A stretch of 64,000 bases of DNA from the NCBI RefSeq assembly GCF_900113715.1, contig NZ_FOQK01000002.1, forward strand, positions 124,001 through 188,000, given 5' to 3'. The first letter of the stretch is position 1, and each line of letters begins with the position of its first letter. Below, piece after piece: positions 1 through 64,000 of the stretch. A program made the position numbers and the translations under genes. The notes under the pieces are model-generated. The model saw nothing but the letters and a program-made list of their open reading frames with translations. It searched no databases and was not told the DNA's origin. This DNA comes from Pseudoselenomonas ruminantium (lineage in GTDB: Bacteria > Bacillota > Negativicutes > Selenomonadales > Selenomonadaceae).

Positions 1-1
1 T

Positions 2-568
2 AAACAGACTACGGCCTGGGTGTCAATGCATGAAAAGGACGGAAATGGTCAGTGGCAGCAAGTCATGACTACGCCGGGCTATATCGGCAAGAATGGCTTG
101 GGCAAGACCAAGGAGGGCGACAGCAAGACGCCGGTGGGCGTCTTCCGTTTCAACAAGGCCTTCGGTATTGCCCCTGACACTGGCTGTGCCATTCCCTATA
201 CGCAGGTAGATGAACATATCTATTGGTCTGGCGACATGCGTCCCGGCATGAGATATAACGAGATGGTGGATATCCGCAAGTTCCCAGGCCTTGATAAAGA
301 AGCCAGCGAGCATATCGCTGACTATACGGTTCACTATGTCTACTGCTTGAACATCAGCTACAATGAGGCTGGTGAGCTTGGCAAGGGTTCGGCCATTTTC
401 CTGCACTGCACGGCGCCGATGAAACCATACACTGGCGGCTGCGTAGCCATCCCACAGGACAAGATGCGCTTTGTGCTGCAGAGGGTACGCCCTGACTGTG
501 TGGTATTGATTGATTCCCTCAAAAATATCGCCCCGTCTGTGGCGGCTGATTGGGGCGTGTTGCAATGA
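2..568 (+). CDS. L,D-transpeptidase family protein (5' end outside window)
   Basis: Probable YkuD-type L,D-transpeptidase, an exported enzyme that cross-links or anchors to peptidoglycan through an active-site cysteine. The open frame runs to the window edge, and the residues before the GTG at 20 fit the family, so the true start lies upstream and GTG 20 is probably internal. The catalytic region is visible near the C-terminus: FLHCTAP followed by TGGCVAIP gives a His and a Cys 12 residues apart, about H129 and C141 counted from GTG 20. The YGKNGLGKTKEGD-like substrate loop lies near residues 22-35. The usual Ser-His-Gly-Cys is Thr-Gly-Gly-Cys here. Family call confident; physiological substrate unknown. 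Confidence 0.8.
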   Translation, partial: KQTTAWVSMHEKDGNGQWQQVMTTPGYIGKNGLGKTKEGDSKTPVGVFRFNKAFGIAPDTGCAIPYTQVDEHIYWSGDMRPGMRYNEMVDIRKFPGLDKEASEHIADYTVHYVYCLNISYNEAGELGKGSAIFLHCTAPMKPYTGGCVAIPQDKMRFVLQRVRPDCVVLIDSLKNIAPSVAADWGVLQ

Positions 569-711
569 ATTCCCTTCTTGTAGAGCGTAGGAAGAAGGCA
601 GGAGGTACAGCCGCAGCGTCGGTAAGTTCAGCAACAACTATATCTGGGAAGAAACCATGGGCGATGCTATTTGCCGGAATGTATTTGCGTAGAAATAATG
701 GAGGTCCCTAA

Positions 712-1846
712 ATGTCAGTAAAGAGTATGCAGGCACGAGTCAATCCCGTATATCTAACCGCTAAGACAGCTGTGTGCTTGATGGAAAGGGCGAAAATACC
801 AGGGGCTGAGGAGATTGCCTGTGCCTTGGCTTTAGACGATAAGGCACTGCTGCAAAATATGAAGGATGAAGAAACCATCCTGGGCAATGCGCTGGTGGTT
901 GAGGCCAAGTATCGCACGATGTGCCGCTTGATTGAGGCGTCTGGGATTATGACCTCTGTAGATTTGCCCTGCGGCTATACGCCAAAGGCAATTTATATGA
1001 CGGAACATGGCAGGAAATTTGTTGGACTGGATCTGCCAATCGTCATACAGGAAATAGAACCGATTATCCGTCAATTGGCTGGCCAAGCGGAAAATGTGAC
1101 CTTCTATGGAGTAGACGCTACCAATTACAGCTCATTGAAAGCTGCCTTGTATGATGTTAGCGGGCCCTTATGTATCTCAACCGAGGGCATGATGATGTAT
1201 TTCAGTGATGACGAGGCTGATACCGTCATCGCCAATATCCAATGCCTGCTAAGCGAATATGGCGGCTGCTGGATAACGCCTGACCCTGAATATGCGCTGC
1301 AGTTTTGCGGCACTTTCCAGGCCGTTTTCGGCGAAGAATCGCTGGCGAAACTCATGGCGACAAGGGACACGGCTCAAGGCCAAGAAGATTAATCTTGGGG
1401 AACATATGCCGGAATTAAGCGTTTATAAGCAGCTTGCTCCAGAGCAGATTGTGCGCTTTAAGGAGGCCATGAGGCATTGTCATTATTGGGTCATTACCCT
1501 TGACGAGACAAAGGGATTACACGATACGGCGAGGTTCATGGAAGAGCAGTCCTTTGCGATGGAATATGCGTTGGAAAAGGGAATCCTGCACCTGTCGTTG
1601 TGTGGTAGGCTTGATACCATCTCAGCACCGCAACTGCTGCTGGTGTGGGAGAAAGCCAATCATGGCGGAAACATTGAAGGGATAAGGATTGATTGTACCC
1701 GACTGAAGTATATATCATCGGCAGGAATCCGCTTGCTGCTTGAGATACAGGAAAACTGCGGCAGACCTCTAGGTTTTTCTGGAGTCAATGCAAAAGTAAA
1801 AGAAATCTTGCAGCAGAATGGTTTGGCGGAGCTGAATGAAAGCTGA
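712..1846 (+). pseudogene. Methyltransferase (leucine carboxyl methyltransferase-like) fused to STAS domain, frameshifted
   Basis: The first part (712 to about 1380, ATG after a GGAGG site) resembles the class I SAM-dependent methyltransferases of the leucine carboxyl methyltransferase/polyketide O-methyltransferase group, with VDLPCGYTPKA as the SAM loop. The reading then moves from frame 1 to frame 2 near 1370-1390: frame 1 stops at 1392, while frame 2 continues with KAKKINLGEHMPELS, a natural continuation of the methyltransferase end. The second part runs to 1846 and ends in an anti-sigma-antagonist-like STAS domain (LCGRLDT, CTRLKYISSAGIRLLL). One indel would restore a fusion of about 375 residues. 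It could be a real pseudogene or a sequencing error. Alternatively the STAS part is translated alone from ATG 1406. Confidence 0.65.
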
Positions 1847-1868
1847 ATGGTGGGAAGGTGGAACAGTT

Positions 1869-2247
1869 ATGCTGAAAAAAGTTGCGCTGGTTAATCGGAT
1901 ATGCCTGCTATTGCTGGCAGTATTGATGCTGGTGGGGACAAATGCGGAGGCTGGTCATCTTCAAGCAGGCCCAGCTTATCGTTCATGATGACAATGCGGA
2001 TATTCCCCGGCAGATTGCCGAGGGCAAGGCGGACATCATGATTACGGAAACCGTAGAGGCTGCACATTATGTCCGCATGGACAAGCGGCTGGCCGCTCCA
2101 CTCAAGGACAAGCCCTTCACGCGTCACTCCTGTGGTATCCTGATGCAAAAAGGCGACCAGGAATGGCTCAACTACATTAACTTTGTACTGGCAGAACTGA
2201 AGATGGACGGGACCTTGGCAAACTTGGAGGAAAAATATCTGAAATAG
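1869..2247 (+). pseudogene. Periplasmic amino-acid-binding protein remnant (SBP family 3, PheC-like)
   Basis: An ATG at 1869 opens a clear signal peptide (MLKKVALVNRICLLLLAVLM, then Ala-rich NAEA), but that frame stops near 1988. The neighbouring frame from about 1942 encodes the C-terminal third of a family 3 solute-binding protein of the cyclohexadienyl dehydratase type: LIVHDDNADIPRQIAEGKAD, MITETVEAA, LMQKGDQEWLNYINF and a final LEEKYLK. The central 130-150 residues that should lie between signal peptide and this lobe are missing, so a deletion joined the two ends out of frame. It is not expected to be functional. Confidence 0.7.
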
Positions 2248-2338
2248 AGAAAAGCAGCAGGAAATAAAGGATATACAGGACACGCGAAAGGTATTATACT
2301 TGATAAGGAATATTTGTCGATAGTTGGAGGCTGTGTTT

Positions 2339-2932
2339 GTGAATCTGGTGGAACGTGTCTGTGGTCATACTTGGATGATCCTGCGTCATAAGTATTGGGT
2401 GTTTCGGTTTTGCTGCATTGCGGGGATTCCGTGGCAGGGATTTATGCACGACTGGTCGAAATTTTCGCCGACGGAGTTTATCGAAAGCGTAAAATACTAC
2501 AATGGCAAGGTTTCGCCGATAAAGATCTGCAAACGGGAAAACAATGGGCTGTCCATGGCCTGGATTCACCATCATGGACGGAATCTCCATCATTATGAGG
2601 CTTGGTGGGATAATTTTGACCATGGCGCCCATCCCCAGGATATGCCCTATAAATACGCGGTGGAAATGATATGTGACTGCCTGGGGGCAGCTAAGGCCTA
2701 CGGCCGGGATGAGTTCACCTTTCAGGCCGAATACGAATGGTGGCAGAATAAATGTGCCACCGGTGTTGGCATGAGCCCGAACATGCAGGCTTTTGTGGAA
2801 ACGATACTCAGTCAGCTGGCGGCGACGGAGGATTTGAACTTGCTGCGGCCCAAGTCCCTGCGAAAAATTTATGCATCAGTTGTGAAAGAAGGAAAATATG
2901 AATATACAGATTTTCGGCACCAAGAAGTGTAA
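2339..2932 (+). CDS. DUF5662 family protein
   Basis: Complete protein of about 197 residues of the uncharacterised DUF5662 family, recognised from the HDWSKFSPTEF segment, the WIHHHGRNLHHYE metal-ligand-like His cluster and the W-rich middle. GTG 2339 is the best start because GGAGG lies 8 bases upstream; TTG 2324 and GTG 2333 are too close to that site. The His/Asp/Glu-rich motifs suggest a metal-binding helical bundle, but no activity is established. It overlaps the following ArsC-like gene by 35 bases, so the two are probably co-translated. Confidence 0.75.
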   Translation: MNLVERVCGHTWMILRHKYWVFRFCCIAGIPWQGFMHDWSKFSPTEFIESVKYYNGKVSPIKICKRENNGLSMAWIHHHGRNLHHYEAWWDNFDHGAHPQDMPYKYAVEMICDCLGAAKAYGRDEFTFQAEYEWWQNKCATGVGMSPNMQAFVETILSQLAATEDLNLLRPKSLRKIYASVVKEGKYEYTDFRHQEV

Positions 2933-3245
2933 CGATACGAAGAAAGCCCAGCGGTTCTTTAAAGAGCGCGGAATAAAGTTCCAATTCATCGACATGCTGG
3001 ACAAGGGCATGAGCAAAGGCGAATTCCAGTCCGTGGCCAGGGCCCATGGAGGCATCGATGGGATGATCAATCCGGATTGCAAGGATAAAGAAGCCTTAGC
3101 CCGCGTAACCTATATGGCCGATAAGCTGAAGACGCTTCTGGAGAATCAGCAGGTCATAAAGACACCGGTGGTAAGGAACGGCAAAGAGTCAACCGTTGGT
3201 TATGAGCCGGAGATTTGGAAAAGCTGGCAGGCAGCAAAGGGATAA
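2898..3245 (+). CDS. ArsC/Spx-family thioredoxin-fold protein (YffB-like)
   Basis: Small 115-residue protein of the arsenate reductase ArsC family. The thioredoxin-fold start IFGTKKCNDTKKAQRFF carries the conserved Cys11, followed by the F.F.D..DKG.SK element and a C-terminal TPVVRNGKESTVGYEPEIW strand. It has a single active Cys rather than CxxC, as in the YffB branch, which may use glutathione or another thiol and is not a proven arsenate reductase. It overlaps the DUF5662 gene and is followed directly by a strong terminator, so the two form a short operon. Confidence 0.8.
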   Translation: MNIQIFGTKKCNDTKKAQRFFKERGIKFQFIDMLDKGMSKGEFQSVARAHGGIDGMINPDCKDKEALARVTYMADKLKTLLENQQVIKTPVVRNGKESTVGYEPEIWKSWQAAKG

Positions 3246-3252
3246 CCTGCGC

Positions 3253-3301
3253 AAACAGGCGGTCTGACATGTCAAATCTTGACATGTCAGACCGCCTGTT
3301 T
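3253..3301. terminator. Terminator-like hairpin with 23-bp perfect arms built from two TTGACNNGTCAA-type motifs
   Basis: A perfect inverted repeat: arms 3253-3275 and 3279-3301 with a 3-base loop. The inner parts are CTGACATGTCAA and TTGACATGTCAG, two inverted copies of the short palindrome repeated elsewhere in the window. It lies just after the ArsC-like gene and before the minus-strand transporter remnant, so it can terminate from both sides. There is no long T-run. Confidence 0.7.
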
Positions 3302-3310
3302 ACGTGGAAG

Positions 3311-3650
3311 CTAGCCCTCGTCACCATTTGGAGGCATCGGATCTGTGGGGGAGATTGCCAGAGTTGGGGTAACAGGCTGACAATCAGTCCCGGCATGATG
3401 ATGCCGCAGGCCGGTAATGGATTCGTGCAGGATGATTTGAGCAATGGCCAGGCCAATTACGGGAATCAGCAGGGAAAGCGGTGCTACTTTTGCGGCAGTA
3501 TATTTTCCAAGCAGTACACTCCACATGCCATAGCCAAACAGAGTAGTACCATAGGACAGGTATCCATTTTCCCCCGAAGATTTCCAGCCCGTATTCTAAC
3601 GGACAGTGGATATTGTACGCGCTTTTGGCTGCGTATCCCAGCCGTAAATG
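3311..3650 (-). pseudogene. EamA/DMT-family transporter C-terminal remnant
   Basis: The minus strand encodes a recognisable last part of a drug/metabolite transporter of the EamA family: LSYGTTLFGYGMWSVLLGKY, then AAKVAPLSLLIPVIGLA and IAQIILHESITGL, matching the last two EamA helices. Upstream of about 3650 the similarity disappears and the frame is interrupted, and the segment after ITGL also lacks family character. No start or ribosome site is present. This is a decayed gene tail. Confidence 0.55.
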
Positions 3651-3748
3651 GTTGTAAATGCTGTTCCTTTGCTGTGTCATAAGATAACCGCCCCACAGGC
3701 TATAATCCTGCGGAGCGGTTGGCTGGTTATGGGAGACAGAGGAATAGC

Positions 3749-4078
3749 TCAGCGGAAGACAAGCTGCACAAGCAGCATATAGAGAGCGGTACCGCCGCCG
3801 ATGGCTAGCAGCATTTGATGGGTGCGGGCCTGGATGAAGGCGGTGACGGCAACGGCGGCAGCTTCGGGAAGACCATGGCTGCCGCCGGTCAGCTCTACGC
3901 CCCGCAGGCAGTAAACGACTAGAAAGCCAAAGACCGCTGCTGGCAGGACTTTGCCCAGATAGCGGACAAAGTTAGGGGTGTGCTCCGGGGTCGGGAAGAG
4001 GGCAAAGGATAAAAAGCGGGTGAGGGATGTGGCTGCCACCACCATCAATACGGTGATGATCTGTTCAGTCAGTGACAT
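3749..4078 (-). CDS. azlD: AzlD, branched-chain amino acid exporter small subunit
   Basis: 109-residue membrane protein of the AzlD family, the small partner of AzlC in export of branched-chain amino acids. Start at the ATG giving MSLTEQIITVLMVVAATSLT. The family core TRFLSFALFP and KVLPAAVFGFLVVYCL are visible, with about four hydrophobic segments. It overlaps the end of azlC by 14 bases, the usual translational coupling of this pair. Confidence 0.88.
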   Translation of the reverse strand: MSLTEQIITVLMVVAATSLTRFLSFALFPTPEHTPNFVRYLGKVLPAAVFGFLVVYCLRGVELTGGSHGLPEAAAVAVTAFIQARTHQMLLAIGGGTALYMLLVQLVFR

Positions 4079-4817
4079 GTTCCGGCTCCTTTCTAGCGGG
4101 GGCGAAGTAATGGCGGCCCAGGGCAAAGACAGCGAAAATTGCCAGCAGGGTGGGGACAAGGTATTGTTCCGGTCCCCATAGCATGAGGCACAGGAGAGAA
4201 ATTGCGATGCCGGCAAGGGAACTTTGGTGGCGTTCCTCCAGCAGCCATTGCTCCGTAAAGATGCTGACAAACATAGCTGTCAGCACGAAATCGAGCCCCC
4301 GAGTATCAAAGGTCAGCAAGGAGCCGCATAGCCCGCCGACAGTGGCTCCGCCAACCCAGTAAAGATGATTGAGCAGCGTTACCCAGAAGAAAAACCAGCC
4401 TTTGTCGATATCCGCAGGGATTTTTGCGGTGAAGTTGATGGAAAAGCTTTCATCACACATGCCGTAAATGAGATAAGGCGTTTTCAGGCCATGGCCCCGG
4501 TATTTTTCCAGCATGGATATGCCATAAAAAATATGCCGGGCATTGACAATCAGCGCCACCAGGAAGGCATGCAGGGGATTGAAGGGGGCCAGCAGCATGG
4601 GGACTGTCAGGAATTCCACCGAACCAGCAAAAATAAGCAGGCTCATCAGGGCAGGATAGATGAAACTAAAGCCGGAAGCATTCATGAAGACACCATAGGC
4701 AATGCCGATAAGGAGAAAACCGGCAAAGATGGGCATGGTATAGGGGAATGCCGTCTGCAATGCCCGCCAAGCAGGATGCATGCTGGGGGATGTGCTGTTT
4801 GTAGTTTCTGTAGACAT
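4065..4817 (-). CDS. azlC: AzlC, branched-chain amino acid exporter large subunit
   Basis: 250-residue integral membrane protein of the AzlC family. Characteristic segments include GFLLIGIAYGVFMNASGFSF, the NARHIFYGISMLEKY loop and YGMCDESFSI. It forms the exporter with AzlD, encoded immediately downstream with a short overlap. A Gly-rich Shine-Dalgarno (AGGAGG on the minus strand near 4826-4831) precedes ATG 4817. The LysR-type gene on the opposite strand, beginning 130 bases away, probably regulates the pair. Confidence 0.9.
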   Translation of the reverse strand: MSTETTNSTSPSMHPAWRALQTAFPYTMPIFAGFLLIGIAYGVFMNASGFSFIYPALMSLLIFAGSVEFLTVPMLLAPFNPLHAFLVALIVNARHIFYGISMLEKYRGHGLKTPYLIYGMCDESFSINFTAKIPADIDKGWFFFWVTLLNHLYWVGGATVGGLCGSLLTFDTRGLDFVLTAMFVSIFTEQWLLEERHQSSLAGIAISLLCLMLWGPEQYLVPTLLAIFAVFALGRHYFAPARKEPEHVTD

Positions 4818-4895
4818 GTTTGTACTCCTCCTAGGTATGCGCTTGCTGAAATGTTACAGATAGATTACAATAAAAATAAACATGATACAACATGC

Positions 4896-4922
4896 AAAAA
4901 ATCATAGTTCGCATGATTTTTT
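4896..4922. promoter_or_regulatory. Inverted repeat in azlC/lysR divergent promoter region
   Basis: A perfect 10-bp inverted repeat (AAAAAATCAT, 7-base spacer, ATGATTTTTT) lies between the divergently transcribed azlCD operon and the LysR-type gene, 26 bases before the latter's start. The position is typical of an operator for a LysR-type regulator, but the sequence could also act as an attenuating hairpin for the regulator gene. Confidence 0.45.
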
Positions 4923-4947
4923 GTCATGGAGAAAGGAGTTACGCAGG

Positions 4948-5823
4948 ATGGACGCCATCAAATGCCGGGCTTTCCTAGTGGCTGCCCAGAGGGGGAGCTT
5001 TACAGCGGCAGCACAGGAACTGGGGTACACCCAGTCAGGCATCACCCGCATGATAAATGCGCTGGAGGAAGAACTGGGATTTCGGGTTTTTGCCCGTGTC
5101 AGAGGCGGTGTACAACTCACCGATAACGGTCATAGGATACTGCCCTTGCTGGAAAATATTGTTCGTGCCTGCCAGCAGGTGGAGGAATACAGCGGGGATA
5201 TTTGCGGCCTGGTACGGGGCACGGTTTCCGTGGGCTGTTACTATAGTGTATCGTTTATGTGGATGCCGCAGATCATTCGCAAATTCCAGAAACGGTATCC
5301 GCATATCCGTGTGAATATGCTGGAACGCAGCAACCGTGATCTGGCCCCCCTGCTGGCCAGCCGCCGTCTGGATATCTGCGTGGGGGCCAGGCTGTCTGAG
5401 GTAGACTACGAATGGATTCCCCTTTACCGTGACGAGATGGTGGCCTGGCTGCCCCAGGGACACCCGCTGACCAGAGCCAAACAGCTCATGCCGAAGATGC
5501 TGGAGGGAGAGACTTTTATTCAGCCGCTGCCTCAACAGGATACGGATTTGGATAGGCTGCTGCAGGGCGAAAATCTGTCGATGAATCTGCGCTATTCCAC
5601 CCAGGAGGCGTTTACCGCTTACAACATGGTAGAAGCCGGGTTGGGGGTAAGCCTCAATCAAAGGTTGATTTCACAAAAATGGCACGGTCAGGTAGAACTG
5701 GCATCCTTTTCTCCGCCCCAATACTTCGAGATGGGCATAGCTGTGCCGTGTCTCAAAGAAGCATCGCCTGCCACCAGAAAGTTAATCGAATGTATCCGTG
5801 AAACTGTGGCAGAACTTATATAA
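4948..5823 (+). CDS. LysR-family transcriptional regulator
   Basis: LysR-type regulator of 291 residues. The N-terminal winged helix is clear: MDAIKCRAFLVAAQRGSFTA, then AAQELGYTQSGITRMI, followed by the linker helix and two effector-binding lobes. ATG 4948 is chosen because AAAGGAG precedes it by 9 bases; the longer open frame from 4882 lacks a ribosome site and adds unrelated residues. Divergent from azlCD, so it probably controls branched-chain amino acid export (inference). Confidence 0.88.
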   Translation: MDAIKCRAFLVAAQRGSFTAAAQELGYTQSGITRMINALEEELGFRVFARVRGGVQLTDNGHRILPLLENIVRACQQVEEYSGDICGLVRGTVSVGCYYSVSFMWMPQIIRKFQKRYPHIRVNMLERSNRDLAPLLASRRLDICVGARLSEVDYEWIPLYRDEMVAWLPQGHPLTRAKQLMPKMLEGETFIQPLPQQDTDLDRLLQGENLSMNLRYSTQEAFTAYNMVEAGLGVSLNQRLISQKWHGQVELASFSPPQYFEMGIAVPCLKEASPATRKLIECIRETVAELI

Positions 5824-5836
5824 TATGCGCAGCCTT

Positions 5837-5984
5837 TATCTAGGTAAAATACGGATGGCATCAGGGAAAAGGATACGCCGGCAGCAAGAAAATGAGCCGT
5901 AGAGTTGGAACCTGTGTATTCGCGTGGGGCTGTGATAAAGCTGACAGCAAATGGGGATGGGATGTGCTAAGGTATTCCTAGATA
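5837..5984 (+). other. Possible structured RNA leader closed by a long-range stem
   Basis: TATCTAGG at 5837-5844 pairs perfectly with CCTAGATA at 5977-5984, and ATAC (5849-5852) with GTAT (5972-5975) extends the stem across a small internal loop. Smaller hairpins such as GCTGT/ACAGC lie inside. The 150-base element ends about 40 bases before the DUF488 gene. I compared it by eye with cobalamin, Moco, THF and other riboswitch patterns and could not match any. It could be chance pairing. Confidence 0.25.
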
Positions 5985-6022
5985 GGGGCAGATGGAGGGA
6001 GGGCTTGCAGAAAGGATTGCTT

Positions 6023-6388
6023 ATGGAGAACAGGATTTTACTCAAGCGCATCTATGAACCGCCAGAGGAAAGTGATGGATACCGGATACTGGTGGATAGA
6101 TTGTGGCCACGAGGCATCAAGAAGGAAGCGGCTCATCTCGATGAATGGGCCAAGGTCATTACGCCTAGTACCGAAATCCGGCGCTTGTATCATCAAGGCG
6201 AGATGCCCTTTGATGGCTTTGCGGAGGCCTACCAGGAAGAACTGGCAGCTAGTGAAGGGGCGGTGGCCTTTGCTGCCCATTGCCGAGAGCTGTTAGCGGC
6301 GCAGAATGTGACCTTGGTGTATGCGGCGAAAAACGAGCAGGAAAATCATGTACTGGTGCTGCGGGAGTGGCTGCGGCGGAATATGTAA
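6023..6388 (+). CDS. DUF488 family protein
   Basis: 121-residue protein of the DUF488 (YeaO-like) family, identified by LLKRIYEPPEESDGYRILVD and the DRLWPRGIKKE signature, LDEWAK..TPS and a C-terminal VTLVYAAKNEQENHV strand. ATG 6023 is chosen for the AAGG site 8 bases upstream; the open frame extends back to 5951 without a plausible ribosome site. Function of the family is uncharacterised. A terminator-like hairpin follows within 10 bases. Confidence 0.8.
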   Translation: MENRILLKRIYEPPEESDGYRILVDRLWPRGIKKEAAHLDEWAKVITPSTEIRRLYHQGEMPFDGFAEAYQEELAASEGAVAFAAHCRELLAAQNVTLVYAAKNEQENHVLVLREWLRRNM

Positions 6389-6394
6389 GAATGG

Positions 6395-6431
6395 GCGGTT
6401 TGACAAGTCAGATTTTGACTTGTCAGGCCGC
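6395..6431. terminator. Hairpin of two TTGACNNGTCA motifs after DUF488
   Basis: Inverted repeat 6395-6410 / 6416-6431 with a five-base loop; the arms contain TTGACAAGTCAG and TTGACTTGTCAG. It begins 7 bases after the DUF488 stop codon. A further perfect copy, TTGACCGGTCAA, lies at 6453-6464. The location fits a terminator although the T-run is weak. Confidence 0.6.
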
Positions 6432-6544
6432 TCGTTGTATTTTTACGGAAGGTTGACCGGTCAATGGGAAACGTTAAGTAAACTATAAGAATTAAAGGGT
6501 ATAATACGGATTGTTTCACGTTGCAAAATCAAAGGAGGCTTATT

Positions 6545-7261
6545 GTGAGTACTTTTTGTGAACGCACCAATTCATCTGATGTAAGCTGGTGCAAAAAATG
6601 GATTTTGGCGCTGGCAATTGTCCAGACCCTGAGTATGGGGAAATCGTTCCTGTTTATGACGGGGAAAGGGGATGGTGATGCTGCTATGCTGTTCAATATA
6701 GTAACAGTAATAGCTGTCATTTTGTTCCTGATCCTGGCGATATATGTCAATTATAAGAATAAGGTCTGGCACTTTTTATTCCGGTTGCTGTTAAGTGTCA
6801 TGGGCAATGTGATTTTATTGGTGATGGCCGCTTATTCTATTGGTGTTGCCGCGGCAATCGTTTGGGTGGTGGCCGCTGTCTTTGTCAATCGCCGGCGGTT
6901 TGCGGTATTTCTGCGGTATAAAAACTATATCCGCTATATCGTGGCAACGTATATCCTGACGGCTGGCCTCAGATTGGCCGTGATGCGGCTCTTTTTTCAT
7001 AAGCCGGAGATGTGGCCGCTGATTCAGCTTGGTTCGTTTGCCATTAGCATGGCGCTGCTCGGCTGGTTCTATCATTTGCTCATGCAGGAGATACAGAAAG
7101 GGAGAACGTTCTTTGAGGCGACGCGCATTGTGGCGCTGATTCCCGTGGCCTTTATCTATTTCCTCATCGGCTTGCTTACCATTGTGCCCGTGAAATTCTT
7201 CTCGGGCGAAAGCCTTTTCGGTGAAGAGGGAAATGATTATCTCGTAATGCCACAGAAATAA
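6545..7261 (+). CDS. Uncharacterised multi-pass membrane protein (paralogue A)
   Basis: 238-residue protein with about six or seven hydrophobic segments and no recognised family. GTG 6545 is the best start: AAAGGAGG lies 6 bases upstream. It is a paralogue of the protein at 10374-11090, of equal length; the closest match is the C-terminus, where both have QEI..GR.FF.A.RI, YFLIG.LTIVP.K.FSGES and LFGEEG.DYL.MPQ. A TATAAT-like box at 6500-6505 could serve as -10 region. The conserved charged tail FSGESLFGEEG suggests a cytosolic or periplasmic interaction site. Confidence 0.6.
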   Translation: MSTFCERTNSSDVSWCKKWILALAIVQTLSMGKSFLFMTGKGDGDAAMLFNIVTVIAVILFLILAIYVNYKNKVWHFLFRLLLSVMGNVILLVMAAYSIGVAAAIVWVVAAVFVNRRRFAVFLRYKNYIRYIVATYILTAGLRLAVMRLFFHKPEMWPLIQLGSFAISMALLGWFYHLLMQEIQKGRTFFEATRIVALIPVAFIYFLIGLLTIVPVKFFSGESLFGEEGNDYLVMPQK

Positions 7262-7275
7262 TCCATTTGAGGACT

Positions 7276-7304
7276 TTGATCAGTCAAATTGACCGGTCAA
7301 TTTG
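7276..7304. repeat. Double copy of the TTGACNNGTCAA palindrome
   Basis: TTGATCAGTCAA (7276-7287) is followed by TTGACCGGTCAA (7289-7300); the latter sits in a perfect 20-bp palindrome 7285-7304. It lies between the convergent membrane protein and HxlR genes and also encodes the last residues (RQIDRSI) of the HxlR protein. Confidence 0.7.
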
Positions 7305-7625
7305 ACGGCTGGAATAAGCTTTGCCCCAGTCGCAGAGCTGCTTGAGGACGGGCTGCAGGGTCCGTCCTGTGGCAGAGAGTGAGTAGATGGTACGCGGGGG
7401 AAGGTCTGGGATGACTTCGCGTTCGATGATGGCCGCTTGCTCGAGCCGGCGAAGTTCTTGGGACAGGGCTTTGGGCGAAATCGTTATCAGTGCACACTGG
7501 AGCTCATTGAAATGAAAGGGGTGCTGGGAAAGCTGCCAAAGTATTTGGAGCGTCCATTTGCCACTCAGAAGGTTGAGGGCGGTTTCCATGGGACATTGGG
7601 GTGTGACGGATGGGATTTTTGTCAT
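7284..7625 (-). CDS. HxlR-family transcriptional regulator
   Basis: 113-residue MarR-like winged-helix regulator of the HxlR group. The signature start is clear: CPMETALNLLSGKWTLQILW, then FNELQCALITISPKALSQEL.RLE and the wing DLPPRTIYSLSATGR. Its initiation region lies 125 bases from the divergent amidohydrolase gene, which may be its target (inference). The C-terminal residues are encoded by the TTGACNNGTCAA repeat, suggesting that the repeat replaced or extended the original end. Confidence 0.88.
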   Translation of the reverse strand: MTKIPSVTPQCPMETALNLLSGKWTLQILWQLSQHPFHFNELQCALITISPKALSQELRRLEQAAIIEREVIPDLPPRTIYSLSATGRTLQPVLKQLCDWGKAYSSRQIDRSI

Positions 7626-7749
7626 GTGGTGCCTGCCTTTCTGCGTAAAGGTATAGAAAAGTATAGCTGCTAACCGAAAAGTGCGTACTTATCGCAGGCG
7701 CAGCTTCGTGATACAGTTATTGTAGCAAATACGTCAAGGGGGAATTGCT

Positions 7750-8550
7750 ATGATAATTGATAGTCATGAACATTTGTTGCTGCCCGTGGAGCGTCAGCTG
7801 GCGAAAATGGACGAAGCGGGGATAGAACGGGCTGTGTTATTCGGTACGACGCCGCATCCGGAGCTGGCAAAGGATCTTATGGCGCTGGAGACGGAAATGG
7901 CGGCTTTGCAAAAGATATTGGCGGGGGATAATCCGCAGGCGTATTGCGAGCGGCTGCGGGAGAAAAATGCCGAAGTCAGCCGCATGGTGGCCAGGTATCC
8001 GGAGCGGTTTTGGGGCTTTGGCAATGTACCGCTGGGGTTGGAACTGACGCAGACAAAGGCTTGGCTGGAAGAGCAGATTACCGCGCTCGGTTTATGTGGT
8101 GTCGGAGAAATCGCCCCGGGGAATGAAACACAGATGCGGCAAATCGGAACAATCCTTCAAGCCATGCAGCGGACAAGGATTTATCCGCTATGGGTGCATA
8201 CGTTTGCGCCCGTGTCCCGTGACAGCCTGGCAATACTGATGGAGCTATGCCAACGTTACGAAAATATACCGGTAATCTTTGGTCATTTAGGGGGCACGCA
8301 TTGGCTGGAGGTCATAAAGTTTGCCAAGGGTCAGCCAAATGTCTATTTAGATTTATCGGCAGCATTTTCAACGCTGGCCGTGAAGATGGCACTTACGGAA
8401 CTGCCGCAGCGCTGCTTGTACAGTTCGGATGCTCCTTACGGGGAGCCGCTGCTGAGCCGTCAGCTCGTGGAGTATATGAGCCCGTCGTCGGCAATCGCCG
8501 CGGCCGTATTGGGAGAAAACACTCAACGCGTATTGAACTTAATAGGATAG
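7750..8550 (+). CDS. Amidohydrolase-2 family metal-dependent hydrolase
   Basis: 266-residue TIM-barrel hydrolase. The metal-binding His-x-His is near the N-terminus (IIDSHEHLLL), a further His in LWVHTFAP, another in PVIFGHLGGTHW and the conserved Asp in LYSSDAPYG near the C-terminus, the order expected of amidohydrolase-2 proteins. Substrate unknown. GGGGG precedes ATG 7750. The divergent HxlR regulator is a plausible controller. A terminator follows at 8571-8599. Confidence 0.82.
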   Translation: MIIDSHEHLLLPVERQLAKMDEAGIERAVLFGTTPHPELAKDLMALETEMAALQKILAGDNPQAYCERLREKNAEVSRMVARYPERFWGFGNVPLGLELTQTKAWLEEQITALGLCGVGEIAPGNETQMRQIGTILQAMQRTRIYPLWVHTFAPVSRDSLAILMELCQRYENIPVIFGHLGGTHWLEVIKFAKGQPNVYLDLSAAFSTLAVKMALTELPQRCLYSSDAPYGEPLLSRQLVEYMSPSSAIAAAVLGENTQRVLNLIG

Positions 8551-8570
8551 CCAGCTGCTGGCCAAACGGG

Positions 8571-8599
8571 AAAGCCTCACGGTAAGCGTGGGGCTTTTC
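8571..8599 (+). terminator. Rho-independent terminator after amidohydrolase
   Basis: AAAGCCTCACG, a short loop and CGTGGGGCTTTT form a stem with one mismatch and a trailing T-run, 20 bases after the amidohydrolase stop. Confidence 0.7.
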
Positions 8600-8687
8600 T
8601 TAATGAGACGCTAATGGGAGACTAGGTACGCTTTAAGTTATGTAAGGTATCATAAATGAAAATAAGCTGAAAAGAAGGGCGGGAAAG

Positions 8688-9257
8688 ATGGACAAGAAGA
8701 GGAAAAAGTGGTTGAGGAATATTGGTGTGATTATGCTGGTTCTTTATGAAGTACTTCCCGGAAATCTGCTTTGGCGGACCGAGGTCGAGATGACAGCAGC
8801 TGATGATTTTTATCTGTGTTATCCCGTAGAGGAGGAAATGACGGATGGGCGGACGCTGTCACTTTATTTGCCTGTGCAGCCAGCGCAACGGCAGCCTGCC
8901 GCCGTTGCGCCTTATGAGCGCTTGACTGCGTATAAGGCCATCGAAGGCGGTGGTGAGATACAGATTGTACATGGTGTATTAACGACAGAACAGACTAAGG
9001 TGCGTTTTGATTTGGCTGGATTTGGCCAAGTATTTCCGCAGGTAGCGGGAACTCTTGCCGTGCAGGGGGAGGGAACTCGACTGGTGGGCGGTACGCCGTT
9101 ACATATCCTTGAAGGCGTGGACAAAAATGAGCGCAAGGAATGTTTGGGCTATCAGGCGGGCCGGGATGTCTGGCTGTTTTATTTTCAATGTGCCGAGGAT
9201 GATGATATGGCTAAGGCTATGCTGGAAAGGGCTATTGAAAGCATAGCCATAAATTGA
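8688..9257 (+). CDS. Exported or membrane-anchored protein of unknown function
   Basis: 189-residue protein with a basic N-terminus (MDKKRKKWLRN) and one hydrophobic segment (IGVIMLVLYEVLPGNLL), so probably anchored with the rest outside the cytoplasm. The body is rich in beta-strand-like segments and ends DDDMAKAMLERAIESIAIN. It overlaps the next gene by 4 bases (ATGA) and the two proteins have the same length and a similar end (one ends RAIESIAIN, the other RSIESLRV), so they may be divergent duplicates working together. No family recognised. Confidence 0.6.
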   Translation: MDKKRKKWLRNIGVIMLVLYEVLPGNLLWRTEVEMTAADDFYLCYPVEEEMTDGRTLSLYLPVQPAQRQPAAVAPYERLTAYKAIEGGGEIQIVHGVLTTEQTKVRFDLAGFGQVFPQVAGTLAVQGEGTRLVGGTPLHILEGVDKNERKECLGYQAGRDVWLFYFQCAEDDDMAKAMLERAIESIAIN

Positions 9258-9826
9258 TGGGGAAGGTGAAACATACGCGTATATTTATTCTTGCTTGTTT
9301 GCTTTGGGGCATGGCTTGTCTCAAGTATGCTGTTTTTCCCGAGGTGTTCTGGCCATCGTCTTGTCTGGCCGTAAATGATACCAGTCAGATAGAGATGCAA
9401 GTACCGCGGGAACTGAAAGCACTTCCATGGGAAGATGAGGACTGTAAGGTTTGGCAAGCGAAATGCAATCGCTTTTTTGTCGATGCCCATTTGCAGCCAT
9501 GGGGCGATGAACCTGTTGAGCTGGTGGCTGACCCTACACCGCCGGAGCGCGTGTATAAGACGCTGGCACGCTATAAGGTCAAGGATGTGGTGCTGAAGGA
9601 AGCGGACTTGATGGCGATAGATGGCCGCCCGGTCTGGCGATATGAGTTTACAGGTCAAAAGGATGGCAAGGCCTATGAAATCGTGGCAGCTTCCTATCCC
9701 ATTGCGCATAACAGCTATATCGTGACGTATTTCTATCATGCTGGCAGTGAGGCGGCGCGGGATGACGTGCTGCGCAGTATCGAAAGCCTGCGGGTTACAG
9801 AGCGGCGGGAAAAGGGGGGGAACTAG
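9254..9826 (+). CDS. Exported or membrane-anchored protein of unknown function, partner of upstream gene
   Basis: 190-residue protein with a basic start and hydrophobic segment (IFILACLLWGMACLKYAVF), then a soluble domain ending ARDDVLRSIESLRV. The layout matches the upstream protein, with which it overlaps by 4 bases, and suggests the pair arose by duplication. The C-terminal strand-helix pattern (RYEFTGQKDGKAYE, ..YIVTYFYHAGSEA) resembles small periplasmic domains of the DcrB/PsbP-like type, but that is only an impression. Confidence 0.6.
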   Translation: MMGKVKHTRIFILACLLWGMACLKYAVFPEVFWPSSCLAVNDTSQIEMQVPRELKALPWEDEDCKVWQAKCNRFFVDAHLQPWGDEPVELVADPTPPERVYKTLARYKVKDVVLKEADLMAIDGRPVWRYEFTGQKDGKAYEIVAASYPIAHNSYIVTYFYHAGSEAARDDVLRSIESLRVTERREKGGN

Positions 9827-9998
9827 CAAGCAGAATTAATGAGAGTTTAATGGCAGGCTGGTTATTATCTAATTTACACGATTTATCATGAATTATGGAA
9901 ATTAGCTGAAAGCCTATGGCAGCTAGCGATAATTACCCGCGCAATCACTGTGGGAATTATGGATAAAAATTTTTATTTAGTCAAAGGAGACGTTGATT

Positions 9999-10361
9999 AT
10001 GGCAGTAGAAAATGTATGCAAGTTAGATGAAGAGGGATTCATGCAGAAATTCTTCAGCACCGAAGGGCGTTTGAACCGTTTTCGTTTTTTTATCCGCGGC
10101 TTCGGGTTCGGCCTGGTAAGCGAAGGCTTGATGTTTTTAGCGATGGACTATCTGTGGCTGGTGGTTTTACTGGGCATTATCGGGATGGTTCCACAGTTTA
10201 CGCTGGGAATCAGACGTGTGCATGATTTGGGTAAATCCGGCTGGTGGTATTTGCTTATCCTGGTGCCCTTTGTTAACTTTTTCTTTGCACTGTATATCTT
10301 GTTTAAGAAAGGTACTGAGGGAGAGAATGAATATGGCCCAGATCCACTGGCTGAACAGTAA
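9999..10361 (+). CDS. DUF805 family membrane protein
   Basis: 120-residue inner-membrane protein of the DUF805 family, seen in the start FFSTEGRLNRFRFFIRGFGF, the hallmark RRVHDLGKSGWWYLLILVP and the tail GTEGENEYGPDPL. Three or four transmembrane segments. ATG 9999 is chosen because AAAGGAGA lies 8 bases upstream; TTG 9993 is too close. Function unknown. It precedes membrane paralogue B by 12 bases, probably in one operon. Confidence 0.85.
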   Translation: MAVENVCKLDEEGFMQKFFSTEGRLNRFRFFIRGFGFGLVSEGLMFLAMDYLWLVVLLGIIGMVPQFTLGIRRVHDLGKSGWWYLLILVPFVNFFFALYILFKKGTEGENEYGPDPLAEQ

Positions 10362-10373
10362 GGAGTTTGCGGC

Positions 10374-11090
10374 GTGAATACTATGAGTGAACGAGACTGT
10401 GCTTCGGATGAATCTTGGTGTAACAGGTTTTGTTTGTTGCTGTTGGGCGTCGAGTTGGTAATCTTTTTGCGAGTCTGGGAATTTTTGTTGGGGGGCTGGG
10501 GCAATAATGGCGAATTATTGTTGTCGCTGGCTACCTTTTTACTCAGTGTGTCTTGGCTGGTTATGCTGCTTTACATCAATATCGCCAATAAGGTATTATT
10601 CTTTTTCTTTCGTATCTTGATCAGTGGTATCGTGAATTTGGTGGGATTCTATGCGATTTTTCATTTTCTGGGTGTTGCTGGTGCGGTGATTTGGGTGTTA
10701 GGAGCATTGCTTGTCAATCGTAGCCGGTTGAAAATCTTTTTTGCGTATCCTAACTATATTGGCTACGTAGTAGGAGGTTATGTGTTTTCGTTCATGGTTA
10801 ACTGGCTAATAGGTCTGTTAGGGACGGATCCGTATAGCTGGTGGATTGCCGTGGGCATTTTGCCATTCCTTCCGTCGTTTGTACTGCTGATTTGGTTGTG
10901 GAATCTGCTGACACAGGAAATACATCAGGGCAGAAGCTTTTTTGACGCGATGCGCATTTTAGAGTTGATGCCGATGACATTTGGTTATTTTCTGATTGGG
11001 GTACTTACGATCGTGCCCATCAAGCTGTTCTCGGGCGAGAGCCTATTTGGTGAGGAAGGCCATGATTATCTGGCCATGCCGCAGGAATAA
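10374..11090 (+). CDS. Uncharacterised multi-pass membrane protein (paralogue B)
   Basis: 238-residue paralogue of the protein at 6545-7261, sharing CxxSDxSWC-like N-terminal residues (ASDESWCNRF versus SSDVSWCKKW), similar transmembrane spacing and the near-identical tail GES LFGEEG.DYL.MPQ. GTG 10374 follows AAGGAG by 7 bases. It forms a unit with the DUF805 gene. The two paralogues flank a block of small-protein genes (6.5-11.1 kb), suggesting segmental duplication. Confidence 0.6.
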   Translation: MNTMSERDCASDESWCNRFCLLLLGVELVIFLRVWEFLLGGWGNNGELLLSLATFLLSVSWLVMLLYINIANKVLFFFFRILISGIVNLVGFYAIFHFLGVAGAVIWVLGALLVNRSRLKIFFAYPNYIGYVVGGYVFSFMVNWLIGLLGTDPYSWWIAVGILPFLPSFVLLIWLWNLLTQEIHQGRSFFDAMRILELMPMTFGYFLIGVLTIVPIKLFSGESLFGEEGHDYLAMPQE

Positions 11091-11100
11091 TACAGGACGG

Positions 11101-11150
11101 AAAACAAAGAAGACTGACCGGTCAATTGACTGGTCAGTCTTCTTTGTTTT
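11101..11150. terminator. Bidirectional terminator with 19-bp perfect arms, TTGACNNGTCAA type
   Basis: Arms 11101-11119 and 11132-11150 are perfectly complementary, ending in an A-run on one side and T-run on the other, so the structure can terminate both the plus-strand membrane gene and the convergent LRAT gene. Inside are CTGACCGGTCAA (11114-11125) and TTGACTGGTCAG (11126-11137). It overlaps the last codons of the LRAT gene. Confidence 0.8.
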
Positions 11151-11589
11151 GGGGCAGGGGCGGCATGAGCATCTGCAAGCATTCGAGCAGGTAGTCGGTC
11201 TGGGCGGACTGGGCGATACCGGTCTTGCACCATAGGGCAAAATGCTCGCAGTTGTTGAGCAGCAGGCTATAGCCGTGCTCGCCGAGTTTGCTGCGGGCAC
11301 GCGTGACGGTTTCCTGCGGCGAGAAAAGTTCGACATCGCCGCCTGCCAGACGATGTACCAGCCAGTCGAATAGTGCAGTTCCTGCTGGGGTCGTAGCGTT
11401 CAGCACATAGATGGTGTCGCTGCTGCCCTTGAATTCAGCGAGCGTAGTCTCGGCAATGATGCCATCGCTGAGCAGCGGATTCCGTTCCTTGTGATAGTGG
11501 ATGACCTGCGCATCGCCGGTGTAGATGCCGAAGTGCCGGTAGCCGGTACGTTTGACGTAGACGATGTCGCCGCTGTGGATGATAGCCAT
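11134..11589 (-). CDS. LRAT/NlpC-P60-superfamily (NC domain) protein
   Basis: 151-residue protein of the lecithin-retinol acyltransferase-like group of the NlpC/P60 superfamily. The catalytic His lies in RHFGIYTG, with the IHYHKE element after it, and the nucleophile in LLLNNCEHFALWCKTG. Bacterial members are thought to act on acyl or amide bonds of lipids or peptides; substrate here unknown. A GGAGCT site precedes ATG 11589. Its C-terminal NKED is encoded by the terminator repeat shared with the convergent gene. Confidence 0.82.
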   Translation of the reverse strand: MAIIHSGDIVYVKRTGYRHFGIYTGDAQVIHYHKERNPLLSDGIIAETTLAEFKGSSDTIYVLNATTPAGTALFDWLVHRLAGGDVELFSPQETVTRARSKLGEHGYSLLLNNCEHFALWCKTGIAQSAQTDYLLECLQMLMPPLPQNKED

Positions 11590-11670
11590 AGGATAGTTGC
11601 AGCTCCTTTCTTATGGGTGAAGATTTCCAAGGGTATATAGACTTTATTCGACAGCTGAACAGAATATCCT

Positions 11671-11733
11671 TTGACAAAAATTAGTACCTGGTATAAAATT
11701 GATAGCAGGTACTAAATTAGTACCAGGTGCCAA
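11671..11733 (+). promoter_or_regulatory. Promoter with two FapR-like operators before acyl-CoA synthetase
   Basis: TTGACA (11671-11676) and TAAAAT (11694-11699) are 17 bases apart. TTAGTACCTGGTATAAA (11681-11697) fills the spacer and -10, and TTAGTACCAGGTGCCAA (11717-11733) lies downstream; GGTACTAA at 11708-11715 is an extra half-site. These resemble the FapR box as I remember it, a TTAGTACC-GGTACTAA palindrome. FapR is the malonyl-CoA-responsive repressor of lipid synthesis genes. Confidence 0.55.
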
Positions 11734-11762
11734 TTTTTGTTTAAGAAGAAAAGAGTGATAAC

Positions 11763-13253
11763 ATGCTTATCCATGATTTGATTTATCAAGGGGCGCCAAA
11801 TGATTTGGCCATTGTCGATCATGAGCGCCGGTTTACGTACCGTGAGCTCCAGGCTGCCGTGAAAGCCAGCCGCGACCGTCTTCATGCTGCGGGTGTCCAT
11901 CAGGGTGACCGTGTTGGCATCTTTACGCGCAACAGTGCGGAGTTCATCTTTGCCTATATGGGCATCACTTCGTTAGGGGCAATCACCGTGCCGCTGAATT
12001 TCCAGCTCAGCAGCCGTGAGATCGCTTATATCATCAAAGATGCCGGTATCCAGATGCTCTTGACGTATCAGCCACTGAACCTTGTGGATGCGCTCGCACA
12101 GCTGCGCTGCCAGCTCAAGGTGGTGCAGGTTGATATCCGCACGATCGGCAAGCCGCAGGCGGGGCTGGCGGAGGCACCGGAGCTGTCGGAGTACTTCAGT
12201 GCCGACAATCCGTGCCAGATCATCTATACATCGGGAACGACGGGCAATCCTAAGGGGGCAGTGCTTTCCCATCATAACATCGTATTCAATACCAAGCAGT
12301 TCAGCTATATGGGCTGCAAGCCGGGGCATAAGGCGCTTTGCGTGTTGCCGATGTATCATTGCTATGGCCTTACCTGTGCGGTGTTCTATACTTTGAGCGT
12401 CGGGGCGGCCATCGTGATCCTCGATTCCTTCACGCCGCGGACGACCCTCAGCACGATCCGTGAGGAGGGCGTTACGGACCTCTACATCGTGCCATCTATC
12501 TGCAGCCTGCTGACAAAGCTCGGCACGCTGGAGGATATGAAGTCGGTGCGGCTCGTGGTCAGTGCTGGTACGACGCTGCCACTGAAGATCCAGCAGGACT
12601 TCACGGCGAAGTTCGGCCTTGAGATCTGTGAGGCTTATGGCCTTTCGGAGACGGCACCGATCGTCACGATGACGCCATTGGGCAAGGCCAAGGCAGGTTC
12701 CTGCGGGCCGGTGGTTCCGGGGACACAGTGGAAACTCATCGATGATGAGGGGGCGGAGGTTCCGCGCGGCGAGCTGGGCGAGCTTATCGTCAAAGGCGAT
12801 AATGTGATGCTTGGCTATTGGAATCTTCCCGATGTGACGCATGATGCCATGCGCGGTGGCTGGTTCCATACGGGCGATGTGGCCAGAGCCGACGAAGATG
12901 GCTATATCTATATTGTCGACCGCATCAAGGATATGATTATCAGCATGGGCGAAAATGTCTATCCGCGCGAGGTCGAGGAGCTTATCTACCAGTTCCCCGG
13001 GATTCATGAGGTGGCTGTCATTGGCATTGAGGATAAGCTCCGCGGTCAGGTCGGTGCCTGCTTCTACAGTGTCCATCAAGGAGCAGAGGTCAATATCCGT
13101 GAGCTCAAGCAATTCCTGCAGAACAATCTGGCCCTCTATAAGATACCCCGCGAGTTCCATATCATGGATAAACTGCCGCGGACAACGACGGGCAAGATTG
13201 CCAAGAAGAAGATCTGGGCGGAATTCCAGGCTGGAATCAGCAATAGCCGTTGA
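11763..13253 (+). CDS. Acyl-CoA synthetase (AMP-forming)
   Basis: 496-residue ANL-superfamily ligase that activates a carboxylic acid, probably a fatty acid, to acyl-AMP and then acyl-CoA. The motifs are in order: P-loop IIYTSGTTGNPKGA about residue 152, the CEAYGLSETAP motif near 295, GWFHTGDVA near 370, the hinge DRIKDMII near 390, and the C-terminal lysine in LPRTTTGKIAKK. Substrate cannot be read from sequence. The FapR-like operators upstream suggest regulation with membrane lipid synthesis. Confidence 0.9.
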   Translation: MLIHDLIYQGAPNDLAIVDHERRFTYRELQAAVKASRDRLHAAGVHQGDRVGIFTRNSAEFIFAYMGITSLGAITVPLNFQLSSREIAYIIKDAGIQMLLTYQPLNLVDALAQLRCQLKVVQVDIRTIGKPQAGLAEAPELSEYFSADNPCQIIYTSGTTGNPKGAVLSHHNIVFNTKQFSYMGCKPGHKALCVLPMYHCYGLTCAVFYTLSVGAAIVILDSFTPRTTLSTIREEGVTDLYIVPSICSLLTKLGTLEDMKSVRLVVSAGTTLPLKIQQDFTAKFGLEICEAYGLSETAPIVTMTPLGKAKAGSCGPVVPGTQWKLIDDEGAEVPRGELGELIVKGDNVMLGYWNLPDVTHDAMRGGWFHTGDVARADEDGYIYIVDRIKDMIISMGENVYPREVEELIYQFPGIHEVAVIGIEDKLRGQVGACFYSVHQGAEVNIRELKQFLQNNLALYKIPREFHIMDKLPRTTTGKIAKKKIWAEFQAGISNSR

Positions 13254-13324
13254 TAGCTCTGCGCATATAAAAGAGAGCACATCTGATGATATGCCCTCTG
13301 TCTATGTTTTAGCCTATATCGCTA

Positions 13325-13555
13325 TTATTTACCAACACAAGCGCTTGCGTTTTGCGTTTCAAATACATTTGCTGCCATAGTAATTTTATGACCACCACCG
13401 ATAGGGAGTTTCATTTGTGTTTCATCTACATTTGCTGCCATAGAATTTGCATCATGTTTGCGAGGGCGAGGACGAGGGCGAGGATAAGGCATAATTCCCC
13501 CAGATACCTTGTCCATTTCCATAGCTTCCATCTTATTCATGAATTTCTTATCCAT
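13325..13555 (-). CDS. Double-glycine-leader peptide with tandem-repeat core (candidate RiPP or bacteriocin precursor)
   Basis: 76-residue peptide. The leader MDKKFMNKMEAMEMDKVSGG ends in a Gly-Gly of the kind cut by peptidase-containing ABC exporters. The remainder begins IMPYPRPRPRPRKHD and then holds two repeats, SMAANVDETQ and TMAANVFETQ, encoded by 30-bp direct DNA repeats (13351-13380 and 13414-13443). It ends with a single Cys (ASACVGK). GGAGG lies 7 bases before the start. No maturase or exporter is in the window. A precursor of a modified or secreted peptide is the best reading; function unproven. Confidence 0.6.
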   Translation of the reverse strand: MDKKFMNKMEAMEMDKVSGGIMPYPRPRPRPRKHDANSMAANVDETQMKLPIGGGHKITMAANVFETQNASACVGK

Positions 13556-13766
13556 TTTATATTCCTCCTTACATTGTTACGTGTTGTTATCTTACTTGTT
13601 GTCCTTGCTGTGGCCTAAGTCAACTCTATTTGAAACACACCCAGAGCGGGCAATTCTTGGGCGGAATCGTTGTCGGCATCGTGAGCGTCTTAAAAAAGTT
13701 TTTTATTACCTTAAACATTTTATTTCCCCCTCACATCTTTGTGTATTGTTATCTTGCTTTCTGTTC
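13556..13766 (-). repeat. Duplicated leader sequences of two peptide genes
   Basis: The roughly 48 bases before each minus-strand peptide gene (13556-13605 and 13719-13766) are related. Read on the minus strand both contain AAGATAACAA, an ATGT box and AGGRGGAA just before ATAAAATG. This indicates duplication of a promoter/5' UTR together with a peptide gene that later diverged. Confidence 0.6.
13626..13718 (-). CDS. 30-residue peptide, possible signalling or modified peptide
   Basis: A short open frame from ATG 13718 to TAG 13626, with a strong GAGGGGGA site 6 bases upstream. The product starts MFKVIKNFFKTLTMPTTIPP and ends KNCPLWVCFK, a basic amphipathic start and a two-Cys end (CPLWVC). 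It lies directly upstream of, and in the same direction as, the double-glycine peptide gene and shares its leader sequence, which is the main reason to believe it is real. Role unknown: a pheromone-like or processed peptide is possible. Confidence 0.4.
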   Translation of the reverse strand: MFKVIKNFFKTLTMPTTIPPKNCPLWVCFK

Positions 13767-13902
13767 TTTATATCCCCAAGCGGGGAAAGTGTTTAGGGCG
13801 ATAGAAAAAACTCAACGAAGCACAACCGATAGGGGTTAAGTATTCCTGCGGTTATCCGATATATAGGCAGAAGAGTGTCTTTTTGCGGTTAGGAGGAATT
13901 CG

Positions 13903-14301
13903 ATGGAAATCCAGGCAACGAAAACGGTGCTGTGGAATCAAGGGGCAGCAGCGTCCGCAGCAGCAACGACGGACAAGACGCCGGCAGCCAAGTCAGCGTT
14001 TGCGAAAATGCTCAGACAGCTGGAGACTGGCGGTGGCGTCCGCGAGGATGGTGCCGGTGACAGTGGCGAGGAAACCACAACGATTACGCAGGTCATGTCC
14101 GATGGATCAGTGCTCATCACGGTTTATGAGGGGGATCGCATCGTCTCGCAGAGTAAGACGCATGCGGCGCATCCTGAGGATAATCCGACGATACTGAGTA
14201 CGCAGGTGGACAAATCGGGTAAAATAGGAACTGACGAAAACGAGAAACTTGCCAGTGCGGAAACAGCAGCGTCGATGCTCGATTTGTTGCAATCCCGTTG
14301 A
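13903..14301 (+). CDS. Hypothetical protein, 132 residues
   Basis: Unrecognised soluble protein. GGAGG lies 7 bases before ATG 13903. It starts with an Ala/Thr/Lys-rich low-complexity part (residues 1-35), then MLRQLETGGGVRED, a strand-rich middle ITQVMSDGSVLITVYEGDRI and an acidic tail ending AETAASMLDLLQSR. The layout recalls small proteins encoded near flagellar genes, but no flagellar genes are present, so I assign no function. A clear terminator follows. Confidence 0.6.
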   Translation: MEIQATKTVLWNQGAAASAAATTDKTPAAKSAFAKMLRQLETGGGVREDGAGDSGEETTTITQVMSDGSVLITVYEGDRIVSQSKTHAAHPEDNPTILSTQVDKSGKIGTDENEKLASAETAASMLDLLQSR

Positions 14302-14310
14302 CAGGAATGA

Positions 14311-14347
14311 GGAGCCTGACCAGGCGATAGGCTGGTCAGGCTTTTTT
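14311..14347 (+). terminator. Rho-independent terminator
   Basis: GAGCCTGACCAG, an 8-base loop and CTGGTCAGGC followed by a run of Ts, directly after the 132-residue hypothetical gene. The stem again carries a TGACC/GGTCA core related to the dispersed palindrome. Confidence 0.85.
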
Positions 14348-14476
14348 AGTGATTTTAAAACAGACAGATTACCGGTCGGTTTGCCTGTAAATTGGTCTGT
14401 TTTTGCGTTACTATAACAAATATGCTAAAATATATATAAAAATATTTTGTTATTGCATAAAAGAAAGGATGACCGG

Positions 14477-15793
14477 ATGAAATTCAGTAAGGAATCTATA
14501 TCAATTGCTATGGCCTATGTAGGGGTATTGGTAGGCGCGGGCTTGTCCTCGGGGCAGGATTTGCTGCAGTATTTTTTGAGTTTTGGTGAGATCGGCCTGG
14601 CTGGCGTTGCCGTGCTGGGCATTTTGAATATAATCTTTGGGCGCATCATCGTGACGCTCGGTTCTCATTATCAGTCAAGCAACCATCAGGAAGTCTTGGA
14701 ACAGATTGCGCATCCCATCATCCAGCGCATCATCGATGTCACGCTGGTCGTGTCCTGCTTTGTCGTCGGCTTTGTCATGGTTGCTGGTGCCGGAGCTAAT
14801 CTGCAGCAGCAGTTTGGCCTGCCAAGCTGGCTCGGCGCTTTGGTGTGCTCGCTGCTGGTCTGCGTGATTGCGTTCCTTGATTTTGACAAGATTACGCGGG
14901 TGCTCGGTGTGTTTACGCCCATCATTGTCGTCATGATCTTACTGGTGACAGGTTATACGTTTTGGGGCAAGTCGTATGACTTTGCCATGCTCGATGCGGT
15001 GTCGAAATCGCTGCGGCCGGCGATGCCCAATGTCTATCTGGCCGTCATCAATTACTTTGCGCTCTGCGTGATGAATGGTGTTTCGATGGCTTTTGTACTC
15101 GGCGGCTCGGTCGTGCGCATCAGTGATGCCGAAAAGGGCGGCGCGCTAGGCGGCGCGATTATCGGAGTGATTGTCGGCAGTGCTTCGATGGCGCTGTTTG
15201 CCAATCTCGACAAGGTCAAAGATGCGGAGATTCCGATGCTGACGCTCGTGAATCAGATCCATCCGGCCTTTGCCGTCATCTATGCGGTAGTGATATTCGC
15301 GCTGATCTTCAATACGGCATTCAGCCTCTACTATGCGACGGCGCGGCGTTTCGCGGGCAGTGATATCGGCAAGATGCGCAAGATTCTCATTGGCATTGTT
15401 GCGCTTGGTTATGTTTGCAGTTTTGGTGGTTTTTCCCAGCTGGTTTCGTGGATGTATCCATTGCTTGGCTATATGGGCATCTTGCTGCTGGTTGTCCTGG
15501 CGGTGGCCTGGGTAGAAGAACGGGAGAACATCATTCGCGAAAAATTCCTGCGGCGCAAGATGATGCGGCTGTTGTTCCGCAAATATGACGATGAGGCCGA
15601 ATTCAATGCCGGCCATAAGAAAGCCTTCAAGAAGCTCGGGGAAATGTCGGCGGCCGATACGGAGGAGCTGACAAGAGACATCAAGAGCTATGTCGAAGAT
15701 GTCGTGGAGAACACAGACGATTTACAGGCCTATGCCAAGGAGAACCTGTCGATGGAGGGGGCGCCCCCTAAAGACGGACAAGAAAAGAAATAA
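14477..15793 (+). CDS. YkvI family membrane protein
   Basis: 438-residue membrane protein of the YkvI group (amino acid-polyamine-organocation superfamily fold), with the opening IAMAYVGVLVGAGLSSGQDL, where the Gly-rich break in the first helix is typical of sodium-coupled carriers, and about ten further helices. A charged cytosolic tail of about 90 residues follows the last helix (from about 350), longer than I would expect. ATG 14477 is preceded by GAAAGGA; the frame extends further up without a site. Substrate unknown. Confidence 0.75.
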   Translation: MKFSKESISIAMAYVGVLVGAGLSSGQDLLQYFLSFGEIGLAGVAVLGILNIIFGRIIVTLGSHYQSSNHQEVLEQIAHPIIQRIIDVTLVVSCFVVGFVMVAGAGANLQQQFGLPSWLGALVCSLLVCVIAFLDFDKITRVLGVFTPIIVVMILLVTGYTFWGKSYDFAMLDAVSKSLRPAMPNVYLAVINYFALCVMNGVSMAFVLGGSVVRISDAEKGGALGGAIIGVIVGSASMALFANLDKVKDAEIPMLTLVNQIHPAFAVIYAVVIFALIFNTAFSLYYATARRFAGSDIGKMRKILIGIVALGYVCSFGGFSQLVSWMYPLLGYMGILLLVVLAVAWVEERENIIREKFLRRKMMRLLFRKYDDEAEFNAGHKKAFKKLGEMSAADTEELTRDIKSYVEDVVENTDDLQAYAKENLSMEGAPPKDGQEKK

Positions 15794-15801
15794 CGGATTG
15801 G

Positions 15802-15843
15802 CGGCAGCTGCACGGCTCGTATGAGGTGCAGCTGCCGTTTTAT
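15802..15843 (+). terminator. Rho-independent terminator
   Basis: CGGCAGCTGCAC (15802-15813) pairs perfectly with GTGCAGCTGCCG (15826-15837), followed by TTTTATT; it closes the ykvI-like gene. Confidence 0.85.
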
Positions 15844-15887
15844 TGTGCGCGCGGAGCGGAAGAATAAAAGAAAATAAGAACAACCGC

Positions 15888-15933
15888 TTGACAGTACGCG
15901 TCAAATCATGTAAGATAACAACTGTTACGTAAC
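15888..15933 (+). promoter_or_regulatory. Promoter and putative TetR operator
   Basis: TTGACA (15888-15893) and TAAGAT (15911-15916) are separated by exactly 17 bases. Just downstream GTTACGTAAC (15924-15933) is a perfect palindrome placed where a repressor would block initiation, 30 bases before the TetR-family start codon. Autoregulation is likely. Confidence 0.65.
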
Positions 15934-15962
15934 GGATGTTTTTAAACGAAAGGATCGTGTTT

Positions 15963-16586
15963 ATGCCTCCAAAGGTCAAGTTTCAAAAAGAGGAGATTGT
16001 GGCAGCGGCTCTCGAAGTCGTGCGCAAGAAAGGAATCGATGCGGTGACGGCGCGCGAAGTTGCCGCAGAGCTCGGCGTGTCGCCACGGCCGATCTTTACG
16101 TGGTTCACGACGATGGAACAGTTGAAGGTCGAGGTCTATGCCATGGCCAAAGGACGCTATCAGGCGTATATCGAAACGGGACTCAAAGGCCCGGTGCCGT
16201 TCCTGGGCGTGGGCCAGCAGTATATCTGCTTTGCCAAAGAGGAGCCCGAGCTTTATAAGCTGCTCTTTTTGACAAAACCTGATGAAGCGGTGGGGGGCGC
16301 GATGGACGCGCTGCATTTTTCGCAGGAGCTGGTGCGCGAGTCGATCATGCGCATCTATCATATGGATGCGGCGACGGCGGATAAGTATTTCCGCAATCTG
16401 TGGCTCGTGGCATTCAGTTTTGCGACGCTTATCGTCACCGATGACTGCCCGTATACGGATGCGCAGATGAGTGCCGTCTTTACGGAGATGAGCCTTGCCT
16501 ACTGCAAGGCGTTCAAGGAAGTGCCGGGCTTTGCTACCGGCGAGTTTGACAAGGATGCGATCTTTGGGGCATTGGTCAAGAAGTGA
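15963..16586 (+). CDS. TetR-family transcriptional regulator
   Basis: 207-residue regulator with the TetR N-terminal helix-turn-helix: FQKEEIVAAALEVVRKKGID, AVTAREVAAELGVSPRPIF and WFTTMEQLK. The C-terminal ligand domain matches those often annotated TetR_C_33-like or WHG (ICFAKEEPELYKLLFL). ATG 15963 follows AAAGGA. It heads an operon with an alpha/beta hydrolase (4-base overlap), an acetyltransferase and a flavoprotein, probably regulating itself and these genes through the palindrome at 15924. Confidence 0.88.
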   Translation: MPPKVKFQKEEIVAAALEVVRKKGIDAVTAREVAAELGVSPRPIFTWFTTMEQLKVEVYAMAKGRYQAYIETGLKGPVPFLGVGQQYICFAKEEPELYKLLFLTKPDEAVGGAMDALHFSQELVRESIMRIYHMDAATADKYFRNLWLVAFSFATLIVTDDCPYTDAQMSAVFTEMSLAYCKAFKEVPGFATGEFDKDAIFGALVKK

Positions 16587-17212
16587 AGAGAAAGTACGAG
16601 GTTGGTATGGATATTGTTGTCTACGTCCACGGGAAGGGCGGAAGTGCAGAGGAGGCTCAGCATTATCGGAAGATTTTTCCCGCGGCGGAGGTGCTGGGCC
16701 TTGATTATAAGACCTTTACCCCGTGGGAAACAGGAAATGAGATCCGGGAGATCGTTAGGGATTTATATAAGAAGTATGACAATGTTTTGCTGATAGCTAA
16801 CAGCATCGGCGCCTTGTTCAGCATGTACGGCGGGCTTGATGCATACGTCAAGCAGGCGTTTTTCATTTCACCGGTGGTGGATATGGAAAAGCTCATCCTG
16901 GATATGATGCAGTGGGCGCAGGTGACTGAGGAGGAGCTGGAAGAAAAGGGTGTGATCCACACGGAATTCGGTGAGGATCTGTCCTGGGAATATCTGTCCT
17001 ATGTCCGCACGCATCCCATCGTCTGGACGGTGCCGACCCAGATCCTGTACGGCGGCAGGGACAATCTGACCAGCCTGGCGACGATGCAGGCCTTTGCCGC
17101 GGAACATGCTGCCGGGCTGACAGTGATGGAAGATGGTGAGCATTGGTTCCATACCGAAGAGCAGATGGAGTTCCTGGATAAGTGGCTGCAGCGTGTCAAA
17201 GATAATATGTAA
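16583..17212 (+). CDS. Alpha/beta hydrolase
   Basis: 209-residue small alpha/beta-fold hydrolase. The oxyanion loop VVYVHGKGGSAEEA is near the N-terminus, the nucleophile elbow is IANSIGALFS (GxSxG variant with Asn-Ser-Ile-Gly), the acid is in LYGGRDNLTS and the His in DGEHWFHTEEQ. GTG 16583 overlaps the tetR stop by four bases; ATG 16607 is a possible alternative start. Substrate unknown. Confidence 0.8.
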   Translation: MKRKYEVGMDIVVYVHGKGGSAEEAQHYRKIFPAAEVLGLDYKTFTPWETGNEIREIVRDLYKKYDNVLLIANSIGALFSMYGGLDAYVKQAFFISPVVDMEKLILDMMQWAQVTEEELEEKGVIHTEFGEDLSWEYLSYVRTHPIVWTVPTQILYGGRDNLTSLATMQAFAAEHAAGLTVMEDGEHWFHTEEQMEFLDKWLQRVKDNM

Positions 17213-17228
17213 AAACAGGGGAGGCTTT

Positions 17229-17711
17229 ATGGTAACGACGGAACGGTTGAGGATATATCCAACGGATGCGGCGCAGATGAAGGCGGCGATTGCGGCGGCC
17301 AAGGATGCCGGGCTGAAGAAGGCCTATGAGGAGATGCTCGCAGGCTGCATGGCGCATCCCGAGCAGTGGGACTGGTATGCGATGTGGGTGATCGAGCTGG
17401 GCGATGGCAGGCGCATCGGCGATCTGTGCTTCAAGGGGCTGGGCCGAGATGGTGTGGCAGAGATCGGCTATGGGATCGAGGAAGGATACCGTGGTCAGGG
17501 CTATGCCACGGAGGCCGTCCGGGCTGCGCTGGGATGGGCTTTCCGCCATCCGGCAGTCGTGAGCATCGAGGCGGAGGCTGAGGCGGACAACGCCGCGTCG
17601 CAGCGCGTGCTGGACAAATGCTGCTTCCAGGCCAGCGGGCTGACTGGCGAAGAAGGGCCGCGGTTTTCCCGCAGGCGGCTGGGGATCGAGTCGATGTTAG
17701 AGGTGGTGTGA
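17229..17711 (+). CDS. GNAT-family N-acetyltransferase
   Basis: 160-residue acetyltransferase of the RimJ/RimL-like branch. Motif A, the acetyl-CoA pyrophosphate loop, is EEGYRGQGYATEAV; the preceding strand VAEIGYGI and the later EAEADNAASQRVLDKCCF are typical. ATG 17229 follows GGGAGG. It stops one base before the flavoprotein gene's start, within the TetR-led operon. Substrate unknown. Confidence 0.85.
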   Translation: MVTTERLRIYPTDAAQMKAAIAAAKDAGLKKAYEEMLAGCMAHPEQWDWYAMWVIELGDGRRIGDLCFKGLGRDGVAEIGYGIEEGYRGQGYATEAVRAALGWAFRHPAVVSIEAEAEADNAASQRVLDKCCFQASGLTGEEGPRFSRRRLGIESMLEVV

Positions 17712-17712
17712 C

Positions 17713-18396
17713 ATGAAAATCCTGGTATTGAATGGCAGCCCGAAAAAAGAACAGAGCGATACGATGCATATCACGCGGGCGTTTCTCGCTGGCATGCAGG
17801 AGGCTGCGCCGCAGGAAGTCGAGGTCATCCATATCGCGGAGAAGCATATCGAGTTCTGTGTGGGCTGCTTTACCTGCAAGCGCAATGGCGGCACCTGCAT
17901 CCATGCGGACGATATGAAGGCCCTGCTGGCTAAGGTGCTTGAATGCGATTTGCTGCTGCTTAACTTTCCGCTCTATGGATATGGCATGCCGGCAAAGCTC
18001 AAGGCTTTCATTGAGCGGACGATGCCGCTTTCCTGTATGAAGATGAAGAAGGTTGGCGAGCGGTATGAGCACATCGGCCAGGCAGATTTTGCGCATCTGC
18101 GCTATCTGATGATCTGCGGCTGCGGGTTCCCGAACAGCAAGGGGAATTTCGAGCCGGCCGTGGAGCAGTTCAAGCTGCTGTTCCCGCATCAGCATACGAT
18201 ACTTACAGTGCCCGAGAGCCCGATGTTCAATGTGCCGGAAGCTGATGTGGTCACGAAGCCGCGGCTGGAACTGGTGCGGGAGGCTGGCAGGCAGTATGCC
18301 GCGCAGGGGACGATCGACGCCGGTTTGGTGGCGCAGATCGGCTCGCCGATGATCCCGGAGGAGAAATACGCGGCCATCGCCAACGGCGAGGCCTGA
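17713..18396 (+). CDS. Flavodoxin-fold NAD(P)H-dependent oxidoreductase
   Basis: 227-residue protein of the NADPH-dependent FMN reductase/flavodoxin superfamily. The phosphate-binding loop KILVLNGSPKKEQSDTMHI opens the protein; CVGCFTCKRNGGTCIHADDM is the two-Cys insertion seen in iron-sulfur-flavoprotein-like members, and FPLYGYGMPAKLKAFIERTM is the conserved middle. It may reduce quinones or other electron acceptors. Fourth gene of the TetR-led operon. Confidence 0.85.
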   Translation: MKILVLNGSPKKEQSDTMHITRAFLAGMQEAAPQEVEVIHIAEKHIEFCVGCFTCKRNGGTCIHADDMKALLAKVLECDLLLLNFPLYGYGMPAKLKAFIERTMPLSCMKMKKVGERYEHIGQADFAHLRYLMICGCGFPNSKGNFEPAVEQFKLLFPHQHTILTVPESPMFNVPEADVVTKPRLELVREAGRQYAAQGTIDAGLVAQIGSPMIPEEKYAAIANGEA

Positions 18397-18461
18397 GGAT
18401 ATAGCAGGCAGAAAACAAAGAAATCAATGCAGCAGAAACAATCGATATAGAGGTGAAAAAA

Positions 18462-19088
18462 ATGACAATCAGTTTTCGCAGAGAAACGGAAAAAGACTAT
18501 CGCGCCGTCGAGAATCTCGTGCGCGAAGCGTTCTGGAATGTTTACCGTCCTGGCTGTGTGGAGCACTTTGTGCTGCACCGGCTGCGGAAGGATATGGATT
18601 TCGTGCCCGAACTGGACTTCGTCATGGAAAAGGATGGCGAGATCATCGGGCAGAATATCTTTGTGCGGGCGCAGATCAAGGCCGATGATGGCCGGCGCAT
18701 CCCCATCATGGCGATGGGGCCGATCTGTGTCGCCCCGGCCTATAAGCGCCAGGGCTACGGCAAGATGCTGCTGGACTACTCGCTGGAGCAGGCAGCAGCG
18801 CTGGGCTGTGGGGCCTTGTGCTTCGAGGGGGATATCGGGTTTTATGGAAAGAGCGGGTTTACTTATGCGAGCAATTTTGGCATCCGTTATCATGGCCTTC
18901 CGGATGGTGCAGACGCATCTTTCTTCCTCTGCAAGGAGCTCGCACCGGGATTCCTGAAGGATATCAGCGGCGAGTATGCGACGCCGGCCGGCTATTTTGT
19001 GGCGGAGCAGGAGCCGGAGACTTTTGCTGCCTATGAAAAAACTTTTCCGGCGAAGGAAAAGAAAGTGCTGCCGGGACAGATTTTTTAA
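18462..19088 (+). CDS. GNAT-family N-acetyltransferase (YhbS-like)
   Basis: 208-residue acetyltransferase resembling YhbS. It begins ISFRRETEKDYRAVENLVRE, with motif A as VAPAYKRQGYGKMLLDYSL and then FEGDIGFYGKSGFTYAS. ATG 18462 is chosen because GAGGTG sits 6 bases upstream; GTG 18453 is part of that site. It is 65 bases after the flavoprotein gene and may be the last gene of the TetR-led group or separately transcribed. Confidence 0.85.
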   Translation: MTISFRRETEKDYRAVENLVREAFWNVYRPGCVEHFVLHRLRKDMDFVPELDFVMEKDGEIIGQNIFVRAQIKADDGRRIPIMAMGPICVAPAYKRQGYGKMLLDYSLEQAAALGCGALCFEGDIGFYGKSGFTYASNFGIRYHGLPDGADASFFLCKELAPGFLKDISGEYATPAGYFVAEQEPETFAAYEKTFPAKEKKVLPGQIF

Positions 19089-19160
19089 AAAAGTTCTCAG
19101 CCTTCTTATAGATATTGATGTTATACTGATAGTATCGATAAGGGAAGGAAGGCGAGGGCA

Positions 19161-20243
19161 ATGGGGAAGAAACTTGCAGTGCTGACAGGGCTGCTGATGC
19201 TGCCGGTGATGACGGCATCGGCGGCCGTGGTGACGGTGACGGGATATGGCGGCTCGGAGCGCAGTGCGCTGAGGCAGGCTTTGCGGCAGGCCATTGAGCA
19301 GCAGGTCGGCGTCATGGTCGACAGCCGCAGCTATGTGCAGAATTACCAGCTGATCAATGACCGCATCTACACGCAGGCCGATGGCTATATCAAAAGTTAT
19401 GAGGTACTGTCATCGGTAAAGGATAACGGGCTCTATACGGTCAAGGTGCGCGCCGATGTCTCGGAGCAGAAAATCAGCGCGGCGCTTGGCACGTATGCCC
19501 AGAAAAAAGCTGTGGTCGGTGCCAATATGCAGGACCCGCGTGTCGGTGTCGTGGCCATGGACCAGCAGGGCATCCGCTATGCAAGCCTTGAAAATGCCGT
19601 GATGGAAGGCATCCGCATGCAGGGCTATACGCGCATCGTTGACGTCAATCAGCTTGACAAGTCAAAACAGAAGCAGCTGCTGGCGGCAAGCTATGCCGGT
19701 GACAAGTCAATGCTGAAGACTTTGACCAGTCAATTCCCGCTGGACTATCTGGTGACGGTCACGGTCGACAAGGCCGTGGGCAGTGTGGCTGATTATGCGC
19801 CGATGCCAGGCTTTGAGAACCTCAAGAAGGCCAATGTCACCGTGTCGGTGCGCATGCTTAATGTCAATAATGGCGAGGTCATCTATACCGGCGTATTCAC
19901 TGGCAAGTCTGAGCGGCGCGGGCCTAATGCGGTAAATGAGGCTGTAGCGGCTGCCGCCAAGGGTATCCCTGCGGCCATCGGCAAGGCTGCACTTAACAAG
20001 GCGGCCAATCCCGAGCAGCACTTGCAGCTGGTCGTTACGGGCAGCAAGCTCGGCAATATCAGCGCGGCGACAGCCTATTTGCGCGAGCTTGCAGGCGTTA
20101 ACAACGTCTTTGTCCGCAGCACGAGCTTTGGCAATATGACCGTTGACATTGACTTTAACGGCACGGCGCATGATTTTGCGACAGTGCTGGAGGCAAATGG
20201 CTGGCAAATCCTCGCGCTGGGCGCGGAGTACGTAAAAATATAA
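19161..20243 (+). CDS. Exported protein with FlgT-like N-terminal domain
   Basis: 360-residue protein with a signal peptide (MGKKLAVLTGLLMLPVMTAS, then AA). Residues 22-110 resemble the FlgT N-terminal/LPP20 fold: VTVTGYGGSERSALRQALRQ, AIEQQVGVMVDSRSYVQN, YTVKVRADV. The rest resembles a second repeat of such domains. Some family members stabilise the flagellar basal body, but without flagellar neighbours the role is open. Three copies of the TTGACNNGTCA-type motif fall inside at 19654-19665, 19700-19710 and 19722-19733, encoding LDKS, DKS and LTSQ. Confidence 0.6.
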   Translation: MGKKLAVLTGLLMLPVMTASAAVVTVTGYGGSERSALRQALRQAIEQQVGVMVDSRSYVQNYQLINDRIYTQADGYIKSYEVLSSVKDNGLYTVKVRADVSEQKISAALGTYAQKKAVVGANMQDPRVGVVAMDQQGIRYASLENAVMEGIRMQGYTRIVDVNQLDKSKQKQLLAASYAGDKSMLKTLTSQFPLDYLVTVTVDKAVGSVADYAPMPGFENLKKANVTVSVRMLNVNNGEVIYTGVFTGKSERRGPNAVNEAVAAAAKGIPAAIGKAALNKAANPEQHLQLVVTGSKLGNISAATAYLRELAGVNNVFVRSTSFGNMTVDIDFNGTAHDFATVLEANGWQILALGAEYVKI

Positions 20244-20262
20244 ATAGAAGAAAAAGAAATTT

Positions 20263-20340
20263 ATGTGCCAAGGAAAAATGCTTGACAGGTTATGATGGCT
20301 TCGGTATAATAGCAATGTCAAGGAGAAAGCCTTGGCACAT
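20263..20340 (+). promoter_or_regulatory. Strong consensus promoter and 5' hairpin before ylxM-ffh
   Basis: TTGACA (20282-20287) and TATAAT (20305-20310) with exact 17-base spacing form a consensus promoter. The promoter is flanked by an 11-bp inverted repeat, ATGTGCCAAGG (20263-20273) and CCTTGGCACAT (20330-20340). The downstream arm can instead pair with TGTCAAGG at 20316-20323 to form a hairpin at the start of the transcript. Confidence 0.75.
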
Positions 20341-20366
20341 ATTTTTGTAAAACAGGTGATAGGAAT

Positions 20367-20726
20367 ATGGAGCAGCTTTTATATCTGTCGGCTTTGTTTG
20401 ACCTGTATGGGGCGCTTTTGACCGAAAAGCAGCAGGAATGCCTGCGCATGCATCTGTTTGAAGATTTCTCTTTGTCGGAGATCGGCGAGGAGCTGGGGAT
20501 TTCCCGGCAGGCTGTCTACGACAACATCCATCGGTCACAGAAGGCCATGGAGGCGTATGAGGAAAAGCTGGGTCTGGCGCATCGCTATCAAGAGGAGCGG
20601 CAGGAACTGGCGAAAATATATGAATCCATCGAAGGCCTCAGGCAGCCGGGCAATGAAGCGGCTGTGACTGAGGTGCTCGACCGGCTCGCGCCATTCTTGG
20701 GGCGTAGTCAGGAGGTATCGCTTTGA
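20367..20726 (+). CDS. ylxM: YlxM, SRP-associated DNA-binding-like protein
   Basis: 119-residue YlxM family protein with a sigma-70 region-4-like helix-turn-helix (LTEKQQECLRMHLFEDFSLS, EIGEELGISRQAVYDNIHRS). In Firmicutes it is encoded immediately before ffh and modulates SRP GTPase activity in at least one species. Here its stop overlaps the ffh TTG start by four bases, confirming coupling. Confidence 0.92.
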   Translation: MEQLLYLSALFDLYGALLTEKQQECLRMHLFEDFSLSEIGEELGISRQAVYDNIHRSQKAMEAYEEKLGLAHRYQEERQELAKIYESIEGLRQPGNEAAVTEVLDRLAPFLGRSQEVSL

Positions 20727-22111
20727 TTTTTGAGAGTTTATCCGACCGCCTGCAGGAGACATTCAAGAAGCTCCGCGGCCATGGCAAGCTGACTGAGGAC
20801 GATGTCAACGACGCCATGCGTGAGGTGCGTATGGCCCTGCTTGAGGCCGACGTCAACTTCAAGGTAGTCAAACAGTTCATAAAGACCGTCAAGGAGCGCG
20901 CCATCGGCCAGGATATCCTGGAAACGCTGACGCCGGCTCAGGTCGTAATAAAGATTGTTGATGAAGAGCTCACGAACCTCATGGGAGGTACGCAGAGCCG
21001 TATCAATATGAGCCCGAATCCGCCGACCGTCATCATGATGGTTGGCCTGCAGGGCGCCGGCAAGACGACGTCTGCCGGTAAGCTGGGTCTGGCCCTCAAG
21101 AAGCAGGGCAAGCGCCCGTTGCTCGTCGCCTGTGATATTTACCGGCCGGCAGCTATCAAGCAGCTGCAGGTCGTCGGCAAGCAGCTTGAGCTGCCTGTCT
21201 TCACGATGGAGCAGGGCACGGATGCTGTGACGATCGCCAAGAACTCCATCGCGTATTCGCAGTCGCATGCCAACGATGTTATCATCATCGATACCGCTGG
21301 CCGCCTGCAGATTGATGAGAAGCTCATGCAGGAGCTGCGCGATATCAAAGGCGAGGTCAAGCCGCACGAAATCCTGCTGGTCGTCGATGCGATGACTGGT
21401 CAGGAATCGGTCAATGTCGCACAGGCCTTCAACGATTCGCTCGGCCTTGATGGTGTCGTCATGACGAAGCTTGACGGTGATGCCCGCGGTGGTGCGGCCC
21501 TTTCGGTCAAGGCAGTCACGAGCGTGCCCATCAAGTTCGTCGGCATGGGCGAGAAGCTCGAGGCCTTGCAGCCATTCCATCCGGACCGCATGGCATCGCG
21601 TATCCTCGGCATGGGCGATGTGCTCTCGCTGGTCGAGAAGGCGCAGCAGACCTTTGACATGGAAGAGGCCAAGAAGATGGAGCGCAAGCTCCGCAAGGAT
21701 GAGTTCACTCTGGACGATTTCCTCTCCCAGATGCAGCAGGTCAAGAAGCTGGGTTCGCTGGAGAACATCCTCGGCATGATCCCTGGTATGGGCGGCCTCA
21801 AGAAGCAGCTCGAAGGCCAGAATATCGATCTTGACGGCAAGGAGATGCGCCAGATCGAGGCCATCATCAAATCGATGACACCGGCCGAGCGTGCCAACAT
21901 CGACATCATCAATGGCAGCCGCCGCAAGCGCATCGCGCTGGGCTCCGGCACTCGCGTGCAGGATGTCAACAAGCTCCTGAAGCAGTTCGGCGAGATGAAG
22001 AAGATGATGAAGAAAATGAAAAAGATGCAGAAGGGCAAGAAAGGCTTCCCTGGTTTGGGAGGACTTGGCGGCCTGGGCGGCGGTTTCCCGAAACTTCCGT
22101 TCATGCATTGA
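20723..22111 (+). CDS. ffh: Signal recognition particle protein Ffh
   Basis: 462-residue SRP GTPase that binds signal peptides and 4.5S/6S SRP RNA and targets nascent membrane proteins. N domain residues 1-90; G domain with P-loop GLQGAGKTTS, G3 DTAGRLQID, G4 TKLDGDARGG; C-terminal M domain rich in methionine, with GSGTRVQDVNKLLKQF and the tail of Met-Lys repeats (MKKMMKKMKK) and a Gly-rich end. It starts with TTG within the ylxM stop. Full length for the family. Confidence 0.97.
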   Translation: MIFESLSDRLQETFKKLRGHGKLTEDDVNDAMREVRMALLEADVNFKVVKQFIKTVKERAIGQDILETLTPAQVVIKIVDEELTNLMGGTQSRINMSPNPPTVIMMVGLQGAGKTTSAGKLGLALKKQGKRPLLVACDIYRPAAIKQLQVVGKQLELPVFTMEQGTDAVTIAKNSIAYSQSHANDVIIIDTAGRLQIDEKLMQELRDIKGEVKPHEILLVVDAMTGQESVNVAQAFNDSLGLDGVVMTKLDGDARGGAALSVKAVTSVPIKFVGMGEKLEALQPFHPDRMASRILGMGDVLSLVEKAQQTFDMEEAKKMERKLRKDEFTLDDFLSQMQQVKKLGSLENILGMIPGMGGLKKQLEGQNIDLDGKEMRQIEAIIKSMTPAERANIDIINGSRRKRIALGSGTRVQDVNKLLKQFGEMKKMMKKMKKMQKGKKGFPGLGGLGGLGGGFPKLPFMH

Positions 22112-22155
22112 TTTTTTATAAAGTTTATTTTCCCTACGAAAGGTGGTGAATTTTC

Positions 22156-22428
22156 ATGGCAGTAAAGATTCGTTTGAACCGTATGGGTGCAAAGAAGAAT
22201 CCGTTCTATCGCATCGTTGTAGCTGATTCCCGCGCTCCGCGTGATGGCCGTTTCATCGAGATTCTCGGTAACTACGATCCGTCCAAGCAGCCGGCAGTCG
22301 TAAGCGTTGACGAAGCTAAGGTTCTTGATTGGATGAACAAAGGCGCTCAGCCGACCGATACCGTTAAAAATCTCCTCAGCAAGCAGGGCATCATGGCTAA
22401 ATTTGCTGAAGCTAAAGCTAAGAAATAA
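22156..22428 (+). CDS. rpsP: 30S ribosomal protein S16
   Basis: 90-residue S16, full length: [40 protein letters not shown] and the conserved end. AAAGGTGGTG precedes ATG 22156. It lies 45 bases after ffh in the standard Firmicutes order. Codon use is the highly expressed type. Confidence 0.97.
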
Positions 22429-22442
22429 TTGGGAGGCTCAAC

Positions 22443-22670
22443 ATGAAAGAACTTGTTGAAGTTATCGCCAAATCCTTAGTGGAACATCCCGAGGCCGTCC
22501 GTGTGGACGAACGACAGGAAGATGGGCAGACCGTGCTCGAACTTCATGTTGCCGAGGATGATATGGGTAAGGTCATCGGGCGTCAGGGTCGTATCGCGAA
22601 AGCCATGCGTACCGTGGTCAAAGCCGCGGCCACCCGGGAGAATACCAAAGTCACGGTTGAGATTATTTAG
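22443..22670 (+). CDS. khpA: KhpA, KH-domain RNA-binding protein
   Basis: 75-residue single KH domain protein (YlqC/KhpA). The KH signature DMGKVIGRQGRIAKAMRTVV is in the centre. In other Gram-positive-lineage bacteria it pairs with KhpB (EloR/Jag) to regulate cell elongation and RNA levels. Position between rpsP and ylqD-rimM is the usual one. Confidence 0.93.
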   Translation: MKELVEVIAKSLVEHPEAVRVDERQEDGQTVLELHVAEDDMGKVIGRQGRIAKAMRTVVKAAATRENTKVTVEII

Positions 22671-22737
22671 ATGAAACAGCGGCAGGTTCATGCTTTACAT
22701 GAGCAGGCCGCTATTTCTATGTGTAGGAGGAACTGTC

Positions 22738-23169
22738 ATGGATATGATTTCACTGAAAATGCCGGTCACGATCAAGGCAAAGCTGACGGAGAAGCTCAAG
22801 GCAAAAATCATCGGTGACCTCGAAGAGGGTATCAACCGCGCGGAACTCGAGGTTCAGCAGCTGAACATCCAGGAAAAGCGCGTGATGCAGGAGAATCAGC
22901 CGGAGGATGCGGAGAACCCGACGCCGGAGGAGATCCAGCGTTTGCAGTCCATCCAGGCGCATTTCGGCCAGGAGCGCCAGAAGCGCTTGCAGTACCGTGA
23001 GGAAGCTATGGCTCGCAAGGAAGAGACGGAGAAACTCGTTCTCGGTGCTGAGATCGTGCAGGGCACGCTGGAGCGTCAGGTTGACGTCCATGTGGGCGAT
23101 GACATGCGCGAGCTCATGAATGTGGAAGTGCTGGTGGAAGATGACAAGATTATCGCCATCCGCAGCTAA
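22738..23169 (+). CDS. ylqD: YlqD family protein
   Basis: 143-residue YlqD-type protein: an N-terminal SLKMPVTIKAKLTEKLKAKI, a long charged coiled coil from about 30 to 100 (LEVQQLNIQEKRVMQE, RQKRLQYREEAMARKEETEK) and a strand-rich end GDDMRELMNVEVLVEDDKII. Function unknown. ATG 22738 has GGAGG 7 bases upstream; the longer frame from 22690 does not. It overlaps rimM. Confidence 0.85.
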   Translation: MDMISLKMPVTIKAKLTEKLKAKIIGDLEEGINRAELEVQQLNIQEKRVMQENQPEDAENPTPEEIQRLQSIQAHFGQERQKRLQYREEAMARKEETEKLVLGAEIVQGTLERQVDVHVGDDMRELMNVEVLVEDDKIIAIRS

Positions 23170-23668
23170 GAAGCGCGTCACCATCGGCAAGGTCGGTGCT
23201 GCCCATGGCATCCATGGCGAGATGCGCATCATCCCGCTGACGGATTTCACCGAGCGCTTTGCGTCGATGAAGGAAGTCATGGTGGGCGATGAGCTGCTGC
23301 ATGTGGAAAGCTGCAAGTATCATAAGCAGTACGTGCTGATGAAGTTCCGCGAGTATCCGGTCCGCGAAGACGCTATGCGCCTGACGGGCAGGCTGCTCAC
23401 GGTGGACCGCAGTGAGGCGGCGCCGCTCTCCGAGGGCGAGTTCTACACCTTCGACATCATCGGCCTGACGGTCTATGATGTGGGCGGCAAGGAGCTGGGC
23501 AAGGTGGAGAACGTCCTGCGCACGGGCAGCAACGATGTCTACCAGGCGCGCCGCACCGATGGCGGTGAGCTCCTGATCCCGGCCCTCAAGGCCGTTGTCA
23601 AGGAAATCGATATCGCTGGCGGCCGCATGGTCGTCGATATGCCGGAGGAGATTTCCGATGCGCATTGA
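23141..23668 (+). CDS. rimM: Ribosome maturation factor RimM
   Basis: About 175 residues, a 30S maturation factor acting on the 16S head with S19. VTIGKVGAAHGIHGEMRIIP is the conserved N-terminal strand; FYTFDIIGLTVYD begins the PRC-barrel-like half; the end VVDMPEEISDAH is usual. ATG 23141 gives normal length and is preceded by GGTGGAAG; ATG 23120 would add seven unrelated residues. The gene overlaps ylqD by 29 bases and trmD by 11. Confidence 0.92.
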   Translation: MTRLSPSAAKKRVTIGKVGAAHGIHGEMRIIPLTDFTERFASMKEVMVGDELLHVESCKYHKQYVLMKFREYPVREDAMRLTGRLLTVDRSEAAPLSEGEFYTFDIIGLTVYDVGGKELGKVENVLRTGSNDVYQARRTDGGELLIPALKAVVKEIDIAGGRMVVDMPEEISDAH

Positions 23669-24404
23669 TATGGTGACGATCTTTCCGGAGATGTTTGCCG
23701 GGCCATTCGGCGACAGCATCACGAAGCGGGCGGTGGACAACGGCATCCTCGACATCCACTTCACGAATTTTCGTGATTATACGGAAGACAAGCATCATCA
23801 CGTCGATGACACGCCCTTTGGCGGCGGTGCGGGCATGGTCATAAAGCCTGAGCCGATGTACAAGGCTGTGCGTGATGTGCTGGCGAAAACGGAAGAATTC
23901 GCCGCCAACCGCCGCGTGCTGATCATGGACCCGTCGGGGCCGACCTTCACGCAGGCAAAGGCCAAGGAGCTGGCCGGCTACGAGCAGCTCGTCTTTATCT
24001 GCGGCCACTACGAGGGCTTTGATGCGCGCATCTATAAGCTCGCCGATGAGGCCATCTCGATTGGCGACTTCATCCTGACGGGTGGCGAGCTGCCAGCTAT
24101 GGTCATCACCGATGCGGTCTCGCGCATGCTGCCGGGGGTGCTGGGCGCTCCCGATTCGGCGCCGACCGATTCGTTCTACGATGGTCTGCTGGAGTTCCCG
24201 CAGTACACGCGTCCACGTGAGTTTGAAGGCATGGCCGTACCGGAGGTGTTGCTGTCCGGCAATCATGCCAAGATCCGGCAGTGGCGCCGTGAGCAGTCGC
24301 TCTTGGTAACGAAAAAATACCGGCCTGACCTGCTGGAAAAGGCCGAGCTTAGTGAAAAAGACCGTATTTTCCTGAACCGTCAGGAAAGCGGTACAGACTG
24401 TTAG
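23658..24404 (+). CDS. trmD: tRNA (guanine-N1)-methyltransferase TrmD
   Basis: 248-residue SPOUT-class enzyme that makes m1G37 in tRNAs. Start MRIDMVTIFPEMFAGPFGDS at ATG 23658 with GGAGGAG upstream; HHHVDDTPFGGGAGMVIKPE, FICGHYEGFDARI and SIGDFILTGGELPAM form the knotted SAM site. The gene overlaps rimM by 11 bases. An operon terminator follows. Confidence 0.97.
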   Translation: MRIDMVTIFPEMFAGPFGDSITKRAVDNGILDIHFTNFRDYTEDKHHHVDDTPFGGGAGMVIKPEPMYKAVRDVLAKTEEFAANRRVLIMDPSGPTFTQAKAKELAGYEQLVFICGHYEGFDARIYKLADEAISIGDFILTGGELPAMVITDAVSRMLPGVLGAPDSAPTDSFYDGLLEFPQYTRPREFEGMAVPEVLLSGNHAKIRQWRREQSLLVTKKYRPDLLEKAELSEKDRIFLNRQESGTDC

Positions 24405-24415
24405 CAACAAATTCC

Positions 24416-24465
24416 AACCCATAGGCAATAGCGGCTGTCAGCCGCTGGCCCATGGGTTTGTTTCT
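24416..24465 (+). terminator. Terminator of the ylxM-trmD operon
   Basis: AACCCATAGGC..TAGCGGCTG pairs with CAGCCGCTGGCCCATGGGTT, nearly perfect, followed by TGTTTCTTT. It begins 11 bases after the trmD stop. Confidence 0.8.
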
Positions 24466-24598
24466 TTGTGGGAAAAAGATGGAGAGGCAGAAGGAATTTT
24501 GTGCCCCATTGTCGTATAAAGGAAGTATCGTAGGATTATGCTGACTTACGTGTCGGTGTAAGAATGGGGACTCGATGAAAGTATAAGGAGATGATAGG

Positions 24599-26671
24599 AT
24601 GGAAGAACTTCTGGCACGTTTCAGTGTCAAACAGAAAATCATGGTTCTTGTTTCGGTGGTATTTGTAGCGACGATGCTGGTATTGGGCATTGTCCTCGAT
24701 CGCATCATCACGAATCATGAGATGGAAAACTTTGTTGAGGAGACGGATTTGCAGGCAACGCAGGTAGATACGTCGATGGATCTTTTCCTGCGCGGTCTGC
24801 GCGATGGCCTTGTCAATATGGCCAACGATCCAATCCTCAGAAACGGTGGCGGCGTCACGGTGTATATCGATGGTGAGGCTGGCGCCGATGGCATGATTGC
24901 CATGGATCCGCAGGCCAAGGGCGGCTTTGAGCTGCAGGCCTATCAGCTCTTCCAGCGTATGGCGGAGGCCAATAAGGGCGTCATTTCCGTTGTCAGCTAT
25001 GGTACGACCGATGGCGGCTACCTGCAGTATCCGGCCGTAAAGCGCAAGAAGGGCTATGATTCCCGTAAGCGTGACTGGTACAAGGAAAGCATGGCGGATA
25101 CGAATGCTGTGCGCATCACGAAGCCGTTCAAGACTTCGAAGGGTACGCCGACGGTCGGCATCTTCGCTACGGTCAAGGATATGTCGGGGCAGCCGCTTGG
25201 TGTCCTGGGCTTAAACATTGACCTGCCGGTAGTCACGGACATGATTTCGCAGATCAAGGTCGGCGAGACGGGCTATCTGATGATGCTCGATGCGGACAAT
25301 GTCATCATTGCCGATCCGAAACATCCAGATGCAGCCTTCAAGAAGCTCGAAGAGTCTGAGCTTGGCGATATCGCGTCAATCAACATGAGCGCTAAAGGCT
25401 TGCAGGAAATCGAGCTGGATGGTTCGAAGAAATTTGTCAATATTTATGTATCCGATAAGACGGGCTACAAGTATCTGACGATTGTCGATAGGAGCCAGCT
25501 TATGTCGAGCGTCAACAGCATGCGCATGACGCTGGCTGTAGTGCTCGTCGTAGCGCTGGTGCTGATCTTCTTCGCGACCATGTGGATTTCGAACATCATC
25601 GTTTCGCCGCTGCGCGGCCTCGAGCAGTCGGCTGGCCGCATCGCCAATGGCGACCTGCGCCAGAATGACCTGACCATCGAGACCGATGATGAGATCGGCA
25701 ACCTGGCCCGTTCGTTCCACAAGATGTCGGACGAGCTCAAGAAGCTGCTGGGCCAGATCAAGGGCAGTGCCGACGAGGTATCGAACTCCTCGGGCCAGAT
25801 GTCCCATGGTGTCGAGCAGGTCGCCCAGACCATCACCCATGTGGCTGAGCGCGTCGGCGATATCGCTGAGTCGGCCAATACGCAGAATGAGACGATGACT
25901 GGTGTTGTCGGCCATATCCGCAACATGACCGAGCAGGTCACGAACATCGCGGAGGCCTCCGAGCATATCAGCAAGACTTCGAGCAAGGCTGGCACGGCTG
26001 CCTTCGAGGGCGTTGCCGCCATCGAGGACGCCGTCAACAAGATGCGCGAAGTATTCGGTACGGTCAATGAGTCGGCAGCTGCTGTCGGCGAGCTGGGCCG
26101 CCGCTCGGAAGAGATCGGCGAGATCGTCAGCACGATCCAGAGCATCGCTGAGCAGACGAACCTGCTGGCACTCAATGCTGCCATCGAGGCAGCCCGTGCT
26201 GGTGAGCAGGGCCGCGGCTTCTCGGTCGTTGCCGATGAGGTCCGCAAGCTGGCTGAGCAGTCCTCCGAGGCTGCCCAGGAGATCGCCCAGAAGATCGGCG
26301 GTGTCCAGAAGGTCACGATCCAGGCAGTCGATTCGATGAATGCCGGTACCGAGCAGGTACGGGTAGGCAGCCAGGCTGTCAAGGAAGCTGGCGACCAGTT
26401 CAAGGTCATTGCCGAGCATATCCGCATCGTCGATGAGATGGTCAAGGAGTCGGCAAGTAATGCCAACAAGGTGGCCGATGCGAGCATGTCGGTGCTCAAG
26501 GATGCCGAGAATGTCGAGGCTTCCACGAAACGCATCACCGAGAACATCTCCTCGATTTCGGCCGCCACTGAAGAGCAGTCGGCTTCGATGGAAGAGATTG
26601 CCGCTTCGAGCCAGCAGCTTTCGCGCATGGCTGACGAGCTGCAGAATGAGGCCAACCGTTTTAAATTCTGA
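24599..26671 (+). CDS. Methyl-accepting chemotaxis protein with periplasmic dCACHE-type domain
   Basis: 690-residue receptor. A transmembrane helix near residues 12-35 ([20 protein letters not shown]), a large extracytoplasmic sensor of Cache type ([39 protein letters not shown]), a second transmembrane helix about 305-330, HAMP, and a long signalling coiled coil whose tip is [20 protein letters not shown]. Ligand unknown, commonly amino acids or small organic acids for this sensor. No flagellar or other che genes in the window. AAGGAG precedes ATG. Confidence 0.93.
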
Positions 26672-26674
26672 TGA

Positions 26675-26697
26675 TTGACCGGTCTTGTGACTGGTCC
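26675..26697. repeat. TTGACNNGTCA-type motif pair
   Basis: TTGACCGGTC and TGACTGGTCC lie next to each other right after the chemotaxis receptor stop, a further instance of the dispersed palindrome at a gene end. Confidence 0.55.
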
Positions 26698-26702
26698 GGA
26701 TA

Positions 26703-26746
26703 GGATGCACCGCCGTGTGATACGATATCACGCGGCGGTGCATTTT
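26703..26746 (+). terminator. Rho-independent terminator after chemotaxis receptor
   Basis: ATGCACCGCCGTGTGATA pairs with TATCACGCGGCGGTGCAT around a 3-base loop, followed by TTTTCGTTTT. One mismatch. Confidence 0.85.
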
Positions 26747-26810
26747 CGTTTTGGGGCACTTTGTGGTACAATATACGAATATGACATTAGGACAGGAGGG
26801 TATCACGCAG

Positions 26811-27665
26811 ATGAAAGAATCAGCCCTGACACAGGAAATCAATGCGGCTATCACGCAGGCCGTCGATGCCTGTGAGAACAAGAATACGGAAGAGGCCGCA
26901 GCTATCCTCAAGAAGGAAATCGAGCGCATCGAGGCGCTCAATCTCTATGCGGATGGACAGGCCGATTATTACGATTTCAATACGTTGATGGAAATGGTCA
27001 TGTTCCAGAGCCAGCATCCGGAAATCCAGCCGGTTGCCGATATCGAGGAGCCAGTGAACCGTCTCTATGCGATGTACGGTTCTGTGCTTTTAGAGCTCGG
27101 CGAGCTTGACAAGGCCGAGGAGGCACTGGCCATTGCCATGGACTGGAATCCGATGAGCGCCGACATCGCCTTTGAACATGCAGAAGTCTATAAGCAGAAG
27201 AAGGATATGAAGACGTTCAAAGCGCTCACGACGAAGATTTTCTCCATCTGCTATAAGCGGCGTGAGATTGCCCATTGCTATCGCAATCTCGGCTATTACT
27301 TCGTCGAAAAGCAGATGTGGGACGAAGCCGTCGGCTGCTATCTGCTCAGCATGACCTTTGCCGAGGCGGAGGGCCGCTTCCAGGCGGAGAACGAGCTCAA
27401 GTATATCTACGATGAGACAAAGGGCGAAGCAACGCGTCCTTCCCTGGGGGCGATGCGTTCCTACGGCGAGAAATACCAGTTCCCGATTGGCCCCGATGCC
27501 AAGATCATCGAGACGGCCATGCTTTACGGCAAGACCATGCTGGCGAATAAGAAGCTCCAGCATGCTTCGTATTTCCTTGACATTGCCTATAAGCTCACGG
27601 AAAGCAAGGAGCTAAAGGAACTCTTGGACGGCATCAACAAACAATTGGGCAGTGACATGCAATAA
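26811..27665 (+). CDS. Tetratricopeptide-repeat protein
   Basis: 284-residue helical protein with TPR-like repeats: LYAMYGSVLLELGELDKAEE, ALAIAMDWNPMSADIAFEHA, CYRNLGYYFVEKQMWDEAVG. Likely a scaffold or binding protein in the cytoplasm; partner unknown. ATG 26811 follows GGAGGG with a 10-base gap; an alternative ATG at 26781 lacks a site. This is the last backbone gene before the AT-rich island; 27666-27952 holds no gene I can support. Confidence 0.75.
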   Translation: MKESALTQEINAAITQAVDACENKNTEEAAAILKKEIERIEALNLYADGQADYYDFNTLMEMVMFQSQHPEIQPVADIEEPVNRLYAMYGSVLLELGELDKAEEALAIAMDWNPMSADIAFEHAEVYKQKKDMKTFKALTTKIFSICYKRREIAHCYRNLGYYFVEKQMWDEAVGCYLLSMTFAEAEGRFQAENELKYIYDETKGEATRPSLGAMRSYGEKYQFPIGPDAKIIETAMLYGKTMLANKKLQHASYFLDIAYKLTESKELKELLDGINKQLGSDMQ

Positions 27666-27952
27666 AGAAATAGGCTGTGGCGTATTGTATGGACGAGAAA
27701 AAAGGCAGTTCTAACTGTTGGGGCGTGGTCATATTTTCACCTCGTGTTAAACACATTATCAGAATTTGTCGGTGTAAGCAAGCACGTTAAATATCTGCAA
27801 TTAAGCATGATCAAAGGATAAAAGAGGCATAATCCTTGCGTGTGTGCGTTATTCTTAGAGTCGTTTATTAGCCTTATTGATTTAATAAAAGCTAAATCTA
27901 TATATAGGCGGCTATTGGCAGGCCGTGCCGTACGGCGAAAATAGGGCAGTTT

Positions 27953-28214
27953 ATTGCAGGGGAATAACGCAAATGCAGATTTTTAACGGAGTTATTGCGG
28001 AATAATAACGGAGGAATTGCAGAATTTTGACGTCCATTGCAGAAAAATAACAGCAGGAAGGGATTTTGTGTGGATAAGTTGTTGATTGACTGGGGAAAAG
28101 GTGCGTGATAGGGATAAAATCAAGGATACTGAATCTGTGGATGTTATTTTTCTGCAATGTCAGCGTTATTTCTCTGCAATAGGAAAAATTTTTTGTCCGT
28201 TAAAATTGTGTATT
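27953..28214. other. Putative plasmid-type replication origin: iteron array with DnaA boxes
   Basis: Five direct 17-bp iterons at 27953, 27972, 27994, 28016 and 28036, close to ATTGCAGAAAAATAACG, are spaced 19-22 bases, about two helical turns. After an 89-base AT-rich gap two inverted copies lie at 28142-28158 and 28164-28180, and a degenerate one at 28198. Between them are TGTGGATAA (28069-28077, a perfect DnaA box on the complement) and TGTGGATGT (28136-28144). Further inverted copies lie at 29331-29347 and 30284-30300, on either side of the DnaA-like gene. The architecture is that of an iteron-controlled origin. Confidence 0.65.
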
Positions 28215-28220
28215 TGTCAA

Positions 28221-29299
28221 TGATGTGAGACCTACAAATAGGGTAATCCTTTAGAATGATTTAGCTACACTGTTCTAAAGATTTGCGTTTTTGGACGGGA
28301 GACATCCAGTTCAGTACCTGCATAGGAATATTATTAGACCTACGACGGTAACGTGACATTTGTGCTGTTAAATCCTTAAAAGAATAGAATTTCAGGAAGT
28401 TATAGAAGCGCTCCTGGTCGTTGCGGTGGCTGCGTTAAACCTTGCCATTATGCCGCGGCGTCCTGGGGCGAATCTTTTTATGTACAATGCCCAGCTTCTG
28501 GCATAAGGAATCCAACGGATGTATACGGTCTGTCTTCGTGATATGAGTAAATTCGGCACCGTTATCCGTTTGTAGTACGCGCGATTTATAGCCAAAGTAA
28601 GCGATAGCACGTTTTAAGAAATCTACGGTGGAGAAGCTGCTTTGTTCCAGATATGGATAAATAAACCGCTCTCTGGAAGCCTCATCAATGACTGTGTACT
28701 GGTAAAATTTCTGTGGAACCTGACCGGTGTAGCAGGCAGCAGGAACATATTTCACATCCATTTGCCATTTAACGCCGATTTTGTCGGGAGTATGATATGG
28801 CTTGGGAACGTAGGGCTTTTTAGTGGATGGTGCTTTTGATGAAAACCCAAGCCGAACAAAAACACGGTAGAGAGAAAGCGGATGCCTTTTATATCCCTTG
28901 TTGGTCTTTAACTTTCCGTACATTTCCAGCAAGGAAATGTGTGGGTTGCGTTTATGCAGGTCACGAATCCATTTCAGCTCGAGGTCTGTATGTGAGTTAG
29001 GATGTGGCGTATGAGGCCGGTGAGAGTGATCCAGAAGCGAATCCCGGGTACCGTCAAAGCGTTTATTCCATCGCATAATGGAAGCCTTAGAAATATGGTA
29101 GCGGCGGCAGACAAACTTTACACCAACACCAGTTCGATAAAGTTTGACAGCGTGGAATCTAGTTGAAGTTTCATATGGAAGATAACGGGTGGAATGTGAT
29201 ATACTATTCAAAACGGTTGACGTCCTTTCTGAGAGTTTGGTGTGGTAATTAAATTCTAAAGGACTCAACCGTTTTTTGTACAGTGGTGGTCTCACATCA
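28221..29299 (-). mobile_element. IS481-type insertion sequence, inactive
   Basis: A 1079-bp element bounded by perfect 12-bp inverted repeats TGATGTGAGACC (28221-28232) and GGTCTCACATCA (29288-29299). It carries one DDE transposase gene on the minus strand with a nonsense codon. It sits within the iteron region. A short target duplication cannot be fixed with certainty (AAT on both sides if the ends are set one base further in). Confidence 0.75.
28261..29211 (-). pseudogene. IS481-family transposase with nonsense codon at the catalytic Glu
   Basis: Helix-turn-helix part (RTGVGVKFVCRRYHISKASI) followed by an rve DDE core: first Asp in KWQMDVKYVP, second in VLQTDNGAEFTH. After RHNGKV the frame meets TAA at 28435-28437, then continues in the same frame as RSHRNDQERFYNFLKFYSF and ends at 28261. 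Relatives read HNGKVERSH, so GAA became TAA at the third catalytic residue. The start is probably TTG 29211 with AAAGGA upstream. The truncated product should be inactive. Confidence 0.75.
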
Positions 29300-29353
29300 A
29301 TTGTAAAGCTACAAGGAAAAAATTTTTGTCCGTTAAAATTCTGCAATAATCAT

Positions 29354-29393
29354 AACATTTACGATGTGCATTATTTTGTACATCGTAAATGTT
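29354..29393. promoter_or_regulatory. Island operator 1 (17-bp arms) before the dnaA-like/ftsZ-like operon
   Basis: AACATTTACGATGTGCA, TTATTT, TGTACATCGTAAATGTT: a 40-bp dyad with one mismatch and a 6-bp spacer. The core CGATGTGCA-N6-TGTACATCG has the 9-6-9 layout of the sites at 33238 and 40659. TTGTAC (29376-29381) in the right arm could act as -35, so bound protein would block transcription. Confidence 0.65.
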
Positions 29394-29451
29394 ATTATTA
29401 ATAGAAAAGTAAGATGTGATTCTGGTAGTAATGATGAGGAGGATGGGAATT

Positions 29452-30279
29452 ATGTATGGAAATGATGAGCATATACTCAATAAAAATTATAAATTGAGAA
29501 GCATGATAAGAGGGTATTCAAATCGGGATGCGTATCATGCTGCATTTGAAGTGGCTTGTGATAATAAGTCATATAATCCGGTAGTGATATATGGGAATAA
29601 GGGGCTAGGAAAAACGTATTTACTTCATGCGATTGCGAACGAAACATTTTATGAAGGCGGTTTGCGCGGAATTTCATATAAAAGATGCGATGAGCTGATG
29701 GATGAGATAAAAAATGAAAAATTTACGGATTTGTTAGTTGATCACTATATGCAATAGGAATTGTTATTGTTGGATGATTTTCATAGAATAGAAAATGATG
29801 CGGAAATACACGAGACAATATTGAAGATTATTGACGGACGTAAGGAGAAAGAAAAACATACGGTAATAGCATCCCGGAGAAAACCGATGAATATTTTTGG
29901 ATTAAGCAAAAATTTACGTTGGTGTATAGAAAGTGGCTATGTAGTAAAGATAGATAGTCCTGGTACTACCGAACGATTAGCAATGTTAAAGATTATTCAA
30001 CAAAGACGAAAATTGAATGAGATGTTAGATGACGAAATTCTATGTTTAATTGCAGAAAAGACAGATGGTAAAAATATGGAGGAGCTTGATGATTTTCTGA
30101 ATACCTATCTAATTAGAATGATAAAGAGGGATTGTGACGATTATTCTTCCAATAATGATATGTGTGACAAAATTGATTGTATAAACACACTTCTTAAAGA
30201 TGAATTTAATAATTATTATAATAGTTTTATGGGAAATATAGATAATATGGCTCGACAAACAATAATGTATAAGAAGTAA
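29452..30279 (+). pseudogene. DnaA-like AAA+ ATPase with in-frame amber codon
   Basis: Reads as one frame from ATG 29452 (AGGAGG 9 bases upstream) to 30279, broken by TAG at 29755-29757. The first part has RGYSNRDAYHAAFEVACDNK and Walker A GNKGLGKTYLLHAIAN; the second has Walker B LLLLDDFHRIE, the sensor VIASRRKP and, at the end, MARQTIMYKK, like the ARQIAMYL of DnaA domain IV. This matches DnaA domain III; domains I-II are missing and domain IV is reduced, without the DHSTV signature. About 275 residues if the amber is read. It may be a pseudogene, a sequencing error or a suppressed codon. Adjacent iterons suggest a replication initiator. Confidence 0.65.
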
Positions 30280-30388
30280 TTTTCGTTAAAAATCTGCAAT
30301 ACGCATAGCGTTTGTGTTTTTGTGTATTTATTATGCTATGTTTGTACCAGTGATATATAAAATAATGATTTATTTAATGGAGGAGAAC

Positions 30389-31375
30389 ATGACTGTAAAA
30401 AATGAGAATATAGAAAATGATTATAATAAAGCGACTGTCAATATAAAAATAGTAGGGGCAGGAGGTGGAGGAACCAGTGTACTGGAAAGTCTGGCGGCAA
30501 ATAAATTGTTTGATAACATTGAAATGGTAGCCATCAATACGGATTCGCGTGCTTTGAATGGGTTGAGCAGATGGGGAATATCAACTATTCAGGTAGGAAG
30601 CAATATTACCGATGGTTACGGCACAGGCGGTGATATGAAGAAAGGAGAAATCTCGGCATTACGAGATGAACATATATTGCGAGAGATGATGCAAAATATC
30701 AATATGCTATTCATTACGGCTGGTTTAGGAGGTGGAGCAGGTTCAGGGATTGCACCTGTAGTAGCTAAACTTGCTAAGGAACAAGGCATTCTGACTGTGG
30801 CTATTGTTACCATGCCATTTTCCTTTGAAGGATGTAAGCGTAATCGTACGGCAATGACTTCATTAAATGAATTGGAGAAAGAGGTTGATGCCTTGATAGT
30901 AATTCAGAATGACAAACTTATGACTTTACCGGAGGCAAAACAATTAACGGTCAGCAATGCCTTTAAGCTGACGGATTCGGTATTAGAGCGAGCGGTTACG
31001 TTGATAACCAAAATTATCATGACTACTGGTGATGTAAACATTGACTTTGCCGATATAAGCACAATACTTAGACAAAGTCAGTCCAGTGATGCGGTATTTT
31101 CGGTAGGTGTGAGCGAAAAAGGCGATGTAGCGGAAGCTCTGGAAAAAGCCTGCAATAGTCCGTTGCTCAAGCGCAGTGTCAAAGGGGCGCAGGGGGCAAT
31201 CCTGTATATTATCGGTGCCGATGATATGAGCATGTATGATATAAATACCGCAATTATGAAATTAAAGGCTGAAATGACAGATGCAGCGAATATTATTTGG
31301 GGCTATATGGGAACTCCGGATAAGGCTGGTACGGTGGAAGTCATGCTGATTGCCACGGATTTTATTGACTGTTAA
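30389..31375 (+). CDS. FtsZ-like GTPase without C-terminal tail
   Basis: 328-residue FtsZ homologue. KIVGAGGGGTSVLESL opens the GTPase domain, NTDSRAL follows, the tubulin signature appears as GLGGGAGSGIAP (normally GGGTGTG), and the T7 catalytic loop NIDFADISTIL is intact. It ends just after the globular domain, with neither the linker nor the conserved C-terminal peptide that binds FtsA/ZipA, so it is not the cell's division FtsZ. It may form filaments for replicon segregation, or interfere with division. GGAGGAG precedes ATG 30389. Second gene of the operon with the DnaA-like gene; an iteron lies between them. Confidence 0.8.
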   Translation: MTVKNENIENDYNKATVNIKIVGAGGGGTSVLESLAANKLFDNIEMVAINTDSRALNGLSRWGISTIQVGSNITDGYGTGGDMKKGEISALRDEHILREMMQNINMLFITAGLGGGAGSGIAPVVAKLAKEQGILTVAIVTMPFSFEGCKRNRTAMTSLNELEKEVDALIVIQNDKLMTLPEAKQLTVSNAFKLTDSVLERAVTLITKIIMTTGDVNIDFADISTILRQSQSSDAVFSVGVSEKGDVAEALEKACNSPLLKRSVKGAQGAILYIIGADDMSMYDINTAIMKLKAEMTDAANIIWGYMGTPDKAGTVEVMLIATDFIDC

Positions 31376-31394
31376 ATTGAATGGGGGCATTCTT

Positions 31395-31964
31395 ATGGTC
31401 TTGATGAAGCGCTATCAGAAATTGAAGGATAAAGTTATGGACAGGAAGGAGGAGTTTCAGAAGCTGATGTCGTATGTCGAAAATGAGACAGAATATTTGA
31501 CAGCGCCAGCTTCGACGAGGTTTCATCTGTGCCATGAAAAGGGGCTTTTAGAGCATAGTGTAAATGTCGCTGAAACCATGCTGAAACTAAAAAGCACGCT
31601 GGCTCCGGAGATAAGTGACGAGAGCTGCGTTATCGTGGCACTTTTGCATGATTTGGGTAAAGCCGGGATGCCGGGGAATCCGCAGTACATCAAAAATGAA
31701 CCGACATCGAAGCAAAAGGCTTATGGCTATGCAGCTAATCCGCCTTATCGGTTTAATAATGAACTGACCTATCTTAGCGTGCCGATTAGAAGCCTCTATC
31801 TCATTACGCCACGTTTCCCGCTCACAGAGGAAGAAGTGCAGGCCATTGCTTACCATGATGGACAGTATGTAGAAGAAAACAGAAGCGTGGCATCCCATGA
31901 GGAAAAGTTGACATTGCTCCTCCAATATGCTGATAGTTGGAGTTGCTTTGTGGTGGAAGAATGA
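31395..31964 (+). CDS. HD-domain phosphohydrolase, copy 1
   Basis: 189-residue HD-domain protein. Metal ligands: His in GLLEHSVNVAETM, His-Asp in ALLHDLGKAGMPG, with a later YHDGQYVEENRS. Such proteins hydrolyse phosphodiesters or nucleotides. It is a close paralogue (roughly three quarters identical by eye) of the protein at 35834-36409 in the minus-strand operon, so the island has one copy in each operon. ATG 31395 or 31404 are both possible starts; a GGGGGC site precedes. Confidence 0.75.
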   Translation: MVLMKRYQKLKDKVMDRKEEFQKLMSYVENETEYLTAPASTRFHLCHEKGLLEHSVNVAETMLKLKSTLAPEISDESCVIVALLHDLGKAGMPGNPQYIKNEPTSKQKAYGYAANPPYRFNNELTYLSVPIRSLYLITPRFPLTEEEVQAIAYHDGQYVEENRSVASHEEKLTLLLQYADSWSCFVVEE

Positions 31965-31985
31965 TTTTGAAAGGAGAGATGTGAT

Positions 31986-33047
31986 ATGAATTATTGGTTT
32001 CATCGTATCAGCTATGAGGCGCGTGTGTCTTATCCTCTTTTGGAAAAAGGATATATGACCATAGGATTTGGTGATCTCTTGCCGAAGTATGGTACAGTCG
32101 TTGCGGAGATTAAGGCAGGTACTATTGATGAGGAAAAATACAATGAAATTTTTCAAGAGATCTATAACAAAGTTAGCCGTAATCGTTGGTTTTTGTGGAA
32201 TTTTTCTAGATTTGCAGTGGGCGATTGGGTAGTTATTCCTTCGTGGGGAACATTTGCTGTATACGAAGTATTGGAAACGGCAAAATCAATTAACAATTTG
32301 CCGCGTGACATCATTGACAGCATCAAGGATTGGAATGGTAAAGGTGTTGTTTTTGATGGTGCAGGAATTTCCGATAGTGATGGTAAAGAATACGATTTGG
32401 GGTTCTTTGTGAAAGTAAAGCCTGTTACTGAATTTGTACCTAGGGAGACATTTCTCAAAACTGATCTAACGAAACGTTTAAAATCACGCGCGACTAACGG
32501 AACAATGAATGATTTGTCTGATGATGTAAAAGATGTTGTAGCTAATGTAAAAAATGACAAACCGCTAAATTTTTACAAAACAGTATCGGAAAACTTGAGT
32601 AATTCATTAAAAGAGTTAATCCAAAAGGAGATTACTCCAGATAAATTTGAACAGCTCGTTGAATGGTATATGAAAAAACTTGGAGCAGATGATGTGTATA
32701 TTCCATCGAAAAATAATTCGAATAAGCCTAATGATGCGGATGCTGATGTTATAGCAACTTTTTCAAGGCTTAATCTAGTGGTTTACATTCAAGCTAAGCA
32801 TTATGAAGGTGTTCAAGACAATAACTGGGCGATAACGCAAATTCAAAATTATATAGATGCCGTAGATAAAAATAATTATACTTGTGCCGCTTGGATAATA
32901 TCATCTTGTGATGAATATTCGCCAGAAGTAAAGCAAGCAGCTCTTCAGCAGAGTATTCAAAATATCTCTTTACCTATTCGATTGATAAATGGCGGTGAAT
33001 TTGCAAAAATGTTGATTGATGTTGGGGTTAGCGATTGCGTAATCTAA
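31986..33047 (+). CDS. Mrr-type restriction endonuclease-like protein
   Basis: 353-residue protein with a C-terminal PD-(D/E)XK domain of the Mrr catalytic family: FEQLVEWYMKKLGADDVYIP, then Asp in DADVIATF and the QAK motif in LVVYIQAKHYEG, followed by ITQIQNYIDAVDKN. The N-terminal 190 residues resemble a sensor or DNA-binding module (NYWFHRISYEARVSYPLL, SRNRWFLWNFSRFAVGDW). Mrr enzymes cut modified DNA. AAAGGAGAG precedes the start. It ends the plus-strand operon. Confidence 0.75.
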   Translation: MNYWFHRISYEARVSYPLLEKGYMTIGFGDLLPKYGTVVAEIKAGTIDEEKYNEIFQEIYNKVSRNRWFLWNFSRFAVGDWVVIPSWGTFAVYEVLETAKSINNLPRDIIDSIKDWNGKGVVFDGAGISDSDGKEYDLGFFVKVKPVTEFVPRETFLKTDLTKRLKSRATNGTMNDLSDDVKDVVANVKNDKPLNFYKTVSENLSNSLKELIQKEITPDKFEQLVEWYMKKLGADDVYIPSKNNSNKPNDADADVIATFSRLNLVVYIQAKHYEGVQDNNWAITQIQNYIDAVDKNNYTCAAWIISSCDEYSPEVKQAALQQSIQNISLPIRLINGGEFAKMLIDVGVSDCVI

Positions 33048-33061
33048 AAATAACATAGAGC

Positions 33062-33119
33062 ATAAAAATATGCACGCTGAAGTTTATACTCTCACACTCT
33101 CAGCGTGCATATTTTTATC
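33062..33119. terminator. Bidirectional terminator with 19-bp arms
   Basis: ATAAAAATATGCACGCTGA (33062-33080) and its exact complement at 33101-33119 flank a 20-base loop; A- and T-rich ends suit termination in both directions. It closes the plus-strand operon. Confidence 0.8.
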
Positions 33120-33237
33120 GTTCATTCATTTTCCTTTTCCCATTTATCATATTTTTTTGGTGTGCGGAATGGTAAGTGTTAAATAAGAACATGGAATTGC
33201 CTCCTTAATTCTTATTAAGTTTTTATTATAGGGAATA

Positions 33238-33261
33238 CAATGTGCATTTTTTTGCACATTG
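33238..33261. promoter_or_regulatory. Island operator 2 before the 225-residue protein gene
   Basis: CAATGTGCA-TTTTTT-TGCACATTG, perfect 9-bp arms and a 6-bp T spacer, 44 bases before the start codon of the next gene. It matches the layout and core of the sites at 29354 and 40659. Confidence 0.65.
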
Positions 33262-33304
33262 TTAATGGTATATTGAAGATATACATGATAAGGAGGTTGA
33301 AATC

Positions 33305-33982
33305 ATGAACTTTATCGATAGTGGCGAATATGTACGCATTGACGGAAAAATGAAATTGCCAGATTTTCCGCTTAGTACCGTGATATTGCTAAAGGGAGAG
33401 CCGTACGATTTAATTTTTTACCAGAATGGCTGTACGGGGAAAAGAGCGACTACTCCGTGGAGTGTTTGGAAGAATACTCCACGGAATGATTCACTGGAAG
33501 GCTATTTGACTACTTGGTTTCCCGTAGATAACGCGCTGTTGCAGCCAAGGAGAATCAACCAATGGAATTGGCAAGGTCTTACAGAAGTATTTTCGTTGAA
33601 TGAAATGGGTTGTTGCTTGAAAGATGTATTTATTCATACAGGCGATAATGAGCTGCTTTACCCGAATTATATGGGGGTAAAACCCAAAAAGGTACATGAC
33701 AGTCCAGTGATAATGCATTACCCCAATATTATGTTTAATTGCATGACAAATTTTAAGGGAAAATTATTGCTGGGGCATGGACGGAAAAATAACATTTTGA
33801 CCAAATATGATGCTGTGGTGGAAGTGGATGCTGATGCAGGCAAATTACGGTCAGCAGAAAATGTTACCACACTGATTAAAACCATAAAGCAATGGATGAT
33901 TCAAAATCCAGGGTATAGGATGGAAGATATATTACAAAAATTCCCGAATATTGGACGTGATAGATTATATTGGTTTATTTAA
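33305..33982 (+). CDS. Uncharacterised 225-residue island protein
   Basis: No family recognised. A complete gene with AAGGAGG 8 bases before ATG 33305 and its own operator. The protein has a strand-rich first half (YVRIDGKMKLPDFPLSTVIL, then LKGEPYDLIFYQNG), aromatic patches (WNWQGLTEVFSLNE), and a C-terminal segment QWMIQNPGYRMEDILQKFPN that could be a small helical DNA-binding or dimer module. There is no signal peptide. Its single-gene unit under the shared operator suggests a cargo, accessory or anti-system function. Confidence 0.6.
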   Translation: MNFIDSGEYVRIDGKMKLPDFPLSTVILLKGEPYDLIFYQNGCTGKRATTPWSVWKNTPRNDSLEGYLTTWFPVDNALLQPRRINQWNWQGLTEVFSLNEMGCCLKDVFIHTGDNELLYPNYMGVKPKKVHDSPVIMHYPNIMFNCMTNFKGKLLLGHGRKNNILTKYDAVVEVDADAGKLRSAENVTTLIKTIKQWMIQNPGYRMEDILQKFPNIGRDRLYWFI

Positions 33983-34049
33983 GATAATCGATATATTTTT
34001 CACTTGTGACAGTTGATGAGAAAATTTTGTGATATGTGTACGCTTTGTA

Positions 34050-34093
34050 GCAATGACCTCCTGACAAAAATGAACTGTCAGGAGGTCATTTCA
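34050..34093. terminator. Bidirectional terminator between convergent island units
   Basis: AATGACCTCCTGACA (34052-34066) pairs with TGTCAGGAGGTCATT (34077-34091), followed by T on the plus strand and As on the other side. It separates the 33305 gene from the minus-strand operon. Confidence 0.8.
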
Positions 34094-34108
34094 GATAGAA
34101 TCTTAATC

Positions 34109-35806
34109 TTAGGATAATCTCCGTGATAGCGTCAGACTCACCATAAACATTCCCATCTCCTCCAAATATTTCACAGGAAAGTCTGCCACTAAACTGTTTT
34201 CTGATTCGGACACTGGCAAATAATCCATCAATGGACCATGAGCAATAACCACCATTGATGCATGGGGAGATGTATGCCGTGGTAAACCTTTAATCTCATG
34301 AGCAAGGTCAACCCATCTCTTGATTACTTCCGATGATTCATAATGCTGACGAAATTCCGCAGACGTATTCAATGCCTCATCCAAAGTCATACGTAATTCA
34401 TTTGGTATAGTTCTGGCTATAGCATCTATGTGCTCATAATCAATCCCCAAAACTCTGCCCACCTCTCTTAATGCAGCTTTAGCCAGCAGCGTACCAAAAG
34501 TGACAATCTGTGCTACGCTATCATAACCATAGCATTCCTTAAGATAATCGATGACGAAATCTTGATTATCTATCTGTTGGTTATAGCCCAACTTAAATTC
34601 AGGTAAGGATATATGATCCAGATTCAAAACAGTGTCAGCTTCTAAATTACACTTTGAAGGTTCTACTTTACTAAGTCCAAGAACATAAGCTATAATACTA
34701 CCTTCCAAATAACTACACCGTGACCTTACACTAATATCATGTTCTCGGCACAATTCAATAATATCTTGTGCAATTAGGATATATCTTGCAAGGTCGCTTC
34801 TTTTAATCATGTCCAGTTCATAACATAATTGTTTCTGTATTTCTTCTGTAATCACCGAATAATATTCAGGGAGAGCTTTTTCGCATAGCGCACACAAGTA
34901 TTCATCATCCGTTTTATAAGCTTTGGGCAGAGAAAATGCAGGCATTTGCATTTGACCAAAGGTAAAGTCAACCTGACAGCGTTCAGCGATTTTTACGGTA
35001 TTGGCAACAGCCTCTGGATATTCCGAGAACAATATTGCTATTTCCTGTGGAGATTTAAGGTAATACTCTCCATTATCATATCGGCCATTCTTATATTCGT
35101 CCAAGTCCATGCCATGTTCTATACAATGCAGAACAGCATATAACTCACTATCTTTCTGACGTAAATATCGACAATCGTTGGCTGCCACCAAACCTAAGCC
35201 AAAATTCTCAGCTAATTCAACCAAGCTCTTATTGACAATTCTCTCTTGGCTTAAACCGTGATTCTGAACCTCAATGAAAAAATTTTCTTTGCCGAAAATA
35301 TCGATGTATTCTTGAACCACTCTTTTCGCTCTTGGCTTATTGTTGCGACTAATTGCACGATAAACTTCGCCATCAGCACCAGACGACAGGCAGATAAGCC
35401 CTTCATGATATTTTTGTAGAAGTTCTTTATCCACTCGTGGCTTGTAGTACATACCCTCTATATTGGCCAACGACACAAGCTTCACCAGATTTTTATAACC
35501 CATTTGATTTTCTGCCAACAAAATCAAATTGTAGTACGTTTCACCATCAACAGTACAGCGGTAATATCGCGAGGTAGGGGCCACATACAGTTCACAGCCG
35601 ATAATCGGTTTTATTCCCTGCTTCTTACATTCCTTATAGAAAGGTATAACTCCGTACAGCGCTCCATAATCGGTAATCGCTAAATGTTTCATCTCCAGTT
35701 CTTTAACTCTTGTCACCAGCTCTTTGATACGAGCTACACCGCTATAAAGGCTGTATTCTGTATGGACATGAAGATGAGCAAACCTGCTCTCATCAAACGC
35801 TGTCAT
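34109..35806 (-). CDS. Truncated DNA polymerase III alpha (DnaE) homologue: PHP domain, polymerase motifs lost
   Basis: 565 residues; bacterial DnaE is about twice this. The PHP domain is well kept: FAHLHVHTEYSLYSGVARIK, LAITDYGALYGVIPFYK (usual His after Asp is Tyr), IKPIIGCELYVAP, then DKELLQKYHEGLICLSSGAD. The following polymerase segment is degenerate: the conserved GPGRGSGAGS is VRSRCSYLEGS, and the catalytic PDFDVDF is PEFKLGY. GLPRHTSPHASMVVIAHGPL is kept, but the protein stops where KMDFLGL should carry the third Asp. It cannot be a polymerase; a PHP phosphatase/nuclease or a clamp- or replisome-binding decoy is possible. Last gene of the minus operon. Confidence 0.75.
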   Translation of the reverse strand: MTAFDESRFAHLHVHTEYSLYSGVARIKELVTRVKELEMKHLAITDYGALYGVIPFYKECKKQGIKPIIGCELYVAPTSRYYRCTVDGETYYNLILLAENQMGYKNLVKLVSLANIEGMYYKPRVDKELLQKYHEGLICLSSGADGEVYRAISRNNKPRAKRVVQEYIDIFGKENFFIEVQNHGLSQERIVNKSLVELAENFGLGLVAANDCRYLRQKDSELYAVLHCIEHGMDLDEYKNGRYDNGEYYLKSPQEIAILFSEYPEAVANTVKIAERCQVDFTFGQMQMPAFSLPKAYKTDDEYLCALCEKALPEYYSVITEEIQKQLCYELDMIKRSDLARYILIAQDIIELCREHDISVRSRCSYLEGSIIAYVLGLSKVEPSKCNLEADTVLNLDHISLPEFKLGYNQQIDNQDFVIDYLKECYGYDSVAQIVTFGTLLAKAALREVGRVLGIDYEHIDAIARTIPNELRMTLDEALNTSAEFRQHYESSEVIKRWVDLAHEIKGLPRHTSPHASMVVIAHGPLMDYLPVSESENSLVADFPVKYLEEMGMFMVSLTLSRRLS

Positions 35807-35833
35807 AGTCTGCCCTCCTATATGATGAATATT

Positions 35834-36409
35834 TCATTCTGCAGTTTCGACAATAAAGCCACTCCAATTATCCGCATACTGCAAAAGCAAGGTAAGTTTC
35901 CCCTCCCTTGCCGCCACACTGCGGTTATCTTCTACATACTGACCGTCGTGATAGACTATGGCCTGTACTTCTTCCTCTGTTAATGGGAAACGACTGGCTG
36001 CCAGATAAAGCCCACGGATAGGAACGCTCAAATATAACAGGTCTTTATTGAAGCGATATGGCGTAGTAGCAGGATAGCCGTAAGCCTTCTGCTTGGGGCT
36101 CGGTTCATTTTTTAGATATTGCGGCTGCCCAGGCATCCCAGCTTTGCCTAAGTCATGAAGCAGTGCCACGATGACACAGCTTTCATCACTAATTTCCGGG
36201 GCAAGTACTGCCTTGATTTTCAGCAGGTTCTCTGCCACATTGACACTATGCTCCAAAAGGCCACGCTCACGGCAAAGATGAAACTTGGTAGAGGCAGGCG
36301 TTGTTAGATACGCTGTTTCTTTTTCTATAAACTGCATCAGATTAGCAAATTCTTCTTTTCGACTTATTACCTTATCTTTTAATGCTTGATATCGTTTCAT
36401 CAATTCCAT
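35834..36409 (-). CDS. HD-domain phosphohydrolase, copy 2
   Basis: 191-residue paralogue of the protein at 31395-31964, with the same HD ligands (RGLLEHSVNVAENLLK, ALLHDLGKAGMPG, YHDGQYVEDNRS). It overlaps the upstream PD-(D/E)XK-like gene by 10 bases, so the two are co-translated, and is followed by the DnaE-like gene after 27 bases. Retention of two copies in the two operons suggests the protein works with both. Confidence 0.75.
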   Translation of the reverse strand: MELMKRYQALKDKVISRKEEFANLMQFIEKETAYLTTPASTKFHLCRERGLLEHSVNVAENLLKIKAVLAPEISDESCVIVALLHDLGKAGMPGQPQYLKNEPSPKQKAYGYPATTPYRFNKDLLYLSVPIRGLYLAASRFPLTEEEVQAIVYHDGQYVEDNRSVAAREGKLTLLLQYADNWSGFIVETAE

Positions 36410-37203
36410 AACAATTCTATCCCCTTACTACCATTCACCAATAACACTTTTACATTCTTTGGTGGTTTTGGACATCCTATCATTTTCTTGAAAGCCTTCT
36501 CATAATATTCTTTCCAATCGTCTTCCAGAACTGAATTAAATGTTTCATCATTGACAACATTAAGCAATACCAACGTGGTTTGTATGTTTTTTAGTTTTTC
36601 ATTTATATAATAGAGAAAAGTTAATCTATTACCTAATTGATAATAAGTATTCATCCAAATATCTTTTTCTTTCCAAGTTTCAACTGTATATGATTTATTA
36701 GTATAGTAATTATATGCGCTAAGCATAGATTTTTCTATTAGCGCAATATTTTCTTTTGATTTAGAACCACATTTTGTTTTCGCTTCCTCCCTATAAGCTT
36801 TTGCCTCAAAGAGGAACAACTGCTTGCATCCTGCTTTATTCTCATGTATTGCCATCGCATCCCATACAGGCTGTTGTGACGGCCAAAATTTAAATATAGT
36901 ATCGTATAAATCATTTTTCTTATCTATCCCTAAAACAGTTTCCCTTATGTTTCTGTGAGCAATTTGATTTAATTTATATTCACGATAATCTTCACTAGCA
37001 AGAGGAGATATCCACGCTCCATCATCGAAATTCAATTTTCCCTGTATTCCTCTTTTATACTCCTCCAATTTCTTGGGGTCAATATCCAATTTTCCCTTCA
37101 ATAATTTTCTTTGCAAAATTTCTTGATCTGGATTAACTATCGCCTGCATCCATAATTTACTTCCTTTTTCTCCTGGACCAGGTGCTGTTGAATTTCCACT
37201 CAT
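36400..37203 (-). CDS. Possible PD-(D/E)XK-fold protein, uncharacterised
   Basis: 267-residue protein from ATG 37203, chosen for AAAGGAG 8 bases upstream; the frame extends further up without support. The core WDAMAIHENKAGCKQLFLFE followed by AKAYREEAK has the Asp-(spacer)-Glu-x-Lys pattern of PD-(D/E)XK nucleases, and the context (HD, PHP, AAA+) agrees, but this is motif-level evidence only. Later parts are helical with YYINEKLKNIQTTLVLLNVV. Confidence 0.55.
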   Translation of the reverse strand: MSGNSTAPGPGEKGSKLWMQAIVNPDQEILQRKLLKGKLDIDPKKLEEYKRGIQGKLNFDDGAWISPLASEDYREYKLNQIAHRNIRETVLGIDKKNDLYDTIFKFWPSQQPVWDAMAIHENKAGCKQLFLFEAKAYREEAKTKCGSKSKENIALIEKSMLSAYNYYTNKSYTVETWKEKDIWMNTYYQLGNRLTFLYYINEKLKNIQTTLVLLNVVNDETFNSVLEDDWKEYYEKAFKKMIGCPKPPKNVKVLLVNGSKGIELLWN

Positions 37204-37226
37204 AAATATCACTCCTTTTAATCTGC

Positions 37227-37620
37227 CGCTAATTAAACCACACTTGTTTTGAGACCAATTCAGCCACTTTAGCTGGAGCATCCATCAAAGTTCCTTCCAT
37301 TGCCGAACAACTATCAAAAAGCATAGACATTCGGCCTTTAACGTAATATTTCTCTTCCTTACACAAGGAACGTACAATTAGCGAAACGTTATCTTGTCAT
37401 AGTGTTAAAACGCTATGGAGATATCGCGTATAGCGATTAACGAAATAGCGATAGTTGAATCGTCATAATGGATATTGGAGGTACACACCTCAGGCTCTTA
37501 GCCATAATTTCCATACGCAAATAGCTATCTGCTATCATTCGTAATTTGCATGCAGCTTCATAGTTCATCTGCACCTGAACCGAATTCCCTTTAATGAATG
37601 CCCCTGCTAAAGTGGCTGAT
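37227..37620 (-). pseudogene. Decayed open-frame remnants in the minus operon
   Basis: Between the 219-residue protein gene and the PD-(D/E)XK-like gene are two protein-like stretches with no start or ribosome site: one reading QVQMNYEAACKLRMIADSYL then RMEIMAKSL (about 37500-37580), another reading KEEKYYVKGRMSMLFDSC then SAMEGTLMDAPAKVAELVSK and ending QVWFN (about 37227-37370). A segment with hairpin-forming repeats around 37400-37470 separates them. They look like parts of one broken gene. No family recognised. Confidence 0.35.
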
Positions 37621-37630
37621 TATATCCTAA

Positions 37631-38260
37631 TTATTCTTCCAGCAATTCCTCAACAATAAATTGGTTCTCACCTGCCAGGTCAAACCTGGGCGTGTAATCA
37701 ACTTTGGTAGCGAGCAATGCTTCATCAATCTTGAGAGATACTTCGTCAGCCTTGCGATTAAATTCCTTAACCATTGCCCTTACCTTGTTCCTGTCATAAT
37801 CAATCGTCATAATGCGGTCAATATCATAGTAGTAGGAAGTTTGATTACCGTCATTGTTAAACACATATCCTTGGCCTTCGCCCTTTTGCAGTTCATGAGA
37901 ACTCTTCAAGTTTGCTAAGCCTTGTAATACTTGAAGCATTGACCGCCTACTTTTATTAGCATCTACAGCTGCGTCAAGGTTAAAGCCCATCCCTGCCTTA
38001 GCTTTGCCTATTGCGCACGACAGTTTTTCTTTTTCTTCCATAAGTTCCTGCCATACTTTTAACAACGCCTCTATAGCAAAACCTTCTTCGCTGCGCTCAC
38101 TAACATCGACAGTCTCATCCTTCTGTCCTTTTAAGGCCTTGCTGCGCAAGTGTTTTTCTGTAATCGTCATAACGTTGTCATTATCGGACAAATATCTGGT
38201 GATGTAACTCAGTAAATCATTGACTTTGTTCTGCGTTTGAAAAGCTTCTTTCAAATTCAT
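37631..38260 (-). CDS. Uncharacterised helical protein of the minus operon
   Basis: 209-residue protein starting MNLKEAFQTQNKVNDLLSYI at ATG 38260, with AAGGAGG upstream. Mostly charged helix: EALLKVWQELMEEKEKLSCA, a central GEGQGYVFNNDGNQTSYYYD loop and KVRAMVKEFNRKADEVSLKI. It resembles small coiled-coil partners encoded beside AAA+ ATPases, but I cannot name a family. Confidence 0.6.
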   Translation of the reverse strand: MNLKEAFQTQNKVNDLLSYITRYLSDNDNVMTITEKHLRSKALKGQKDETVDVSERSEEGFAIEALLKVWQELMEEKEKLSCAIGKAKAGMGFNLDAAVDANKSRRSMLQVLQGLANLKSSHELQKGEGQGYVFNNDGNQTSYYYDIDRIMTIDYDRNKVRAMVKEFNRKADEVSLKIDEALLATKVDYTPRFDLAGENQFIVEELLEE

Positions 38261-38296
38261 GATAAATACCTCCTTGTATAAATGAATCATATAATA

Positions 38297-38504
38297 TTAT
38301 CCAAAATGTGAACCTGAATGCTTTAATGCCGCTGGAATATTTATTGGTTCCAAATCTCTTAGCGCATCTCTTTCAGATAATTCATATCTTTTTTCTAATG
38401 GATATAATTTCACAATCTGTCATCAATATCTTGTTGTTATCTTCTTTCTCAGCCTTGAAATTCCTGCCGCGTCAATCAACTAATTCCATCCCTATATAAA
38501 ACAT
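38297..38504 (-). pseudogene. Short decayed gene with nonsense codon and frameshift
   Basis: AAGGTGG and ATG 38504 start a frame MFYIGMELVD that meets TGA at once, continues as RGRNFKAEKEDNNKILMTDC, and after a frameshift reads VKLYPLEKRYELSERDALRD then LEPINIPAALKHSG to a stop at 38297. The last part is convincing as protein. Together they describe a former gene of about 67 residues between the AAA+ and helical protein genes. Confidence 0.45.
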
Positions 38505-38547
38505 TTCAAAGCACCACCTTACTGACCATACGACATTATCATTTACT

Positions 38548-40602
38548 CTATGGATTGGGGACAAAACCAAGTGTTCTGTTCTTGGATTTGTACTGTTTCA
38601 CCACATTTACATCAAAATCTTCTTTTTTCAGTTCCAATAGTATATGGCGGTCAATTTCCTTTCCCTTGTATTCCTGCATAAGTCTGCTGGCCTGTTTTAT
38701 TTGTGCTTGTTCCAGCAGGTTGCGTACAAAGCGGCCGTTGCCGAAGTTGTCTGTTTGGCTGGCTTTGTTGAATAATTCTCGGCATTTTTCATTTATACCT
38801 GCACCGAGCGTCAATTCCTGTTTGCTGGCCATCAAATGCAGGATATCCAATAGTTCCTGGGGTGTGTAATCGGGAAAATCAATATGGAAGGCGATACGGC
38901 TGCGCAGACCTTCATTCTTTTCGAGAAATCTTTCCATTTTATCGGGATAGCCGGCGAATATAACAATGGTATCATCGCGGTTATTTTCCATTTCCTGCAC
39001 GATGGTATTGATGGCTTCGTCTCCGTAAGAGCCTTCACAGTCATCAACAAGCGAATAGGCTTCGTCAATAAACAAAATCCCGCCTTCGGCGTGTCGGAAT
39101 TTTTTCTTTATCGTTGGGGCTGTCCAGCCTACATATTTGCCAACCAAATCGGCACGGCCACATTCCACAAATTCACCGGATGATAGGATACCTTCACTGT
39201 TAAGAATTTCTGACAGTAATCTGGCTACCGTGGTTTTAGCACTCCCCGGATTGCCGGTAAAGACCATGTGCATATTGGGGCGGAACTGGTTTAATCCCAT
39301 AGTAGAACGTATTTTTTGCGCGCGGAAGGTGTCCAGTATATTTTCGATAACTTTTTTGACTTCCTGCAGGCCAATCATGGATTGCAGGCGGCTGTATGCG
39401 TCTTTTTCAGCATGCTTTTTGACGGCAAGTGTAACCCGGCTGACTTCTTTATATGCTGTGTATGCGTTGTTACGTAAGTTATTTCGATAGAGCCGGTCAT
39501 ACATCTGATAAATATCGGAGGGGCGGAATACAGTCTTATCACCTAAAACGTATTCTATCTGCTCGGTGTTATAGGAAATCTTGCCATCAGTTAATAGTTT
39601 TTGCAGATATTTTGTTGCTGTTTGCCGATTCCCCGTGCCTTCTTTTATTTCAATAAAGAACATTTCCTCTTGTAGTGAGCTGATTAGATTGTGTGTAAAG
39701 CCGGGATTATGTGTGTTTTCCACAAGAATAAAGAGGGTGTTCCGTTGATACTTACGGATTTGTTCGGTGAAAAAATTTACGACTTCCTCATAACAGGTTG
39801 TGTAGTTTTGATGTTCTTCTTTGCTTCCCGTAAGTTCTATGACAATAGTACCGCCTGCACTTTGTCGGAAAATAGACTCGATATCCGAATCGTTAAAACA
39901 GCCTTCAGTAATATCGGAAATATAACTGATGCAACGGCTTACAAGACGTTGATTGGCGTAAAGGTTGCGGCATAAGCAGGTGGCAAGTTGCAAGGCGGAA
40001 TTTTTATTATCAGCAGACAGCTTATAGTGTACAGGATGACCTTGATACTTGTGTGGATGGGTCGGGGTATAGATACGCTTGATTTCCTCCAACAAGGTTT
40101 TATCTGGTATAAATGTATGGGCATCTTCAAGGGCAGCGTTTAAGTTGGTGGGAAATTTATCAAAAATTTGTTCTGTGATTTGAAAATCTCTGTTGTTATA
40201 ATAATCAAGACTATAATTGTCGTTGTCCCAATAGCGATTGCGGCTAATAAAATGAGAACTGTTTTCTAAAAACTTTCTTGCTTCTTTAGGGGAGATTTCC
40301 TTCATCTGTGCTTTTCTTTGCAGGGAAAGTCCATATTTTTCGCTTACACAGTCAGCCAAAAATTTAAGTAGAGTTTTAGATGAGGGTGATTCAAGCGAAT
40401 CAATAACGGCAATAAAGAATAGTTCCTCCGGGGAAGCCTTGTAAATGGTCATAAATATTTTTGATTCGTTGGCGTCCGTTTCGAGCGTATCATTTATATC
40501 TTCTATTAGCCTGTGCCAAGCGTTCTGTGATTCTTCATAGTTTTTTTGCATTTTGCCATTATCAACGAGTGAACAAGCAACCTTTACCTGATAAAATAAC
40601 AT
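38548..40602 (-). CDS. AAA+ ATPase, CbbX/SpoVK-like, with degenerate N-terminal AAA-like region
   Basis: 684 residues. The C-terminal half is a clear CbbX/SpoVK/EccA-type AAA+ domain: MIGLQEVKKVIENILDTFRA, Walker A VFTGNPGSAKTTVAR, GKYVGWTAPTIKKKF pore/hairpin element, Walker B GGILFIDEAYSL, arginine finger EGLRSRIAFHI. The N-terminal half has a possible second, inactive ATPase fold (Walker B-like GGTIVIELTGS without a Walker A). Such ATPases remodel protein complexes. First gene of the minus operon, behind island operator 3; AAAGGAGG precedes the start. Ends with TAG. Confidence 0.8.
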   Translation of the reverse strand: MLFYQVKVACSLVDNGKMQKNYEESQNAWHRLIEDINDTLETDANESKIFMTIYKASPEELFFIAVIDSLESPSSKTLLKFLADCVSEKYGLSLQRKAQMKEISPKEARKFLENSSHFISRNRYWDNDNYSLDYYNNRDFQITEQIFDKFPTNLNAALEDAHTFIPDKTLLEEIKRIYTPTHPHKYQGHPVHYKLSADNKNSALQLATCLCRNLYANQRLVSRCISYISDITEGCFNDSDIESIFRQSAGGTIVIELTGSKEEHQNYTTCYEEVVNFFTEQIRKYQRNTLFILVENTHNPGFTHNLISSLQEEMFFIEIKEGTGNRQTATKYLQKLLTDGKISYNTEQIEYVLGDKTVFRPSDIYQMYDRLYRNNLRNNAYTAYKEVSRVTLAVKKHAEKDAYSRLQSMIGLQEVKKVIENILDTFRAQKIRSTMGLNQFRPNMHMVFTGNPGSAKTTVARLLSEILNSEGILSSGEFVECGRADLVGKYVGWTAPTIKKKFRHAEGGILFIDEAYSLVDDCEGSYGDEAINTIVQEMENNRDDTIVIFAGYPDKMERFLEKNEGLRSRIAFHIDFPDYTPQELLDILHLMASKQELTLGAGINEKCRELFNKASQTDNFGNGRFVRNLLEQAQIKQASRLMQEYKGKEIDRHILLELKKEDFDVNVVKQYKSKNRTLGFVPNP

Positions 40603-40643
40603 GGCAAACGCCTCCTTTTCTGTTGTGGTGATTCATCTTATGC

Positions 40644-40697
40644 TTATTTTAGCAGACACAAGGTACATTTTTTTGTACATCTCATCTGCTAAAATAA
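40644..40697. promoter_or_regulatory. Island operator 3, 54-bp dyad between AAA+ operon and WYL regulator
   Basis: Outer arms TTATTTTAGCAGA (40644-40656) and TCTGCTAAAATAA (40685-40697) are perfect. The inner CAAGGTACA-TTTTTT-TGTACATCT (40659-40682) shares their exact centre (40670.5) and the 9-6-9 layout of the other two island sites. TTGTAC (40673-40678) and TAAAAT (40695-40700) form a plus-strand promoter for the regulator; the other side serves the AAA+ operon. Confidence 0.7.
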
Positions 40698-40757
40698 AAT
40701 CAGAAAACATGAAGGATTGGAGGATTTTGCCTAGAACAAAGGCAAAGAGGAAGTGAT

Positions 40758-41744
40758 ATGATGTACGCGACAGGCAATAAGAAAATGCTCAATATGCTGA
40801 TATTGGAGATTCTGAAAGAATATACGGATGAGAATCATCGTTTGACGCAAATGGAGATGATTCAGTTACTGGAAAAGAATTATGGCATGACTTGTGACAG
40901 GCGGTCCGTGCGAGCGAATATTGACTCTTTGAAGGAATTGGGCTATGAAATTGCTGCGGATAAGGGCTATTATTTGCTGGAACGGGATTTTGACGATGCA
41001 GAATTACGTTTGCTGATTGACAGTGTATTATCTGCGAAGGGAGTATCGCAGAGTCAGGCGAAGCGGTTAATCAAAAAACTGGTTAAGCAGGGAAACCGTT
41101 ATTTTCAGGCAAAAGTCAAACACATTGCGAATCTGCCGGAAATGCGGCATTCAGATAATACCGTGGTTATGAAGAATGTCGAAGTGTTAAATGATGCTAT
41201 TGAAAAAAAGCGGCAGGTGAAATTTATCTACAACCGTTACAACACTTCGTTTAAGCTGGTGCCTAAGCGGGATGAGCCATATGTTGTCAATCCTTATCAA
41301 ATGGTGGTATGTAATGGCTGGTATTATCTGATTGGTAATACGGAGCCTTACGACAATGTATCCCATTACCGCATAGATAAGATGAAAAAGGTGACTATAG
41401 TAGATAAGCCGGCTAAGGATAAGTCATTGGTGGATGAGTTTGTTCATGGCTATAACCTGCCCAGACATATGGCGGAGCATATCTATATGTTTGGTGGCAA
41501 CACTATTGAGGTGCAATTTCAGACGGGGAAATATCTTATGGATCAGTTGGTGGACTGGTTTGGCAAAGATTTTTCGGTAAAGCCGTTGAATAATGAGGAT
41601 ATGCTGGTGACGGTCAAGTGCAACGAATATGCGATAAAATATTGGGCATTGCAGTATATCGAGCATATAGAAGTGCTGAAGCCCGTAGATTTTCGTCAGC
41701 AGATAAGCCACATATTAAAGGATAGATGGCAGGTACATAAATGA
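40758..41744 (+). CDS. WYL-domain transcriptional regulator
   Basis: 328-residue regulator: N-terminal winged helix (MLILEILKEYTDENHRLTQM, GMTCDRRSVRANIDSLKELG), then a WYL domain with INPYQMVVCNGWYYLIG-like core (here VVNPYQMVVCNGWYYLIGN), RIDKMKKV and a WCX-type end EVQFQTGKYLMDQLVDWFG. WYL regulators often control defence islands, sensing nucleic acids or nucleotides. Divergent from the AAA+ operon with a symmetric operator between, so it is the likely master regulator of the island. Confidence 0.88.
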   Translation: MMYATGNKKMLNMLILEILKEYTDENHRLTQMEMIQLLEKNYGMTCDRRSVRANIDSLKELGYEIAADKGYYLLERDFDDAELRLLIDSVLSAKGVSQSQAKRLIKKLVKQGNRYFQAKVKHIANLPEMRHSDNTVVMKNVEVLNDAIEKKRQVKFIYNRYNTSFKLVPKRDEPYVVNPYQMVVCNGWYYLIGNTEPYDNVSHYRIDKMKKVTIVDKPAKDKSLVDEFVHGYNLPRHMAEHIYMFGGNTIEVQFQTGKYLMDQLVDWFGKDFSVKPLNNEDMLVTVKCNEYAIKYWALQYIEHIEVLKPVDFRQQISHILKDRWQVHK

Positions 41745-41843
41745 GTAAACGAAAGGGGCTGTTGCACGTAATGATATGTGATATGCTCCCCATTAGGTAG
41801 ACAGAAGAAATAATAAAACTGTCTATCTAGTGGGAAGTTTTGT

Positions 41844-42512
41844 ATGCGCAGAAAAAAGATAGCACCAGAGACTAAGGTGCGTTATGTTGAAATGTACAAA
41901 CGTGGAGAAGGAAGCGGCATGGCCTTGGCTAGAACCGCTGGAGTTGCCCTGGCTTCATTTCAGCAATGGGTGAGAAATTATGAAGTATATGGGCCTAAAG
42001 CATATACCAAGGGGTATCAACACTATTCCAAGGACTTGAAGGAAAGTGCTGTACGAGATTATCTGGCAGGCAAAGGCTCACAGGATGCCATTTGCAAAAA
42101 GTACGGGATTCTTTCTAAGAGCAAGTTGCAGAAGTGGATTATGAAGTATAATAGTCACGAAGGATTGAAGCCATCCGGCCAGGAAAGGGGCAAAATCGTG
42201 ACTACAGGTAGAAAGACTACTTTAGAAGAGAGAGTTTCCATAGTAGAAGATTGCATATCCAATGGTCGCTGCTATGCTGAAACAGCGGATAAATTTTCTG
42301 TGTCATATTAGCAGGTATATACATGGGTACGCAAGTATGACAATAAGGGCATTGATGGACTGAAGGATGGCCGTGGGCGTACCAAGCCAGATTATGAAAT
42401 GAGCGAGATTGAACGCGTCAGATATGAAAACCGAATGCTGAAAGCGCAATTGAAACATCAGCAGATGGAGATAGATTTCCTAAAAAAACTCGAAGAGATA
42501 GAGAGGCGGTGA
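41844..42512 (+). pseudogene. IS3 OrfA with in-frame amber codon
   Basis: HTH protein of the IS150 type with two helix-turn-helix blocks (MYKRGEGSGMALARTAGVAL; VSIVEDCISNGRCYAETADK). TAG at 42309-42311 interrupts SY-QVYTWVRKYDNKG, where a Gln (CAG) would fit; the frame then runs on through the leucine-zipper part (RYENRMLKAQLKHQQMEIDF) to TGA 42510. Without readthrough OrfA and the OrfAB fusion transposase cannot be made, so the element is probably immobile. Confidence 0.75.
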
Positions 42513-43423
42513 TACTAGAGCGGACGCGTCATACAGATACATACCGAGCAATTCGGGATCTGAGCAGCAGTCATAAAGATTATGCCATAAGTGAGCTATG
42601 CAGGCATGGACACGTGACAAGAGTCGCTTACTACAAATGGCTGCACAGGAAGTCCTCCCCGAATGATGGCCTGAACCACAAACTGGCTGCCCTTGCAGAG
42701 AAGATTCACAAGGAGCATCCAGATATGGGCTACCGGCGCTTCCGTGATAAGATTGAACATGACCACGGTTTGCACGCCAACGATAAACGTGTATTACGTA
42801 TATGTCGCAAGAGAAAATTGCGCTCCGTAATTAAGGGGAGGCACAATTGCTGCACTAAGCCTGCGGTTGATCCATATTACACCGCAGAAAACTTACTAAA
42901 CAGGGATTTCCATGCAGACAACTACAACCAGAAATGGGTAACTGATGTGACGGAATTCAAATACACAGCAGAGGACGGTACAGTCAAGAAAGTATATCTG
43001 AGTGCTATACTAGATTTGTGCGACCGCCGGCTAGTCTCTTATGTGATTGGGGACAGTAATAACAACCAACTGGTATTTCAAACCTTAGACAAGGCGTTGG
43101 AAGCTAATCCAGGGGCGCAGCCACTGTTTCACAGCGATCGTGGCTTCCAGTACACGAACAAAAATTTTAGGACGAAGATTGAACAGGCTGGTATGAGGCA
43201 AAGCATGTCTCGTGTAGCACATTGCCTGGATAATGGCCCAATGGAAGGCTTTTGGGGTATATTAAAGCGGGAAATGTATTACCGTAGGAAATTTAGGTCA
43301 CGCCAAGAATTAGTACAGGCAATAGAAGATTACATAAATTACTACACTTACGAGCGCCCGCAACGTCGGCTTGGGATTTTGACCCCAAGCGAATTACATG
43401 AACATTTGAGTTTAATGGCATGA
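42509..43423 (+). CDS. IS3 OrfB transposase catalytic subunit
   Basis: 304 residues, complete DDE integrase core: first Asp in KWVTDVTEFKYTA, second in FHSDRGFQYTN, Glu in DNGPMEGFWGILKREMYY. The N-terminal HTH_21 segment (HPDMGYRRFRDKIEHDHG) is present. GTG 42509 overlaps the OrfA stop; the active protein is normally an OrfAB fusion made by -1 frameshift, blocked here by the amber in OrfA. Confidence 0.85.
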   Translation: MILERTRHTDTYRAIRDLSSSHKDYAISELCRHGHVTRVAYYKWLHRKSSPNDGLNHKLAALAEKIHKEHPDMGYRRFRDKIEHDHGLHANDKRVLRICRKRKLRSVIKGRHNCCTKPAVDPYYTAENLLNRDFHADNYNQKWVTDVTEFKYTAEDGTVKKVYLSAILDLCDRRLVSYVIGDSNNNQLVFQTLDKALEANPGAQPLFHSDRGFQYTNKNFRTKIEQAGMRQSMSRVAHCLDNGPMEGFWGILKREMYYRRKFRSRQELVQAIEDYINYYTYERPQRRLGILTPSELHEHLSLMA

Positions 43424-43531
43424 AAAACGGCCCACATGATTGTGAGCCGCATAATGTTTATTTTTTTCACTGTCTACTTGACGGGGAGCACACCATAAGT
43501 AATTTTTTACTCATACAACAGCCCCTTTTTC

Positions 43532-45892
43532 TTATTGGTTTAGATGATACATGGCTGCGACGGCCTGGCCGAGGCAGATGCCGCCGTCGTTGGGCGGGAT
43601 AAGGCTATGGCGCAGGACGCGGAAGCCTTTAGCCTTGAGCGCATTGCTTACCAGCGTGACCAGCAGGTGATTCTGGAAGACGCCGCCCGAGAGCGCGCAG
43701 GTGGTAAGGCCCGTGTGCTCCCGCGCCTTATCGCAGGCGGCGGTGATGCAGGCGGCAAGGCCGGCATGGAAGAGAAATGCCAGCTTCTGCGGATCGGTTC
43801 CTGCCAGCCGCTCGGCAAGGATATGGCGGAAGAGCTCATCGGTAGCCAGGATGATTGATGGGTCAGCCGTTGACGGGGCAAGATTTGACTTGTCAGCGTT
43901 TGACAAGCCAAGCCGGCGGAGGTCAGGCGATGACTTGTCAAGCTCTATGGCTTGCGGGGTGAGTCCCTGGGCCGTAAGATAGCTTTCGGCGGCGAATTCA
44001 AGGTACATCGAGGCCTCGCCTTCGAAGGTCGAGGCGGTGCGGATGCCCAGCAAGGCACTGACCGCATCGAAGAGACGGCCGGCGCTGGTGGAGCGGATGG
44101 CGTTGACCTGGCTATCGGCCATGAAGAACTGCGCAGGCAGGTCTTTGGCTGCGCAGAGATGCAGCGTATCGGCAAGGGCCGTGACTTTTTCTTTATCGTT
44201 ATAGAGTCCGTAGAGCATGGCGACGGCAACGCGCCAGCCTTCGGTGGCGGCTTTGTCGCCGCCGGTCTGCAGGAAGGGGGCGATATGGCCGAGCCGCGTG
44301 AAGCCTGCGTAGCTGGCCCGCAGGATCTCGCCGCCCCAGATCGTGCCGTCGGTGCCATAGCCGGTGCCGTCGAAGCTCACGCCGATGACCGGTTCATCGC
44401 AGTCGTTTTCGGCCATACAGGAGAGAATGTGTGCGTAATGATGCTGGATCGGGAACAGCGGGAGTCCGAGCTCTTGGGCGATGGCCGTGGTGTTGTAGCG
44501 GGGATGCATATCGCAGGCCACGATGGCCGGTTCGTTTTCGAGCAGCTCGGTCAGCCGGCCGATGGTCTCACGCAGGGCCTGCATAGTGCGCAGGTCGCTC
44601 ATATCGCCGACATAGGGCGAGGGATAGAAGAGATTGTTCGAGCCCACGCAGAAGGTGTTTTTGAGCTCGCCGCCGATGCCGAGCACCTGTCCGTGGAAGT
44701 CGTTCTTCAGCATAAAGGGCAGCGGCGCAAAGCCACGGCTGCGCCGGATCATATAGGGCTTCCCGTCAAGCCAGTCCATGACGGTATCGTCGGCGCGGAT
44801 GCGGATCTTGCGGTTATGGGACAGCATCAGGTCCGTAAAGCCCGACAGTGCTTCGCGAGCGCCGGCGTCGTCGCGGCAGATGGGGGCACCTGCGGGATTG
44901 CCGCTGGTCATGATCAGGGCATCCGGCATCGTGATGCCGTCGGGATAGTCGAACAGCAGCATCTGCACAGGGGCGTAGGGCAGCATGACACCGACCTTGG
45001 GATTGCCCGGGGCGACGCTGTCACTGAGCTGGCCGCCAGCCCTGCGCTTCAGCAGCAGGATGGGCTTCTGGTGTCCCGTCAGCATTTCCTCCTGCCCGTC
45101 TTCGAGGTGGCATTCGCGGCGGATGGCGGCCATATCGCGCATCATGATGGCAAAGGGCTTGACGGGCCGGTGCTTGAGGGTGCGCAGGCGGTTTACGGCC
45201 GCATCGTTCTGGGCATCGCAGCAGAGATGGAAGCCGCCGATGCCCTTGATGGCGACGATGCCGCCCGCGGCGATGGTCTGACGCGTCCGCGTGATGGCCG
45301 CAGCGCCGCGGCAGTCCTCATTGCCAATGATATAGACCTCAGGGCCGCAGTCGTTGCAGCACACCGGCTGGGCATCGTAGCGGCGGGTAGCCGGGCTCGT
45401 GTATTCTTTTTCACAGGCTAGGCATAGGGGGAACTCGCCCATGCTCGTGCGCTCGCGGTCGTAGGGCATGGAGTCGAGGATCGTCAGCCGCGGGCCGCAG
45501 GCCGTGCAGTTGATAAAGGGATGCAGATAGCGGCGGTCGTTCGGGTCGAAGAGCTCGGCGCGGCATTTGTCGCAGGTCGCGATGTCGGGGGAGACGAAGA
45601 TATCGCCGCGCTCCTTGGCGCTTTCGATGATGGCAAAGACCGTGTAGGTCTCGGGAGCGTCGAGACGCTCCGTGTCGAGCTTCAGGATGGTGGCGCGCTC
45701 CGGCGGCTCGCTCTCGATGGCGGACAGGAACGCGTGGACAGCCTCCTCGCTGCCCTGGGCGAAAATCTCGACATATGGGCCCTTGTTGCAGACGCTGCCG
45801 AGGATATGGAAGCGCGCGGCCAGCCGGTCGACGAAGGGACGGAAGCCGACACCCTGGACGATGCCGTATACTTTGCTATGGAAAAGAGACAT
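43532..45892 (-). CDS. hypF: Carbamoyltransferase HypF
   Basis: 786-residue HypF, which makes the cyanide ligands of [NiFe]-hydrogenase from carbamoyl phosphate with HypE. Acylphosphatase-like domain at the start (VYGIVQGVGFRPFVDRLAAR), two zinc fingers (CDKCRAELFD.. CTACG; CLACEKEYT.. CNDCG), a YrdC-like domain (GIVAIKGIGGFHLCCDAQND) and the Kae1-like C-terminal part (FPIQHHYAHILSCMAENDCD, SFDGTGYGTDG). A linker near residues 672-705 contains three motif copies of the TTGACNNGTCAA type. No other hyp genes are in the window. Confidence 0.95.
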   Translation of the reverse strand: MSLFHSKVYGIVQGVGFRPFVDRLAARFHILGSVCNKGPYVEIFAQGSEEAVHAFLSAIESEPPERATILKLDTERLDAPETYTVFAIIESAKERGDIFVSPDIATCDKCRAELFDPNDRRYLHPFINCTACGPRLTILDSMPYDRERTSMGEFPLCLACEKEYTSPATRRYDAQPVCCNDCGPEVYIIGNEDCRGAAAITRTRQTIAAGGIVAIKGIGGFHLCCDAQNDAAVNRLRTLKHRPVKPFAIMMRDMAAIRRECHLEDGQEEMLTGHQKPILLLKRRAGGQLSDSVAPGNPKVGVMLPYAPVQMLLFDYPDGITMPDALIMTSGNPAGAPICRDDAGAREALSGFTDLMLSHNRKIRIRADDTVMDWLDGKPYMIRRSRGFAPLPFMLKNDFHGQVLGIGGELKNTFCVGSNNLFYPSPYVGDMSDLRTMQALRETIGRLTELLENEPAIVACDMHPRYNTTAIAQELGLPLFPIQHHYAHILSCMAENDCDEPVIGVSFDGTGYGTDGTIWGGEILRASYAGFTRLGHIAPFLQTGGDKAATEGWRVAVAMLYGLYNDKEKVTALADTLHLCAAKDLPAQFFMADSQVNAIRSTSAGRLFDAVSALLGIRTASTFEGEASMYLEFAAESYLTAQGLTPQAIELDKSSPDLRRLGLSNADKSNLAPSTADPSIILATDELFRHILAERLAGTDPQKLAFLFHAGLAACITAACDKAREHTGLTTCALSGGVFQNHLLVTLVSNALKAKGFRVLRHSLIPPNDGGICLGQAVAAMYHLNQ
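43885..43941. repeat. Three TTGACNNGTCAA-type copies inside hypF
   Basis: TTGACTTGTCA (43885-43895), TTGACAAGCCAA (43900-43911, one mismatch) and TGACTTGTCAA (43931-43941) lie within 57 bases, encoding the Leu-Asp-Lys-Ser/Ser-Asn-Ala-Asp-Lys-Ser rich linker of HypF between conserved segments. Confidence 0.65.
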
Positions 45893-46070
45893 AGGCTTGC
45901 AACCTTTCGTAGAGGATTTATTCTATCTATCATTATAGCCGTTTTCCTCGCTTCGTGCTATATGGACGGCGGCGAGATTAGAGGCTGCTGGGAGTCTTCT
46001 TAAAGTTTACAGAAAAAGTGGAAAATGGAAAAATATTTCCGCGATGGGGCTACTATTTTTGATAAAGATG

Positions 46071-46200
46071 TGTTATACTAACATTGTCGATAGGAATTAA
46101 ACCGGATATCCCACCGGTTTGCATCGGAACCTATCGGTCTCTTCTCTGGAAACTTATCCCAGTTTCCAGTATCCCATTTCCTTACATCTTTTTAGATAGA
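46071..46200 (+). ncRNA. Candidate small RNA with three TATCCCA motifs
   Basis: An extended -10 (TGTTATACT, 46071-46079) is followed by a compact folded stretch: CGATAGG (46088-46094) pairs with CCTATCG (46130-46136), enclosing AAACCGG/CCGGTTT; then CTGGAAACT/AGTTTCCAG (46146-46169). TATCCCA occurs at 46107, 46155 and 46170: in the first hairpin loop, in the second hairpin loop, and in a single-stranded stretch. It ends in CTTTTT (46189-46193). C-rich UCCC loops are a mark of Firmicutes regulatory RNAs that pair with Shine-Dalgarno sequences. It could instead be the leader of the downstream kinase gene. Confidence 0.4.
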
Positions 46201-46272
46201 AGCGGAGTCAGTGGAGTGACTCCGCTTCTTCGTCTTCAGATACAGGGCCCCGGATTTGTCCGGGGCTTTTTT
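46198..46272 (+). terminator. Two consecutive hairpins, the second a typical terminator
   Basis: AGAAGCGGAGTCA (46198-46210) pairs with TGACTCCGCTTCT (46217-46229); then CCCCGGAT (46249-46256), short loop and TCCGGGGC followed by TTTTTTC. The second has the full stem-plus-T-run form. They lie between the candidate small RNA and the hybrid kinase gene. Confidence 0.7.
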
Positions 46273-46360
46273 CGTGGCGATAAATCTGCGGCAAATAAAG
46301 GAAGACGCCCCTCGGACAGCGAATATCTGAGAAAAGGAGTTTCAGCGAAAGGGGATTGCT

Positions 46361-49186
46361 ATGCGAAGCGTGCTATCTGTTTGGCTGTGCCTGCTGATGG
46401 TGCTGCAGTTCTGCCTGGCAGGCGTGGCGGCGGCCGAGGGACGGGCGCAGCATGTCGTCCGTGTGGGCTGGTTTGATTCGTCGTTCAACAGCATCGATGC
46501 CTATGGGCGCCGGACGGGCTACGCGTATGAATATCAGCGCCGCATTGCGGCCTATACGGGCTGGCAATACGAATATGTCGAGGGCAGCTGGGTAGAGCTG
46601 CTGCAGATGCTGCAGCGGGGCGAAATCGATTTGCTGGCCGATGTATCCTACAAGGAAGACCGCGTCGGCACGATGCTGCTGTCGGACTATGCGATGGGCA
46701 AGGAGGATTACTATATCTTCATCGATCCCGCGAAGAACCGCATCGATCCGGATAATTTGTCATCGCTCAATGGTAAAAGACTGACGGTGTTCAAGGGCAG
46801 CATGCAGTCACAGATTCTCAGGAATTGGGTGGCAGAGCATGGCCTGTCGGTGGATATCCTTGAGCTGGCGGCGTCTTGGAAAGAAGCCGAACGTCTGCTG
46901 AAAAATGGCGAGGTCGATGGCTTTGTCACCAGCGCTTCGTACGATCTTTACGTGGACAATGCTGACCCCGTGGCGCGCATCGGCTCGTCGGACTACTACT
47001 TTGGCGTCAACAAGAACCGTCCCGATATCAAGGAGGAGCTCGATAAGGCCATGAACCTTATCCTCAGCCAGAACCTTTACTATAACCGCAACCTGAACCA
47101 GAAATACATGAGCAATACGGGGGTGCGGCGGTTCTTGTCCAGCGATGAGCGCGAGTGGCTCAATGCTCATGGCACGATCCGCATCGGCTATCCCGACAAC
47201 ATGCTGCCATTCTGTGCCCAGGATGCCTTCGACGGCCATGTCAAGGGACTGCTGGCCGACTACATTCGCAAAGCCATGGGCGGGATGAAGAATTCGAAGC
47301 TGCATTTTTCGCCCATGGCCTATCCGACCTTAGACGATGCACTCGATGCTCTGCAGGAGGGCAAGATCGACTGCGTGTTCCCGGCTGATTTCAGCGACTA
47401 TGAGGCTGAGCAGCAGAACCTGCTGGTCACGACCCCGCTGGCCGATGCGATGATCATGGCTGTGATCCGGCCACAGGACAGCGGGATGTTCTCCCTGGAG
47501 GCTGAGCTGCGCTGTGCGGTCGTCAGCGAAAGCCCCGAGGTGGACGGCCTGCTGAAGGATAAATTCCCGCGCTGGAAGCCCGTGTATTTCTCGAGTGTCG
47601 ACGATTGCCTGCAGGGCGTCGCCCGCGGCCGGGCGGACTGCTTCCTCATCAACAGCTACCGCATGGGCAGTATGCGGGACAAGATCGAGGAATATCATCT
47701 GACCGCTGTGCCGACCAACAAGAACAGAGGCATCGCCTTCGTGACGCGGCCGGACAGCATCCAGCTCTATGCCATCCTCGAGCGGCTCAATCAGGGCATG
47801 GACAGTGCCGAGGTGAACGATTCGCTGACGCGCAATACCTATATCGACCAGAAGATCTCGGTGAGCGACTTCGTCAAGGCCAACCTGAATCTGGTCTTCC
47901 TGCTGGTGGCCTTGATCGTGTCCTTCATCGTCATGCTGCTGCTGCAGAGCCTGGCGACGGCGCGGAAGACCAAGGCGTTGAACCAGAAGCTGCAGGAACG
48001 GCAGGCAGAGCTGGAGACGGCCAAGAAGCAGGCCGAAGTAGCAAGCGAGGCGAAGACCTCGTTCCTGTTCAATATGTCCCACGATATCCGCACGCCGATG
48101 AATGCGATCATCGGGTTCTCGAACCTTTTGCAGCAGAACCTTGACAACAAGGAGCAGGCCCGCGACTATATCCACAAGATCCAGCAGGCCAACGACTTCC
48201 TGCTGTCGCTGGTCAACAACGTGCTCGAAATGGCGCGCATCGAAAGCGGCAAGATGACGGTGGATGCAGAATACGCAGACATGCGGGTGCTGATGGAGTC
48301 GACCTGCTCGGTGTTCGAGGCCCAGATGCAGGACAAGCGGATCACCTTTGCCTATACGCTGAAGATGGAGCATCCCGAGGTCCTGGTGGATAAGACCAAG
48401 GTGCGGGAGATCTTCCTGAACATCCTCAGCAATGCCTATAAATACACGCCGGAGGGCGGCTTCGTCACCCTGGAGGTCTGTGAGCTGCCCGGTGAGCAGG
48501 CGGGCCAGGCGATCTATCAGACGACTGTGGCGGATACGGGCATCGGCATGCCCGAAGACTTCCTGCCGCAGCTGTTTGAGGCCTTCACGCGGGAGCGCAA
48601 CACGACCACCAGCGGCATCATGGGCACGGGCCTTGGCATGCAGATCGTCAAGAAGTTGGTCGAATTGCTGGCGGGGACGATCAGCGTGTCGAGCAAGCTG
48701 GGAGAGGGCACCACCTTTGTCGTCCGGCTGCCTCTCCAGCTGGCGGACAGGGACGAGGGGGAGAAACTGCAGGCCGAGGCAGCTGGCAGCATCGCGGACT
48801 ACCGGGGGATGCGCATCCTGCTGGCCGAGGACAACGAGCTCAATGCGGAAATCGTCATCGCCGTCCTCAGCGAGCAGGGCTTCGAGCTTGAGCATGCCAT
48901 CGACGGTGCCGACTGCGTCGAGATGCTGGAGCGCGCAGAGCCTGGCTACTATGATTTCATCCTGATGGATGTCCAGATGCCGCGCATGGATGGCTATGAG
49001 GCATCGCGGGCGATCCGCGCCCTCGCTGATCCGTGCAAGGCTGGCATCCCGATCGTTGCAATGACGGCCAATGCCTTTGACGAAGACAAGCGCAGAGCTT
49101 TCGCGGCGGGCATGAATGCGCATGTGCCCAAACCCTTCAGCAACGAGAAGCTCTATGCGGCCATCTGCGAGGTGCTGAAACGCTGA
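46361..49186 (+). CDS. Hybrid sensor histidine kinase with two periplasmic SBP_bac_3 domains
   Basis: 941 residues, BvgS-like. Signal peptide ([20 protein letters not shown]), two tandem family 3 solute-binding domains (about 30-265 and 270-495; each with a [14 protein letters not shown] start), a transmembrane helix near 510-530 ([20 protein letters not shown]), a HisKA domain with phosphorylated His in [16 protein letters not shown], an HATPase domain ([26 protein letters not shown]) and a receiver domain with Asp in [15 protein letters not shown]. It probably senses a small organic ligand. GAAAGGGG precedes ATG 46361. No separate output regulator is adjacent. Confidence 0.92.
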
Positions 49187-49205
49187 CGAAACTATGCCAA
49201 AAAGT

Positions 49206-49237
49206 GCGTTAAGCCCTTTGTTTATGCGGCTTAACGC
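49206..49237 (+). terminator. Hairpin after hybrid kinase
   Basis: GCGTTAAGCC (49206-49215) and GGCTTAACGC (49228-49237) are perfect complements, 20 bases after the kinase stop. No T-run follows directly, so termination is uncertain. Confidence 0.45.
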
Positions 49238-49399
49238 ATATCTGAAAAAAATCTGTAAAAAAGTGTTTCTTTTTGCGGAAAACCTATTGCCAAGGGCCGC
49301 AAAAAGGAATATAATCAAGTCACAAATCAAGGATGTTCACAAAAGAAATCCAGTTCATTTGCACTAATATTTTTATAGGTTTTACAGGAGGAACCCAAA

Positions 49400-49684
49400 A
49401 TGAAGAGGGCGTTGGTCATTCTTATGGCTGTCGTGTTCGCTGGATTCACCAGCATGGATTGTGAGGCAGCTGCAAAAAACTACGAATTAGTCGAAACGGT
49501 GTATACGGTGGAGCAGGGCGATACATTAAATGGCATCGCTGAGACCTATATGGCGAAAAACGACTATGGCCCGCGTGAGATTCGTGAGTTCACCTCGGGA
49601 ATCAAGGAGCTCAACGACTGGCTCCTGCAGCGCGATATCAAGGCTGGCGACGAGCTGCATATCAACTATTGGGTAAAGAAATAA
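49400..49684 (+). CDS. Small exported LysM-domain protein
   Basis: 94 residues: signal peptide (MKRALVILMAVVFAGFTSMD, then CEA) and a single LysM domain, ETVYTVEQGDTLNGIAETYM to KAGDELHINYW, which binds N-acetylglucosamine glycans of peptidoglycan. GGAGG precedes ATG 49400. A lone LysM with no catalytic domain points to a wall-binding or anchoring role. A strong terminator follows. Confidence 0.85.
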   Translation: MKRALVILMAVVFAGFTSMDCEAAAKNYELVETVYTVEQGDTLNGIAETYMAKNDYGPREIREFTSGIKELNDWLLQRDIKAGDELHINYWVKK

Positions 49685-49699
49685 AGGATAAAACAAATC

Positions 49700-49736
49700 C
49701 CCGGCACGGTTGGACGTGCCGGGGATTTTTCTCATA
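49700..49736. terminator. Bidirectional terminator
   Basis: ATCCCCGGCACG, a 6-base loop and CGTGCCGGGGAT followed by TTTTT, between the LysM gene and the convergent ABC transporter operon. Confidence 0.85.
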
Positions 49737-50505
49737 TATAGTATTCGGTCCTGTCTTCGGGCTTCAGGGAGAACTCGGCAAATACGTGGTCGCGGATGCG
49801 CAGGAAGTCTGGGCTCGTGCGGTCGCGCTGGCCGTGTAGGTCCACGGGGATGATGGTCTTGATGCGGCCGGGATTCGGCGTCATGATGACGATGCGGTCG
49901 GCCAGGACCACGGCTTCGTCGATGTCGTGGGTCACGAAGAGGATGGTTTTGTGCCGGCTGCGGTTGATGGCGGAGATCTCATCCTGCAGCTTCATGCGGG
50001 TCAGGGCATCGAGGGCTGCAAAGGGCTCGTCCATGAAGATGATTTCGGGGTCGACGGCTAAGGCCCGGGCGATGGCGACCCGCTGCTGCATGCCGCCGGA
50101 GAGTTCAGCCGGATGGCTTTGGGAAAACTCCTTGAGCCCGACGAGCTCGAGGTATTTCTGGGCGATTTCCTGACGCTTGGCCGCCGGCACAGACAGGCTC
50201 TCCAGGCCCAGCTCCACATTCTTTTCGACGGTGCGCCAGGGCAGCAGGCCGTAGTTTTGGAAGATCGTCACATGCTTGACCGATGGCTTCGTCACCGGGG
50301 TGCCGCCTATGGTGATGGAGCCTTCTGAAACCTTGTCAAAGCCTGCCAGGATGTTTAAGAGCGTGCTCTTGCCGCAGCCGGAGGGGCCCAGCAGGCAGAG
50401 GAACTCCCCGCGGTCGATCTTGAGATTTACCTGGTCCAGGGCGCGGAATGCTTGCTTCTTTTTCTGATAGGTCCGCGATACGTTTTGGATGTCGATATAG
50501 CTCAT
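49732..50505 (-). CDS. NitT/TauT-type ABC transporter ATP-binding protein
   Basis: 257 residues, ATPase of the nitrate/sulfonate/taurine group. Walker A LLGPSGCGKSTLLN, Q-loop NYGLLPWRTV, signature ELSGGMQQRVAIARAL, Walker B PEIIFMDEPFAAL, H-loop VTHDIDEAV. ATG 50505 overlaps the upstream permease stop by four bases and has a GGAG site. The operon continues permease, binding protein, CODH homologue in the order of transcription from right to left. Confidence 0.9.
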   Translation of the reverse strand: MSYIDIQNVSRTYQKKKQAFRALDQVNLKIDRGEFLCLLGPSGCGKSTLLNILAGFDKVSEGSITIGGTPVTKPSVKHVTIFQNYGLLPWRTVEKNVELGLESLSVPAAKRQEIAQKYLELVGLKEFSQSHPAELSGGMQQRVAIARALAVDPEIIFMDEPFAALDALTRMKLQDEISAINRSRHKTILFVTHDIDEAVVLADRIVIMTPNPGRIKTIIPVDLHGQRDRTSPDFLRIRDHVFAEFSLKPEDRTEYYI

Positions 50506-51266
50506 GCGTTGCTCCTTTCTGGGATGCCCCAACGGCGGTAGATGCGTTTTTCCAGCCAAGTGATGCTGCTGTCCAGCAGGAGGCCCAGTACACCAATGGT
50601 GATGATGGCTGTCATCAGGAGGTCGGCCCGCAGGTTGTTGCGGGCATCGATGATGAGGAAGCCAAGGCCCGACTGGGTGCCCACCATTTCGCCGGCGACG
50701 AGGAAGACCCAGGCGGTGCCCAGGGCCAGATGCAGCCCTGTGGCAATGCGGGGGAAGATGGCGGGAAAGATGATTTTCGTCAGGATTTGGGGCTGGCCGA
50801 TGCCAAAGTTCTGGGCAACCTTCAGGTAAACGGGCTCAATGCCTGCAACGGCGGCTACGGTTGAGAGCAGCACGGGGAAAAAGGCGGCGAGGAAAATAAT
50901 GACGAGCGATGGCATATCGCCGATGCCAAAGACGAGCACGATGAAGGGCAGCCAGGCAACGGGGGATATGGGGCGCAGCACCTGGGCGATGGGATTGAGG
51001 AAGGCCCAGATGCTTTGATACCAGCCGAGGATCAGGCCCAGGGCCATGGCCAGCACCACTGAGGTGGTGTAGCCCAGCAGGAAACGGTAGAGGCTCGTGC
51101 CGATGTCCTTCAGCAATACGCCGTCGGCGAGGATTTCGGCAAAACCATGTACCGTTTGAGCGGGGGTGGGGAAGAGGGCTTCGTTCCAGCCGCCCAGCCA
51201 GGCGATGGACTGCCAGCTGATGAGTACCAGGAGCAGAGCTCCGCTGAGATGGATCGCAGGTTTCAT
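50502..51266 (-). CDS. NitT/TauT-type ABC transporter permease
   Basis: 254-residue permease with about six membrane helices and the coupling EAA-type loop (FGIGQPQILTKIIFPAIFPR). ATG 51266 starts MKPAIHLSGALLLVLISWQS; the longer frame lacks a ribosome site. Translationally coupled to the ATPase by ATGA overlap. Confidence 0.9.
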   Translation of the reverse strand: MKPAIHLSGALLLVLISWQSIAWLGGWNEALFPTPAQTVHGFAEILADGVLLKDIGTSLYRFLLGYTTSVVLAMALGLILGWYQSIWAFLNPIAQVLRPISPVAWLPFIVLVFGIGDMPSLVIIFLAAFFPVLLSTVAAVAGIEPVYLKVAQNFGIGQPQILTKIIFPAIFPRIATGLHLALGTAWVFLVAGEMVGTQSGLGFLIIDARNNLRADLLMTAIITIGVLGLLLDSSITWLEKRIYRRWGIPERSNA

Positions 51267-51294
51267 AGAGTCACAGCCTTTCGGGATAACAGAT

Positions 51295-52245
51295 TCATTC
51301 GTACAAACGGGAATCGACAAACTCTTCGTAGCCCGGCGCCTTGGTCAGCAGGTGGCTGGCCTCCATGCGGGTGATAAGCTCCTCATAGGAGGCGCGTGGG
51401 ATGGAAAGGTTGTCGTAGGAAATCCATTGGAGGGAGAGGTCAAGGATCTTATCCTTGGCCTTGAGGTATTTCAGCGCAATGGTCTTCTGCGCCTCGGGAT
51501 GCCCGGTAAGATAGCTGCCTGCTTGCTTGTACTGCTGGACAAACTGGCGGGCCAGCTCGTGGTTGGCCGCTAAGAAATCCCCATTGAAGACCAAAAGGCA
51601 GCAGATGCTGTCGGGCCAGAGCTCCTGCGCTGGGAGGAGTTCGTGCCCATTGCCCAGCACCACGGATTTTGCGCCGAAGGGCTCAGCCACGCAGTAGCCA
51701 GCAATCTGTTTGGCCGCAAGCGCCGCGGGCATCTCGGGCGGTGACATTTCGACGACGGTCAGGTCCGTTTCGGTCAGGCCATTCCTTTTGAGCAGCTGAT
51801 CCAGCAGCAGTTTATGGGAGGACTGCTTGTGCGGGATGGCAAAGACCTTGCCCTTGAGGTCAGCAGGCGTTTCGATGTCGTTGCTGACGATTATGGCGTT
51901 GCCATCGCGATGGCCAAGGGCGGCGGCCTTCACGTCGATGCCCTGCTCTTTGGCTTTGACGGCCAGCTCTGCCAGTACCGAGGCGCCGTCGACTTTGCCG
52001 GTGTTCAAGGCGTCCATGAGCTCGGGCCAGGAGCCGTATTTTATGAGCTCGATTTTTACCGGGCTTTCTGCTGTTTCCAGTTCCTTGGCGGCAAATAAAG
52101 GCAGAGCATGGGTTATCGGAAGGTAGGCGATGCGGATGGTTTTTACGCCATCCTTTTCGGCCTGCGGTGCAGCAGGTGACTGGCCACAGCCAGCAGCCGC
52201 CAATAGTGTCAGCAGGATGGTCAGGATAAACAGGATTCGTTTCAT
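51295..52245 (-). CDS. NitT/TauT-type ABC transporter substrate-binding lipoprotein
   Basis: 316-residue binding protein with a lipoprotein signal (MKRILFILTILLTLLAAAGC, lipobox LAAAGC). The NMT1/SsuA-like fold starts with IRIAYLPITHALPLFAAKEL and continues with GKVDGASVLAELAVKAKEQG and KVFAIPHKQSSHKLLLDQLL. Ligand not predictable: this group binds taurine, sulfonates, thiamine precursors, nitrate and others. It is encoded 25 bases after the CODH homologue, so ligand supply for that enzyme is worth considering. Confidence 0.88.
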   Translation of the reverse strand: MKRILFILTILLTLLAAAGCGQSPAAPQAEKDGVKTIRIAYLPITHALPLFAAKELETAESPVKIELIKYGSWPELMDALNTGKVDGASVLAELAVKAKEQGIDVKAAALGHRDGNAIIVSNDIETPADLKGKVFAIPHKQSSHKLLLDQLLKRNGLTETDLTVVEMSPPEMPAALAAKQIAGYCVAEPFGAKSVVLGNGHELLPAQELWPDSICCLLVFNGDFLAANHELARQFVQQYKQAGSYLTGHPEAQKTIALKYLKAKDKILDLSLQWISYDNLSIPRASYEELITRMEASHLLTKAPGYEEFVDSRLYE

Positions 52246-52270
52246 AGGCAGTCTCCTTTCACTGGCTAGC

Positions 52271-54325
52271 TTAGTCCCAGCCAAGTTTTTGCCGCTGGGC
52301 TTCGATGTCAGCGACAATCTGCGTAGCTAGTGCTTTAGGGTCGGTATTGACATGCATGACGGCGCCGAGGGTGGCTTTCGTATCGTGCTTCAGGAAGCGT
52401 TCGACGTTGACAGAGCCCTGAACCGGCGGCTCTACGCAGTGATAGGAGTCAATGCCAAAGAGCCGGAAGGCCAGCGAGGCGTCAAGTCCTTTTTCGTTGG
52501 ACCATTCGGGGCTGGCAAAGGCATAAGGCATGTCCTTGATATCCTTTTGGCTGGCAGATGCAATGCCGCCAAATACCGTCGAAGCGCGCGTGTTGTCGAT
52601 GCATTCGCCCATATGCCAGACCGGCGGCAGTTCGTGGGCGGACAGAAACTCCTGCAGGGACTTGCCGGCTTTTGCGGCGCCAGCCTTGCTGCAGAAGCCG
52701 AGCTTTAAGAGCGGGAAGGACGCGCAGCCATTGGTGAAAATTAAGATGTTGTTCTTGAGCAATTCTTCAGCTACATCGACGGTGGCTCGTTCATAGACGA
52801 CGCGGGGATTGCTGCAGCCGACCATGTTGACGATGCCGCGAATCTGTCCCGCCTCGAGGGCGCGGGCCAAGGCATGGTAGCCGGGGAACTGCTCGGCGAT
52901 GTTTTCGGCCGTAAAGCCGACATCGGCGGTGACCTCGTAAGCGGGGATGAATACCGGGACATCCCGGCGGGCGGCAAAGCTTTCGATGGCGCGGCTGACA
53001 ATCTTGCGGGCGAGCTTTTCGGTGTCGCCGATATTGGTGTGATGATGGTCGTAGGCATAGTGCTCAGCACCTGGCAGCCGTGCGGAATCGCTGGTGGTCA
53101 CCACCGTGGTCTTGAAGCATTTGGCAACGTCCATGATGGATGGGAAGACATCCTGCACATCGGCGACCCAGAGATCAAGGGCGCCGGTGCCGAGAACGAG
53201 CTCGGCACCGACCGCATTCGAAAGCGGGATGACGCCCTCGTAGCGGTACATCGCCGACAGGCAGGAGCAGCAGATGCCGTAGAACTGGATGCCTTTGGCT
53301 CCGCTCTTTTGGGCGAGCTCGATGAATTCCTGCGTGTGGCCGATGCGCACGATTTCGCTGACAAGCGTCGGCAGATGACCGTGGACGGCGATGTTGACAT
53401 AGCCTTTTTTGAGCGCACCGATATTGACCTTGGAGGTAGCCCGGTGGCCTGTGCCGAACATGGCATCGGTGCCGATGTTGGAGGCGACGACACCCGTAAA
53501 GCAGAACGCCAGGCCGCAGCGCAGGAATTGCTTCATGATGCTCTGCCAGTCGCCGTCGGTGCCGACGCCAGTGCGATGATAGGCATCAAAGACTTCGTTA
53601 TAGGCGCTGATGGGCAGGATATCCAAATCCTGCCAGACTTTCTGCCGCTCGGCCGGGGCCAGGGCCTTGATGGTTTCATAGTCATCGGGCAGAGCCCGGG
53701 AGAGGTCCGCCAGCAGTACATCGGCGAGCTTGCCCGCCAGACGCTTGGCGCTTTGGCCCCGCGTTTCGATGCCGAAAGCCTTGCAGACTGCGCGCAGTTT
53801 CTTTTCGCCGAGCAAGGGAAGATTGAGCTTGCCTTCGGCAATGAATTTCAGTGATAAGAGAATCTCCCGGGCATGGACGCCATGCTGGGCCACGCCTGCG
53901 GCAGCACTGCGCAAAAGATTGCGGGCGACGATGAGGTCGGCATCGGCACCGCAGACACCCCGCGGGCTCTTCGGCGTGATCTTGCAGGGGCCCATGTTGC
54001 AGATCTTGCAGCAGACACCACCAAGGCCAAAGGAACACTGCGGCTTCTGCTGGTCAAAGCGGTCAAACACCGTATCATGGCCCAGCTGCTCCAGGCGCAG
54101 CATCATCTCACGCACGGCAGGGTCCGGCGTCTGCTCTAAGACATCCTGCTTGGAGGCAAAGGTCTTGCGATACTCGGCCACGGCCTTCATATAGTCGTTG
54201 ATACCGCCATGCACATGGGGATGCTGTGGATCGTGGTCATGGGTATGCCAGTCGGCATGTTCATGGACGGTATCGTACTCGTGCGGATGGTTGTGTGGAT
54301 GCTGGTGATGATGATTCGTTGACAT
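52271..54325 (-). CDS. cooS: Anaerobic carbon monoxide dehydrogenase homologue (CooS-type) with variant C-cluster and His-rich N-terminus
   Basis: 684 residues. The first 40 residues contain about 15 His (HHHQHPHNHPH and more), a likely nickel-binding extension. B/D-cluster cysteines are all present (QCSFGLGGVCCKICNMGPCK, then GVCGAD). C-cluster ligands: His in AVHGHLPTLVSEI, Cys in YGICCSC, in NMVGCSNPR, in TNGCASFP and in HMGECIDNTR are kept, but the usual Cys in DVQC is Asp (ADVQDVFPSI). Such variants may not carry out normal CO oxidation. It heads an operon with a NitT/TauT-type ABC transporter. ATG 54325 follows AAAGGAG. Confidence 0.85.
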   Translation of the reverse strand: MSTNHHHQHPHNHPHEYDTVHEHADWHTHDHDPQHPHVHGGINDYMKAVAEYRKTFASKQDVLEQTPDPAVREMMLRLEQLGHDTVFDRFDQQKPQCSFGLGGVCCKICNMGPCKITPKSPRGVCGADADLIVARNLLRSAAAGVAQHGVHAREILLSLKFIAEGKLNLPLLGEKKLRAVCKAFGIETRGQSAKRLAGKLADVLLADLSRALPDDYETIKALAPAERQKVWQDLDILPISAYNEVFDAYHRTGVGTDGDWQSIMKQFLRCGLAFCFTGVVASNIGTDAMFGTGHRATSKVNIGALKKGYVNIAVHGHLPTLVSEIVRIGHTQEFIELAQKSGAKGIQFYGICCSCLSAMYRYEGVIPLSNAVGAELVLGTGALDLWVADVQDVFPSIMDVAKCFKTTVVTTSDSARLPGAEHYAYDHHHTNIGDTEKLARKIVSRAIESFAARRDVPVFIPAYEVTADVGFTAENIAEQFPGYHALARALEAGQIRGIVNMVGCSNPRVVYERATVDVAEELLKNNILIFTNGCASFPLLKLGFCSKAGAAKAGKSLQEFLSAHELPPVWHMGECIDNTRASTVFGGIASASQKDIKDMPYAFASPEWSNEKGLDASLAFRLFGIDSYHCVEPPVQGSVNVERFLKHDTKATLGAVMHVNTDPKALATQIVADIEAQRQKLGWD

Positions 54326-54338
54326 GTTGACCGCTCCT

Positions 54339-54368
54339 TTTGACATTTGACATTTGACGATTGACAAT
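54339..54368. repeat. Short tandem TTTGACA repeats upstream of the CODH homologue
   Basis: TTTTGACATTTGACATTTGACG and then ATTGACAA give four spaced TTGAC units just before the CODH ribosome site (in its untranslated leader). Could be a slippage-prone or regulatory repeat. Confidence 0.4.
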
Positions 54369-54584
54369 AGATTATAACAAAGTAAACATATAGAATAAGT
54401 ATGAATAAAGGAATTGCTTTATATATTACTGTAAATATGTAAACTTGTCAACAAAACATACAAAAAATATTGGAAAACTAAATGCACTGACCAGCCAATG
54501 GGGGCAGGAAATCTGCTTAGTATGCAGAAGTAGTATCCCGTAAGGAAAAGGGGAGCCATTTTTCCATTCAAAGGAGGTCTTATT

Positions 54585-55979
54585 ATGACTGGTATTTCCT
54601 TGTTTGTCGTCTTTGCTTTGGCAATCGTTGTGATGATTGTGGCAATCTCGAAGTTCAACATCCATCCGTTCTTATCGTTGATGGGGACATCGTTATTGCT
54701 GGCAATCGTCGTGCAACTGCCGTTAGCGAAAATTCCAGGTATTATCGGCGCTGGTTTTTCAGGAACGTTTTCCAGTATCGGTATCGTAATCATCCTTGGT
54801 GCTTTGATTGGACTTATTTTGGAGCGAACCGGTGCAGCTATTCGCCTCGCGGATGTGGTGATTCGCTGCGTCGGGGAAAAGCATCCTGAACTTGCGATTA
54901 TGTTGATGGGTTGGATTGTATCGATTCCGGTATTCTGTGATAGTGGCTTTGTTATCCTGAATCCAATTCGGAAGGCGCTCTGCAAGAAGTTGCAGCAGGT
55001 ATCGCCAGTAGCTATGGCAGTAGCCCTTTCCAGTGGCCTTTATGTGGCGCATGTCTTTATTCCGCCGACGCCGGGACCAATTGCGGCAGCAGGTTCTTTG
55101 GGACTGGCTGATAATCTGGCTGCGGTTATCCTGATGGGCGTTGTCGTGTCGATTCCGGCCTTGCTCGCTGGCTATGTTTTTGTCCGCTATATCAGCGGTC
55201 AGAATATCCCGTCTGCAGAAAGTGATACAGAACAGGGGGCAGAGGAGACTGCCAAGAGCTATGATGAACTCGTGGCAGAATATGGAAAACTTCCTGGGGC
55301 TTGGGCCTCGTTTGCGCCGATTGTCATGCCAGTCGTATTCATGGCGTTGGGATCGCTGGTTAGTATGATGAAATTGGCAGGGCCAATAGCGGAGCTTTTG
55401 AAGTTCCTCGGTACGCCAATCATTGCGCTCGCGATTGGTGTTCTCTTTGCTGTTTTGCTGCTCAGCTCCACGCAAAAGCTTGGCCAGTTCCGTGCCATTA
55501 CCGAGGAGGCACTGAAGACAGTAGGTCCGATCCTTTTCATAACGGCAGCTGGCGGTGTACTGGGGAAAGTCATTACGGCAGCAGGCTTTGTGGAATTCAT
55601 GAAAGAAAATGCAGCTTTCCTGGCTACGGTAGGGATTTTCTTCCCGTTCATCATTTCGGCAATCCTCAAGACAGCACAGGGCTCGTCGACGGTGGCCATC
55701 ACTACTACGGCGGGAATCCTCGGTATGTTTTCGGATTCGGCCTCGATGATGTCTGCGTTGGGGCTTAACACGGAAATGGCAGCCCTGCTGACAGTCATGG
55801 CAATTGGTGCTGGTGCGATGACTGTATCGCATGCAAATGACAGTTATTTCTGGGTAGTCACGAATTTCAGCGGGATGGAGCCGCAGGCTGGCTATCGCAC
55901 GCAGACGATGATGACGCTGGTGGTTGGAGTCGTTTCGATGCTTGCCATTTGGCTGTTGTCGCTTATTTTGCTTGGATAA
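54585..55979 (+). CDS. GntP-family permease, probable glycerate transporter
   Basis: 464-residue permease of the gluconate:H+ symporter (GntP) family, with about twelve membrane helices: HPFLSLMGTSLLLAIVVQLP, IPVFCDSGFVILNP, FIPPTPGPIAAAGSLG, KTAQGSSTVAITTTAGI and SHANDSYFWVVTNFSG, all family signatures. The directly following glycerate kinase gene indicates glycerate as the substrate. AAAGGAGG precedes ATG 54585. Confidence 0.9.
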   Translation: MTGISLFVVFALAIVVMIVAISKFNIHPFLSLMGTSLLLAIVVQLPLAKIPGIIGAGFSGTFSSIGIVIILGALIGLILERTGAAIRLADVVIRCVGEKHPELAIMLMGWIVSIPVFCDSGFVILNPIRKALCKKLQQVSPVAMAVALSSGLYVAHVFIPPTPGPIAAAGSLGLADNLAAVILMGVVVSIPALLAGYVFVRYISGQNIPSAESDTEQGAEETAKSYDELVAEYGKLPGAWASFAPIVMPVVFMALGSLVSMMKLAGPIAELLKFLGTPIIALAIGVLFAVLLLSSTQKLGQFRAITEEALKTVGPILFITAAGGVLGKVITAAGFVEFMKENAAFLATVGIFFPFIISAILKTAQGSSTVAITTTAGILGMFSDSASMMSALGLNTEMAALLTVMAIGAGAMTVSHANDSYFWVVTNFSGMEPQAGYRTQTMMTLVVGVVSMLAIWLLSLILLG

Positions 55980-55991
55980 GGAGATTATTTG

Positions 55992-57137
55992 ATGGAACAT
56001 ATTGTCATTGCCATTGATTCGTTCAAGGGGAGCCTGTCGTCGCTGGCGGCCGGGCAGGTGGCCAGCGATGCGGTGCGGGCGGTCTTTCCGCAGGCGCGGG
56101 TGGAGATATTCCCGCTGGCTGATGGCGGCGAGGGAACGGTGGATACGCTGGTCGAGGGTCTGCAGGGGCAGATCGTGCCCGCTGTGGTGACGGGGCCGCT
56201 GAAAGCGCCGGTTACAAGCCGCTATGGGCTGGTACCGGCAGAAAAGCTCGCCGTCATTGAGATGGCTGATGCCGCAGGCCTGCCGATGGTGCCGGTGGAA
56301 AAGCGCAATCCCCTGCAGACGACGACCTACGGGCTCGGCGAGCTTATCCTGCAGGCAATCGATGCAGGCTGCCGGGAGTTCATCATCGGGATTGGCGGCA
56401 GTGCGACCAATGATTGCGGCCTGGGGATGCTTACCGCCTTAGGGTGGAAGTTCCTCAAGGCCGATGGCTCGCCAGCTGGCATCTGCGGCGGGGACTTAGC
56501 AGATGTGGCGGCAATCGACGGGAGCCGGGTCGACGCCAGGCTGAAGGAATGCCAGTTCCGCATTGCCTGTGACGTGACGAACCCGCTTTATGGCAGTCAG
56601 GGCTGCTCGGCGGTATTTGGTCCGCAGAAAGGGGCCACCCCCGAGATTGTCAAAGTGATGGATGAGGCCATTCACCACTTTGCAGACTTGGCCGAAAAGG
56701 AGTTGGGGGCAATAGGTGCTGCGGTACCAGGAGCTGGAGCCGCCGGTGGTTTAGGCTTTGCCTTTCGGACGTTTCTAGGCGGAGAGCTAACGCCGGGCAC
56801 AGAGCTCTGTCTTGAGACTATCGGTATTCGTCAGGCCCTTGAGACAGCCGACCTGTTGATTACTGGCGAGGGCCGCATGGATCGGCAGACGGCCATGGGC
56901 AAGGGGCCAGCCGGCGTTGCTCAATTGGCGCACAAGCTGAATCCGAAGATAAAGACTGTGGCGGTCTGCGGCTGTGCTCTTCCCGATGCAGAACAGGTCA
57001 ACCAGCATGGCATTGACGCATATTTTCCCATCCTTCATATGCCAATGACGGCAGAAGCGGCCATGGAAGAAAAAACTACGCGTCTGAACCTTAAACAAAC
57101 AGTAATGCAGATCCTGCGGTTGACGAAAAAAAAATAA
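55992..57137 (+). CDS. Glycerate kinase
   Basis: 381-residue glycerate kinase of the GlxK/GarK family, phosphorylating D-glycerate to 2- or 3-phosphoglycerate. IVIAIDSFKGSLSSLAAGQV opens the protein; FPLADGGEGTVDTLV, GIGGSATNDCGLGMLTALGW, VFGPQKGATPEIV and TGEGRMDRQTAMGKGPAGVA are conserved. ATG 55992 follows AAGGAG. In an operon with the GntP-type permease, giving uptake and entry into glycolysis. Confidence 0.95.
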   Translation: MEHIVIAIDSFKGSLSSLAAGQVASDAVRAVFPQARVEIFPLADGGEGTVDTLVEGLQGQIVPAVVTGPLKAPVTSRYGLVPAEKLAVIEMADAAGLPMVPVEKRNPLQTTTYGLGELILQAIDAGCREFIIGIGGSATNDCGLGMLTALGWKFLKADGSPAGICGGDLADVAAIDGSRVDARLKECQFRIACDVTNPLYGSQGCSAVFGPQKGATPEIVKVMDEAIHHFADLAEKELGAIGAAVPGAGAAGGLGFAFRTFLGGELTPGTELCLETIGIRQALETADLLITGEGRMDRQTAMGKGPAGVAQLAHKLNPKIKTVAVCGCALPDAEQVNQHGIDAYFPILHMPMTAEAAMEEKTTRLNLKQTVMQILRLTKKK

Positions 57138-57141
57138 AACC

Positions 57142-57170
57142 TTGACGGTTTGTTTTTATAGGAGTATACT
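57142..57170 (+). promoter_or_regulatory. Promoter for the AIPR-like gene leader
   Basis: TTGACG (57142-57147) and TATACT (57165-57170) with a 17-base spacer, about 190 bases before the AIPR-like start codon. Confidence 0.6.
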
Positions 57171-57293
57171 TAATTCATCAGTTGGATAATTGATGTAAAT
57201 GGTGACTGGATAGTTGCTGAAAAAGATTATAGGGTTCTGGATAGGTCCTGGAAATATAAAAGAGTGTAGAGTGCTATTTGGCATAAAATATTT

Positions 57294-57325
57294 CAGGATC
57301 AGCAGGCATGCTGGTCCTTTTTTAT
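57294..57325 (+). terminator. Intrinsic terminator inside the AIPR-like gene leader
   Basis: GGATCAGCA, short loop, TGCTGGTCC, then TTTTTT, located between the promoter at 57142 and the gene start at 57359. This is the arrangement of an attenuator: most transcripts would stop before the gene unless something intervenes. Confidence 0.6.
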
Positions 57326-57358
57326 TTCCAGAATCTATAAAGAAAGGAGTTTTATTTT

Positions 57359-58783
57359 ATGTCAAATTCGTTTATCTTAAAATTTGCTAATCTTCCAGGT
57401 GAATTGGTTGTTGGCCACATGAAAAAAATTAGTGGACATGTAAGAGGTCGTGCATTTATCGAGGTTATTGATCATCTTAGTTTAGAGGCAAATCCAAGAG
57501 AGTCAAAAGTGGGCATTGTTACAGAAGCGATACATGAGACTCTTGATAAGACACCAGAGTTATTTCCGTTTAAAACGAAAGGAGTTTTATTAGCTGTTTC
57601 AGAATATACAGCTCTTGAAAGAAATCGTTATCGAATCTCTACCCAAAATGACAAAATTGAAGGAATTTTAGATGGCGGACACAATACGTTGGCAATTGGA
57701 TTATATATTCTTGAAAAAGCATTTGAAGAGCAGGGAGAAGTGATGCCGAAAGGTATCAAAACTTGGGAAAAATTTAAATCATCCTGGAAAGATTATCATT
57801 CTGTTATCGAAGACTATCTTGATATTATTGAAAAAAATAATGAGTCACCCATTGATTTTCTCGTACCGGTAGAGTTGCAGGTGCCAGCTAGTAGGGAAGA
57901 TGGAATAGTGGTACAAAAATTCCGAGATAGTTTGTTTGATATTTGTGAGTCGCGTAATAACAATGTTGAATTGCAGCTTTCTGCAAAAGTTAATCAGAAT
58001 GGATATTTTGACCAACTCAAAAATATGATGGATGGTTACAATAAACATATATCTGATCGTATTGAATGGAAACCAAATGCTGGTGGCACGGTTAAAGTAC
58101 AGGATTTAATTGCCTTATCTTGGATTCCACTACAGCTTGTAGATCCAGTAAGAGATGATGAAAATTCTGACAAATTATTTGATCCATCTGCTGTTAATGA
58201 AACGCAGATGTATAGCGGTAAAGGCCAGTGCTTGAAAAACTTTAACCGCTTGATGGGGTCGCCGGATGTATCAAGTAAATCAGATAATGACTATACAAAG
58301 GCTGTTATCAATGATCAGGTATTGTCAGCGTTTAAAATTGTGGCACAGCTTCCTACTTTATACGATTACATTTATTCGCGTTTTGCGGATCTTTACAACG
58401 AAAATGAAGGAAAGTTTGGAAGTATTACCGCCGTAAAAAAAATGAATGAAAAGAAAAAAAGTAAGAAAACACCTTTTAGCGGTGAAGCTATTTCTAAAGA
58501 TATTAACATTAGTCCGGATGGTTTTTTGATTCCTTTATTCTACGGGTTACAAGCTCTTTTGGAAAAGAAAGAAGTCGACGGAAAAAATATCATCGATTGG
58601 GTAGTAAATCCAAAATCGTTTATGGATAAACATCTTTCAAACATTGTAAGACAATATAAGGAATTGTTTTCAATATGCGACTATGATCCGCAAAAGGTTG
58701 GAAAGGCAAAAGCTTGCTATTCATCAGCCAAAATGGCTTTTAAGGCTGAATTGGATGATGAATTAAAAACTATGTCAGAATAA
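57359..58783 (+). CDS. AIPR/DGQHR-like protein, putative phage-defence related
   Basis: 474-residue AT-rich gene unlike its neighbours. The segment EGILDGGHNTLAIGLYILEK resembles the DGQHR/AIPR (abortive infection phage resistance) families, and FKTKGVLLAVSEYTALERNR has the matching strand order. The rest is helical with Lys-rich C-terminal part (about 350-474). Members of these families occur in defence systems, sometimes alone. AAAGGAG precedes ATG. Its leader carries a terminator (57294), suggesting conditional expression. It lies beside an IS66 remnant, consistent with transfer. Confidence 0.55.
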   Translation: MSNSFILKFANLPGELVVGHMKKISGHVRGRAFIEVIDHLSLEANPRESKVGIVTEAIHETLDKTPELFPFKTKGVLLAVSEYTALERNRYRISTQNDKIEGILDGGHNTLAIGLYILEKAFEEQGEVMPKGIKTWEKFKSSWKDYHSVIEDYLDIIEKNNESPIDFLVPVELQVPASREDGIVVQKFRDSLFDICESRNNNVELQLSAKVNQNGYFDQLKNMMDGYNKHISDRIEWKPNAGGTVKVQDLIALSWIPLQLVDPVRDDENSDKLFDPSAVNETQMYSGKGQCLKNFNRLMGSPDVSSKSDNDYTKAVINDQVLSAFKIVAQLPTLYDYIYSRFADLYNENEGKFGSITAVKKMNEKKKSKKTPFSGEAISKDINISPDGFLIPLFYGLQALLEKKEVDGKNIIDWVVNPKSFMDKHLSNIVRQYKELFSICDYDPQKVGKAKACYSSAKMAFKAELDDELKTMSE

Positions 58784-58950
58784 TTTTTAGTTCAAAGTAT
58801 GTGATAGGGAAAATAAAAGTAACCGCAAAATAATACAGTGTATGTAAATTTTTCCTCCCAGATGAGATAATTGACTCAAATAAGCCACACGAAAAAGCTG
58901 AAAACGTGAAAAAGCCATTTTAGTCGAAAATTGTCTGGGAGGTTTTGGTT

Positions 58951-59733
58951 TTGACTTAAATTCAGCAACTCAAGCAGCAGCATTCTTTAGCATCCTGGAA
59001 ACAGATCATCCTTGCCCAACAGAGTAGCGGGCTTACTGCTGCAGAATATTGCCGCCAGCAGAATATCAAGTACAATGCCTTTTACTATTGGCAGCGCAAA
59101 ATTTGCGAAGATTTTGCCGTGTCTGCACTTCAGATTCCTCAAAAGAGTGCGCATGCCCCTGAGTTTGCGACGTTAGCAACTGCTACCGTTACGGCCACAG
59201 TTCAGACCGCAATGCTGCCCTCAATATTGAATCTTTCCTGTGGTCCCGTGAGCTTGGAAGTCAATGAGCAGACATCGAGTGAATTGCTTGCTAAGACGCT
59301 TGCCTGTATCAAGGAAGTGTTTCCGGTATGCTAATCCGTAATCTTACGGCCGAGCATGTCTATCTGGCGTGCGGCCGGACAGATATGCGAAAATCCATCG
59401 ACGGCTTGCCGCGCTGGTACTGTCAAAGTTTCAGCTTGACCCGTACCAGCCAGCCTTGTTCCTTTTCTGTGGCCGCCGTAAAGACCGTATCAAGGGACTG
59501 CTATGGGATGAGACAGGATTCCTCTTGCTCTACGAACGCTTGTCCATCTCGCAACCTAAAGCTATACAAAAGGTCACCCCTGCGTACAGCTTTTAATTCA
59601 AACTGTGTACAACATCTGCAAATCTGTGGATAGCTCAGCCCGCGTCTGAACTGCAAATAAGATGAGCCTGACCATCGATAACGTGGTCAGGCTTGTTTTA
59701 GTTATTGATAACACCGGATGATTTAGCGCTTAC
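58951..59733 (+). mobile_element. IS66-family remnant (broken tnpA and tnpB, tnpC lost)
   Basis: tnpA-like frame IQQLKQQHSLASWKQIILAQ to 59334 is interrupted at its third codon (TTG ACT TAA after GGGAGG; an ATG/TTG-ACT-AAA start is expected). tnpB starts at 59328 (MLIRNLTAEHVYLACGRTDM, RKSIDGL), then shifts frame near 59405 to AALVLSKFQLDPYQPALFLF and CGRRKDRIKGLLWDETGF, ending about 59596. The large tnpC is absent. ACACCGGATGATTTAGCGCT (59711-59730, then TAC) is an IS66-type right end. A hairpin GAGCCTGACCA/TGGTCAGGC precedes it. Confidence 0.7.
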
Positions 59734-59742
59734 CTTACAAAT

Positions 59743-59789
59743 AAAATGACATCTGATTGGTCAATATTTGACTTGTCAGATGTCATTTT
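59743..59789. terminator. Bidirectional terminator with TTGACNNGTCA motif
   Basis: AAAATGACATCTGA.. pairs with ..TCAGATGTCATTTT over 59743-59789, with TTGACTTGTCAG (59768-59779) inside. It separates the IS66 remnant from the convergent Rpn gene. Confidence 0.7.
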
Positions 59790-59800
59790 GCGGTTTAATA

Positions 59801-60604
59801 TCATAGCTGCGCTATATATTTTTGTTGTTCATTTACAGGGATTTTTAAAGCATCCATTGCTTGTTGGGCTGTCAAATGCAGGGATTCCATCAAATTGCGG
59901 ATGGATTTGAGTCGTTCAGAATCCTGGCCTTCAGCATATCCTTCCCGTCGTTGCTGTTTTAGTTCCATCATAAGCGTCATATACTCCACCCTCGTTTCGT
60001 TATGTTGCTTTACACGTTCGACTTCAGCGGCAATGTCTTGGGTAAATTTTCCTTTGGCGGTCTGCCCGTTGACATAGGCTAAGAAACTTTCGATGTCCTT
60101 GTCGACTTTACCAGTGGTGCCTTTCGCGTTAAGAAAAATTTTTGTGGTTTCATCACCGAGTTCTAAATTTTGTTGTTCGTGACAAATATTGGAGAAGGTA
60201 TAGATTTTTTCGCCCAAATCAAATGGGTCAAAGGTGCAGATAAAGATTACATAAGACTTTTTTAGTTCAATATAGTCCATACCTTTGCCGAGGACATCAA
60301 GGTCAATCATAGCTTGATAATAGCGGGTTCGTTTTGGCAGCCAGCCATCTGCCCCGTCTGTAGTCTGGATTTCGATATCGATGATGGTGCCGGCGTCTGT
60401 TTCAACGTAAAGGTCAAGACGGACTGCTTTGTTGGTAGCTCCTATGGCAATACTTTTCTCGGCAACCGGGTAAATGATGCTTTTTACCTTGATTTTCAGC
60501 AGCTTCTGAATAAGGCGTTTGCAGAGTCGCTTGTTCTGCATGACCTTTTGAAATAGGAAGTTGTCACTGATGGTAAGTTCTTCCCATTCTTTAATGCGTG
60601 CCAT
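59801..60604 (-). CDS. Rpn-family recombination-promoting nuclease
   Basis: 267-residue PD-(D/E)XK protein of the Rpn/YhgA group. ISDNFLFQKVMQNKRLCKRL opens; the catalytic pattern is Asp in VRLDLYVETDAG and Glu-x-Gln in DIEIQTTDG, with RTRYYQAMIDLDVL after it. The C-terminal region has REGYAEGQDSERLKSIRNLM, typical of the family. Relatives are DNA endonucleases that increase RecA-independent recombination; recent work links them to defence. GAGATTG precedes ATG. Confidence 0.85.
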   Translation of the reverse strand: MARIKEWEELTISDNFLFQKVMQNKRLCKRLIQKLLKIKVKSIIYPVAEKSIAIGATNKAVRLDLYVETDAGTIIDIEIQTTDGADGWLPKRTRYYQAMIDLDVLGKGMDYIELKKSYVIFICTFDPFDLGEKIYTFSNICHEQQNLELGDETTKIFLNAKGTTGKVDKDIESFLAYVNGQTAKGKFTQDIAAEVERVKQHNETRVEYMTLMMELKQQRREGYAEGQDSERLKSIRNLMESLHLTAQQAMDALKIPVNEQQKYIAQL

Positions 60605-60687
60605 GATTATGCAATCTCCCTTCTGCCTTTATTTTACAACGGAAGAGGAGGTAGTGGCAAGGGGGGAGTTATGTGGAGATAAAAAGA

Positions 60688-60734
60688 GACCTGCAAGTAA
60701 GTCCGATAGAACTTACTTGCAGGTCTTTTACGCT
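60688..60734. terminator. Bidirectional terminator
   Basis: AGACCTGCAAGTAAGT pairs perfectly with ACTTACTTGCAGGTCT around a 9-base loop, followed by TTTTAC; it ends the aldolase gene on the minus strand. Confidence 0.85.
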
Positions 60735-60757
60735 TTGGTTAAGCGGCCCGCAACAAA

Positions 60758-61750
60758 TTATTTGTTGATGAGCGCAAGGATTTCCGGTGCACGGCCGTCG
60801 GAACCGAGAACCTCTTTGATCTTGTGCTCAACGAGCTCTTTGATGTAGGAGCGGCCATCAGCAACGTACTGACGCGGATCGAAGTGCTCCGGATGAGCCA
60901 TGAAGTGCTCACGGATACCAGCCGTGAGAGCCAGGCGCAGGTCGGAGTCGATGTTGATTTTGCAAACTGCGGATTTAGCAGCCTTGCGGAGCTGATCCTC
61001 AGGAATACCAACAGCATCGTCGAGTTTGCCGCCGTTGTCGTTGATGATTTTGACGTACTTCGGAATAACGGAAGAAGCACCATGGAGAACGATCGGGAAC
61101 TCAGGAATCTTCTTCTCGATTTCAGCCAGGATGTCGAAACGGAGCTCAGGCGGTACGAGAACGCCATCAGCATTGCGCGTGCACTGCTCCGGTTTGAATT
61201 TGAATGCGCCATGGGACGTACCGATAGCGATTGCGAGGGAGTCAACGCCAGTCTCTTTGACGAATTCCTCAACCTCTTCCGGCTGCGTGTAAGCTGCCTC
61301 GTGAGCAGCAACCTTTACATCATCCTCGATACCAGCAAGTTTGCCGAGCTCAGCCTCAACGCAAACGCCATGCTCATGAGCGTAAGCAACAACTTCCTGC
61401 GTGCGTTTGATGTTCTCTTTGAAATCATAGTGAGAACCATCGAACATGACAGACGTGAAACCGTCATCGATGCAAGCTTTGCAAGTCTCGAAGTCTGCGC
61501 CGTGGTCGAGGTGCAGAGCAACAGGGATATCGTTGACCTCCAGAGCAGCCTCAACGAGGTGACGGAGATACGGGCCCTTTGCATATTTACGAGCGCCAGC
61601 GGAAGCCTGAAGGATAACCGGGGAATTCAGCTCAGCAGCTGCTTCCGTGATACCCTGAACGATTTCCATGTTGTTGACGTTGAAAGCACCGATAGCGTAG
61701 CCGCCCTCATAAGCTTTCTTGAACATTTCTTTAGTACCGACTAATGGCAT
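60758..61750 (-). CDS. fba: Class II fructose-bisphosphate aldolase
   Basis: 330-residue zinc aldolase of glycolysis/gluconeogenesis. Metal and substrate residues are visible: VALHLDHGADFETC, SVMFDGSHYDFKEN, VEAELGKLAGIED, SLAIAIGTSHGAFKF, IVLHGASSV and KINIDSDLRLA. Length and order are normal. GGGGGT precedes ATG 61750. An extended -10 TGATATAAT on the minus strand (around 61802-61810) marks a strong promoter. Codon use suggests high expression. Confidence 0.96.
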   Translation of the reverse strand: MPLVGTKEMFKKAYEGGYAIGAFNVNNMEIVQGITEAAAELNSPVILQASAGARKYAKGPYLRHLVEAALEVNDIPVALHLDHGADFETCKACIDDGFTSVMFDGSHYDFKENIKRTQEVVAYAHEHGVCVEAELGKLAGIEDDVKVAAHEAAYTQPEEVEEFVKETGVDSLAIAIGTSHGAFKFKPEQCTRNADGVLVPPELRFDILAEIEKKIPEFPIVLHGASSVIPKYVKIINDNGGKLDDAVGIPEDQLRKAAKSAVCKINIDSDLRLALTAGIREHFMAHPEHFDPRQYVADGRSYIKELVEHKIKEVLGSDGRAPEILALINK

Positions 61751-61900
61751 TTTTCATTACCCCCTAAGTAATTTGTTCATGAAATGAACTTGAACTAGAC
61801 TCATTATATCATAGAAAAGAGTTATGGTGTATAGTCCGCTGGTAAATTTTTGAAAATTCTTCAAAACTGATACGAAGCAATAGCAACCCTTAGATATTGC

Positions 61901-62779
61901 TTATAAAGTCGAAACAATCCGTTGCATGTCGGCAGGCAGCGGTGCTTCGATGCAGATGGCCTGGCCGGTCATCGGATGCGTGAAGCTCAGCCGGCAGGCA
62001 TGCAAGGCCTGCCTGTTTATGAGCTCGCGCGTGCCGCCGTAGAGGTCGTCGCCTAAAAGGGGATGGCCAAGATGGGCCATATGGACGCGGATCTGATGGG
62101 TGCGGCCCGTCTCAAGGGTCAGATGCACCAGGGAGCGCTCATGGTTCGTGCGGATGGTTTCGTAATGGGTGCGGGCAAACTGCCCGTCGGGAGCTACCTT
62201 GCGCAGGATGATGCTGGGCAGGGCGCGGGCAATCGGGGCGTCGACCGTACCTGCTGGCGGCGTGAGCTCGCCGGGGATCAGCGCCAGGTATTCGCGGTGG
62301 AACGTCTTGACGCCCTTGGGGGAGAGCTTGTACTGGATCTGCGGCTGCTTGGCAATCAGCACGAGGCCGCTCGTCTCGCGGTCGAGACGGTGCACGGGAT
62401 GATAGGCGTGAGCCTCGCCCTGCTGCGCATAATGAAACAGGACGGCGTTGGCAAGGGTGCCGTGTGCTTCCTGCGTCGTCGGGTGGACGAGCTGGCCGGC
62501 GGGCTTGTTGATGACGAGCAGCCAGTCGTCTTCGTAGCGGATGTCCAGCGGCAGGTCTTCGGCCGTGATATTGCTGGGCCGCAGGATGTCGTAGGTCACG
62601 ATGTCGCCAGTCTTGAGCTCTGTGCGCGCCGCGTTGACGAGTTCGCCGTTGACGCGGAAGGTGCCAGAGTGCTTGATGCGTTTCCAAATGGTATTGGATA
62701 TGCCTTGGTTTTGCGCTAAAAAAGCCCTGGCGGGCATAGACGCCAGAGCTTCCGGAAGCGCCACTACGATGCGTGGCAT
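61901..62779 (-). CDS. RluA-family pseudouridine synthase
   Basis: 292 residues: an N-terminal S4-like part (SNTIWKRIKHSGTFRVNGEL, VNAARTELKTGD) and a catalytic domain with PVHRLDRETSGLVLIAK holding the catalytic Asp, the HREYLALIPGEL segment and ETGRTHQIRVHMAHLGHPLL. It isomerises uridines in 23S rRNA or tRNA; exact site (RluA, C, D type) unclear. It starts 5 bases after the permease stop. Confidence 0.92.
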   Translation of the reverse strand: MPRIVVALPEALASMPARAFLAQNQGISNTIWKRIKHSGTFRVNGELVNAARTELKTGDIVTYDILRPSNITAEDLPLDIRYEDDWLLVINKPAGQLVHPTTQEAHGTLANAVLFHYAQQGEAHAYHPVHRLDRETSGLVLIAKQPQIQYKLSPKGVKTFHREYLALIPGELTPPAGTVDAPIARALPSIILRKVAPDGQFARTHYETIRTNHERSLVHLTLETGRTHQIRVHMAHLGHPLLGDDLYGGTRELINRQALHACRLSFTHPMTGQAICIEAPLPADMQRIVSTL

Positions 62780-62783
62780 ATTC

Positions 62784-64000
62784 TTAGCTGAGCTTTTCGC
62801 CGCGCAGCGAGGCGATAAGGCGGAAAGCGATGGACAGGATGATGGCTACGACCGTTGCCAGGCTCATGCCCTTGAGGGCAATCGTGCCGATCGTGATGCT
62901 GGCCGTCGAGACGCCCAGGCCCAGGACGATGGAGGTCAGCATGAGGTTGATGGGCTTGTTGTAGTCAATCTTGCTCTCGACGAGCACGCGGATACCAGAA
63001 GCGGCGATGACGCCGAACAGCAGCATCGAGACACCGCCCATGACCGGCGTCGGGATGCTCTGGATGATGGCAGCCAGCTTGCCGAAGCAGGAGAGGACGA
63101 TGGCGAAGACTGCAGCGCCGCCGATGACCCAGGTCGAGAAGACCTTGGAGATGGCGAGGACGCCGATGTTCTCGCCGTAGGTGGTGTTCGGCGTCGAGCC
63201 GAAGAAGCCCGAGATGATCGTCGAGATGCCGTTGCCGAGGATTGACCGGTCAAGTCCCGGGTCCTTCGTCAGGTCAGCGCCGACGATGTTGCCCGTGACA
63301 ATCAGATGGCCGACATGCTCGGCGATGACCACAAGGGCTGCCGGCAGGATGATGCAGATGGCATCGAAATTGAAGACCGGCGTGTAGATGGTGGGCAGGG
63401 CGAACCACGGTGCCGTCTCGACGAGGGTCCAGTCGACCATGCCGCAGAGGGCGGCGATGATATAGCCGCCGACGACGCCTAAGAGAATCGGGATGATGGC
63501 AAGAAAGCCGCGGAAGGCGACGGAAGCGAAGACCGTGATGGCCAGGGTGGCGAGGGAGACGAAGATCGTCGTGCCGTCTGCCGGCTTGTCGCCGGTCAGG
63601 CCAGCCATGCCCGCAGCTGTCGGCATGAGCTCAAGGCCGATGACGGCAACGATGGCGCCCATGGCAGCTGGCGGGAAGATGATGTCAATCCACTTGGTGC
63701 CAACCGCGCGGACGAGCAGGCCGACGAGACAGAAGACGATGCCGACGGCGATGAAGCCGCCAAGCGCTGCCTCGTAGCTGTACTGGCCCAGTACCAGGAA
63801 GACCGGGGAGAGGAAGGCAAAGCTCGAGCCGAGGTAAGCCGGGATGCGGCCCTTGCAGAGCACGAGATAGAGGATGGTGCCGATACCGTTGAAGAGCAGC
63901 ACCGTTGCCGGGTTGACCTTGAACAGGATCGGGACCAGCACCGTCGAGCCGAACATGGCAAACAGATGCTGCAGGGAAAGCGGGATAGTCTCGAGAAGCG
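62784..64000 (-). CDS. Uracil-xanthine permease (UraA/NCS2), N-terminus outside window
   Basis: Nucleobase:H+ symporter of the NCS2 family. The frame continues to the window end with LETIPLSLQHLFAMFGSTVL ahead of the first Met in the window, so the true start is beyond 64000. Signatures: VPILFKVNPATVLLFNG, SSFAFLSPVF, GFFGSTPNTTYGENIGVLAI and STPVMGG-like PTPVMGGVSMLLFGVIAASG. A perfect TTGACCGGTCAA (63242-63253) encodes LDRS inside. It is transcribed with the downstream RluA-type gene. Confidence 0.92.
   Translation of the reverse strand, partial: LLETIPLSLQHLFAMFGSTVLVPILFKVNPATVLLFNGIGTILYLVLCKGRIPAYLGSSFAFLSPVFLVLGQYSYEAALGGFIAVGIVFCLVGLLVRAVGTKWIDIIFPPAAMGAIVAVIGLELMPTAAGMAGLTGDKPADGTTIFVSLATLAITVFASVAFRGFLAIIPILLGVVGGYIIAALCGMVDWTLVETAPWFALPTIYTPVFNFDAICIILPAALVVIAEHVGHLIVTGNIVGADLTKDPGLDRSILGNGISTIISGFFGSTPNTTYGENIGVLAISKVFSTWVIGGAAVFAIVLSCFGKLAAIIQSIPTPVMGGVSMLLFGVIAASGIRVLVESKIDYNKPINLMLTSIVLGLGVSTASITIGTIALKGMSLATVVAIILSIAFRLIASLRGEKLS

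Follow-up and report, generated by a model that had tools for sequence, protein, structure and literature searches.

What controls transcription of an island that combines genes for DnaA-like, FtsZ-like and AAA+ proteins with a divergently oriented gene for a WYL regulator? The island is located in a 64-kb stretch of DNA, which was analysed as a whole and is referred to as the window. A first-pass annotation had proposed that one palindromic operator precedes all three transcription units of the island and that the WYL protein is the most likely agent of their coordinated control, and it had recommended a genome scan and a comparison with related islands. Here, we ask whether the WYL protein binds these sites and whether it acts as an activator or as a repressor.

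Operators and promoter elements in the window

The three palindromes are indeed present in the proposed 9-6-9 form at positions 29362–29385, 33238–33261 and 40659–40682. When up to two mismatches were allowed, a degenerate 24-mer matched exactly these three sites in the 64-kb window and none in 100 dinucleotide shuffles. Arm symmetry is perfect at site 2, with one mismatched pair at site 1 and two at site 3, and the best common core has a 7-6-7 arrangement of 20 bases with an A/T spacer (ATGTRCA-N6-TGYACAT, spacer W6; Table 1). The larger perfect dyad described around site 3 is real (40644–40656, TTATTTTAGCAGA / 40685–40697, TCTGCTAAAATAA; centre 40670.5) and consists of two mirrored extended −10 boxes (TGCTAAAAT), one per strand, each 9 bp from the palindrome. 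The first-pass annotation had missed that all three sites are flanked on either side by a −10-like hexamer at a distance of 9 bp from the core. We predict that the sites are two-way promoter boxes, i.e., a binding site with an outward promoter on each side. The statement that the sites precede all three transcription units is close to correct but needs extension: site 3 serves two divergent units, the AAA+ operon and the WYL gene, and sites 1 and 2 also face leftward, the former toward an IS remnant and the latter toward a 25-codon open reading frame with a good ribosome-binding site. This short reading frame (MFLFNTYHSAHQKNMINGKRKMNER; 33120–33200, minus strand), which is accompanied by AAGGAGG and TATAAT, recurs in the same frame in locus L042.

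Table 1. Genes, operator cores and −10 boxes of the island in the window
Feature	Position	Strand	Remarks
Mirror −10 box TATGAT, extended TGTTATGAT	29349..29354	-	Leftward, now into IS remnant
Operator 1 core ATGTGCA-TTATTT-TGTACAT	29364..29383	.	Exact type-A site
−10 box TATTAT, extended TGTTATTAT	29393..29398	+	9 bp past operator 1; for DnaA/FtsZ-like operon
DnaA-like ATPase-domain gene	29416..30279	+	Split by in-frame TAG at 29755–29757
FtsZ-like protein	30314..31375	+	GTPase signature and T7-loop motif kept; without C-terminal tail
HD-domain protein	31350..31964	+	
Mrr-type endonuclease-domain protein	31986..33047	+	
Mirror −10 box TATAAT	33225..33230	-	Leftward; followed by AAGGAGG and 25-codon ORF
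Operator 2 core ATGTGCA-TTTTTT-TGCACAT	33240..33259	.	Perfect palindrome
−10 box TATATT, extended TGGTATATT	33269..33274	+	For gene 33305
Protein of unknown family	33305..33982	+	Single-gene unit behind operator 2
Truncated Pol III alpha paralog (PHP and part of polymerase)	34109..35806	-	Last gene of AAA+ operon
HD-domain protein	35834..36409	-	AAA+ operon
Unknown protein, weak REase-like match	36400..37281	-	AAA+ operon
Unknown protein	37631..38290	-	AAA+ operon
AAA+ protein, C-terminal CbbX/SpoVK-type ATPase	38548..40602	-	
Mirror −10 box TAAAAT, extended TGCTAAAAT	40646..40651	-	For AAA+ operon
Operator 3 core AGGTACA-TTTTTT-TGTACAT	40661..40680	.	
−10 box TAAAAT, extended TGCTAAAAT	40690..40695	+	For WYL gene
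WYL regulator, wHTH-3HB-WYL-WCX	40758..41744	+	Pfam WYL; proposed binder of all three operators

Distribution of the box in the host genome

The genome of the host, a rumen bacterium, comprises 3.11 Mb and is close to Selenomonas ruminantium: its window WYL protein is 89–90% identical to proteins of two genomes of this species, and S. ruminantium ATCC 12561 carries the same three sites. We searched the host genome with a composite pattern consisting of the operator, 9 bp and TANNNT and allowed up to two mismatches. This yielded 16 oriented matches, each with at most one mismatch, that correspond to eight places read both ways, and every operator of the genome is therefore flanked by two −10-like hexamers. 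All eight places fall into three AT-rich islands with WYL and FtsZ-like genes and none lies elsewhere; the reversed control pattern gave two matches in the whole genome. With eight places in 3.1 Mb, all of them in WYL islands, the pattern is not frequent in unrelated AT-rich promoters.

Five sites lie beyond the window in two other islands, three on contig C46 and two on contig C22; the three on C46 were the further close sites retrieved by a genome-wide search with the core pattern alone (up to two mismatches). The C46 island contains an FtsZ-like gene, a degenerate FtsZ gene, a divergent AAA+/WYL pair and a putative gene for a plasmid replication initiator; the last label is our own reading, and no family was matched to it. 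FtsZ-like, degenerate FtsZ, HD, WYL and DnaA-like genes make up the C22 island.

Sites in relatives and across the phylum

Across 398 phylum-wide genomes, the composite pattern with at most one mismatch was present in three, all of them WYL-positive, and the reversed control in none. Genes for WYL homologs were found in 41 of 150 related genomes, and 80 named loci, mostly from Selenomonadaceae and Lachnospiraceae, were taken for comparison. Since these loci were gathered via WYL, site counts from them alone would be circular; the exact-site scans of the 150 relatives, the whole-genome composite search and the composite scan of the 398 genomes are free of this bias. The 82 loci (the 80 plus the window and C46) hold 85 sites of the type described above (type A, 13 or more of 14 positions) and one match to the reversed motif; 77 of the type-A sites are intergenic.

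A search that presupposed no motif, only exact 7-bp arms at every spacer length, had ATGGGTA, ATGTGCA and ATGTACA among its top arms at spacing 6. The first of these defines a second operator type, B (ATGGGTA-N6-TACCCAT), which replaces the A arms in one Selenomonad clade at the same place and with the same geometry; the two types never occur together in any of the 82 loci. Seven loci carry type B, and in six of them, including loci without an AAA+ gene, it is situated about 70–95 bp upstream of the WYL gene; the unbiased scan of 150 genomes likewise placed six of seven A/T-spaced type-B matches about 70–95 bp ahead of a WYL gene. An exact A or B site was found in 14 of the 26 relatives with a close WYL homolog compared with 6 of the 109 without one (150 relatives; Fisher p ~5e-8). 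About half of the WYL-positive genomes among the 150 relatives have neither type as an exact match, and a search for a third operator type in loci without A or B sites did not find one. The bare motif with one mismatch proved too loose in Lachnospiraceae, where 47 of 200 genomes matched alongside about 20 control matches, and exact sites in genomes without a close WYL homolog mostly lacked the −10 box; for these reasons the composite pattern was used from then on.

Because the same box recurs beside WYL relatives in other bacteria, namely in Selenomonadaceae and Lachnospiraceae, it is very probably the target of the WYL regulator. The comparative evidence from the host genome, the 398 genomes and the 150 relatives thus strongly supports the first-pass prediction of coordinated control, most likely by this protein.

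Promoter geometry and fold of the WYL protein

An extended −10 element (TGnTAnnnT) starts at offset 29 from the operator on 43 of 79 gene-facing sides, and at any other offset on 0–3; on sides that do not face a gene, it starts at offset 29 in 11 of 93 cases. A scan in the opposite direction, from extended −10 elements and with no preset motif, returned 53 palindromes at offset 29 (44 of type A, 6 of type B, 3 other) and 0–7 elsewhere. No −35 element with at least four of six matches at 15–19 bp spacing was found on any of the 79 gene-facing sides. Extended −10 promoters are able to fire without a −35 element. Both arms of the palindrome are conserved, and the A/T spacer is otherwise free. The predicted layout has the operator centre near −31.5, TG at −15/−14 and no −35 element.

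The WYL protein was modelled with AlphaFold using 51 relatives (pLDDT 85), which gave a wHTH domain (residues 4–75), three helices (80–119), a WYL domain (137–218) and a C-terminal domain. A Foldseek comparison with the PDB returned DriD and PafBC chains as the best nine matches (E 5e-12 to 2e-10), with CapW and BrxR lower; the best match, DriD, spans the full length of the model (E 5e-12). DriD also came first in a profile search (E ~1e-4), in the WYL-WCX part only and with an identity of about 16%; a phmmer search of the PDB retrieved neither DriD nor any other WYL relative.

DriD of Caulobacter crescentus binds ATACGAC-N7-GTCGTAT, a site that overlaps the −35 region at one fixed distance from −10, in promoters with a poor −35 element and a conserved G at −14 in the −10 region (PMC12340889). 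The activating signal is ssDNA, and among the genes under DriD control are the division inhibitor gene didA, dnaG, recJ and bapE (PMC12340889; PMC4211646). The window WYL protein and its predicted operators share with the DriD system the fold, the domain order, a pseudo-palindromic site some 20 bp long that covers the −35 position and a fixed distance to a weak or extended −10 element, as well as the divergent regulator promoter and putative targets tied to division and replication (PMC12340889). They differ in the operator sequence, the 6-bp A/T spacer, the mirrored −10 boxes on both sides and a predicted regulon that is limited to mobile-looking islands and made up of replication and division paralogs. 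Furthermore, DriD does not activate its own gene, whereas here the promoter of the WYL gene itself is a predicted target. PafBC of Mycobacterium is a WYL activator that is triggered by ssDNA and works by sigma adaptation at promoters without −35 elements (PMC11804915). The likeness lies in a WYL protein at promoters lacking −35; however, PafBC is a heterodimer on an asymmetric −26 motif, while the island has a single WYL gene and its palindromes are symmetric, with conservation in either arm.

Activation or repression, and the identity of the binding protein

Class II activation needs fixed spacing, and such spacing is seen here over many unrelated genes. Activation is therefore favoured, and the WYL protein most likely acts as an activator. 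The same operator and the same protein could also work by repression, with a dimer that covers the −35 region and is released when the WYL domain binds a ligand. This would resemble CapW and BrxR, homodimeric wHTH-WYL-WCX regulators that bind palindromic sites near defence genes and repress transcription, CapW in both directions (PMC9122588, PMC9122601). The WYL fold suits these proteins as well (VIA Z 10–11.7), and since DriD, BrxR and CapW are tied in this comparison, the fold alone cannot distinguish an activator from a repressor; nor would a repressor acting on an extended −10 promoter need a −35 element. Nevertheless, several observations render repression rather unlikely. CapW palindromes overlap the −10 element and BrxR repeats lie downstream of it, whereas the operator described here ends 9 bp upstream, and a PADLOC scan of nine proteins of the window island revealed no CBASS or BREX genes. 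A strictly fixed distance between operator and −10 element over many genes is a requirement of an activator, not of a repressor. Finally, the 79 gene-facing sides are devoid of −35 elements with four of six matches, and DriD and PafBC rank above CapW and BrxR in Foldseek.

It is improbable that the WYL gene is a mere neighbour and that a different protein binds the palindromes, be it the product of a gene outside the island or of one within it (e.g., the AAA+ protein). Some sites do occur on contigs without a visible WYL gene, such as that in L121, which adjoins a gene for an AAA+ homolog. However, sites are also found ahead of lone WYL genes without an AAA+ homolog (L043, L048 and L132), WYL is the one gene common to composite-site loci in the unbiased scans, and the recognition helix of the WYL protein, CDRRSVK, is nearly invariant wherever the operator is present. 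The change from operator type A to type B is accompanied by a V51I exchange in this helix; we dropped this covariation as a decisive proof, as it concerns a single conservative change in one clade and L094 breaks the rule.

That the palindromes represent RNA hairpins, terminators or recombination sites instead of operators is extremely improbable: long arms do occur (19 bp at site 1) and one copy of the box on C46 sits between convergent genes, but the −10 element downstream of each palindrome places the latter outside the transcript that it would control, binding by a protein would account for conserved arms around a free A/T spacer and for the fixed distance to −10, the sites point at gene starts in the 82 loci, and an Rfam search gave no match.

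Proposed mechanism and predicted regulon

Taken as a whole, our preferred explanation, that a DriD-like WYL protein binds the operators and activates the flanking operons upon an ssDNA signal, has in our estimation a probability of roughly 0.65. A dimer of the wHTH-3HB-WYL-WCX protein would sit on the 7-6-7 palindrome, whose centre falls roughly 31.5 bp before the start of transcription. There it would occupy the place of the −35 element, which the extended −10 promoter itself lacks. The ligand occupying the WYL domain would most likely be ssDNA, with DNA damage, a stall in replication or the DNA of an invading phage or plasmid as its potential sources. Thus occupied, the protein would recruit RNA polymerase and turn on the adjacent operons as well as the WYL gene itself; wherever a site has a pair of mirrored −10 boxes, transcription would proceed to either side.

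In the loci of WYL relatives, the commonest genes behind the box are those for AAA+ and WYL proteins, followed by genes for FtsH-like AAA, FtsZ-like and Pol III alpha-like proteins, nucleases and DnaB-like proteins. Judging from their families, the predicted targets (DnaA-, FtsZ- and Pol III-like, AAA+, HD and nuclease proteins) would act on replication and division, and the DnaA-, FtsZ- and Pol III-like members point to a possible checkpoint of replication/division or a possible abortive response. The Pol III alpha paralog in the window has lost the catalytic PDxDxD motif; it is probably not a polymerase, because PEFKLGY replaces the PDIDVDF of an intact relative. PD-D-N is retained in several other Pol III alpha homologs of WYL loci. 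The DnaA-like homologs on C22 (L128:4843–5874) and in L131 are uninterrupted, unlike the TAG-split copy in the window. A more far-reaching and decidedly tentative idea is that, in Selenomonadaceae and Lachnospiraceae, a WYL switch responding to ssDNA turns on decoy replication and division proteins (the DnaA-like ATPase, the tail-less FtsZ, the catalytically dead Pol III alpha and DnaB-like proteins) from mirrored promoters and so halts the host cycle or the replication of an invader. If true, the islands would be SOS-independent checkpoint or abortive-infection islands.

The geometry of the promoters and their bidirectional design go beyond the first-pass annotation, as do the existence of a second type of operator and the resemblance to DriD. 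The literature that we searched yielded nothing relevant on WYL genes in islands with FtsZ- or DnaA-like genes or on a WYL regulon in Clostridia, and we found no description of the operator, promoter architecture and regulon of this WYL family. An operator, a promoter layout and a predicted regulon that includes DnaA, FtsZ and Pol III alpha paralogs can now be assigned to a WYL family that spans two bacterial classes. DriD-style control becomes testable beyond Proteobacteria, and the box, with no occurrence outside WYL-positive genomes in the 398-genome scan, is specific enough for sequence-based target discovery.

Further features of the islands

A degenerate second FtsZ-like gene without GTPase motifs adjoins an intact FtsZ-like gene in two loci (L009:15434–16276 and L128:9789–10634). 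The C46 island also harbours a perfect composite box with mirrored TGTTATATT (G000:C46:78301–78320, L009) between two convergent genes. No gene start follows this box, which may drive antisense or small RNAs. In L041 and L042 the three operators of the window are kept and the genes behind site 1 differ (DnaA/FtsZ, FtsZ, HD), as if gene cassettes had been swapped behind fixed promoters. IS transposase genes are located at both ends of the window island (28435–29346, abutting operator 1, and 41844–43423). Next to site 1, the window has a cluster of iteron-like repeats (TTAAAATTCTGCAATA and variants; 29333, 28166 and 30286), which are also present in L041 and L042; the same repeats occur on C46 (75201–76226) beside the Rep-like gene. 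Their position beside site 1 and beside this gene suggests that the islands descend from plasmid-like replicons.
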